Shown in pieces: positions 1 to 33,472 of a DNA stretch of 33,472 nt. The DNA comes from Hyphomicrobiales bacterium. Lineage in GTDB: Bacteria > Pseudomonadota > Alphaproteobacteria > Rhizobiales > JAJFHB01. The DNA is taken from contig JAJFHL010000101.1 of NCBI GenBank assembly GCA_021775615.1, positions 1 through 33,472 on the forward strand. Reading direction: 5' to 3'. Each line of letters opens with the position of its first letter. Position 1 is the first letter of the stretch. The notes beneath the pieces were generated by a model. It searched no databases. It was not told the origin of the DNA and saw only the letters and a program-made list of their open reading frames with translations. The translations under genes were made by a program, and so were the position numbers.

Positions 1-111
1 GCCGACACCGCGGATCTGGCCGCGCTCATCGGCTACACACCGCAGACGCCGGTCGAAACCGGCATCGCCAATTTCGTGAAGTGGTACCGCGACTACTACG
101 CCACAGACTGA
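1..111 (+). CDS. C-terminal end of an NAD-dependent sugar epimerase (partial)
   Basis: Only the last 36 codons are in the window; the 5' part lies to the left. The frame is open from base 1 to a TGA at 109-111. The tail reads as a Leu-rich helix, then a GYTPQTPVETGI segment and an FVKWYRDYY ending. This is the typical C-terminus of extended short-chain dehydrogenases such as UDP-glucuronate 4-epimerase, which make surface-polysaccharide sugars in the cytoplasm. The assignment rests on this tail alone: the Rossmann motif and catalytic Tyr-Lys pair are outside the window, so the exact substrate cannot be told. Confidence 0.75.
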   Translation, partial: ADTADLAALIGYTPQTPVETGIANFVKWYRDYYATD

Positions 112-194
112 TAGCTCCCATCCGAGGTGGAACGCCCCGCCGGGCGCAGACAAGCTGCTCGATCTCGTTGAAACAGATCAAATGATCTTTGCTC

Positions 195-208
195 AACCGG
201 TCCCGGTT
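195..208. promoter_or_regulatory. Perfect 6-bp dyad, AACCGG-TC-CCGGTT
   Basis: A perfect inverted repeat lies in the 237-bp gap between the epimerase stop and the GST start, close to a GATCAAATGATC palindrome. No gene is visible in the gap. The dyad could be a protein-binding site or the hairpin of a terminator without a T-run. Its role is unassigned. Confidence 0.25.
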
Positions 209-292
209 AAGCGCGGTTTGATCCAGGCTTCCGCGCGCCGTGACGCCGACAGAACCTGCGCGCAAGCAGTTACCACAGAACCGGCAAAGCGC

Positions 293-328
293 TTGACAGG
301 TTCAATATTAGCTAATTAACTAAGCTAA
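293..328 (+). promoter_or_regulatory. Promoter with overlapping dyad upstream of the GST-MarR genes
   Basis: TTGACA (293-298) is a perfect -35 box. It is followed after 17 bp by a weak -10 candidate TTAACT (316-321). An AT-rich inverted repeat with arms TTAGCT (308-313) and AGCTAA (323-328) covers the -10. The first gene starts at 349, behind an AGGGAG ribosome-binding site. A MarR family gene is the second gene of the unit, so self-repression through this dyad is the natural inference, as is common for MarR regulators. Confidence 0.55.
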
Positions 329-348
329 ATTTCTTAGGGAGTGAATTC

Positions 349-1107
349 ATGGACCCACTTGTCCTTTATGACGCACCAAACAGCCCGTGCGGGCGTCGCG
401 TGCGCATATGCTTGATCGAAAAGGCTATTCCCTTTGAAATCCGATGGATGAGCCTTGGGCTCATGGATCAAAAGCAGCCCTGGTACCTCGAGCTCAATCC
501 CAATGGGCTGGTGCCGACGCTCGTCCATGGTCCTCAGGCATTTTATGAATCGAACGTCATCAACGAATACATCGACAGTCTCTTCCCCGATCCGCCGCTG
601 GTGCCCGATGAGCCGTATCTGCAGGCGCAAATGCGCATGTGGATGGCATTCGAACTTGATTGGGCAAAGCCATTCCGCGATGCGGTTTACGAAACAATGG
701 GTAAGAAGCGCCTGCAGGACACCGACATCTCGCCCGCCGATCTCAAGCGCGAAATCTCCGCGCGCACGGACAATCCGTTCTATCTCAAGTTTGCGCTCAA
801 CGTGCTGACCAGGCCGAAGAACGACGAACTGATCGCCGACCGGCACCATGTCCTGGCTGAAAAGATGGCGCTCATGGAGGAGCGCCTGAGCGACGGGCGC
901 ACGTGGTTGCTCGGCGATGCATTCTCGCTGGCGGACATTGCGCTCGGGCCGCGCACCGAGATGTTTCCGATAATAGAAATGGACGATGTCTATGATCGCT
1001 TTCCCCATGTCGGCGCTTTCATGCAACGGCTGCGGCAGCGCCCCAGCTGGGCGATGTCCGACATCAAACCGGACAGCCTCGAAGACGTGACGAAGGTGCC
1101 GGCATGA
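349..1107 (+). CDS. Glutathione S-transferase family protein
   Basis: A 252-residue cytosolic GST. The N-terminal thioredoxin-like half carries YDAPNSPCGRRVRI near residue 7, with Ser12 and Cys14 as candidates for thiol activation. NPNGLVPTLV follows, holding the cis-proline that binds the glutathione backbone, and then the ESNVI segment that contacts the gamma-glutamyl group. The C-terminal half is helical and has the usual TWLLGDAFSLADIALGP N-capping motif. The start is supported by AGGGAG nine bases upstream. The gene ends in an ATGA overlap with the MarR gene, so the two are probably translationally coupled. Its position at the head of a monooxygenase cluster suggests conjugation or isomerisation of an electrophilic intermediate; the substrate is unknown. 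Confidence 0.9.
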   Translation: MDPLVLYDAPNSPCGRRVRICLIEKAIPFEIRWMSLGLMDQKQPWYLELNPNGLVPTLVHGPQAFYESNVINEYIDSLFPDPPLVPDEPYLQAQMRMWMAFELDWAKPFRDAVYETMGKKRLQDTDISPADLKREISARTDNPFYLKFALNVLTRPKNDELIADRHHVLAEKMALMEERLSDGRTWLLGDAFSLADIALGPRTEMFPIIEMDDVYDRFPHVGAFMQRLRQRPSWAMSDIKPDSLEDVTKVPA

Positions 1108-1688
1108 CACGGCATCGCCCGGGAGCCCCCACCGCCGACAGGAACCACAAGCACGAACGCCTGCCCCTTACCGTCTCGCGCGCGGAATTGCTCGTCGACG
1201 GGACGGACGGAGCCTTCCGGCACCTCATCCACCGCTTGCTTGCCTATGCCAGCAGCCTTGAAACCATCCGTGCAGGTCTTGGCGAGATGATCGGCCTGTC
1301 GGGCGTGCAATACACCATGCTCATCTGCATCGCCCACCTGCAGGACGGCAAGGGCGCCGGCGTCAAGGAAATCGCCGACCACCTGAACTACACCGGTGCG
1401 TTCGTAACCATCGAGACCGGCAAGCTCGCAAGCCTGGGTTTGGTCGAGAAGCGTCGCAACCCGGGCGACAAGCGACGGGTGCTGCTGAGCATTACGCAAC
1501 ACGCGCGTGATCTCCTGAACGACCTCGCACCGGCCCAGCGGCGGATCAACGACACTCTGTTCGCAAGCCTGGACCATGCTGGCTTCGAGCACCTGTGCAC
1601 GCTTGCCGAAAGCCTGTGCGCGGATGCCAGGAGCACACAGGCTCTGGTCGAATTCCTCACCGACAAGAAACTCGCAAATCAGTCATGA
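1104..1688 (+). CDS. MarR family transcriptional regulator
   Basis: A 194-residue winged-helix regulator. The core shows the MarR layout: an N-terminal dimerisation helix (LIHRLLAYASSLETIR), the helix-turn-helix around VKEIADHLNYTGAFVTIETGKL and the wing EKRRNPGDKRRVLLSIT, where Arg and Asp of the GDKR turn are typical DNA-contact residues. C-terminal helices complete the dimer interface. It is somewhat longer than the usual 140-160 residues because of a charged N-terminal extension. Its ATG overlaps the GST stop codon. MarR proteins usually repress adjacent detoxification or aromatic-catabolism genes and release DNA on binding a phenolic ligand. The dyad at 308-328 is the likely target. Confidence 0.9.
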   Translation: MTRHRPGAPTADRNHKHERLPLTVSRAELLVDGTDGAFRHLIHRLLAYASSLETIRAGLGEMIGLSGVQYTMLICIAHLQDGKGAGVKEIADHLNYTGAFVTIETGKLASLGLVEKRRNPGDKRRVLLSITQHARDLLNDLAPAQRRINDTLFASLDHAGFEHLCTLAESLCADARSTQALVEFLTDKKLANQS

Positions 1689-1718
1689 AAGCCGCCGACG
1701 CAAAACGGAGAACCGCAA

Positions 1719-2186
1719 ATGGCGAACGTCACTCAAAAATCCGTCGTCACCATGCAGGCGCGCGGCGCCGTGGTGCACCACGCGCGAACCGACGTTGCGG
1801 TACGCGATCTCACTGTCACCATCGATGAGCCGGCCGAGCGGGGTGGCACGAATCAGGGGGCGACGCCGACGGAAACCCTCGTCATCGCTCTTATCGGATG
1901 CACCACCGTAGTTTCGCACCGCATCGCCGACAGGCTCGGCATCACGCTCGAAAACATGAGCGTCGACGTGGCCGCCGACTTCGACCGCCGCGGCGTCATG
2001 CAGGAAGAGCACCTCACGGTACCGTTCCCGAAAATGGACCTCAGAATAACCGTCACAAGTTCGGCACCCGACGATCAGATTGAGCAACTCAAGGACGATC
2101 TGCGAAAATTCTGCCCGATTTCAAACGTGATCCGGCAGTCAGGCACGGACCTGACCGAGACCTGGACCGTAAACCGGCCGGGCTGA
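1719..2186 (+). CDS. OsmC/Ohr-like peroxide-reductase family protein
   Basis: A 155-residue OsmC-fold protein. The two family cysteines are in place: Cys61 in the helix motif IGCTTVVSHRIADRLG and Cys132 in FCPISNVIRQSG. In OsmC and Ohr these cysteines reduce organic hydroperoxides through a dithiol/disulfide cycle. An RBS-like CGGAGA lies nine bases before the ATG. It sits 30 bp after the MarR gene and 17 bp before the flavin monooxygenase, which may leak peroxide, so a protective role beside that enzyme is plausible. Some OsmC-fold proteins have other roles, so the substrate is not certain. Confidence 0.88.
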   Translation: MANVTQKSVVTMQARGAVVHHARTDVAVRDLTVTIDEPAERGGTNQGATPTETLVIALIGCTTVVSHRIADRLGITLENMSVDVAADFDRRGVMQEEHLTVPFPKMDLRITVTSSAPDDQIEQLKDDLRKFCPISNVIRQSGTDLTETWTVNRPG

Positions 2187-2203
2187 CCCAAGGGAGAACC
2201 ACG

Positions 2204-3682
2204 ATGCTACGCACGGGGAAGGAACATCTGGAGCGCCTGCGCGACGGCCGCGTCGTCTATGTCGGCGGCGAGCGGATCGATGACGTCACCACGCATCCCG
2301 CATTCGCCCACGCCGCGGCAACCGCGGCGGCGATCTATGACATGAAGGCCGATCCGGCAAACACCGATGTCACTGCCTTCGAAGAAGGCGGTGAGCAGTA
2401 CTCCTCATACTACATTCGTGCAAAAACGCGCGACGACCTGCGCAAGCGTTCTCAGACGCACGCCAGGATCGCCGAGGCGACCTACGGCTTCTTCGGGCGC
2501 TCACCCGATCATGTGTCGAGCTTTGTCACCGGCATGTCGACGAGCCCGGAAACCCTCAACACCGAACACGGTGATTTTTCCGGAAATCTGCTGTCCTACT
2601 ACGACCATATGCGCAAGAACGACACCTATGCCGCATATGCGGTCCTGCCGCCCCAGGCGGCGCGCGATCCGGACTTTTATCACAAGCAGAATCTCCCCGT
2701 CCCGACACTCCAGGTTGTCCGTGAAGACGATGACGGCGTGGTGATTTCGGGCATGAAGATGCTGGCGACCGGTGCCGTCATCGCAGATGAGATCTGGATC
2801 GGCAATGTCATTCCGCTGGCGCCGGACCAGGCGAGCCAGGCGATCACCTGCGCCATACCATGCAATACGCCGGGGCTCAGCCTTTGGTCGCGCAAGCCGA
2901 TGGAGCCGAATGCCGCAAACGAGTTCGACAGCCCCCTCACCTGGAAGCTCGACGAGACCGACGCCATGGTGCTGTGTGAAGAGGTCAAGGTGCCATGGGA
3001 GCGGGTGTTCTGCATCAACGACGCAACCCATTCCTACCGCATCTACAACATGACCCCGTCGCACTGTTACGGCAATCACCAGTCAAACGTGCGGTTCCTC
3101 ACCAAATTGCGGCTGATCGTCGGACTGGCGAGCAAGGTGACCCAGTCGACCGGCGCCAGCAAGATCCCCGCCGTCGCCGAGACCCTCGGCCGCCTGGCAT
3201 CCTGGGAGGCGGGGCTGGCGGGCATGGTGCACGGGCAAATCGAAGCCGCGGAGAGCTGGCCCGAAGGCTATCTCACGTTCAATCGCCGCATGATGTACGC
3301 CGCGCTCAACTGGTGTACCGAGAACCACTCGGCCATCGTCGACATCCTGCGCGAACTGTGCGGCGGCGGCGTCTTTCAGATGCCGGCGGACGTCACGGTC
3401 ATGCATGACCCTGTCCTGCGCGAACGGTTCGAAACCTACTGGCAAACACCGCAGATGGAGGCCGTCGAGCGCATGAAACTGTTCCGGCTGGCGTGGGACC
3501 TCGTCGGCTCCGAGTTCGCCGGACGCCACCAGCAGTATGAGAAATTCTACGCCGGCGCCTCGTTCATCGTGCGCGGACACAGTTTCCGCGAGGCGCCCTG
3601 GGGCACTTTCGACACCATAGTCGACGACCTGATGGGCACTTATGACGTGCCTGATGCAGATGTCGCGGAGGCCGCCGAGTAA
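2204..3682 (+). CDS. HpaB-type flavin-dependent monooxygenase, large subunit
   Basis: A 492-residue member of the 4-hydroxyphenylacetate 3-hydroxylase family, which has an acyl-CoA-dehydrogenase-like fold. The N-terminus (TGKEHLERLRDGRVVYVGGERI) is diagnostic, as are the central GVVISGMKMLATGAVIADE strand region, SRKPMEPNAANEFDSPL and the C-terminal RELCGGGVFQMPAD helix end. Relatives hydroxylate phenols ortho to an existing hydroxyl, using FADH2 from a separate reductase (HpaC type) and O2. E. coli HpaB is close to 520 residues, so this one is full length. No flavin reductase is seen in the window, so it must use one from elsewhere. It is the only clear oxygenase of the cluster and probably defines its substrate, which I cannot name. 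Confidence 0.88.
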   Translation: MLRTGKEHLERLRDGRVVYVGGERIDDVTTHPAFAHAAATAAAIYDMKADPANTDVTAFEEGGEQYSSYYIRAKTRDDLRKRSQTHARIAEATYGFFGRSPDHVSSFVTGMSTSPETLNTEHGDFSGNLLSYYDHMRKNDTYAAYAVLPPQAARDPDFYHKQNLPVPTLQVVREDDDGVVISGMKMLATGAVIADEIWIGNVIPLAPDQASQAITCAIPCNTPGLSLWSRKPMEPNAANEFDSPLTWKLDETDAMVLCEEVKVPWERVFCINDATHSYRIYNMTPSHCYGNHQSNVRFLTKLRLIVGLASKVTQSTGASKIPAVAETLGRLASWEAGLAGMVHGQIEAAESWPEGYLTFNRRMMYAALNWCTENHSAIVDILRELCGGGVFQMPADVTVMHDPVLRERFETYWQTPQMEAVERMKLFRLAWDLVGSEFAGRHQQYEKFYAGASFIVRGHSFREAPWGTFDTIVDDLMGTYDVPDADVAEAAE

Positions 3683-3776
3683 GGCCTGTACCAAACAAGC
3701 TGCCGGAACTATTCTCCGCGTTCTCGATCGGCCGCCACGGCCGGTGCGACCTGATCGACAATCGGAGACCCGCGAC

Positions 3777-4598
3777 ATGACCGAGGCCCACCCCTTTGAC
3801 CGGGCAACCGCCCTCACCCCCACTGGGGACGGCCGCTCTGCCGGCGCCACATCGCACGACTACGCCAATCTCGCCGGTCCGTTCGGCGGCGCGACAGCGG
3901 CGGCACTTCTGAGGGCGGTGGTCGAACACCAGGAGCGCTTCGGAGATCCGATCGCCCAGACGGTGAACTTTTGCGGCGCCGTCGCGGACGGCGAATTCGC
4001 GATTTCTGCCAAGAACGAACGCACCGGTAGACACACCCAGCACTGGTCGCTGGCACTCACTCAAAATGATGAGGTGCGCGCCACCGCATCTGTTGTGTGC
4101 GGCACCCGGGCGCCGGCCTTTTCGTATCAGCCCGAGGCCGCGCCATCCGCACCTTCCCCCGAGGCAGTACCGGTCGCTCCAACGTCTGGAATGATGAACT
4201 GGTTGCAGCGTTACGAGTTCCGTTTTATCGAGGGTATACCGTCGTTCAACAAGACACCGCATCCCGAGCCGGCCAACTCGCACTCGCTGTGGTGGGTGTC
4301 AGACCTGCCGGCGCGTTCGCTCGACTATGTGTCTCTGGCCGCGATTTCAGACGCCTTCTTCGTCCGCATGCTGCATGTGCGCGGAACGATCGGCCCGCTC
4401 GGCACCGTCTCCCTGACGACCTATTTTCACGCCACACCTGAGGAAATCGCCGCACAGGGGACAACACCACTCCTCGGTGCCGCCCATGCCAAACGCTTCA
4501 ACGGACGCTTCCATGATCAGCACATGGAACTGTGGGGCAAAGACGGCGTGTTGCTCGCCACCGGCACCCAGATCGTCTGGTACAAGGACGATGGCTGA
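3777..4598 (+). CDS. Two-domain acyl-CoA thioesterase-like protein (TesB/4HBT type)
   Basis: A 273-residue protein with two hotdog-like halves. The N-terminal half holds GPFGGATAAALLRAV, the long-helix motif of TesB-like enzymes. The C-terminal half begins near the MMNWLQRYEFRF strand and ends with LLATGTQIVWYKDDG. Members hydrolyse acyl-CoA thioesters. I chose the ATG at 3777 over an in-frame one at 3642, because CGGAGA lies just upstream of 3777 and the longer form would overlap the monooxygenase gene with non-conserved-looking sequence. It probably releases CoA from an aromatic or short-chain acyl intermediate made by the cluster. A frameshifted copy of the C-terminal half occurs at 6894-7315. 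Confidence 0.8.
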   Translation: MTEAHPFDRATALTPTGDGRSAGATSHDYANLAGPFGGATAAALLRAVVEHQERFGDPIAQTVNFCGAVADGEFAISAKNERTGRHTQHWSLALTQNDEVRATASVVCGTRAPAFSYQPEAAPSAPSPEAVPVAPTSGMMNWLQRYEFRFIEGIPSFNKTPHPEPANSHSLWWVSDLPARSLDYVSLAAISDAFFVRMLHVRGTIGPLGTVSLTTYFHATPEEIAAQGTTPLLGAAHAKRFNGRFHDQHMELWGKDGVLLATGTQIVWYKDDG

Positions 4599-4707
4599 TC
4601 GCATTGTCGCATGGCGGAATTGAGCGTTGCGGCAGAGACGGAAGACATCCACTCTGCGACCAGAGCAATAACCTATCCGGCGGTCGGTCGCTGGCGGTCG
4701 AAGCACT

Positions 4708-5976
4708 ATGCGGGCAGTCCTTTTTGAACATTTGCGGACGCGCGTCTTCTACGGCTGGATTGTCCTGGGCGTGGCGACCATTGCCATGTTCGGCTCCGGT
4801 CCCGGCCAGTCTCACACCTTCAGCATTTTCGTCGACCTGATCGCCCGGGACCTGGGGATATCCGCCACGTCCATTGCATCCGCCTATGCGCTTGCAACAC
4901 TGTTTGCTGCATTGGGCCTGTCCCGCATGGGAACCATGGTGGACCGTTTCGGCGCCCGCCGCGTCATGCTCGTCGTGGTCGTGCTCCTGGGTCTCGCCTG
5001 CTCCGCCTTTGGCGCCGCCGTCGGACTGATATCACTTTCGCTCGGCTTCATGCTGGTGCGATTTCTCGGCCAGGGTTGTATGATGATGGGCGCCAGCAAT
5101 CTTGTGGCGCAGTGGTTCAATGCCCGGCGCGGCTTCGCCATGGGCGTTGTGATGTTGGGTTTCGCCGCCTCCATGGCGCTGCATCCGCTTCTGGCGCAGT
5201 GGCTGATCGAGATGGTCGGCTGGCGCCAAGCCTGGATCTGGCTGGGTGCGATGACCTGGTGTCTCCTGCTGCCGCTCCTCTGGCTGCTGGTCTATGACCG
5301 CCCGGAATCCGTCGGACTGCAGCCGGACGGGGCGCCGACCCACACAGATGGCGGTCAGACCGGCACCGGCGCCCTGCAGGGTCTGGCGCTTCGCCCCGCG
5401 ATGCGGACGCCGGCCTTCTGGATCATCGCCGCCGGTCTATTCACACCCGCCATGCTGATCACCTCCCTGTTCTTTTTCCAGGTATCGATATTCGAGCAGC
5501 ACGGCCTGAGCCGGGAGTTCGCCGCAAGCATGTTCGGGGTTTCGGCGCTCGCCATGGCAGCGTCCATGCCGGTGATCGGCTGGATCCTCGACCGCAGCAA
5601 CCCGAAATATGTCTTCGCCGCGTCACTGGTGCTGCTGGCCATGTCGCTGATCAACATCACCTTCGTCGAAAGTACCGCCACCGCCACCGCCTATGCGGTT
5701 GTCTTCGGCATCAACACGGCGGCAAACATGACGTTCTTCGGCTACATGTGGGCGCGGTATTTCGGCCGCAGGCATCTCGGTTCGATCCAGGGCGTCGGAC
5801 AGACCATCGGCGTGGTCGGGGCATCGCTCGGTCCCCTGCCGCTCGGCATCGCCTTCGACATGGTCGGCTCCTATGATGGCGTGCTCCGCCTACTGGCGGT
5901 CATCCCGCTCGCCTGCGCCGTACTCGCCCTGTTCCTGGTTGCACCGAAACTGCCCGCCTCCGAAGCAGAAGGGTAA
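4708..5976 (+). CDS. MFS transporter
   Basis: A 422-residue inner-membrane protein with about twelve hydrophobic segments in two halves, joined by a hydrophilic loop near residues 205-230. The loop after the second segment has GTMVDRFGARRVM (residues 75-87), a good match to the MFS motif A (GxxxDRxGRR), which controls the conformational switch. The first segment is VFYGWIVLGVATIAMFGS. The overall look is that of the monocarboxylate/OFA-like branch, but the substrate cannot be read off. It lies between a thioesterase and a hydrolase, three bases before the hydrolase ATG, so it likely imports the substrate of this catabolic unit. No strong Shine-Dalgarno precedes the chosen start. Confidence 0.88.
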   Translation: MRAVLFEHLRTRVFYGWIVLGVATIAMFGSGPGQSHTFSIFVDLIARDLGISATSIASAYALATLFAALGLSRMGTMVDRFGARRVMLVVVVLLGLACSAFGAAVGLISLSLGFMLVRFLGQGCMMMGASNLVAQWFNARRGFAMGVVMLGFAASMALHPLLAQWLIEMVGWRQAWIWLGAMTWCLLLPLLWLLVYDRPESVGLQPDGAPTHTDGGQTGTGALQGLALRPAMRTPAFWIIAAGLFTPAMLITSLFFFQVSIFEQHGLSREFAASMFGVSALAMAASMPVIGWILDRSNPKYVFAASLVLLAMSLINITFVESTATATAYAVVFGINTAANMTFFGYMWARYFGRRHLGSIQGVGQTIGVVGASLGPLPLGIAFDMVGSYDGVLRLLAVIPLACAVLALFLVAPKLPASEAEG

Positions 5977-5979
5977 CCC

Positions 5980-6792
5980 ATGACACAGTTTGAACTCGCA
6001 CCCGGCGAGGCGCTTTACTTCGAGTATGAAGCGCCGACATCCGCAGCGCACACATTCGTCTTCGTCAACGCCCTCACCGGCAGCACGGACATGTGGTCGG
6101 GTGAGATTTGCGCCAAACTCAGGTCCGAGGGATACGGCACCTTGTGCTATAATTTCCGTGGCCAGGCGAACACCCTGTTTGCCGACGACACCGCGCTGAC
6201 ACCCACCCTCATCGTCGACGACCTGCGCCGCCTGCTCGACCACGTCGTGCCACCGTCGCCCATTCTCGTGGGACTTTCCATCGGTGGCCTGTTCGCCGCC
6301 CAGGCTATTCTGGCCGGCGCCGGGGCCTGCGGTCTGGTTCTTGTCAACACCCTGCGCAAGCCCGGCCGGCGTCTCGACTGGATCAACCAATCCATGGTAC
6401 GTCTCGCCCGCATCGGCGGCGGGCGCCTGGTCATGACCGCCAACATGCCGGTGCTGGCCTCGCCCAAGTTGCTAGCGCAGATGTGGAACGCAACCTTCTG
6501 CGATGCCGACTACGAGGCACCGCCTGAGACCGACGGCCTGTTCCGCCTCATGGCCGGCTCGCTCGAAACCGACTGGGACCTCGACTACGAGAAACTCGAC
6601 TTGCCGGTTCTGCTGCTGACCGGCGCCCATGACAGACTGTTCCGCATCGACGCCGACATCGCCGAACTCAAGGACCGCATCCCGCAGGCGAAGGAGAAGT
6701 GCTACGCCGACGCCGGCCATCTGATCCCTTTGGAAGCGCCGGGCCGGCTCAGCGACGACCTCGCAGCCTTTGCCAAAGGCTGCGTCGGTTAG
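5980..6792 (+). CDS. Alpha/beta-fold hydrolase
   Basis: A 270-residue single-domain hydrolase. The nucleophile elbow is GLSIGG with Ser100, the acid is Asp218 in GAHDRLF, and the base is His247 in DAGHLIPLEAPG, giving a complete triad. The oxyanion region is FVNALTGSTDMW, where the usual HG motif is replaced by NALTGS. Relatives include 3-oxoadipate enol-lactonase and C-C bond hydrolases of aromatic meta-cleavage pathways. The gene starts three bases after the MFS stop, so the two are co-transcribed. It closes the catabolic cluster; only 7 bp separate its stop from the gene remnant at 6800. Confidence 0.85.
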   Translation: MTQFELAPGEALYFEYEAPTSAAHTFVFVNALTGSTDMWSGEICAKLRSEGYGTLCYNFRGQANTLFADDTALTPTLIVDDLRRLLDHVVPPSPILVGLSIGGLFAAQAILAGAGACGLVLVNTLRKPGRRLDWINQSMVRLARIGGGRLVMTANMPVLASPKLLAQMWNATFCDADYEAPPETDGLFRLMAGSLETDWDLDYEKLDLPVLLLTGAHDRLFRIDADIAELKDRIPQAKEKCYADAGHLIPLEAPGRLSDDLAAFAKGCVG

Positions 6793-6799
6793 AGCAAAT

Positions 6800-6883
6800 T
6801 CACTGCTGATACTTCTTCGGCGGCTGCGGATTGTTGGCCGGGTTCGTGTCGTGCTTGGTGAGTTTGGTCACCATGTCCCCTCC
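6800..6883 (-). pseudogene. 3'-terminal remnant of the 147-residue orphan gene
   Basis: Read on the minus strand, this stretch encodes the last 27 codons and stop of a protein matching the C-terminus of the intact gene at 10930-11373 (GGDMVTKLTKHDTNP then NNPQPPKKYQQ). By eye, 26 of 27 residues and 79 of 84 bases agree. Upstream of it the homology stops and the sequence becomes part of a thioesterase-like fragment. There is no start codon or N-terminal part, so it is a remnant. It forms one arm of a direct repeat with 10930-11013. Confidence 0.85.
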
Positions 6884-6893
6884 GCAGACTTGC

Positions 6894-7315
6894 GAAATCG
6901 CACCGGCAGCAGGTCTGATGAACTGGCTCCAGCGCTATGAGTTCCGCTTCGTCGAAGGGACGCCGACTTTTTCCAAGACGCCGTTTGCCGAGCCGGCCAG
7001 CTCGCACTCCCTTTGGTGGGTTTCAGATCAGCCGCCACGTCCATTGGATTATCTGTCCCTGGCGGCGATTTCGGACAGCTTCTTTCTCCGCCTCCTGCAT
7101 GTGCGCGGGACCTTTGGCCCCATGGGCACCGTCTCGCTCAGCACCTACTTCCACGCAACACCTGAAGAGCTGGCCGAACAGGGCACGGCGGCGCTCCTCG
7201 GGGCCGCCCGCGCCAAGCGCTTCAACGGCCGGTTCATGACCAGCACATGGAGTTGTGGGGCAGGAGCGGCGCCCTACTCGCCACCGGCAGCCAGATTGTC
7301 TGGTACAAGGAATAG
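6894..7315 (+). pseudogene. Frameshifted C-terminal copy of the thioesterase
   Basis: From EIAPAAGLMNWLQRYEFRF onward this frame matches the C-terminal half of the thioesterase at 3777-4598 residue for residue, with many conservative changes. At about 7235 one C is missing relative to the intact gene: intact TTC-CAT, here TTCAT. After the shift the next frame continues the homology (HDQHMELWG to TGSQIVWYKE) and ends at TAG 7313-7315. The N-terminal hotdog half and any start signal are absent. It is therefore a truncated, frameshifted duplicate, fused directly to the orphan-gene remnant. Confidence 0.88.
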
Positions 7316-7317
7316 CG

Positions 7318-7329
7318 CCCGGCGCCGGG
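7318..7329. other. GC-rich palindrome CCCGGCGCCGGG
   Basis: A perfect 12-bp palindrome lies just after the thioesterase pseudogene and is followed by AT-rich DNA (7347-7375). It could be the hairpin of a decayed terminator. No clean T-run follows immediately. Confidence 0.3.
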
Positions 7330-7451
7330 TACTTCGAACGTGGTACGAACGATTTATTTAACATTTTAAGACATACTCAACGCTGCAAAGGGTGCAGGCA
7401 TGCCCCTGACACAGGGGAGCAACGTTGAATATTGGCAAAAAGCACCCACAA

Positions 7452-7489
7452 GTGGCGACGAATGCGAGTTTCGGCACGTTTGTCGCCAC
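7452..7489. promoter_or_regulatory. 8-bp inverted repeat with 22-nt loop upstream of the GGDEF gene
   Basis: GTGGCGAC (7452-7459) and GTCGCCAC (7482-7489) are perfect complements around 22 bases. A smaller hairpin, CCCCT-gacac-AGGGG, lies at about 7402-7416. Together they occupy the 273-bp leader of the PilZ-GGDEF gene. They may be operator half-sites or a folded leader RNA. Nothing known to me matches them. Confidence 0.4.
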
Positions 7490-7588
7490 GCGATGGCGGT
7501 GCGGCAGTGATTTACCGACAAATCCGCGGAAAATCGACTGCGGCAAGCAGGTCACCCGTTCGGTTCGCGGCACCGGGACGGCAGACCA

Positions 7589-9076
7589 ATGCAAACTCGG
7601 CAGCTCCCCGTCACGATGCAATCAACCGTTGAAGACTCAGAAGACTCAATAGCAATGAGCACTATCGAAAATCGCGATGCCCCCCGCAGAAAGCTGTCCA
7701 TGACAGCCGTTGTCGGCGATCGGAACTGGGAGAACAGCATAGACTGCGTTGTCTCGGACGGAAGCCAGACCGGATGCCGGCTCAAGTCGGATCGCATCAC
7801 CGAGCTGCCTGACGAAATCTATGTCAAGATAGCGAGCTTGAAGCAGCCTATCAAAGGCAACATCGTCTGGCGAAGAGCCGATGCAGCAGGTGTTCAATTT
7901 CAATGGGACCGCTCGCAAAAAAGCGACGATCGCCCGAAGCAAACCCCAAAAACCGAGTTCTCCGCGGTCCTCTCCGATCGCCAGGGGCAAGCCAAAGTCA
8001 ACTGTTTGGTCCAGCATGCCAGCGCGTCGGGCTGTTTGCTGATCGCCGACGACATCGCCGCCCTCCCGGACGAGATCAGCTTGAAGCCGGAGGGCGTTAG
8101 CGCCTCGGTTGCGGGACGCATCGTCTGGCGCAATGACAACGTGGCCGGCGTGCGGTTCGTCTATAAGGACGCCAAGGCATCGCACGCCACCGCCGGGTCG
8201 GACGCCGATGAACACTCCAAGGGCCCTGCCGCATCCGCCGATCCGGATCAAAACCTTGCGAAACACAGCTCCAAACTTGGTGAAGAGACCGACGAGCTTC
8301 TGACGCTCATCGAGGCCACGGTCGACTCAGCTGGAGCGTTGGGACGTTCAATCGATGACGTCGAGTCCACACTGCGCCAGATCCCCAACTCCAACAAGTT
8401 CAAGACAGTCGTTTCGTCTCTTGTCGATGTATCGCGGGAAATGAGCGAGACCAACATCGCATTGACGCAACAGCTCAGCAATTCCGGGCAGCAGATCAAG
8501 GAGATTCACGACAAGCTTGAAGCGGTTCGCCACAAATCTCTGACGGCTGCCTTGACGGAGGCCACCGATCGCTTCGGCTTCGATCCCGAGCTGGAGCAGA
8601 TGATTGCCGCATCCGAAAGCAGCGGCCAACCGCTGAGTCTCGTGGTCATCGGTATCGATCATTTCAAGCAGTTCAATGACAGTTTCGGCCATCAAACCGG
8701 AGATCAGGTGTTGAAGATGGTCGCCGACCAGATCAGGCAGGGTGTGAGAGACACCGATTTGGTCGCACAATCCGGTGGCGAGGAGTTTGCGGTCATTCTG
8801 CCCAACGCGCCGCCTGAGAAGGGCGCATTGCTCGCAGACAGGGTACGCCAGCAAATCTCCGGGAAGGAACTCTTCAAAAAGGCGACAAACCAAAGTCTTG
8901 GAAACGTAACCCTTTCCGCTGGTGTCGCAGGCAGCAGGCCGGGCGACACCGCCGCCTCACTCACCGCACGCGCCGACGGCTTCCTTACCGAAGCCAAACG
9001 CGCCGGCCGCAACCGCGTGGAGGGAGATGCGAGTGCGGGCGCCGGTATGGAAAGCAGCACCGCTGCGAGCGGGTGA
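7589..9076 (+). CDS. Diguanylate cyclase with two N-terminal PilZ-like domains
   Basis: 495 residues. The first PilZ domain (about 29-107) has both c-di-GMP motifs: RxxxR as Arg29/Arg33 and DxSxxG as DGSQTG at 57-62. The second (about 122-194) keeps the fold pattern (SGCLLIADDIAALPDEI, then AGRIVWRNDNVAGVRF), but the RxxxR motif is lost and the other motif starts with His. A helical linker with likely coiled coil (230-315) leads to the GGDEF domain. There GGEEF is at 396-400, IDHFKQFND near 356 and an inhibitory I-site RDTD at 387-390, so it should make c-di-GMP and be product-inhibited. The usual DxLTxLxNRR entry motif is degenerate. In-frame starts at 7616 and 7655 are possible; 7655 would put the first PilZ motif close to the N-terminus. 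Confidence 0.88.
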   Translation: MQTRQLPVTMQSTVEDSEDSIAMSTIENRDAPRRKLSMTAVVGDRNWENSIDCVVSDGSQTGCRLKSDRITELPDEIYVKIASLKQPIKGNIVWRRADAAGVQFQWDRSQKSDDRPKQTPKTEFSAVLSDRQGQAKVNCLVQHASASGCLLIADDIAALPDEISLKPEGVSASVAGRIVWRNDNVAGVRFVYKDAKASHATAGSDADEHSKGPAASADPDQNLAKHSSKLGEETDELLTLIEATVDSAGALGRSIDDVESTLRQIPNSNKFKTVVSSLVDVSREMSETNIALTQQLSNSGQQIKEIHDKLEAVRHKSLTAALTEATDRFGFDPELEQMIAASESSGQPLSLVVIGIDHFKQFNDSFGHQTGDQVLKMVADQIRQGVRDTDLVAQSGGEEFAVILPNAPPEKGALLADRVRQQISGKELFKKATNQSLGNVTLSAGVAGSRPGDTAASLTARADGFLTEAKRAGRNRVEGDASAGAGMESSTAASG

Positions 9077-9249
9077 TCGGGATGAAGTTAGGCGTTATCA
9101 ACTACCGTTTCTTAAGGCCCGCCAACATATGCTGCATACGAATGTTTTTGCCGTGTGCCGCTACGCCGCCGCTGGTCCGCGCTGCGGACAACAGACGGAG
9201 TTTGCAGGCCTCCCCGTGACGGCTCACCGGACAACATGGAACGCCCACA

Positions 9250-10365
9250 ATGAACTTCATGCGTCGACCTGCTGAACGATCTCCGCGCCCCAAGGACAAA
9301 GCTACGTCCATCAGGATGGATGCAGTCCTCCTCGGGCTGTTCGGTGCCGCAGCGTATCTGTTTTCAGTCAACGTTGACGGATTCGAGGCGGTGCATGAGT
9401 TCAGCAGGGCGCACGAGGATTGGGAAATCGACGAAGTCGTCACGGCGCTTCTTATTTTCCTGCTTGGGCTGTCGGCCTTTACGGTCAGACGCCTGTTCGA
9501 ACTGAAGGACGAGATCACTCAGAGAAAGATCGCGAAGAGAGAGCTCATCTCATACCAGGATAATCTGCAGAAAACCTTGGATGAGGCGACCGAGCAATTG
9601 AGAATCAAGGCGGAGGAAGCAGAACGGGCACTGGACAGGGAAGTGGAGCTCAACCAGGTCCAGCGTCAGTTTATTTCACTGGCTTCCCACGAGTTCCGGA
9701 CGCCGCTGGCCATTATCGACGCCACGGCGCAACGAATTCAAATACGCGCAACCCGGCTGACCCCCGAAGATCTCACCAAGAGATGCCACGACATTCGAAC
9801 CGCGGTCAAACGCATGTCCAAGCTCATGGAGACCACCCTTTCTTCGTCTCGTCTGGATGCGGGTGAGCTCTCCATAAACGCCGCACCCTGCGATATCAGG
9901 AGCCTGGTGCTGGAAGTCTGCACGTCGCACCAGGATCTCGCCGGCTCTCACGTCATCACGTGCGACGTGGCCGACATCCCCGACGCGATCAATGCGGACG
10001 CCGACTCGGTCCGCCAGATGCTTACGAACCTGCTGTCGAACGCCATCAAGTATTCACCCGCATCGCCGGACATTCAGGTCAAAGCCTTGATAGACGGCGA
10101 CCAGGTGGTCATCCAGGTGAAGGATCACGGGGTCGGCATATCGCAGGAAGATCTGCCTAAAATGTGCAATCGATTTTTCCGCGCCGGGACCTCGACCGGC
10201 ATCGCGGGCACCGGCCTCGGCCTTCATATCGTGAAGACACTGGCGGAAATGCACGGCGGATCGATTGGCATCGAGAGCGAAGCCGGTGAAGGCAGCACCT
10301 TTACGCTCCGGCTACCGGTACACGGTCCCGCTGATGCCGCAGGCTCAACGACCAAAGCCGCATGA
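9250..10365 (+). CDS. Membrane sensor histidine kinase
   Basis: 371 residues. Two transmembrane helices (about 23-42 and 62-80) enclose a short periplasmic loop of about 20 residues. A coiled-coil signalling helix (83-135) follows, then the dimerisation/phosphoacceptor domain with SHEFRTPL (His147). The HATPase domain has LLSNAIKYSP (N box), DHGVGI (G1), the FRAGTSTGIAGTGLGL segment (F and G2 boxes) and a terminal EGSTFTLRLP strand. The tiny periplasmic loop suggests sensing in the membrane or through a partner rather than by a large ligand domain. It lies 36 bp before the response regulator, its likely cognate, and after the c-di-GMP cyclase. Confidence 0.93.
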   Translation: MNFMRRPAERSPRPKDKATSIRMDAVLLGLFGAAAYLFSVNVDGFEAVHEFSRAHEDWEIDEVVTALLIFLLGLSAFTVRRLFELKDEITQRKIAKRELISYQDNLQKTLDEATEQLRIKAEEAERALDREVELNQVQRQFISLASHEFRTPLAIIDATAQRIQIRATRLTPEDLTKRCHDIRTAVKRMSKLMETTLSSSRLDAGELSINAAPCDIRSLVLEVCTSHQDLAGSHVITCDVADIPDAINADADSVRQMLTNLLSNAIKYSPASPDIQVKALIDGDQVVIQVKDHGVGISQEDLPKMCNRFFRAGTSTGIAGTGLGLHIVKTLAEMHGGSIGIESEAGEGSTFTLRLPVHGPADAAGSTTKAA

Positions 10366-10400
10366 ACCATGATTGAGACACGACCAAGGGAAACAGGAGA

Positions 10401-10832
10401 ATGACAACACTGCTTTGCATAGAAGATGAGCCGGTGATGCGCGAAGCCATCGCAGAGACACTCGAAGACGAGGGCTATGACGTCCTGCGGGCCTGCGACG
10501 GCCAGGAGGGGCTGGAAACCCTCTTGGACCACAAGCCCGATCTGGTGGTGTGTGACATCACCATGCCCAACAAGGACGGATATCAGCTGCTCAAAGAGGT
10601 TCGCTGCATGGATCAGATCATTGGCGAAACGCCCTTCATCTTCCTGACCGCACTGGCGGACAAGCAGGATGTTCTCGACGGCCTGAACCAGGGCGCCGAC
10701 GACTACATCGCCAAGCCTGTCGATTTCGATCTCCTCAAGGCGAAGATCGCATCGCGGTTGCGGCAGATCGCGCGTTTCAGGCAGCAGCGCGACTCCGAGC
10801 AGCAAACCTCCTGGTACCTGGAACCGGCCTGA
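10401..10832 (+). CDS. Single-domain (receiver-only) response regulator
   Basis: 143 residues, essentially one CheY-like receiver domain plus a short helical tail. The acidic pair is in CIEDEP (Glu8-Asp9), the phosphoacceptor is Asp52 in VVCDITMPNKDG, the switch Thr is Thr83 in FLTALAD and the Lys is Lys105 in DDYIAKPVD. There is no DNA-binding output domain, so it acts by protein contact, perhaps on the neighbouring diguanylate cyclase or as a phospho-relay. A strong ACAGGAGA ribosome-binding site precedes the ATG. It is the last gene of the 7.6-10.8 kb signalling unit and is convergent with the orphan gene. Confidence 0.93.
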   Translation: MTTLLCIEDEPVMREAIAETLEDEGYDVLRACDGQEGLETLLDHKPDLVVCDITMPNKDGYQLLKEVRCMDQIIGETPFIFLTALADKQDVLDGLNQGADDYIAKPVDFDLLKAKIASRLRQIARFRQQRDSEQQTSWYLEPA

Positions 10833-10886
10833 TCCCGGCGGCACGCGCAGTCTGCGTCCAGAATGTTTCATTTCCAGCGACGCGCC

Positions 10887-10907
10887 GCGGCCCTCAGGTC
10901 AGGCCGC
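10887..10907. terminator. Hairpin between convergent genes, GCGGCC stem
   Basis: GCGGCC (10887-10892) pairs with GGCCGC (10902-10907) over a 9-nt loop, between the response regulator stop and the orphan gene stop. It sits where a bidirectional terminator would be expected, but neither strand has a clear T-run after it. Confidence 0.3.
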
Positions 10908-10929
10908 CGCCGGCCGGGACGGGACGTGC

Positions 10930-11373
10930 TCACTGCTGATATTTTTTCGGCGGCTGCGGATTGTTGGCCGGGTTCGTGTCGTGCTTGGTGAGCCTCGTCA
11001 CCATGTCCCCTCCCGCAAGCGGTTTCAGGTCCGCCTCCAACGGGTCCGCCTTTTCGCGCGCATAGACCTCGTCGCCATCGACATAAAGCGTAAACGCCTT
11101 GATGTATTTGGCTTTTTTTGCGGGATCTTCGATCGTGTCCTTGGTCCACTGATAGAGCGGATACTTGTCCGTACCGTTCTGCTCGGCTTCCGCCACATAG
11201 CCCGCGAAGGCGTCAAACTGGCAACTCAGCTTGGCATTGTGCTTCTTGAGGATATCCGCCAGCGGCCTGATCGCCGCGTTGTCAGGATCGCGCCGGGCAA
11301 TTTCGGCGAACTCGTCACTCAGATTGATCCGAACCTGGAACAGCCACTCATCGCTCATTACATCGCTCATCAC
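10930..11373 (-). CDS. Conserved-looking orphan protein, 147 residues
   Basis: I do not recognise this family. The protein is soluble, with no signal peptide or membrane helix. It begins with a WLFQVRINLSDEFAEIARRD segment and has a mixed helical centre with one Cys (KLSCQFDAFAGYVAEAE). Its tail is Asn/Pro-rich (TNPANNPQPPKKYQQ). A good AGAGGAA site lies upstream of GTG 11373; ATG at 11370 or 11358 are alternative starts. It is the last gene of the minus-strand operon that includes the redox cyclase. A remnant of its 3' end is kept at 6800-6883 with synonymous changes and one Arg-to-Lys change, which argues that this reading frame is a real protein. Confidence 0.7.
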   Translation of the reverse strand: MMSDVMSDEWLFQVRINLSDEFAEIARRDPDNAAIRPLADILKKHNAKLSCQFDAFAGYVAEAEQNGTDKYPLYQWTKDTIEDPAKKAKYIKAFTLYVDGDEVYAREKADPLEADLKPLAGGDMVTRLTKHDTNPANNPQPPKKYQQ

Positions 11374-11415
11374 TATATTTCCTCTTTGGTCAGGCGACCC
11401 TGGATCACAATCGAC

Positions 11416-11786
11416 TTAGGTGGTTACATCCAAGTCGGCAAGCATGATCGGTCGTACTATTCTGGTGCGGGATCGAACAGCAGACCCGTTGTCCAACAGC
11501 GGATCAAGCCGTGAAGGCGCGCGCTTCTTGAACTCCTTAATCCGCTCCTGCCATGTGCCATCTGATTGGGGCGTTGATGCGACGGTGATGACCCGCCTGT
11601 AGTCGTTGAGGCCGCCGATCACGAGCCGGTTCGCCGCTGCCGGATCGGAAACCCGGTTCTCGACGATGCGCCTGACGGCGAGCGTTTCGGGCGGCCGCGG
11701 TGCGCGCGCGCCTCGTCTGCGAAGGCGGCAAAGTCAAACCGGGCGAACAGGCTCTCCATACTGAACGTCGCCACTTTCAGCTTCAT
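11416..11786 (-). pseudogene. Broken endonuclease/exonuclease/phosphatase family gene
   Basis: The ATG at 11786 overlaps the cyclase stop (ATGA). The first codons give MKLKVATFSMESLFARFDF, the start typical of EEP-fold nucleases and phosphatases (usually VATFNVENLF). Around 11700 the frame shifts; the new frame reads ETLAVRRIVENRVSDPAAAN and then LVIGGLNDYRRV, resembling the family's GDLNDY segment with Asp changed to Gly. It then runs DGTWQERIKEFKKRAP to a stop at 11416. Intact family members have roughly 200 more residues between these two parts and a longer C-terminus with the catalytic His. The gene therefore has an internal deletion, a frameshift and a lost 3' end. Confidence 0.7.
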
Positions 11787-13507
11787 GGCGCGGCGCTCCC
11801 GGCGGCCTCCGCCTCGGCGGGAGCCTCCAGTTCCATGTCCACGGCACGCCCGAACGCCAGGATCGGAACTTCCTCCTCGCGGCCCTTCACCGCGATGCGT
11901 TCGGGGCGGCCTCCGGCAACGGACAGACCTGAGACCTGCACAGTCGTCTCGGAAATGACGAGCTGGCAGGTGAGCTCCTTGCAGGCGCTTTCCAGCCGGC
12001 TGGCGGTGTTGACCGTGTCGCCGAGCGCGGTGATGCGTTGCGTGGCGCCAGATGCGCCGCCCACCCCGATACGGCCAAGAATGGCGGGCCCGGTGTGAAT
12101 GCCGATGCCGATGTTCAGAGGTTTGTCGAGATCGGCCGCCAGGCTCTTGTTGAGCGCGGACAACACGCCGCTCATGGCCCGTGCTGCCGCCAGGGCATTT
12201 CGCGCGCCCTCTTCCGCACCCCTTTCCATACCGAAGATGGCCATGATGCCGTCGCCGATGAACTTGTCCACATAGCCTCCAGAGTCCGAGATCGCATCGG
12301 ACATCTGGCCGAGATACTGGTTGAGCACGAAGACCACATCGTAGGGCAGCCTGGCTTCCGACAGGGCGGTGAATCCGCGGATGTCGGCGAACATGATCGC
12401 AACGGTCTGCTCGACACCCCACAGGTACTTGTCCTGGACCGCCACGTCGGTGACCGTGATCTGCCGCGCCGGCAGCAGGGTTGCGACACAGACATCGGAT
12501 CCCGGCGAAACCTGGCATGCGAGGCGCACATTGGCGCCAGCGCCCACCCGCTCCAGCACCTTGCGTTCGGCATCGCCTGCTTCGGGCAGCGCCTCGAGGC
12601 CTTCGAGAACGCGCACCCGGCAGGTCGAGCAGCGCGCCCGTCCACCGCACACCGACGCATGGGGGACCCCGTTTGAGCGGCTGATCTCCAGCAAGGTGGG
12701 GCCAATTTCGCTGGTGACCGTACGGCCGTCCGCATAGGCAACCTTCACGGTCGGCCGGAACCGGTCAAACACCGAGCGCCCCAACCGATAGACCACGGCT
12801 ACGCCAACCACGAAGAGACACGCCCAGAGCGCCGTGTCCATCGCCCCCACGATGAACTCGATTTGATCTCTCTTATATGGAGACGTGTAGAGGCCTTCCG
12901 CCCGGGCTTCGCGGCCGGCAACCGCAAACCCCGCGAATGCCAGCACCGGAACAGTGACGGCAAGTCCGTTCAGCAGCCATACAAAGCGGCGATACCAGGG
13001 TGCCATGCGCAGCCAGAAATGGATGCCCACGCACCCATGCACCCACACGATCAGGATCAGGGCGCCCTGTCGATAGGCCTCGGCCGGCCACATCGCCCAC
13101 AAGGCGTAGGCATAATTGTCATCGATGCCGAATATTTCATGCGGCATCCGGGTGCCGAGCACGTGCCGCAGCAAAAGCAACGGTATCGCCAGTCCGAACA
13201 CCAGCTGCACCGCCTCCCAAAGGGTCATGCGCCAGCCCCGGCGCTGCACGAACTTGAGCAGGGCGAAATAGATGTGAAGCAGCAATGCGCCATAGAGCGC
13301 AATGGTCCCCGGCGGGCTGCGCCAGATTGCCGTGCGGACATTGCGCATGGCTTCCATGGCGTCGATCGATATCAGTCCGAGGGCGTGGTTGACCAGGTGG
13401 GCGGCAGCGAACGCGAACAGGACCAGCCCCGAATAGAGCCGGATCTTCTGTCGCCACGAGCCCGCCCCCGGGGCCGGCGGAACCTTGACTGCATCAGCAT
13501 CGGCCAT
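11783..13507 (-). CDS. cyaC: CyaC-like redox adenylate cyclase: diheme membrane anchor, 2Fe-2S domain, class III cyclase
   Basis: 574 residues. The N-terminus has about six membrane helices with histidines placed like heme-b ligands of succinate/fumarate reductase anchors: His37/41, His78, His115, His157/163. A plant-type ferredoxin domain follows, with Cys287, Cys293, Cys296 and Cys331. The C-terminal class III cyclase has metal-binding Asp375 (FADIRGF) and Asp419 (FIGDG), Lys415 for adenine, Thr493 in the class IIIb position, and transition-state Asn500/Arg504 (NTASR). The architecture is that of Sinorhizobium meliloti CyaC, which is controlled by the quinone redox state; that regulation is known for CyaC and inferred here. 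It lies 22 bp after the cyclic-nucleotide-binding gene, so maker and sensor are co-transcribed. Confidence 0.9.
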   Translation of the reverse strand: MADADAVKVPPAPGAGSWRQKIRLYSGLVLFAFAAAHLVNHALGLISIDAMEAMRNVRTAIWRSPPGTIALYGALLLHIYFALLKFVQRRGWRMTLWEAVQLVFGLAIPLLLLRHVLGTRMPHEIFGIDDNYAYALWAMWPAEAYRQGALILIVWVHGCVGIHFWLRMAPWYRRFVWLLNGLAVTVPVLAFAGFAVAGREARAEGLYTSPYKRDQIEFIVGAMDTALWACLFVVGVAVVYRLGRSVFDRFRPTVKVAYADGRTVTSEIGPTLLEISRSNGVPHASVCGGRARCSTCRVRVLEGLEALPEAGDAERKVLERVGAGANVRLACQVSPGSDVCVATLLPARQITVTDVAVQDKYLWGVEQTVAIMFADIRGFTALSEARLPYDVVFVLNQYLGQMSDAISDSGGYVDKFIGDGIMAIFGMERGAEEGARNALAAARAMSGVLSALNKSLAADLDKPLNIGIGIHTGPAILGRIGVGGASGATQRITALGDTVNTASRLESACKELTCQLVISETTVQVSGLSVAGGRPERIAVKGREEEVPILAFGRAVDMELEAPAEAEAAGSAAP

Positions 13508-13529
13508 AAGGCGATCACGATACCAGGGC

Positions 13530-14000
13530 TCAATTGCCCTTGGCGTGCTCCAGCTCTTCGCGGCAGGCGGTGAGATCGTCGGTGGTTTTTTGCAGGCGCT
13601 GGGCGAGGACCCTGGTCACTTCGACAGCCATCTCCGGAAACTCCGTCATCAGGCGCAGGAAGTGCTCTTTCTGGATTTTGAGGGTCTCGATCCTGTCCTT
13701 CGCCTTAACGGTTGCGGTGCGCGGAACATCGCACAAAATGGCAATATCGCCGACAAAGGCGTTCTTTTTCAGGGTCACCAGCAACTGTTCGCCGTCATCG
13801 GTGTCTTTCAGAACGTCGACCGCGCCATCAATGATGACGTAGGCCGCATCCCCCGCATCGCCTTCATGGAACAGCTCCTGGCCGGCGGCGAAGGCCATCC
13901 TGTCGGACGTAAACGCAAGCAGCTTGAGCCTGGCCGGTTCGATATTGGCAAATAGCGGTATCCTCCTTAGGACATCGACTTCATCCTGCAGACCGGCCAT
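13530..14000 (-). CDS. Stand-alone cyclic-nucleotide-binding domain protein
   Basis: 156 residues from ATG 14000, which has a strong AGGAGG (14011-14016) ten bases upstream. A longer frame from 14036 would include this site in the coding sequence. The fold is a single CRP-type cNMP domain: LFANIEPARLKLLAF, HEGDAGDAAYVIIDGAVDV and the phosphate-binding cassette FVGDIAILCDVPRTATV, where Arg contacts the cyclic phosphate and the usual Glu is Asp. There is no helix-turn-helix, only a C-terminal helix (LAQRLQKTTDDLTACREELEHA), so it is not a transcription factor. It lies between the ABC-like gene and the adenylate cyclase and is the obvious cAMP receptor of the module. Confidence 0.88.
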   Translation of the reverse strand: MAGLQDEVDVLRRIPLFANIEPARLKLLAFTSDRMAFAAGQELFHEGDAGDAAYVIIDGAVDVLKDTDDGEQLLVTLKKNAFVGDIAILCDVPRTATVKAKDRIETLKIQKEHFLRLMTEFPEMAVEVTRVLAQRLQKTTDDLTACREELEHAKGN

Positions 14001-14010
14001 GGCGTTTACT

Positions 14011-14016
14011 CCTCCT
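14011..14016 (-). promoter_or_regulatory. AGGAGG ribosome-binding site deciding the cNMP gene start
   Basis: A consensus Shine-Dalgarno lies ten bases before ATG 14000 on the minus strand. It places the start twelve codons inside the longest open frame. Confidence 0.75.
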
Positions 14017-14042
14017 AGCGTCTCATCTTGTAGCACGCCGCG

Positions 14043-16772
14043 TCAGCTTTGTTCGATAAGCTCAACAAGCCTGCCTCCCGACTGACGCAATTCCTGGGGC
14101 GTGCCCTGTTCAGCCACGGTGCCGTCTTCGAAGACCAGGGCATGATCGAACTGAAGGGCGCTGCCGGGATTCTGCAGAACCCAGAAAACGCCGCTGCCTG
14201 CCCGGCCGTCGCCCGACCTGGTGGCGGCGAGAACACGTTCGACCATCTGGTCCTGGCTTGACGCGTTCAAACTGGAAAACGCGCGATTGACGATCAGCAA
14301 ATCCGGCCGCTTGAGCAGGGCCCTTGCAAGAACCATTTTTTGGCGCTGAACCGACGTCAGCCGTTTGCCGCTCGATCCGACATCAAAATTGAGCCCGACC
14401 TCGAAGACCGCATCGCGGAGATCAAGTTCCTTGAGCACCGTCTGGATCGCGGCATGCACCCTGCCCTGGGCATCGGCGATGCCATAGGCGACGCGGCCAA
14501 GCAGCACATTGTCCTGCAGCGACGAGGCGGCGTTGTAGGTTTCGGGTTCGTAAAACTCGATGGCGTCGGCAAGTTCCTGCGGCAGGTCGTCGGCAAATTT
14601 CTTGCGCGCCTCGAGCAGCCGTGCCTCGAGATCGTCGGTCATGAGACCGAGACGGTGTCTTGGCTCGATATAGGCGAATGGCAGCTTCAGGAGCATGGTC
14701 AGATCGTCGCCCTTGGTGCGCTCGAAGTCGAGCCCCGCCGTGCGGCCGATAACGGCCTCGTATTCCGGCATTTCCTCCGACGTCATGAAGCTCAGTTGTT
14801 CGAAGAACGGGTGGTCTTCCGGCAGGCCCGAGAACAGCTCGATGACGGTTCGGGCAATCTGCTGGCCCATGCCGAACAGCTCCTTGTCGAGCCCGGTCGC
14901 GGCAAGAACCTCGAGGAAATAGGCGTTCGAGGCGAGATTCTCGTGTGCAAACGCATCGCCCACCGCGGTACCGAACAGCAGGTTCTCGGCAAGCGTCGCA
15001 TGGTGATTGTACTTCGCGGGATCGAACGGCTCGACCAGATCCGACAATGGCGGTTGCTCCAGACGCTCGCGCAGTTCGCGGCGCGCGGTCATGACCTGTT
15101 CTGCCAGTTCGGGATCTTTCGCCGGGTCGATCTTGCCGCGCAGTCCGAGTTCAAAAATGTCCTCGTCGAGGTCCACCGTCCGCAGGACTTCAACGATACG
15201 GTCGTCCAGCGCATCGGGCCCGTCGACGCCGGCCGCTTCGTAGTCAACCCAGTCGGCCTCGATGTCCAGCAGGGTGTTGGCCGAGCGTTTGAACTCCGAG
15301 AGTTCCAGCGCCGTTCTGGTTTCTCCCTCGGGGTCGCGCAACGGAACATGGCGCAGACCGTAAAGCAGGCTGTCGCGGATGCTGGCCTGTTTCAGAAAGG
15401 GGTCCGGTCCGACATAGGCGAGCCGTCGGCCAAGCACCGCCTCGCTCATGTCTTCGACGTCCTTGCCGCCCAACTCGATACGTCCGCTTGTCGGCAGAAG
15501 GAGCTTGGCAAGCACCTCGCCGGTGGACTCCGCGCCGCTGTTGACAAGCCCGACCACAGCGATCTGGTCGCCGAGCGGCACGCTAAACGAGGTGCGCCGG
15601 ATGAGCGTCGCCCCGGTGTCGTCAGTCACTCCCAGATTGGCCGCGTTGATGGCGCCGGTCAGCGGCGGCGACGGATCGGCAACCGGCTCCTGCATCTCCG
15701 GATCGATCATGTTTTCGGCTTCGAACTGCTCGATGACCTGGGAGTACTTGATCTGCACATCGAGCCGCGACTGATCCCAGTTGATGAGCTCGCGGATCGG
15801 CGACGGCAAATCCTTATAGGCGGCAATCACCGCCACAAGCTGTCCGAGATTCATGTCGCCGCTGATCACCGCGATGCCGCCGACCAGGTAGAACAGGAAC
15901 GGCGTGAACTGGGCCAGGAAGTTGTTGAGGAACTTGATGAAGTATTTTCTCTGATAGAGCTCGTACCGGATGAAAAAAATCCGGCTCAGGCGGGTGGCGA
16001 CTTCGGCGCGCTCGTAGTTCGAAGCATCGTTGACGTGGACTTCCTGAATGCCGTCGACAATTTCGCCGACCCGGCCGGCAAGAGCCCGCGACTCCAGCTG
16101 GCGCTGCCGTGACAGTTCGAGCAGCCGCCGCCGCAGCGCCGGGATGATGATGGCCTGCGCCAGCACGACGACCAGCGCAACGCATCCCAGAATGAAGTTC
16201 TGCGCCAGAATGAACCCCATGGCGACCAAGGCCAACCCACCCTGAAACACCGGGGTGACAAAGGCGTCGCCGATAAAGGTGCCCAGCGGCTCGACCTCGT
16301 CCTTGATCATGGTCGCCATCTGCGAAGCCTGAATGCGGCGGAACTGAGATTGGGGGAACCGCAGGATCCGGTCCAAAAGGCTGTAGCGCAAACGGCGCAG
16401 CATGCGCTCACCGATCCGGCCCTTGTAGGTATTGATGTAGTATTTGAAGAGGCCGTTGACACAGACAAGCAGCAGGAAGGCGCCGCACAGCGCATAGAGG
16501 TATGGAAAGCGCCCCAGCGGAATGCCATCGAACAGCCGCAGCATACCGTCCGAGGATATCCAGGCAGGAACCTCGAAATGGAGCTGCAGGAAAGGTTGCT
16601 TTGCCCCTGGAATTTCGAAGCCGTCCGAGCCCTCGATCGGACCGTTCACGATCTTCTTCGGCAATTCATACGCATAGAAGGCGAACGGCATCGAGGCGAC
16701 GACGATGAACAGCGTCCAGATTTGGTCCGCCCTCGAATACCGCCAGACATACTTGAATAAATTCGGTTCCAT
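14043..16772 (-). CDS. ABC-exporter-like membrane protein with degenerate ATPase domain
   Basis: 909 residues, versus about 600 for a normal half-exporter. Residues 1-340 form an ABC type-I exporter membrane domain with the usual coupling-helix region. The nucleotide-binding domain starts near 375 but lacks every catalytic motif: the Walker A equivalent is GLVNSGAEST (408-417, Lys to Glu), the Q-loop is YVGPDPFLK (no Gln), the signature is LTSVQRQ (805-811) instead of LSGGQRQ, Walker B reads LLIVNRAFSSLN (825-836, Asp-Glu to Asn-Arg), and the H-loop His is lost (WVLQNPG). About 270 extra residues separate Walker A from the signature and contain repeats of the xLxENLLFG segment (near 465, 594 and 752). 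It probably does not hydrolyse ATP and may act as a scaffold or cAMP-responsive membrane protein. It is the first gene of the operon. Confidence 0.85.
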   Translation of the reverse strand: MEPNLFKYVWRYSRADQIWTLFIVVASMPFAFYAYELPKKIVNGPIEGSDGFEIPGAKQPFLQLHFEVPAWISSDGMLRLFDGIPLGRFPYLYALCGAFLLLVCVNGLFKYYINTYKGRIGERMLRRLRYSLLDRILRFPQSQFRRIQASQMATMIKDEVEPLGTFIGDAFVTPVFQGGLALVAMGFILAQNFILGCVALVVVLAQAIIIPALRRRLLELSRQRQLESRALAGRVGEIVDGIQEVHVNDASNYERAEVATRLSRIFFIRYELYQRKYFIKFLNNFLAQFTPFLFYLVGGIAVISGDMNLGQLVAVIAAYKDLPSPIRELINWDQSRLDVQIKYSQVIEQFEAENMIDPEMQEPVADPSPPLTGAINAANLGVTDDTGATLIRRTSFSVPLGDQIAVVGLVNSGAESTGEVLAKLLLPTSGRIELGGKDVEDMSEAVLGRRLAYVGPDPFLKQASIRDSLLYGLRHVPLRDPEGETRTALELSEFKRSANTLLDIEADWVDYEAAGVDGPDALDDRIVEVLRTVDLDEDIFELGLRGKIDPAKDPELAEQVMTARRELRERLEQPPLSDLVEPFDPAKYNHHATLAENLLFGTAVGDAFAHENLASNAYFLEVLAATGLDKELFGMGQQIARTVIELFSGLPEDHPFFEQLSFMTSEEMPEYEAVIGRTAGLDFERTKGDDLTMLLKLPFAYIEPRHRLGLMTDDLEARLLEARKKFADDLPQELADAIEFYEPETYNAASSLQDNVLLGRVAYGIADAQGRVHAAIQTVLKELDLRDAVFEVGLNFDVGSSGKRLTSVQRQKMVLARALLKRPDLLIVNRAFSSLNASSQDQMVERVLAATRSGDGRAGSGVFWVLQNPGSALQFDHALVFEDGTVAEQGTPQELRQSGGRLVELIEQS

Positions 16773-17301
16773 ATCCTGCCATCGCCGAACCGGCAGGCGC
16801 CGGTCTGCCTCGCCGTTAGCCCCGGGCGCCCCTGCCGAGAACGCCGTCCCAAGCCCGCGACTATGACGGCAGTTTCAACACCTTGCAAGATCAACCTATG
16901 GCGGTTCCCACACACGCATTCCGGCACGAATCGGGCGACTTTCCGGCTGGTGCCCGCATTCCGCCACGGTCGCTCCCAGAAATGACCACTTTGATGGCAG
17001 GTTTTCGCCTTGGACGTGATGTATCGCAGGTGTTGGCGGAAGCGAATGGGGCGACACTTGAACGCCTGGATCGTTCGCGTCGCGCCATAGCGGCACAATC
17101 TGAACCGCATGGGGCAACCGGTAGGCCGACACCCTGCCGCGGTGCACCCTTTCGGATTTGCGTCGCCCAGCGAGAGGCAGCCACGCGCCAACCGCGAGGT
17201 GGCTTGAGAGAAATGGCGCGGAGCCTTCGGCAGGACCGCCCGAAAGGGACGACTTGAGAGCCGAACGAGACCGCGCGACACAGCACGAAGGGGACCATGC
17301 T
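16773..17301. other. 529-bp divergent intergenic region, no convincing gene
   Basis: This is the gap between the start of the ABC-like gene and the start of the actin-like gene. The open frames inside it have Arg/Pro-rich, shadow-like composition and no recognisable domain. It must carry the promoters of both units. I see one promoter candidate for the minus strand (16860-16888) and none that is strong for the plus strand. A GAAGGGGACC site sits before the actin-like start. Confidence 0.6.
16860..16888 (-). promoter_or_regulatory. Candidate promoter of the ABC-cNMP-CyaC operon
   Basis: On the minus strand TTGCAA (16883-16888) and CATAGT (16860-16865) are separated by 17 bp; each matches four of six consensus bases. 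It would give a leader of about 80 nt before the ABC-like start codon. Confidence 0.35.
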
Positions 17302-18426
17302 ATGTCACGCAGACCACCTGCCAGCACGGCAAAACAGCCTGAAACAACGGACGCAAGCAAGCCGGAAGCGGACGCAAGCAATGGCGCCGCTCCGTCCGGC
17401 GATGAACTCGGAAACCAGGACATGAACATGGAGCACAGCGTAGCAGGACACCTTGGTCTGGATCTCGGAACCAGCAGGATCGTGCTGGCATCGACACAGG
17501 GCGACCGCACCCAGTACAAGACCGAGCTCAACGCCTTCGTGTCCCTGCCCTACTCGAAGATGACCAAGGCGATGCTGGAGCGTGAAAACATCCACCACAC
17601 CAAGTCGGGCAACGAAATTCTCGCCTTCGGCAACCGGGTCGACGAGTTTGCCAATATTCTCGGTGGCGACACCCGCCGGCCGATGAAGACCGGCGTCCTC
17701 AATCCCAACGAACCGCGCAACATCGAGATGCTGGCCCTGGCGCTCGGCAAATTGTGCGGCCGCGCCAAGAACGGCGAGAAGATCTGCTTCTCCGTGCCGA
17801 GCGGCGCGAACGGTTCCGACGCCGAAGTGATCTATCACGAACAGTCGATCCGCAAGGTGCTTGAGGATCTCGGCTATGAAGTGCACAGCCTCAACGAGGG
17901 TCTCGCGGTCATCATCGCCGAACTGAAGGACCACGACTTCACCGGCATCGGCATCTCGTTCGGCGCCGGCATGTGCAACGTGTGCCTGTCCTATCTCGGC
18001 CTGCCGGTCATCGCCTTTTCGACCACCCGCGGCGGCGACTACATCGACTATTCGGCCTCCTCGGTCACCGGCGAAACACCAACGACGGTACGCCTCACCA
18101 AGGAAAGCGACGCCTTCAAGCTTAACGGCAAGGCCAGCACCAGCGTCGATCAGGCCCTGTCCGTCTACTACCGCGACATCGTTCAGACCGTGGTGCTCAC
18201 GCTCGAACGCATCTTGAACAACCACAAACAGCTGCCGCCCTTCCGCGGCCCGCTTCCGGTTGTGTTCGGCGGCGGCACCGCCATGGTCGAGGGTTTCCAC
18301 GATGAATTGCGCAAGGCCCTGCAGAAGGTGAAACTGCCGATTGAGATCATGGATGTCCGCAAGGCCAAGTACGGCATGAACAGCACCGCAACGGGCGCGC
18401 TCGTCGCTGCCCTTGCGGATATGTGA
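17302..18426 (+). CDS. Actin-like (MreB/MamK/ParM superfamily) ATPase
   Basis: 374 residues. After a low-complexity, Ala/Ser/Pro-rich N-terminus of about 40 residues comes the phosphate-1 loop LGLDLGTSRIVLAS (51-64), connect-1 NEGLAVIIAEL (198-208), phosphate-2 GIGISFGAGMCNV (215-227), GGDYIDYSAS and the adenosine motif VVFGGGTAMVEGF (320-332). This is a full actin/Hsp70 ATPase core, closer in size to bacterial actins than to Hsp70. ATG 17302 follows GAAGGGGACC; an internal ATG at 17422 would remove the tail, and a longer frame from 17158 has no support. It is transcribed divergently from the ABC-cNMP-CyaC operon. It probably forms filaments or a membrane-associated complex; whether it binds that operon's products is inference. 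Confidence 0.85.
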   Translation: MSRRPPASTAKQPETTDASKPEADASNGAAPSGDELGNQDMNMEHSVAGHLGLDLGTSRIVLASTQGDRTQYKTELNAFVSLPYSKMTKAMLERENIHHTKSGNEILAFGNRVDEFANILGGDTRRPMKTGVLNPNEPRNIEMLALALGKLCGRAKNGEKICFSVPSGANGSDAEVIYHEQSIRKVLEDLGYEVHSLNEGLAVIIAELKDHDFTGIGISFGAGMCNVCLSYLGLPVIAFSTTRGGDYIDYSASSVTGETPTTVRLTKESDAFKLNGKASTSVDQALSVYYRDIVQTVVLTLERILNNHKQLPPFRGPLPVVFGGGTAMVEGFHDELRKALQKVKLPIEIMDVRKAKYGMNSTATGALVAALADM

Positions 18427-18463
18427 CAGCCGCACGCGCGCGCTTGAAGGCTGCTCACATCAC

Positions 18464-18502
18464 GGGCCGGCGTCGGGAAACCGACGCCGGCCCGGCTTGT
18501 TT
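18464..18502 (+). terminator. Strong intrinsic terminator after the actin-like gene
   Basis: A perfect 13-bp stem (18464-18476 with 18481-18493, GGGCCGGCGTCGG arm) carries a GAAA tetraloop. It is followed by GGCTTGTTTT. It lies between the actin-like stop and the convergent cupin stop. Confidence 0.9.
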
Positions 18503-18524
18503 TCTGCCACAGGCCTCTTTGCGG

Positions 18525-19202
18525 TTATGCGCCCGGTTTCGGAAGATCTTTCGTCAGGTGTCCAGACTTGACGTAGACCGTGCAGCCGTCCGTCGTGTGC
18601 GGCGCGTGGGCGCCGCCCGGCGGTATGCGCAGCCAGGCGCCTTTGCCATACCGGCCGTCCGCATCGTCGAAACCGCCGGCCAGAACGAAATACTCCGCAC
18701 CATCTGGAAACGCGCGCTCATCGAGCGTCTGTCCCGCCGCCCAGCGCAGGACGCGCACCTCCTCGTGTTCGCTTTTGTGGAGCGGCAGGACACGCTCTCC
18801 CGCCGCGCCATCGCGCCAGCCTTCGGCATCCTCAATGTTGATCCGCACGAAGTCCTGATCGCCGGGCGGCATCTGCCACAGTTTGACGAAGATGGTGCAG
18901 CCGGGCGCGCTGGACGGGGTGTGGCTCGAGCCCACCGGATTGCGGACATACATGCCGGCCGGAAAGTCGCCCATCTCGTCGGTGAACACGCCGTCGAGAA
19001 CGATGAACTCCTCTCCGCCCGAATGGGTATGGGCGGAGAACGAACTGCCCGGCGCATAGCGCACGATGGACGTGGCCCGCGCCACTTCCTCGCCGTCGCG
19101 CTCCAGCATGCGGCGGTCAACGCCTGCGAGCGGAGACGCGATCCACTCGATCTCCTCGGCGTGCATTACCGCCCGTTTGGTGACATCGGCATTGATCTGC
19201 AT
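18525..19202 (-). CDS. Two-domain cupin protein (ChrR-like anti-sigma cupin family)
   Basis: 225 residues from ATG 19202, which has GGAA upstream; the frame is open further but that part contains the promoter and operator. Two cupin folds are visible. The first has AHTHSGGEEFIVLDGVFTDEMGDFPAGMYVRNPVGSSHTP, with both conserved cupin boxes and metal-ligand His/His/Glu/His. The second has DGAEYFVLAGGFDDADG and GAWLRIPPGGAHAPHT with fewer ligands. ChrR-like cupins include metal-binding stress sensors and small enzymes; no sigma-factor partner is nearby here. It is downstream of a TetR gene on the same strand and has its own promoter overlapped by an operator, so the TetR protein probably controls it. 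Confidence 0.82.
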   Translation of the reverse strand: MQINADVTKRAVMHAEEIEWIASPLAGVDRRMLERDGEEVARATSIVRYAPGSSFSAHTHSGGEEFIVLDGVFTDEMGDFPAGMYVRNPVGSSHTPSSAPGCTIFVKLWQMPPGDQDFVRINIEDAEGWRDGAAGERVLPLHKSEHEEVRVLRWAAGQTLDERAFPDGAEYFVLAGGFDDADGRYGKGAWLRIPPGGAHAPHTTDGCTVYVKSGHLTKDLPKPGA

Positions 19203-19362
19203 GGTGTTTGTTCCGTTGTTTGGTTGGCCGGCATTCCAGCGACCGTCAGGCCGCAGCGCACCGGGCAACATCATATCACTGTTTGAGGCCGGACCGTGCC
19301 GGCGGCTCCGGATTCCGTAACTGGTTTCCCGATAAAAACGCATGGTCACGGCGTTTTCAGCA

Positions 19363-19390
19363 TTTGTCTATCTAATGATAGGTAGATAAA
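19363..19390. promoter_or_regulatory. Operator dyad over the cupin gene promoter
   Basis: TCTATCTA (19367-19374) and TAGGTAGA (19379-19386) are inverted around ATGA with one mismatch, and the symmetry extends outward through TTT/AAA. It covers the -10 of the minus-strand promoter. A TetR gene ends at 19444, just upstream, and is the likely source of the repressor. Confidence 0.65.
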
Positions 19391-19411
19391 TGCACTGTTC
19401 CGAATTGTCAA
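19383..19411 (-). promoter_or_regulatory. Promoter of the cupin gene
   Basis: On the minus strand a perfect TTGACA (19406-19411) and TATCTA (19383-19388) are separated by exactly 17 bp. The leader to ATG 19202 is about 175 nt. The -10 is inside the operator dyad. Confidence 0.65.
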
Positions 19412-19443
19412 GCGGCAGGCTGCATTTTCCTGGATCAGAGCCG

Positions 19444-20019
19444 TCAGGGATCGAGATTTGCAGCAATGCGGTCGAACACCTTCAAGTCGTTCATTGCCCG
19501 CGAAACGATCATCGATCCTTCAAGCGTGGCAATGATGCGCAGGGCCTGAGCCTCCGCCTGTTGCGCGCTGATACCGACATCTCGGCGTTTCAGCACCGTG
19601 GCGAGCCACGCGCTTGTACGCTCGAAGAAACGGCGGGATTCGACGGCAACCTGCTCGGGCAGGGTACGGGTTTCCGCCCCCAGCATGCCGCACAGGCACA
19701 TCAGGCCGTCATTCTCCAGAACCCCGCGGAACACGGCCACAAAGCTGCCGATGAGCACATCGGGATCCTTGTTGAGATCCGACGGGTCACCGAGATGCGC
19801 CAGCGTCGCGTCGGTGTAGCGCCGTGCCAGCGCCGCGCCCAGCAGTTCCTTGGTCGGAAAATGATAGTGCACGCTGGCGCTCTTGATTCCCACGGACTTG
19901 GCCACGTCACGAAAGCTGAAGCCATGATAGCCATGCTGCTGCACCAGCGTCTGGGTGACGTCCAGGATCTCATCCGCCTTGGGCGCGAGGTCCTGGGTGT
20001 TGGTCTGTTCGAATGTCAT
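19444..20019 (-). CDS. TetR family transcriptional regulator
   Basis: 191 residues from ATG 20019. The N-terminal DNA-binding domain reads ADEILDVTQTLVQQHGYHGFSFRDVAKSVGIKSASVHYHFPTKELL, a textbook TetR helix-turn-helix with the YYHF-like end. The C-terminal ligand domain has LMCLCGMLGAETRTLPEQV, which resembles AcuR/NemR-like electrophile-sensing regulators. Cysteines in LCLCG could be redox- or electrophile-reactive, which is inference. It lies upstream of the cupin gene and divergent from a GST gene, so it may govern both; only the cupin promoter shows an obvious dyad. Confidence 0.92.
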   Translation of the reverse strand: MTFEQTNTQDLAPKADEILDVTQTLVQQHGYHGFSFRDVAKSVGIKSASVHYHFPTKELLGAALARRYTDATLAHLGDPSDLNKDPDVLIGSFVAVFRGVLENDGLMCLCGMLGAETRTLPEQVAVESRRFFERTSAWLATVLKRRDVGISAQQAEAQALRIIATLEGSMIVSRAMNDLKVFDRIAANLDP

Positions 20020-20233
20020 CTCACTGTTCTCGCGCGCCTGTCCGAAAGCAGATAGGCCATCGGCGGGCCAGAAGCAATGGCGGGCATGATCGGGTGGCCT
20101 GCGCGCAGGCCAGGTCAGGCGCGCCCGCCATACGAAACAGTGATTTGAACTCGGCCTCAATGTCGCTAAGTGTTGCGGGCGCTGACCATCCGCCACCGAA
20201 CCGGTCATACAGCCACATAGAGGACCTTCCCGA

Positions 20234-20938
20234 ATGAGCGATCTGTCGCAGTTCATGATCACCAAGCGCTGGCCGGCCCAGCATCCCGACCGCATTCAGC
20301 TGTATTCCCTGCCGACACCCAATGGGGTCAAGGCATCGATCGCCCTGGAGGAACTGGAGCTGCCCTATGAGCCCCATCTCGTCTCCTTCGGCACCGACGA
20401 CCAGTTGACGCCGGAGTTCATGTCGCTCAATCCGAACAACAAGATCCCCGCGATCATCGACCCGGACGGACCCGGCGGCCAGCCCCTGCCGATGTGGGAG
20501 AGCGGCGCAATCCTCATCTACCTGGCCGAGAAGACCGGCCGGCTGATCCCCTCCGGCCCGGCGGACCGCTATGAATGCCTCCAGTGGCTGATGTTCCAGA
20601 TGGGTGGCGTCGGACCGATGTTCGGTCAGTTCGGCCACTTCTTCAAGTTCGTCGCCGACAAGGTGACCGACCCCTATCCGACCGAACGTTACACCAACGA
20701 GACCAAGCGCCTGCTCGGCGTGCTCGAGGGCCGGCTCGAGGGGCGCGATTTCATCATGGGCGACCAGTACACCATTGCCGACATCGCGATCTTCCCCTGG
20801 GTCCGCACCCTGGGCGGGTTCTACGAAGGCGGCGAAGCGCTCGGCCTCGATGCATATCCGAATGTCCTTGGACATCTGGAGCGCTGTGTCGCACGCCCCG
20901 CCGTGGAGCGCGGACTGGTGCAGCCGCCGAGAGACTAG
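20234..20938 (+). CDS. Glutathione S-transferase, Nu-class-like (YghU/YfcG type)
   Basis: 234 residues. The N-terminal domain reads IQLYSLPTPNGVKASIALEELELPYE. The TPNGxK motif marks Nu-class enzymes such as E. coli YghU and YfcG, which bind two glutathiones and reduce disulfides rather than conjugate. NPNNKIPAI holds the cis-proline and WESGAILIYLAEKTG the gamma-glutamyl contact. The C-terminal helical domain has FIMGDQYTIADIAIFPWV. An AGAGGA-like site precedes ATG 20234. The gene is divergent from the TetR regulator and convergent with a MAPEG gene 13 bp away, so thiol or electrophile chemistry is the common theme. Confidence 0.92.
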   Translation: MSDLSQFMITKRWPAQHPDRIQLYSLPTPNGVKASIALEELELPYEPHLVSFGTDDQLTPEFMSLNPNNKIPAIIDPDGPGGQPLPMWESGAILIYLAEKTGRLIPSGPADRYECLQWLMFQMGGVGPMFGQFGHFFKFVADKVTDPYPTERYTNETKRLLGVLEGRLEGRDFIMGDQYTIADIAIFPWVRTLGGFYEGGEALGLDAYPNVLGHLERCVARPAVERGLVQPPRD

Positions 20939-20951
20939 GGCGCTTCACACT

Positions 20952-21341
20952 CTAGATAACGAGCCGCCAGTAGACGAGTGCCAGGCCAACCATGCTGGCG
21001 TTCCAGACCAGCGTGCGCACCCACGGCCATCCGATGAGATAGGCAGGTACGAAGGCGACCCGGAAACAGAAGAACATCTGCGCCCCGACCGCGGTCCAGA
21101 CGTCGCTCTTGCCGGTGAGTTGCATCAGGACAATGCCGATTGCGAACACCGGCAGCATTTCCATCAGGTTGCGGTAAGCCCGTTCTGCCCGGCCGGCAAT
21201 GCTGGTGGGCATCATCGCCTCGTCGCGCGGCCCCACCGACCAGGCATTGCCGGTCTGGGCCTTGAAGGTGAAGGACTGCAGGGCCATCTGGCACACCGCA
21301 AGCACCCCGGTGAGCGTAAGCATCCAGAGTTCCGTGGTCAT
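20952..21341 (-). CDS. MAPEG family membrane protein
   Basis: 129 residues with four predicted membrane helices. The pattern GRAERAYRNLMEMLPVFAIGIVLMQLTG, with Arg and Asn before a helix starting MLPVF, is the signature of MAPEG proteins (membrane-associated proteins in eicosanoid and glutathione metabolism). Eukaryotic members are trimeric glutathione transferases or peroxidases; bacterial ones are mostly uncharacterised. It is convergent with and next to a soluble Nu-class-like GST, which supports a glutathione link. Located in the inner membrane. Confidence 0.88.
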   Translation of the reverse strand: MTTELWMLTLTGVLAVCQMALQSFTFKAQTGNAWSVGPRDEAMMPTSIAGRAERAYRNLMEMLPVFAIGIVLMQLTGKSDVWTAVGAQMFFCFRVAFVPAYLIGWPWVRTLVWNASMVGLALVYWRLVI

Positions 21342-21433
21342 ATCGCCATACCTCGTTGCAGGTACCCAGATGGGCCGGCAATGTTTCAGTTGAATGTCGG
21401 GAACCGCACCGGGCGGGTTTCAATTGTAGCGGT

Positions 21434-22687
21434 TCAGAACCGGTCCACCCGGTAAGGCGCCATGTCGACATCGCCCGGCCGGCCGGAGATCATATCGGCG
21501 ATCAGGCGGCCGGTGGTCGGACCCCAGGTGAGGCCGAGGTGGCCGTGACCGAAGGCGTAGAACAGATTGCCGAAATGCGGTGAACCCGAGATCACCGGAA
21601 TGAAATCGGGCAGGCCGGGGCGCGGCCCCATCCATTTTTCGCCGCTTGTATCCTTGAGACCGGGCAGGATGCGTTTCGCCTTGTCCACCAGATAGTCCGA
21701 ACGACGGTAGTCGGGAGCGGCATCCACCCCGGCAAATTCAACCGCACCGCCAATGCGCAACCCCTGCGGCAAGGGCGTGATGGCGATGCCCGCCGACTCA
21801 TAGACCAACTGGCGTTTGAGCGAGATGCCGGTGTTCGGCATGGTCTTGTTGTAGCCGCGGTCAGCCTCGAGCGGCACGATGCTGCCAAGCGGCCTGGCGA
21901 GGCGATGCGACCAGGCGCCCGCGGCAATCACCAGATGATCGCCTAAGAGCGCCGATCCATCCGCCAGATGAACCGAGCTCACGGTGCGGCCGGTGGTTTC
22001 GACCCTGCGCACGTCGCCCCCGATCAGGGTCCCTCCGTCGCTCTGGAATCGCTCGGCCATCCGCGTCACCAGCGCATAAGGATCCTTGATGTTGCGCCAG
22101 CCGTCCATGATGAGGGCGCAGCCGGCATCCGCCGAGACATCCGGCTCCAGCTCGTGGATTTCCGCACCGCTGATCTTTCTGTAGGGAAATCCATGTTCGG
22201 CGCGCAGATCCCACTGCCACTTGGCTTTGCGGAACTCGTGCTCATGGTCATAGATGGCGGCGCAGAAGTCGCAGAACATCATGTCCTCGGCCTCGATCGC
22301 CCTGAGAGCCATGGGGAAGTCCTCGCGCGCCCGGTGACTGAGGCAGGCCGCCGCCTCCGCGAGAGCGGAAACCCTGCTTGCCCTGCCAGCCGCCATGAAA
22401 CGCAACAACCACGGCATGACAGTCGGAAAATACGATGGCCGGATCGACAGGGGGCCTTTCGGGTCGAGCAGCCACTTCGGAACCGTGGCCATCAGACCGG
22501 GCTTGGAGATCGGCACGATCTCCGACAACGCAACGCCGGCCGCATTGCCGTAGGAGCAGCCCTTTCCCGGCCCGAGCCGGTCGACCACGGTGACGTCGTG
22601 CCCGTCGCGCTGCAGGAACACGGCACAGCTCATGCCGACGATTCCGGCGCCGACAATCGTCACTTTGCGAGGTTCTGCAGAAGCCAT
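21434..22687 (-). CDS. DadA-like FAD-dependent D-amino acid dehydrogenase family protein
   Basis: 417 residues from ATG 22687; the longer open frame to 22882 overlaps the divergent gene and lacks conserved sequence. The N-terminal dinucleotide fold is KVTIVGAGIVGMSCAVFLQRDGHDVTVVDR (Gly13, 15, 18 and the acidic end of the second strand). The DadA-like GKGCSYGNAAGVALSEIVPISKPG segment follows. The C-terminus has MGPRPGLPDFIPVISGSPHFGNLFYAFGHGHLGLTWGP, the flavin-binding end typical of DadA. Such enzymes oxidise D-amino acids to imino acids and pass electrons to the respiratory chain. It is divergent from a second FAD oxidoreductase at 22832, with a shared 144-bp promoter region. Confidence 0.88.
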   Translation of the reverse strand: MASAEPRKVTIVGAGIVGMSCAVFLQRDGHDVTVVDRLGPGKGCSYGNAAGVALSEIVPISKPGLMATVPKWLLDPKGPLSIRPSYFPTVMPWLLRFMAAGRASRVSALAEAAACLSHRAREDFPMALRAIEAEDMMFCDFCAAIYDHEHEFRKAKWQWDLRAEHGFPYRKISGAEIHELEPDVSADAGCALIMDGWRNIKDPYALVTRMAERFQSDGGTLIGGDVRRVETTGRTVSSVHLADGSALLGDHLVIAAGAWSHRLARPLGSIVPLEADRGYNKTMPNTGISLKRQLVYESAGIAITPLPQGLRIGGAVEFAGVDAAPDYRRSDYLVDKAKRILPGLKDTSGEKWMGPRPGLPDFIPVISGSPHFGNLFYAFGHGHLGLTWGPTTGRLIADMISGRPGDVDMAPYRVDRF

Positions 22688-22831
22688 CGTCACATCCACT
22701 GACCGGCGCTTCCATGTCGCGTTGACCGTGCACCGGCGTCCATGGCAAGGAAGCAATTCAGCGCGCGTCATACATTTGCGCCGGGACAGATGCCAGCCAT
22801 TTATTGACGCCCAGTTCAGGAGCGCAAACCC

Positions 22832-24166
22832 ATGCGGCCTCAAGTGGACATTGTCGAAAGCGACGCGGAGCTTCCCGAGCAAGCCGACGCGGTGGTGATC
22901 GGCGGCGGCATCATCGGTGTTTCGACCGCCTGGACCCTGGCCCGCCGCGGACTTTCGGTGGTTCTGTGCGAGAAGGGCCGGATCGGCGGCGAGCAGTCAA
23001 GCCGCAACTGGGGTTTTTGCCGCCAGCAGGGCCGCGACCCCCGCGAGATCCCCCTGATCATCGAAAGCCTGCGCATCTGGCGCGGCATCGAGAAAGACAT
23101 CGAAGCCCCGGTCGGGTTCAAGCAGGCGGGCTGCCTCTATCTGGCCGAAACCGACGACCAGGCGAAAGGTTACGAAGACTGGCTCGAACACGCCAAGCCC
23201 TATCAGCTCGACTCCAGGCTGGTGTCTGGCGACGAACTCGACGGCCTCATGCCCGGCAGTTCGGTGCCTTACAAGGCGGCACTCTATACCGCCAGCGACG
23301 GCCGCGCCGAACCTTCCAAGGCCGCCCCGGCAATTGCCCAGGCCGCCCGGCGGGCCGGCGCGGAGATCTTCACCGGCTGCGCGGTTCGTGGCATCGAGAC
23401 CTCCGGCGGGCGGGTCTGCGCAGCAGTGACCGAGAAGGGCACCATCAAGACGGACACGGTGGTTCTCGCCGGCGGCGCCTGGTCGCGGCTGTTCTGCGGC
23501 AACAACGGTCTTTCGCTGCCTCAGCTGAAGGTTTTGTCGTCCGTCATGCGCACCAGGCCCATGCCGCTGGTGACCGAGAACGCGGTCTGGGCGCCGGGCT
23601 ATGCCTACCGGCGGCGTGACGATGGCGGCTACACCATCGCCCACGGCCTGAGCATCGTGGTCGATGTGGTGCCCGACAGTTTCAAACTGGCGCACCGGTT
23701 CACGGCCGCCATGTGGAAGGAACAGAAGTCCCTGCATCTGCGGCTCGGCCGGCAGTTCTGGCGGGAGCTCACCACCGCGGGACGCTGGGAATTGGACGAG
23801 ACGACCCCCTTCGAAAAGACCCGCGTGCTCGACCCCGACCCCGCAACGAAGATCCTGAACAAGGCCATCAAGGGGCTGAGGCGCGCCCTGCCCGCATTCG
23901 ACAAGGCGGAAATCGCCGAACGCTGGGCCGGCTATATCGACGTGACGCCGGACGAGGTGCCCGTCATATCCGAGGTCGACGAAGTGCCCGGCCTGATCAT
24001 CGCCACCGGCTTTTCCGGCCATGGTTTCGGCATCGGCCCCGGCGCCGGCCGGCTGGCGGCCGATCTGGCATGCGGAACCGAACCCATCGTCGATGCAACG
24101 CCGTTCCGCTTCTCGCGCTTCCGCGGCGGCAGGAGCGAGGCGTCATCCGCGCCGGTGCCGGTCTAG
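22832..24166 (+). CDS. FAD-dependent oxidoreductase of the DAO family
   Basis: 444 residues. The Rossmann motif is AVVIGGGIIGVSTAWTLARRGLSVVLCEKG (Gly24, 26, 29). The next loop is GGEQSSRNWGFCRQQGRDPREIPLI, an unusual version of the GxxSxxN flavin loop with Ser-Ser-Arg-Asn. The C-terminus DEVPVISEVDEVPGLIIATGFSGHGFGIGPGAGRLAADLA closes the flavin site. Relatives oxidise glycine, sarcosine, gamma-glutamylputrescine or other secondary and primary amines; the substrate is not evident. CAGGAG lies before the ATG. It is 45 bp longer at its N-terminus than most DAO proteins. It is likely co-transcribed with the MBL-fold hydrolase that follows. Confidence 0.87.
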   Translation: MRPQVDIVESDAELPEQADAVVIGGGIIGVSTAWTLARRGLSVVLCEKGRIGGEQSSRNWGFCRQQGRDPREIPLIIESLRIWRGIEKDIEAPVGFKQAGCLYLAETDDQAKGYEDWLEHAKPYQLDSRLVSGDELDGLMPGSSVPYKAALYTASDGRAEPSKAAPAIAQAARRAGAEIFTGCAVRGIETSGGRVCAAVTEKGTIKTDTVVLAGGAWSRLFCGNNGLSLPQLKVLSSVMRTRPMPLVTENAVWAPGYAYRRRDDGGYTIAHGLSIVVDVVPDSFKLAHRFTAAMWKEQKSLHLRLGRQFWRELTTAGRWELDETTPFEKTRVLDPDPATKILNKAIKGLRRALPAFDKAEIAERWAGYIDVTPDEVPVISEVDEVPGLIIATGFSGHGFGIGPGAGRLAADLACGTEPIVDATPFRFSRFRGGRSEASSAPVPV

Positions 24167-24225
24167 GATGTTCCGGTGTTCAGTCCGCGCCGCGTCGGTG
24201 CCGTTTTCATGTGCATGAGATCACC

Positions 24226-24993
24226 GTGAGCAAACCGGTTGCCCGCGACTGGTACGAGACCATCGCCATCTCAGACGGTGTGACCCTGGTGCGCGAACTC
24301 CACGTCGCCAGATGGCTCAGATGCAACATCTGGCACATCAGGGGCCGCGACCGCGATGTCCTGATCGATGCCGGCATGGGCTTGCGACCGCTCAAGCCCG
24401 AAATCGCCGCCTTGTCGGGCCGCCCTCTCACCGCCATCGCGTCGCACAGCCACTTCGACCATATGGGCGGATTGCACGAGTTCGAAACCCGTTTCGGCCA
24501 TCCGCTAGAAGCCCATATCCATTCAAACCCGAGCCGCGACAACACCGCGGTCGGCCAGTTCGTGCGTGCCGAGACCTTCACCGCCTGGCCCTGCGATGGC
24601 TTCGAGCCGGAAACCTATCAAGTCCGCGCCGCACCGCTCACCGGTCATCTCGACGAAGGCGACGTGGTCGATCTCGGCGACCGCCATTTCCAGGTCTTTC
24701 ATCTGCCCGGGCATTCACCCGGATCGATTGCCCTTTTTGAGCAGGCCACCGGCGTCCTCTTCAGCGGTGACGTGGTCTATAACGGCTATCTGTTCGACAC
24801 GGTCTACCACTCCGATCCGGAGGCTTATGTCGCCTCCCTGAACCGCCTGAAGGAACTCCCCGTCACCACGGTTCACGCCGGCCACAACAGATCCTTCGGC
24901 CGCGACAAGATGATCTCCATCATCGACGAGTTTCTTGCCGGCGGCCGCCGTATGGCTGATCTGGACGCCTGGATCACCTCCCACAACGCCTGA
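24226..24993 (+). CDS. MBL-fold metallo-hydrolase
   Basis: 255 residues from GTG 24226; GTG 24211 is the alternative, and no ATG fits the conserved N-terminus (VSKPVARDWYETIAISDGVTLVREL). Zinc ligands are complete: SHSHFDHMGG (HxHxDH), then His in LPGHSPGS, Asp in FSGDVVYNG and His in VHAGHNRS. The core is that of glyoxalase II-like and quorum-lactonase-like enzymes, which hydrolyse thioesters, lactones or similar bonds in the cytoplasm. It starts 59 bp after the FAD oxidoreductase and may process its product. Confidence 0.85.
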   Translation: MSKPVARDWYETIAISDGVTLVRELHVARWLRCNIWHIRGRDRDVLIDAGMGLRPLKPEIAALSGRPLTAIASHSHFDHMGGLHEFETRFGHPLEAHIHSNPSRDNTAVGQFVRAETFTAWPCDGFEPETYQVRAAPLTGHLDEGDVVDLGDRHFQVFHLPGHSPGSIALFEQATGVLFSGDVVYNGYLFDTVYHSDPEAYVASLNRLKELPVTTVHAGHNRSFGRDKMISIIDEFLAGGRRMADLDAWITSHNA

Positions 24994-25071
24994 AATCCGG
25001 CCGCAAATTCCCGAAATACGCTTGATGTTGAGCGTTACGAAGAACTTGTCTTTCGCAACAGATACAACGTG

Positions 25072-25131
25072 TTAGTGTATTGTCCTAGTATATTAACTAA
25101 TTGTTTTAATCCTTAAACTAAGCTTATTAGT
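25072..25131. promoter_or_regulatory. AT-rich region with nested dyads upstream of TetR gene
   Basis: The 161-bp gap before the TetR gene is strikingly AT-rich against GC-rich neighbours. It contains TTAGT (25072) facing ACTAA (25096), and ACTAAT (25096-25101) facing ATTAGT (25126-25131), so the middle element can pair either way. These are plausible operator half-sites for the TetR protein encoded next. A weak promoter candidate is TTGTTT (25101) with TATTAG (25125), 18 bp apart. Confidence 0.45.
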
Positions 25132-25154
25132 CATAACATTGACTCAGGCCCGCC

Positions 25155-25715
25155 ATGCCCCGCCCTCCGAGTGTCACCGAAGACCGTCTCATCGACGAGG
25201 CCACCGCAATCATCACGCGTGACGGACTGCGCGAACTCACGGTCGGAACGCTTGCCGATGCACTCGGCGTCAAGGCGCCGTCGCTCTACAATCACGTCTC
25301 CGGCATCGACGATGTCCGTCTCCAGGTCGGCACCGCAACCGTTACCCGCCTGGGCGATGCCTTGACCGATGCCGCCATGGGCCGCAGCGGCGAGGACGCC
25401 CTCTACGCCATCTGCCACGCCTATCGCCTCTTCGCGCAACGCAACCGCGAACTCTACCCGCTGACCGTTGCATCGCCGGCCGGCCGCGACGACACGTTCG
25501 ACCGCCATGCCTGGCGCGCCCTGCGCCCGCTCTATGCGGTCCTCGCCGCATGTGGCTTTGAGGAGGCCGACGCGGTCCACACCGCACGTCTGATCCGGTC
25601 TTCGCTCCACGGCTTTGTGTCTATGGAACTCGCCGGCGCCTTCGGCTTGCCCGAAAGCGTCGATGAAAGCTTCGACCAGATGGTCGGCTGGGTGCTCAGT
25701 CTCCTCGACGCCTGA
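25155..25715 (+). CDS. TetR/AcrR family regulator with WHG-type C-terminal domain
   Basis: 186 residues. The DNA-binding part is DRLIDEATAIITRDGLRELTVGTLADALGVKAPSLYNHVSGIDDVRLQV, a normal TetR helix-turn-helix. The C-terminal domain contains RLIRSSLHGFVSMELAGAFGLPESVDESF, the WHG-domain signature. It starts behind an AT-rich leader with dyad elements, so self-regulation is likely. It is convergent with the RidA-like gene (gap 5 bp) and downstream of the oxidoreductase/MBL pair. Its regulon may include these amine/amino-acid genes, which is inference. Confidence 0.92.
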   Translation: MPRPPSVTEDRLIDEATAIITRDGLRELTVGTLADALGVKAPSLYNHVSGIDDVRLQVGTATVTRLGDALTDAAMGRSGEDALYAICHAYRLFAQRNRELYPLTVASPAGRDDTFDRHAWRALRPLYAVLAACGFEEADAVHTARLIRSSLHGFVSMELAGAFGLPESVDESFDQMVGWVLSLLDA

Positions 25716-25720
25716 CGATC

Positions 25721-26923
25721 CTACCTGATGGCGGTCAGCTCGATGCTGATCATCGCCGCCGCGGCCGGCAGGGCCGCCACCGGCACACCGGTCGATGCCG
25801 GCCCGGGCGCCGCATAATAGCGCGACCGGATCACCATGTTCTCATGCAGATCTTCCGCGTTGGCGCCGCCGCGGTAATAGGTCGTCGCCTTGATCACATC
25901 CGAGAACGCCATGCCGCCGGCCTCCAGCAGGTGGCCCAGGTGGTCCATCACCACCGGGGTCTGCAGGTCGAGCGCATAGGGCGAATGCACCTCATGCGCC
26001 CGGGACACCGCGAGCTGCCCGCCCGTCACCAGGAGGTCGCCCATCCTGAGCGCCTGGGGATGCGGCAGCTCGATGGGCCAATGACCGAATCCGAACACCT
26101 CGACCGCCTCACGGCGCCAGTGGTTCGGCGAGGCCTGACGCAGCGCAATCGCGTCGACCGCGAGTTTAGCCCCGTCCACGCCGAGCCGTGGCAGCCCGAC
26201 ATCGGTAATCACCGGCAGGAACCGGTCGAACCACTGCATCCGCGCTTCGGCGATCCGCGCCCAGTCGAACGAGTTGCCGGTGTAATAGGTGGTCAGCTTG
26301 ACGATATCATCGAGCCCGGCGCCGGCATCTGCAAGCAACACATGCAGCCGGTCACGGATCGAGGCCACCTGCTGCATGAGATCATCGCCGCGCGGGTCGA
26401 TGTCCTCGGCGATCACCTGAGAAACATAGATCAGGTCATCCGCCATCACCGCGTCGGCGAACGGCCGGCTGCGGCGCTCCGACTTAAGCGGATCGCCAAC
26501 ATCCTCGGCGAAACTGAAATCTATCTCGACCATCATGCCGTCATAATAGAAATGCTGCAGCGGAACCGGCACGATCGTCACCGTTCCGGCGGTGCCAAGC
26601 GCGTCCGCCAGGTGCTCGCAAAATTCAGCCTCGTCGATCGACCCGTTGTTGAGATAAAAGGCGGTCACGCGCACCAGGTGGCGCTGGCTGACGCCGACGG
26701 GCTCCAGCATCTCGCGCAAATTGTGCACTATGATTTCCGTCTGCCCCAGAAGGTCGTGCGGCCGCAGCACACGGCCGGCTTCGTCGAGAGCGCACTGCCC
26801 ACGGGTGAACGCCAGCCCGTTCTGCGTCACCACCTGCGGATAAGGCACGTCGATGGCCATGCCCCAGGAGCCTTCCGGGTGGGCATGCACACGTGCTTTG
26901 GCAGGGCGGAAGGTTCGCGCCAT
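25721..26923 (-). CDS. Triple RidA-domain protein
   Basis: 400 residues. Three consecutive RidA/YjgF-like domains can be traced: about 20-140 (VVTQNGLAFTRGQCALDEAG to FYYDGMMVEIDFSF), 150-262 (SRPFADAVMADDLIYVSQVI to GAKLAVDAIAL) and 275-400 (HPQALRMGDLLVTGGQLAVS to AAAAMISIELTAI). Typical RidA is one domain of about 130 residues that trimerises and hydrolyses 2-aminoacrylate and other imines. Here one chain supplies three domains, a possible covalent trimer. The catalytic Arg of RidA (RST-type motif before the last strand) is not evident in any repeat; the third reads GPASTGVP. The function may be imine binding or a different deaminase-like reaction. The gene is divergent from threonine aldolase. 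Confidence 0.82.
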   Translation of the reverse strand: MARTFRPAKARVHAHPEGSWGMAIDVPYPQVVTQNGLAFTRGQCALDEAGRVLRPHDLLGQTEIIVHNLREMLEPVGVSQRHLVRVTAFYLNNGSIDEAEFCEHLADALGTAGTVTIVPVPLQHFYYDGMMVEIDFSFAEDVGDPLKSERRSRPFADAVMADDLIYVSQVIAEDIDPRGDDLMQQVASIRDRLHVLLADAGAGLDDIVKLTTYYTGNSFDWARIAEARMQWFDRFLPVITDVGLPRLGVDGAKLAVDAIALRQASPNHWRREAVEVFGFGHWPIELPHPQALRMGDLLVTGGQLAVSRAHEVHSPYALDLQTPVVMDHLGHLLEAGGMAFSDVIKATTYYRGGANAEDLHENMVIRSRYYAAPGPASTGVPVAALPAAAAMISIELTAIR

Positions 26924-26952
26924 CTGGAGCCGTCCAATTCTTTTCTCGCCGC

Positions 26953-26983
26953 ATTTTACGGTTGGCCTAAACTACCGCAAAAT
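26953..26983. promoter_or_regulatory. Inverted repeat between the RidA-like and threonine aldolase genes
   Basis: ATTTTACGG (26953-26961) and CCGCAAAAT (26975-26983) are inverted with 8 of 9 pairs around 13 bp. A promoter candidate for the plus strand, TTTACG (26955-26960) and CAAAAT (26978-26983) with a 17-bp spacer, is embedded in it. It lies in the 88-bp divergent gap and could co-regulate both genes. Confidence 0.45.
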
Positions 26984-27011
26984 ACGCCGCAAGTCGTGGG
27001 AGGCGAGGAAC

Positions 27012-28061
27012 ATGGACACAGATTTTATCGATCTTTACAGCGACACGCAGACGCGGCCCTCGCCTGAAATGCGCGAGGCCATGGCCCGCGCCGTGGTCGG
27101 GGACGACCAGCGCGGCGAGGACCCGACCTGCAACGAATTGTGTGAACGCATCGCGGAGCTTCTCGGCAAGGAGCGCGCCCTTTTCATGCCCTCGGGGACC
27201 ATGTGCAACGAGGTGGCGATCGCCGTCCATTGCACTGCCGGCACGGAAATCATCTGCGACCGCACCGCCCATATCATCACCGCCGAGACCGGCGGTCCTT
27301 CCGGCATCACCGGCGCCATGGTCCGCGGCCTCAACGGCCACCGCGGCCAGTTCACCGCGGATCAGGTGCGTAATGCCCTCCGGCGCGGCTCGCAGTATGA
27401 ACCCAGAAGCCGGCTTCTTGTGGTCGAGCAGACCTCGAACCACGGCGGCGGCTCGATCTGGCCGGTGCAGCAGATCGATGAGGTCGCCGCCGTCGCGCAT
27501 GAAAACGGCCTCGCCACCCATATGGACGGTGCCCGTCTCATGAATGCCGCGGTCGAGACCGGCATCTATGCAAAGACCATGGCCGGCGCCATGGACACGG
27601 TGTGGCTCGACTTCACCAAGGCTCTCGGCGCGCCGCTTGGCGCCGTGCTCGCCGGACCGGTCGATTTCATCGCCGAGGCGATCCGCTGGCGCCAGATGCT
27701 GGGTGGCGGCCTGCGCCAGGCCGGCATCTGCGCGGCGGCCTGCATCTATGCGCTTGAGAACAATGTCGAACGCCTCGCCGAAGACCATGACATGGCAAGG
27801 GCCCTGGCCTACCGCATCACCGCCATCGACGGCCTCAGTGTCGACCCGGCGATGGTCGAAACCAACATCGTGTTCTTCGACCTGACGCTGGAGAATGTGA
27901 CGCCGCAGGAGATCATCGAGGAGCTAAAGGCGCGCGGTGTGCGTATCGGCACAATGGGCGGCCCGAAACGCTTCCGCGCCATCCCCCATCTCGACGTCAC
28001 CATGGAAGATGTGCACCGGGCGGCGGACATCCTTGCCGAGGTCATCGCGACCCACCGGTAA
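27012..28061 (+). CDS. ltaE: Low-specificity L-threonine aldolase family (PLP enzyme)
   Basis: 349 residues from ATG 27012, behind GGGAGGCGAGG; the open frame extends upstream but overlaps the RidA-like gene. Fold-type I aldolase features: DLYSDTQTRPSPEMREAMA at the N-terminus, FMPSGTMCNEVAI (phosphate-binding turn), HMDGARLMNAAV (170-178, with the Asp that holds the PLP ring) and WLDFTKALGAPLGAVLAG, with Lys203 forming the Schiff base. The enzyme splits threonine or allo-threonine, and often other beta-hydroxy amino acids, to glycine and an aldehyde. Position beside amino-acid oxidases and an imine-handling RidA-like gene suggests catabolism of a beta-hydroxy amino acid. Its 3' end abuts an insertion-sequence remnant. 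Confidence 0.9.
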   Translation: MDTDFIDLYSDTQTRPSPEMREAMARAVVGDDQRGEDPTCNELCERIAELLGKERALFMPSGTMCNEVAIAVHCTAGTEIICDRTAHIITAETGGPSGITGAMVRGLNGHRGQFTADQVRNALRRGSQYEPRSRLLVVEQTSNHGGGSIWPVQQIDEVAAVAHENGLATHMDGARLMNAAVETGIYAKTMAGAMDTVWLDFTKALGAPLGAVLAGPVDFIAEAIRWRQMLGGGLRQAGICAAACIYALENNVERLAEDHDMARALAYRITAIDGLSVDPAMVETNIVFFDLTLENVTPQEIIEELKARGVRIGTMGGPKRFRAIPHLDVTMEDVHRAADILAEVIATHR

Positions 28062-28070
28062 AGACCTCAC

Positions 28071-28160
28071 CGGCAAAACAGGACGGATAACCGGCCACTC
28101 AAGGTCGGTGAGTTCATGGCGCATGATTCGAAGCGCCTATAAGCTTGAATCACAACCGTG
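28071..28160 (-). pseudogene. 5' remnant of an IS5-family (IS427-like) transposase
   Basis: On the minus strand an ATG at 28124 begins MRHELTDLEWPVIRPVLP, the standard N-terminus of IS427-group IS5 transposases (MRHELTDxEWxxIxPxLP). Homology stops after about 18 codons and the frame runs into the end of the aldolase gene. The bases just upstream (28125-28160, with GGCGCTTCGAATC) resemble the leader of such elements. No DDE domain and no second inverted repeat are visible, so this is a scar of a deleted insertion sequence. Confidence 0.7.
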
Positions 28161-28185
28161 CTACATCCGGCAACGAGCCCACTCA

Positions 28186-28263
28186 AATGTCCGGTTTGGG
28201 CTGCACACTCTCCGTCAAATTGACAAACCGGCATAGGGCGAAAATGACCCACTACAGACATTC
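28186..28263. repeat. Short dispersed-type repeat with inverted arms
   Basis: AATGTCCGGTTTGGG (28186-28200) and the complement of GACCCACTACAGACATTC (28246-28263) share the pattern AATGTCyGnnnTGGG in opposite orientation. Related AATGTCCGCTT is found again, reversed, near 30942-30952. Sequences of this type are scattered between genes in many rhizobial genomes. The arms end against the LysR stop codon. No gene is seen here. Confidence 0.4.
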
Positions 28264-29166
28264 TCAAGTTTGTTGCCCGCGTGTGCCCATGGCCATTTTG
28301 TCGATCACCCAGTCAAGAAATACTCGCATCTTTGGGGTTGCACCACGGTGACTGGGATAGATAGCATGCAGCTCCACTGACGGGATCGACCATTCTGGTA
28401 GCACGCGTGTCAACTTCCCTTTGGAAGCATGCGCGATGTAGTCTGGAAGAAGAGCAATCCCGATGCCATCCAGAAGCATTCTCTGAAGGACGGCGAAGTC
28501 GTTCACGACTGCTCGTGCGCGCACGGAAGTGTTTTTCCTGCCCGATGGCCCAACAAGTCTCCACACGTGTCCTGTTTCCTCGTCGCTCATGATGAGGCAA
28601 TCGTGATCGATCAAGTCGGCAGGTAGAACGGGTGCAGCCAACCTGCGGAGATATTTCGGGCTCGCATAAACACCCAACTCGCTGACACCGACACGACGGC
28701 TAATCAGGCTGGAATCACTCAGAGCTCCAACGCGGATTGCGAGATCAAATCCTTCTTCGATCAAATCGACGCGGCGATTAGAGAGTTGAAGCGATATCAG
28801 GACGTCGGGGAACAATTTCATGAATTCCGGCAGCATAGGACCAATGAGATTTTGGCCCACTGTAACCGACGCGCTGACACGTAAAGTCCCTCGGGGCACT
28901 TCAAGTGTTCGACTGATCGACAGATCCGCATGTTCTGCCTCTTCAACAATGCGGCGGCAATGCTGGTAGTAGATTTGGCCAATCTCGGTCACGTGGATCT
29001 TCCGTGTCGTGCGTTCTAGGAGGCGCACGCCAAGCCGGTGCTCCAACTGTGCAAGGCGTCGGCTGACATTGGACTTCGGTAGCTTCATAACTTTCGCAGC
29101 AGCCGTGATACCGCCTTGCTCGACGATGTTTGCGAAGACGACCATCGCATCAATTTCCATATACAT
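28264..29166 (-). CDS. LysR family transcriptional regulator
   Basis: 300 residues. The N-terminal winged helix is MVVFANIVEQGGITAAAKVMKLPKSNVSRRLAQLEHRLGVRLLERTTR, the usual LysR DNA-binding domain. The periplasmic-binding-protein-like sensor domain follows (GTLRVSASVTVGQNLIGPMLPEFMKLFPDV to LLDGIGIALLPDYIA). It is of the CrgA-like branch, as judged from RRVDLIEEGFDLAIRVG. It is divergent from the isochorismatase-like gene, which it likely regulates through the GAACA dyad between them. Codon and base composition is visibly less GC-rich than the neighbouring aldolase and TRAP genes, supporting recent transfer of this block. Confidence 0.93.
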   Translation of the reverse strand: MYMEIDAMVVFANIVEQGGITAAAKVMKLPKSNVSRRLAQLEHRLGVRLLERTTRKIHVTEIGQIYYQHCRRIVEEAEHADLSISRTLEVPRGTLRVSASVTVGQNLIGPMLPEFMKLFPDVLISLQLSNRRVDLIEEGFDLAIRVGALSDSSLISRRVGVSELGVYASPKYLRRLAAPVLPADLIDHDCLIMSDEETGHVWRLVGPSGRKNTSVRARAVVNDFAVLQRMLLDGIGIALLPDYIAHASKGKLTRVLPEWSIPSVELHAIYPSHRGATPKMRVFLDWVIDKMAMGTRGQQT

Positions 29167-29183
29167 CGATTGTCTCTCTCACA

Positions 29184-29196
29184 GAACAATATGTTC
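29184..29196. promoter_or_regulatory. Perfect dyad GAACA-ATA-TGTTC in the LysR divergent promoter
   Basis: The palindrome lies 18 bp from the LysR start and 112 bp from the isochorismatase-like start, inside AT-rich DNA. Position and symmetry fit a LysR-type operator that would serve autoregulation. Confidence 0.5.
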
Positions 29197-29308
29197 CATT
29201 TATTCTACCTAATCACCACAGGAGAACAATCTACATTCCCGTTCAAGACGCAGGCTTCACCGAACCAAGGCCCGCGACCGCAACCAGCTTCAATCAGGGA
29301 ACAGGGAT

Positions 29309-29920
29309 ATGGCACACGTAAGATACAACGCCGGCAACGCCGCAATGCTGCTGATCGATCATCAAGTCGGTACGGCGGGATGGATGCACTCTGGTTCGCG
29401 GGCAGACATGAAGCGAAACACGCTCGCACTTGCCAAGGCCGCAGCAGCCACTGGAATGCCCGTTGTTGTGACGAGCAGTCAGGAAGATCACGCGGACGTG
29501 CAGGGACCTCTTTTCCCGGAGCTTGCACAGATCCTGCCTGACGCATTCGCCGCACGGATTAAACGTGGAGGGACCGTGGATTCCATGGCTGATCCGGACT
29601 TTGCTGCAGCCGTTCGGGCAACTGGCCGCAAGAAACTCATCATGGCGGGCCTGCTGACAGAAGTGTGCGTTCTTTATCCGGCACTAAGCGCGGTCGAAGA
29701 TGGGTATGAGGTGCAGGTCATCGCGGATGCATCTGGTTCCGGCACAAAAGCCGGAGACGATTTCGCCATCGCACGGATGAACCACGCTGGTGTTCATGTT
29801 GCGAGCACAATCCAGATCTTGTCCGAAATGGTGGATGACTGGTCAACAGGGCCGGGGCCCGAGATTCTTGGTGTCCTTGGTGAGATTTATGGAGCACTTG
29901 CCGAAGGAGAGGCAGAATGA
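29309..29920 (+). CDS. Isochorismatase-like cysteine hydrolase (YcaC type)
   Basis: 203 residues. The catalytic triad of the family is present: Asp17 in MLLIDHQVG, Lys85 in [10 protein letters not shown] and Cys120 in [15 protein letters not shown], with the cis-peptide region just before the Cys. The protein is of the YcaC-like branch, which are octameric hydrolases of unknown substrate. A CAGGGAT site lies before the ATG. The stop overlaps the pirin start (ATGA at 29917), so both are translated together. A LysR gene is divergent. LysR, YcaC-like hydrolase and pirin frequently travel together, which I infer rather than can verify here. Confidence 0.9.
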
Positions 29921-30846
29921 GTTGGCAGCCGGGCTCCGACCCGATACTCGGCGAAGCGAAGTCTTGCAATCTTGTCGAAACGGTTATCGTTCCCCGTGTT
30001 CGCGACCTCGGCGGCTTTGAAGTCCGTCGAGCGTTGCCATCTCAACAAAGACAAATGATCGGCCCGTTCATCTTTTTCGACCAGGCTGGACCGACAGAGT
30101 TGATCACTGGAGAGGGGATTGATGTCCGGCCGCATCCCCATATTGGTTTGGCGACCGTTACCTATCTATTTGATGGTGAGATGAGGCATCTTGATAGCCT
30201 CGGCTCCGAACAAGCCATCCGTCCGGGAGATGTAAACTGGATGACGGCTGGCAAGGGGATCGTTCATTCCGAAAGATCACCCGAATCCCAGCGTTCCAGG
30301 GGTGCAAAGCTTTTTGGCATTCAAAGCTGGGTCGCACTGCCAAAACAAGCCGAAGAATCCAATCCAGGTTTTTTCCATCATGAAGGAGACGATCTGCCGA
30401 TCCTAGACGCTGAGGGAAAGCGCGTGCGCCTTATCGCCGGATCTCTCTATGGACTGACGTCGCCGGTCAAAACAGCGACCGATATGTTTTATGCCGATGC
30501 TGTTCTCGGCGCTGGCTCGAAGCTCCCGATCCCCGCCGATCACGAAGAGCGCGGTATCTATATCGTGGATGGCGGTATCGAGATTGCGGCCGAACACTTT
30601 GAAGCTGGACGATTGCTCGTACTCCGTCCTGGGGATGAAATCACGGCCATTGCGCGGCATTCATCGCGGATCATGTTGCTCGGTGGCGAGCCGATGGATG
30701 GACCGCGTCACATATGGTGGAATTTTGTTTCCAGCTCGAAAGAGCGGATCGATCAAGCGAAGGACGACTGGAAGCAAAAGCGGTTCGACACGGTCCCCGG
30801 TGACGAAGAGGAATTCACGCCGCTGCCTGGTCAGGAGATCCTCTAA
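29917..30846 (+). CDS. Pirin family protein
   Basis: 309 residues, bicupin fold. The N-terminal domain has [25 protein letters not shown] and [27 protein letters not shown], then [12 protein letters not shown]: the His-x-His, later His and Glu that bind the metal. The C-terminal cupin ends with [25 protein letters not shown], the conserved pirin tail. Bacterial pirins include quercetin dioxygenase-like enzymes and redox-sensitive regulators of metabolism. The ATGA overlap with the hydrolase gene shows tight coupling. Lower GC than the rest of the window, like its two neighbours. Confidence 0.93.
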
Positions 30847-30941
30847 GGGTCAAAATTGGGCCGGTCACTCGAGATTGTAGTCTGCTTATGGCACTATATC
30901 CCCCTGCCACGGCCGGCTTGGAAACGTCTTGAGCTGAGGTT

Positions 30942-30955
30942 AAGCGGACATTCTC
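30942..30955. repeat. Repeat element carrying GACATTCTC at the right edge of the low-GC block
   Basis: GACATTCTC at 30947-30955 is identical to 28257-28265 in the same orientation. The two copies bracket the LysR-hydrolase-pirin block. The rest of the 148-bp gap between pirin and the TRAP permease shows no gene. Confidence 0.35.
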
Positions 30956-30994
30956 CCGAGTGGCTTCAACGGTTCCCATTTAAAAGTACACTGC

Positions 30995-32308
30995 CTAAAA
31001 CAAGTCGAGCAAAAACAACGTCAGCACCGGGAAGGCGATCAACAGTGCCACTCTGATGAAGTCCGAGATCAGGAACGGCAGCACGCCGCGGAACGTTTGG
31101 CTGAGCGGCACGTCGCCGGCGAGCTTGTTGATGACGAAGACATTCATCCCCACCGGCGGCGTTATCAGCCCCACCTCGACCACGATCAGGATGATGATGC
31201 CGAACCAGATTGCGGTGTGCTCCGCCGTCATGCCGAAGTCGAGGGCGCTGATGACCGGGAACAGCACCGGGATGGTGAGCAGGATCATCGAAAGCGCGTC
31301 CATCACGCAGCCGAGCACCAGATAGAGCAGCAGGATCAAAATGAGAATGAACGTCGGCGACAGACCGGAGGAACTGACGATCTCCGCCAGGGTCTGCGGC
31401 AGCTGTGTCTGGGTGAGGAAGGCATTGAAGATATCGGCGCCAAGCAGGATCATGTAGATCATGCCGGCGGACACCGCTGTGCCGATGAGCGATTCCTTGA
31501 TCCCCTCCCAGCGCATGCCGTTGGCCACTGCGATGATGCCCATGCCGAGGACCCCGAAGGCGGCGGCCTCGGTCGGCGTGAAGATGCCGCCATAGATCCC
31601 GCCGATCACGACAATGAAGATCAACGCCGCCGGCGCCGATCCCCTCAGGGCGGCGCGGCGCTCTTTGGCGCCGAGCGGTTCGCCGGCCGGACCCGCTTCG
31701 GGATTGATCCGCACATAGACCGCAATGGCGAGCATATAGCCGATGGCGGCGATGGCGCCAGGCACGAAGGCAGCAAGAAACATCTTGGCGACGTTCTGTT
31801 CAGTGAGGATGGCGTAGATCACCAGGATCACCGACGGCGGGATCAGGATGCCGAGAGTGCCGCCGGCAGCCAGGGTGCCGGTCGCAAGGGCATCGGAATA
31901 CTTGTGCCGCTTCATTTCCGGCAGCGCCACCTGCCCCATGGTGGCGGCGGTGGCCAGCGACGAGCCGCAGATCGCCCCGAACATGGCGCAACCGCCGATC
32001 GAGGCGATCGACAGACCGCCGCGCATGGTGCCGAACACCGCGTTTGCCGCATTGAACAGGGCGCGCGACGTTCCCGAATGGGTCGCCAGATGCCCCATCA
32101 GCAAGAACAGGGGCACCACCGACAGCGAGTAGGACGACAGCTGGTAGTAGGGGCTGGTCTTGAGGAACCCCAGAAGCGGCACCACCCCGGCCATGGCGAT
32201 GTAACCGCCGATGCCGGCGACGAACATGGAGATCGCAATCGGGATCCGGATCACCATCAGCGCCAGCATGACGGCGATCATCACGGCGCCTGTAACCGGC
32301 CCGCTCAC
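30995..32308 (-). CDS. dctM: TRAP transporter large permease (DctM)
   Basis: 437 residues from GTG 32308, which overlaps the small-permease stop (GTGA); the further upstream frame is inside that gene. About twelve to thirteen hydrophobic helices, with the family pattern RIPIAISMFVAG at the start, LFLLMGHLATHSGTSRALFNAANAVFGTMRGGLSIASIGGCAMFGAICGSSLATAATMG, and LAAGGTLGILIPPSVILVIYA. With DctQ it forms the membrane part of a secondary, sodium-driven importer for organic acids and related anions. It ends the three-gene operon. Confidence 0.96.
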   Translation of the reverse strand: MSGPVTGAVMIAVMLALMVIRIPIAISMFVAGIGGYIAMAGVVPLLGFLKTSPYYQLSSYSLSVVPLFLLMGHLATHSGTSRALFNAANAVFGTMRGGLSIASIGGCAMFGAICGSSLATAATMGQVALPEMKRHKYSDALATGTLAAGGTLGILIPPSVILVIYAILTEQNVAKMFLAAFVPGAIAAIGYMLAIAVYVRINPEAGPAGEPLGAKERRAALRGSAPAALIFIVVIGGIYGGIFTPTEAAAFGVLGMGIIAVANGMRWEGIKESLIGTAVSAGMIYMILLGADIFNAFLTQTQLPQTLAEIVSSSGLSPTFILILILLLYLVLGCVMDALSMILLTIPVLFPVISALDFGMTAEHTAIWFGIIILIVVEVGLITPPVGMNVFVINKLAGDVPLSQTFRGVLPFLISDFIRVALLIAFPVLTLFLLDLF

Positions 32309-32829
32309 CGCCCGGCCCCGTCGCCAATCGCGATATCCGTGTCCCACGCCCCGTTAAGCGCCCGCCACGCGGTCAGCAGCCCGACCAGCGTCAACAGTGC
32401 CATGCATGGCACCAGCACAGTGAACGGCCACCAGGTGCCAAGCTGCAGCACCATCGTCTGGTCGTTCGAGGTGTAGAGCGACATGCCGCCCTCCGCCAGC
32501 CGCCAGGTCATCAGCATGGCGACGGCGGTGAGCAGGAGGCATCCGAGCGCATCGAGCCCGCGTTTCACGCCGGAGGGCGCCCTCAGCGTGAAGAAATCGA
32601 CAATGACGTTGCCGCGCTTCAACTGGCAGTAAGGCAGGAAAAGCGCGATTGCGACGGCGCAACCGATTTCGACAAATTCGAAGTCGCCGGTGATCGCCCG
32701 GCCCATGAGCGTGCGCCCGAGCACACTGGTGACGGTCATCGCCGAAATGGCGATGAGGACCAGGCCGCCCGCAAACGCGAAGGCGGCGCTGATCCTCTCG
32801 ATGACGGCAATGGCCCCCCGGGCGATCAT
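32305..32829 (-). CDS. dctQ: TRAP transporter small permease (DctQ)
   Basis: 174 residues with four hydrophobic helices: ISAAFAFAGGLVLIAISAMTVTSVLGRTLMG, FVEIGCAVAIALFLPYCQLKRGNVIVDFF, LGCLLLTAVAMLMTWRL and the last near WWPFTVLVPCMALLTLVGLL. The PYCQLKRGNVIVDFF segment is typical for DctQ. It lies 31 bp after the binding protein gene and overlaps the DctM start by four bases. Confidence 0.94.
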   Translation of the reverse strand: MIARGAIAVIERISAAFAFAGGLVLIAISAMTVTSVLGRTLMGRAITGDFEFVEIGCAVAIALFLPYCQLKRGNVIVDFFTLRAPSGVKRGLDALGCLLLTAVAMLMTWRLAEGGMSLYTSNDQTMVLQLGTWWPFTVLVPCMALLTLVGLLTAWRALNGAWDTDIAIGDGAGR

Positions 32830-32860
32830 GGCAGACAGCGGGCCTTTAGATCCCTCACCG

Positions 32861-33472
32861 CTACTTGCTGTACTTGTCGAGCAGCGCGGTTGCAGCGTCG
32901 TAGAGCTTCTGCCCGTCGGCGCCGCGGTCGGCGATCCACTTCTCGGTGACCGACTTGGTCATTTCGCGCATTTTGGCGATCTCATCGGCGCTCATGTCGA
33001 TGATCGGATTGCCGCGCTTGGTGGCAAGACCAAGACCCGGGTTCTCCGCTTCGTCCCAGGCCTCGCCGATTCGCTTAGCCATGGTCATGCCCGAATTGTC
33101 GTCGATCACCTTCTTCAGATCATCCGGCAGGCCGTCATACTTGGCCTTGTTCATGGCATAGACGAAGACCGCGGTGTAGAGGCCGCGGTCGCCCGGCGTG
33201 CGGGTGTGGTTAGGCGCCAGCTCGTGGATCTTGAGCGCCGGCACGATTTCCCACGGAATCACCGCACCGTCGATAACCCCCTTCGACAGGGCTTCGGGCA
33301 GAGCCGGGACCGGCATGAAGATCGGCGAGGCGCCCATGGCCTCGAGCGCCGTTCCGATGCCGCGGTTGGGCGCGCGGATCTGCAGGCCCTTGAAATCATC
33401 GACCGACTTGATCGGCTGCTTGACCATGTGAAACAGGCCGCGCGCATGGGTGTGGAACATCAGGACGTGGTA
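32861..33472 (-). CDS. dctP: TRAP transporter solute-binding protein (DctP), N-terminus outside window
   Basis: The C-terminal 203 residues are visible; the frame is open to the right edge, so the signal peptide and first domain lie beyond the window. IKSVDDFKGLQIRAPNRG holds the conserved Arg that binds the substrate carboxylate in DctP proteins, and EALSKGVIDGAVIPWE the second conserved contact region. A periplasmic protein that delivers an organic acid to the DctQM permease. The ligand cannot be deduced from this part. Closest neighbours on the left are permease genes in the same operon, and no regulator is adjacent. Confidence 0.93.
   Translation of the reverse strand, partial: YHVLMFHTHARGLFHMVKQPIKSVDDFKGLQIRAPNRGIGTALEAMGASPIFMPVPALPEALSKGVIDGAVIPWEIVPALKIHELAPNHTRTPGDRGLYTAVFVYAMNKAKYDGLPDDLKKVIDDNSGMTMAKRIGEAWDEAENPGLGLATKRGNPIIDMSADEIAKMREMTKSVTEKWIADRGADGQKLYDAATALLDKYSK

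Follow-up and report, generated by a model that had tools for sequence, protein, structure and literature searches.

The window, that is the whole stretch of 33,472 nucleotides that was analysed, contains an actin-like gene lying divergently from an operon that encodes a cyclase, a small cyclic-nucleotide-binding (cNMP) protein and an ABC-like membrane protein (Table 1). The operon proper extends from 11783 to 16772. A sequence-only reading of this region had joined these genes, together with an 'orphan' ORF, into a single module in which redox input, second messenger, receptor, membrane platform and filament would follow one another. The genes and the operon half of this proposal are real; the actin half falls outside the conserved set and the 'orphan' is unsupported. 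Three genomes of the window's family recur below: G000, which is the window's own, G495, of the same genus, and G421.

Table 1. Features of the locus and their positions in the window.
Feature	Position	Strand	Basis
'Orphan' ORF, 147 aa	10930..11373	-	operon membership unsupported
Class III cyclase with [2Fe-2S] ferredoxin domain and histidine-rich N-terminal part	11783..13507	-	PF00211, PF00111
Stand-alone cyclic-nucleotide-binding protein, 168 aa	13530..14036	-	PF00027
Degenerate ABC-exporter-like membrane protein, 909 aa	14043..16772	-	PF00664, partial PF00005, motif alignment
Divergent intergenic region, 529 bp	16773..17301	.	conserved patches with G495
Volactin-family actin homologue, 374 aa	17302..18426	+	PF25216, AF2 model, structural alignment

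The actin-like gene and its relatives

The presence of a divergent actin-like gene is confirmed by a profile match and by the actin fold of the modelled product. In a Pfam scan the ORF as first delimited (17158-18426, forward strand) scores as Volactin: the PF25216 match reaches 252.9 bits for a gathering cut-off of 35 and spans 319 of 321 positions. The start of the gene is better placed at ATG 17302, because a AAGGGGACC stretch precedes it and the sequence immediately upstream is kept in G495. The AF2 model (pLDDT 83.8, pTM 0.80) begins with about 47 residues of low confidence, after which the actin fold is found. Aligned with VIA-align, it matches the MamK filament 5ljv with a Z of 27.7 over 295 residues (rmsd 2.9); MamK and BeeR (26.8) are tied in the structural ranking and MreB (25.6) follows. 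A sequence search against solved structures gave a best E of only 0.22. The protein thus resembles MamK, BeeR, MreB and salactin by its actin fold, but identity with three of them was rejected: NF040964 gives 26.6 bits for MamK and the NCBIfam salactin model 14.1 bits, each against a cut-off of 400 (curated for NF040964), and PF06723 (MreB_Mbl) has no match at E <= 0.01. A separate full MreB is encoded elsewhere in the window's genome (C172, 484.6 bits).

By its sequence, the gene is a bacterial relative of archaeal volactin. Volactin (VolA, HVO_2015) of Haloferax volcanii is reported to form dynamic filaments in vivo (PMC10869688), and the available text of that paper places the work so far in haloarchaea only. 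The window protein belongs to the same Pfam family, and archaeal rows are 37-40% identical to it in an alignment of the window and 38 rows, outside which VolA itself stands. These rows come from 37 loci, 80 loci having been kept from 240 confirmed relatives; L063, whose extended reading contains a stop, was left out. Serine occupies the phosphate-2 aspartate position (Ser219) in 39 of the 39 rows; a Haloferax row shows the same substitution, and the four MreB rows shown carry D. This signature was derived here and not taken from the literature, and it is partly circular since one of the two patterns used to fetch loci contains that serine; rows L039 and L040, found by tblastn, also carry it. 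The window copy differs from the Haloferax protein by its bacterial host with an MreB of its own, by the N-terminal extension and by having no DUF7139 gene upstream.

Volactin is rare in the order, with 6 of 199 genomes at E <= 0.001. The class-wide PF25216 search rises above the cut-off in one of 385 genomes, the window's own; 199 further class genomes fall below it as weak actin-fold matches and were left out of the count. Among 14 controls, Haloferax volcanii and E. coli gave matches and only the former passed the cut-off. Relatives were found in Acidobacteria, other bacteria, archaea and viral contigs. In a first tree, the alphaproteobacterial volactins form one clade (100/100) that arises within a grade of acidobacterial sequences (95/85, 96/90, 97/92), with a terriglobial clade as neighbour. 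L010 (20 aa) was left out of this tree, which carries a long-branch warning, and its root was not used because L014 (90 aa), which was mistranslated, is misplaced among the haloarchaea. An alphaproteobacterial ancestor probably gained volactin once, from or through Acidobacteria, a donor direction that we infer from a tree whose root is unreliable and whose long branches are flagged.

The genes next to volactin change with the lineage. A DUF7139 gene immediately precedes volactin in 52 of 59 archaeal loci, and no DUF7139 match was detected by tblastn (E <= 0.01) in the window or in 20 bacterial volactin loci. In the nine acidobacterial loci the gene just upstream is always an Amidase_2 gene, eight of the nine having the H...H.D pattern searched for.

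A cyclase, cNMP receptor and degenerate ABC operon

The operon of cyclase, cNMP receptor and ABC-like protein that had been read from the sequence is a real and widely conserved gene set, found as an operon across the Alphaproteobacteria. It was followed in 47 ABC-like loci, a non-random sample of 7 first-fetched loci and 40 chosen from order matches, two of them from one genome. In 46 of the 47 the ABC-like gene is immediately followed by the cNMP gene; a cyclase domain lies downstream on the same strand in 22, and cyclase domains lie upstream in 2, in both cases on the other strand. No description of this operon was found in the portion of the literature accessible to the search.

The 'pseudo-ABC' label given to the membrane protein was justified. 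It resembles MsbA-type ABC exporters by an ABC_membrane region (PF00664, 67.4 bits) and a partial ABC_tran match (PF00005, 36.2 bits), and differs from them by lost ATPase motifs, by a long insert between the Walker A and signature regions of its NBD-like part, and by a best NCBIfam score of 147.7 bits against a cut-off of 602. The window protein carries A in place of the Walker A lysine and N in place of the Walker B aspartate; its catalytic glutamate has become R and its H-loop histidine Q. Across the 45 loci aligned (truncated L140 and L190 were left out), the Walker A lysine is absent from all 45 and GK[ST] occurs in none; the catalytic glutamate of Walker B is kept in 3, and the H-loop histidine in 0 of 44 readable rows, two rows having a histidine one column on. 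Judged by these motifs, the protein has lost its ATP-using machinery. Its AF2 model, built on three rows, reached a pLDDT of 36.2 and was not used.

The stand-alone cNMP-binding protein likewise stands as first read, with PF00027 (75.2 bits) as its sole Pfam domain. Its phosphate-binding cassette, FVGDIAILCDVPRTATV, retains the arginine and has D where most relatives carry E. This arginine is present in 42 of 43 cNMP rows, 43 of the 47 loci having given a cNMP ORF.

The cyclase combines a class III domain (PF00211 Guanylate_cyc, 78.5 bits) with a ferredoxin domain (PF00111 Fer2, 34.2 bits). His 37, 41, 78, 115 and 157 and the four Fer2 cysteines are invariant in 10 of 10 homologues, and the N-terminal part is apparently membrane-embedded, from segments read by eye. 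A di-haem b anchor here is putative: the histidines are conserved, and TIGR02046 gives 13.6 bits, below the cut-off of 96. Residues that we take to be the metal aspartate, the substrate lysine and the transition-state asparagine and arginine are present in the window cyclase and in 7 of the 9 other homologues; L170 and L171, two of the ten ferredoxin-type cyclases, have altered substrate and catalytic residues. CyaC of Sinorhizobium meliloti, to which the window cyclase had been likened, is a quinone-responsive membrane adenylate cyclase whose partners are named as Clr and CycR in the title of the report (PMC10463352). Set side by side without alignment, the two share a class III domain and a histidine-rich anchor, which makes a redox input plausible. 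The likeness holds for the cyclase domain, its conserved residues and the histidine-rich part; the added [2Fe-2S] domain sets the window protein apart, the words '2Fe-2S' and 'ferredoxin' being absent from the available main text of PMC10463352. An ABC-like protein is not among the partners in its title.

The 'orphan' was rejected as a member of the operon. This ORF is separated from the cyclase by 409 bp, matches no Pfam or NCBIfam family and was not detected by tblastn at 1e-5 in the stretches fetched from G495 and G421; the one relative elsewhere in its genome is a fragment of it, 35 residues long, at 6803-6907. It may not be a gene.

Linkage between volactin and the operon

The two halves of the locus differ in distribution. 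The ABC-like family is present in 130 of 385 class genomes and in 69 of the 199 order genomes, of which six have volactin. Among the genomes examined, volactin adjoins the operon only in G000, G495 and G421, all of one family; it lies on contigs other than the operon's in G420, G444 and G398, and the adjacency is absent from every other volactin genome with a fetched locus. G461, also of the window's family, gave no volactin match, but this genome is 71% complete and a contig end truncates its ABC-like gene. Adjacency confined to a few close relatives is the outcome that the sequence-only reading had itself named as refuting it. The five-part module was rejected on two grounds: its units are distributed differently, and they were seen side by side in one family only.

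In G421 the four genes are still together, with 62% identity to the window for the ABC-like protein and 79% for volactin. A DAO-type FAD oxidoreductase gene separates the ABC-like gene from volactin there, and most other window neighbours are absent from the fetched 19 kb, in which cupin, regulator, GST, kinase and other neighbour genes have no match. G421 also keeps, on the far side of volactin, two FAD-oxidoreductase genes that are present in the window and have no relation to cAMP, which means that synteny alone can account for the adjacency.

The intergenic region has short conserved patches in common with G495, one of which immediately precedes the volactin start. For the divergent promoter, regulation by CRP was rejected: TGTGA-N6-TCACA with up to two mismatches has 6 matches in the window against 10.3 expected, none of them in this region.

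Two probable units and the competing explanations

Most likely the locus places a filament protein gained by horizontal transfer beside a redox-to-cAMP membrane signalling operon, and it is probable that the bacterial volactin and the operon are two separately inherited units sharing an intergenic region. Volactin would most likely bind ATP and polymerise into dynamic cytoplasmic filaments, like its haloarchaeal counterpart, acting alongside the cell's own MreB. In the operon, the cyclase would sense the redox state, the small cNMP protein would bind cAMP and relay it by docking to the ABC-like protein, and the output of the latter would be that of a cAMP-gated membrane platform or regulator, because no transporter-like ATP hydrolysis is expected. 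Against the separation of the two units, the ABC-like gene is present in every one of the six order genomes with volactin, against 63 of the 193 others (Fisher p 0.0015, uncorrected for kinship), and the adjacency in G421 outlasts the divergence of both proteins while other neighbours are unmatched. The altered residues of L170 and L171 and the basis of the haem assignment weigh against the mechanism proposed for the operon.

Compatible with two units, though rather unlikely, is a role of the alphaproteobacterial volactin in steering cell-wall remodelling. The constant amidase gene of the acidobacterial loci and the neighbouring terriglobial clade speak for it; however, no clear amidase homologue was found in G000, G421, G420, G444 and two Rhodospirillales genomes, the best match being 28% over 109 residues (E 2e-4) in G000, with none in the other five.

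The circuit of the sequence-only reading, taken as specific to the window's family, is improbable. Redox state would set the cAMP level, the cNMP protein would pass the signal on to the ABC-like platform, and volactin filaments would be anchored or regulated there. It would account for the adjacency in the three of three family genomes where volactin was found and for the co-occurrence in the order sample, and it would fit the specific partners that volactins often have elsewhere and the Haloferax filament tips reported, in the available text of PMC10869688, as touching the membrane. Yet adjacency is missing from the other fetched volactin loci, a gene intervenes in G421 where two unrelated flanking genes are likewise kept, and the divergent halves are not co-transcribed and have no CRP-type site in the region between them. 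Moreover, three other alphaproteobacterial volactin genomes, of completeness not given, yielded no match to the ABC-like protein at E <= 1e-40.

Equally improbable is a phage origin for bacterial volactin, which would then be the remnant of a partition or positioning filament. Viral relatives are numerous: IMG/VR contigs contain at least 580, the number confirmed among the 600 pattern matches listed, and others occur in two records of uncultured phages, 595 and 485 kb long. One of six scanned viral copies gives a weak match (40 bits) to PHROG 691 'partition protein'. However, none of 25 viral rows, taken from the best 80 viral loci, falls inside the clade of Alphaproteobacteria and Acidobacteria (95/93) in a second tree, from which the mistranslated L213 and L222 were left out and in which L209 is nearly empty. 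The window volactin has no PHROG match, and no recognisable phage gene was seen among 11 window ORFs scanned by Pfam.

The least probable reading is of volactin as a cross-domain filament that changes its membrane partner from lineage to lineage (a DUF7139 membrane protein in archaea, an amidase of peptidoglycan that is apparently membrane-anchored in Acidobacteria, the pseudo-ABC protein under cAMP control in the window's family), which, if true, would mean that respiratory redox state controls a cytoskeletal filament via cAMP.

The two-unit reading gives each half an interest of its own. A bacterial volactin beside MreB, with acidobacterial copies next to a cell-wall amidase gene and many copies on viral contigs, would make the role of this actin testable in peptidoglycan-walled cells. 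The pairing of a catalytically dead ABC protein with a stand-alone cAMP receptor, found class-wide, has been little studied and may let Alphaproteobacteria convert their respiratory state into a response at the membrane.

Identity of the actin-like protein and its neighbours

By its sequence, the actin-like protein of the window is a volactin, with a score of 252.9 bits against PF25216 (cut-off 35). MamK and salactin were rejected as identities, with 26.6 and 14.1 bits against model cut-offs of 400. The sequence-only reading of the actin-like, ABC-like, cNMP-binding and cyclase genes is borne out by Pfam (Table). The volactin start is better placed at 17302 than at 17158, because a purine-rich AAGGGGACC stretch precedes it and the final stretch upstream is kept in the same-genus genome G495.

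Table. Features of the window and their Pfam assignments
Feature	Position	Strand	Basis or remark
Volactin	17158-18426	+	Pfam
ABC_membrane + partial ABC_tran	14043-16772	-	Pfam
cNMP_binding	13530-14036	-	Pfam
Fer2 + Guanylate_cyc	11783-13507	-	Pfam
Orphan	10930-11373	-	no Pfam match
FAD oxidoreductase	21434-22882		matched in G421; far side of volactin
FAD oxidoreductase	22832-24166		matched in G421; far side of volactin

The orphan, which had been counted as part of the candidate module, is not supported as a member of the operon. The three same-strand genes at 11783-16772 are tightly packed, with gaps of 6 and 22 bp, and are separated from the orphan by 409 bp; no match to the orphan was found in the stretches fetched from G495 and from the same-family genome G421, and within its own genome the orphan is related only to a 35-residue fragment of itself. 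This small repeated piece of DNA, at 6803-6907, repeats the final 35 codons of the orphan (10933-11037) with 74% identity at a distance of 4 kb.

The AF2 model of the window volactin (pLDDT 83.8, pTM 0.80) is good apart from residues 1-47. Its top structural neighbours, in a tie, are MamK (Z 27.7, rmsd 2.9 over 295 residues) and BeeR (Z 26.8), followed by MreB (Z 25.6); a separate MreB is encoded in the same genome (484.6 bits). In the phosphate-2 motif, Ser219 is found in 39/39 aligned volactins, versus an aspartate in the MreB rows, a count with some circularity, because the loci were fetched with two peptide patterns, one of which includes that serine.

Volactin relatives in cellular genomes and viral contigs

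Scanning of named genomes gave 240 confirmed volactin relatives, the best 80 of which come from Alphaproteobacteria, Acidobacteria, Magnetobacteriaceae, Desulfobacterales, Patescibacteria, Archaeoglobaceae, one member of the Thermoplasmata and many haloarchaea. The window protein is 37-40% identical to the archaeal rows of the alignment and 37-46% to the acidobacterial loci. In one Magnetobacteriaceae genome, two volactins (249 and 272 bits) stand in tandem ahead of a caspase-domain protein (L068:8417-12783), and a LepA gene (PF06421) lies less than 4 kb from volactin in three bacteria, each of a different phylum (L055:2326-4128, L058:4779-6680 and L068:14606-16387).

In a 43-row tree, the bacterial and archaeal volactins are split at 100/100 and the alphaproteobacterial proteins form a single clade (100/100). 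This clade groups with a terriglobial one (95/85), within a broader acidobacterial set (96/90, then 97/92). The simplest reading would be a single acquisition of the alphaproteobacterial volactin from or through Acidobacteria; its direction is drawn from this nesting alone, because the root given by the outgroup cannot be relied on and the tree was flagged for long branches. Contigs labelled viral by their source collections, on which 3 of 10 flanking proteins scanned gave a PHROG match, are rich in volactin relatives: at least 580 were confirmed, from the 600 pattern matches listed, the best 80 being loci L203-L282. All six viral proteins scanned passed the PF25216 cut-off (227-287 bits), and two huge uncultured-phage records of 595 and 485 kb (LR756511.1 and LR745208.1) hold one relative each. 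In the tree including viral rows, none of the 25 entered the clade of Alphaproteobacteria and Acidobacteria (95/93). In the viral contigs L279 and L262, a 110-aa ORF, possibly an adaptor, ends 3 bp ahead of volactin; that of L279 has no PHROG or Pfam match.

According to the Haloferax study (PMC10869688), volactin forms dynamic filaments whose tips contact the membrane and is required for timely disk formation. A same-strand DUF7139 relative, a candidate membrane anchor for volactin, lies at most 1.5 kb upstream in 52 of 59 archaeal loci (L072-L131 without L108), Archaeoglobaceae included; two of the seven others start within 200 bp of the end of the stretch. In Acidobacteria, an Amidase_2-domain protein is encoded just upstream of volactin in 9/9 loci (L058, L059, L061-L067), with a putative membrane segment before the amidase domain in sequences read by eye. 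Five of these nine loci carry a further upstream cluster, the L066 member of which has a SPOR domain. No match to either partner was obtained next to volactin in the window or in the alphaproteobacterial loci, and the acidobacterial-type amidase has no clear copy in six alphaproteobacterial volactin genomes.

The literature searched, with subscription papers and preprints mostly outside it, yielded no description of bacterial or phage volactins or of the ABC-cNMP operon and no mention of DUF7139. Volactin in bacteria or viruses is not reported in the available parts of PMC10869688, PMC12050087, PMC12186497 and PMC7617734, and the word is absent from that of the salactin paper (PMC10746226). 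A 2021 jumbo-phage review (PMC7824862) lacks actin, MreB, ParM and volactin as whole words.

Linkage between volactin and the operon

The sequence-only reading had joined volactin and the operon into one module. In the genomes examined, their adjacency does not extend beyond a few close relatives, and for adjacency this is the outcome which that reading had itself named as its refutation. Against a link between the two units, the volactin and ABC-like genes lie on different contigs in the sampled genomes G420, G444 and G398, both well inside their contigs in the first two. Among 16 named volactin genomes searched, an ABC-like gene (E <= 1e-40) was detected in three and not in 13, including the Alphaproteobacteria L053, L057 and L060 (completeness unstated). 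In favour of a link, the ABC-like gene is present in the order sample in 6/6 genomes with volactin versus 63/193 without it (p 0.0015, a value that ignores kinship). In G421, a 19-kb stretch gives clear matches for 6 of the 29 window ORFs compared: the volactin gene, all three genes of the operon and a pair of FAD oxidoreductases. The locus is therefore partly syntenic as a whole, though several other neighbours are gone and a FAD-oxidoreductase gene separates the ABC-like gene from volactin. Adjacent to the operon, the opposite strand of the window encodes in a row a PilZ-PilZ-GGDEF protein, a histidine kinase and a response regulator (7589-10832, Pfam), unmatched in the fetched stretch of G421 and in that of G495, which ends within the PilZ position.

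Conservation and proposed working of the operon

ABC-like relatives (E <= 1e-60) occur in 69/199 genomes of the order sample and 130/385 of the class sample. Gene order was compared at 47 ABC-like loci from 46 genomes, the window among them. The cNMP gene directly follows the ABC-like gene in 46, the exception (L190) being a gene cut short where its contig ends, and this near-obligate pairing leads us to infer that the cNMP receptor docks on the ABC-like platform. At 22 loci, a same-strand cyclase domain starts downstream, at most about 5.2 kb from the start of the ABC-like gene; such domains lie further down in L168 and L186, nearby on the opposite strand in L173 and L177, and upstream at two loci, both on the opposite strand. 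Ten of the 22 same-strand cyclases align with the ferredoxin-type cyclase of the window, and 11 of the other 12 form one cluster of a different cyclase. The cNMP gene is immediately followed by a member of another gene cluster in 20 of the ABC-cNMP loci (L156 to L188). The member scanned (L176) is an MBL-fold hydrolase, as is a more distant copy in G421, and the gene possibly encodes a cAMP hydrolase. Ten of these 20 loci carry the second cyclase type further downstream.

With motif columns set against MsbA, Walker A GK[ST] is found in 0/45 aligned ABC-like proteins, the Walker B aspartate in 15/45, the catalytic glutamate in 3/45 and the H-loop histidine in 0/44 readable rows, Walker B being less degenerate in distant members. 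The whole family examined, and not just the window copy, should therefore not act as a normal ATPase. Two stretches of the ABC-like insert (YNHHATLAENLLFG and YNAASSLQDNVLLG in the window) resemble the segment after the Q-loop, and our guess would be an internal duplication. The phosphate-binding arginine of the cNMP protein is present in 42/43. In the ferredoxin-type cyclases, five N-terminal histidines and four Fer2 cysteines are invariant (10/10) and the catalytic motifs are retained in 8/10.

The nearest functional precedent for the window cyclase is Sinorhizobium CyaC (PMC10463352). The membrane anchor and Fe-S domain of the cyclase would most likely read the respiratory redox state and set cAMP production, and the small cNMP receptor would bind cAMP and relay it to a non-hydrolysing ABC-like membrane platform. 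Volactin would most likely form an ATP-dependent filament beside MreB, with a role in shape or internal organisation.
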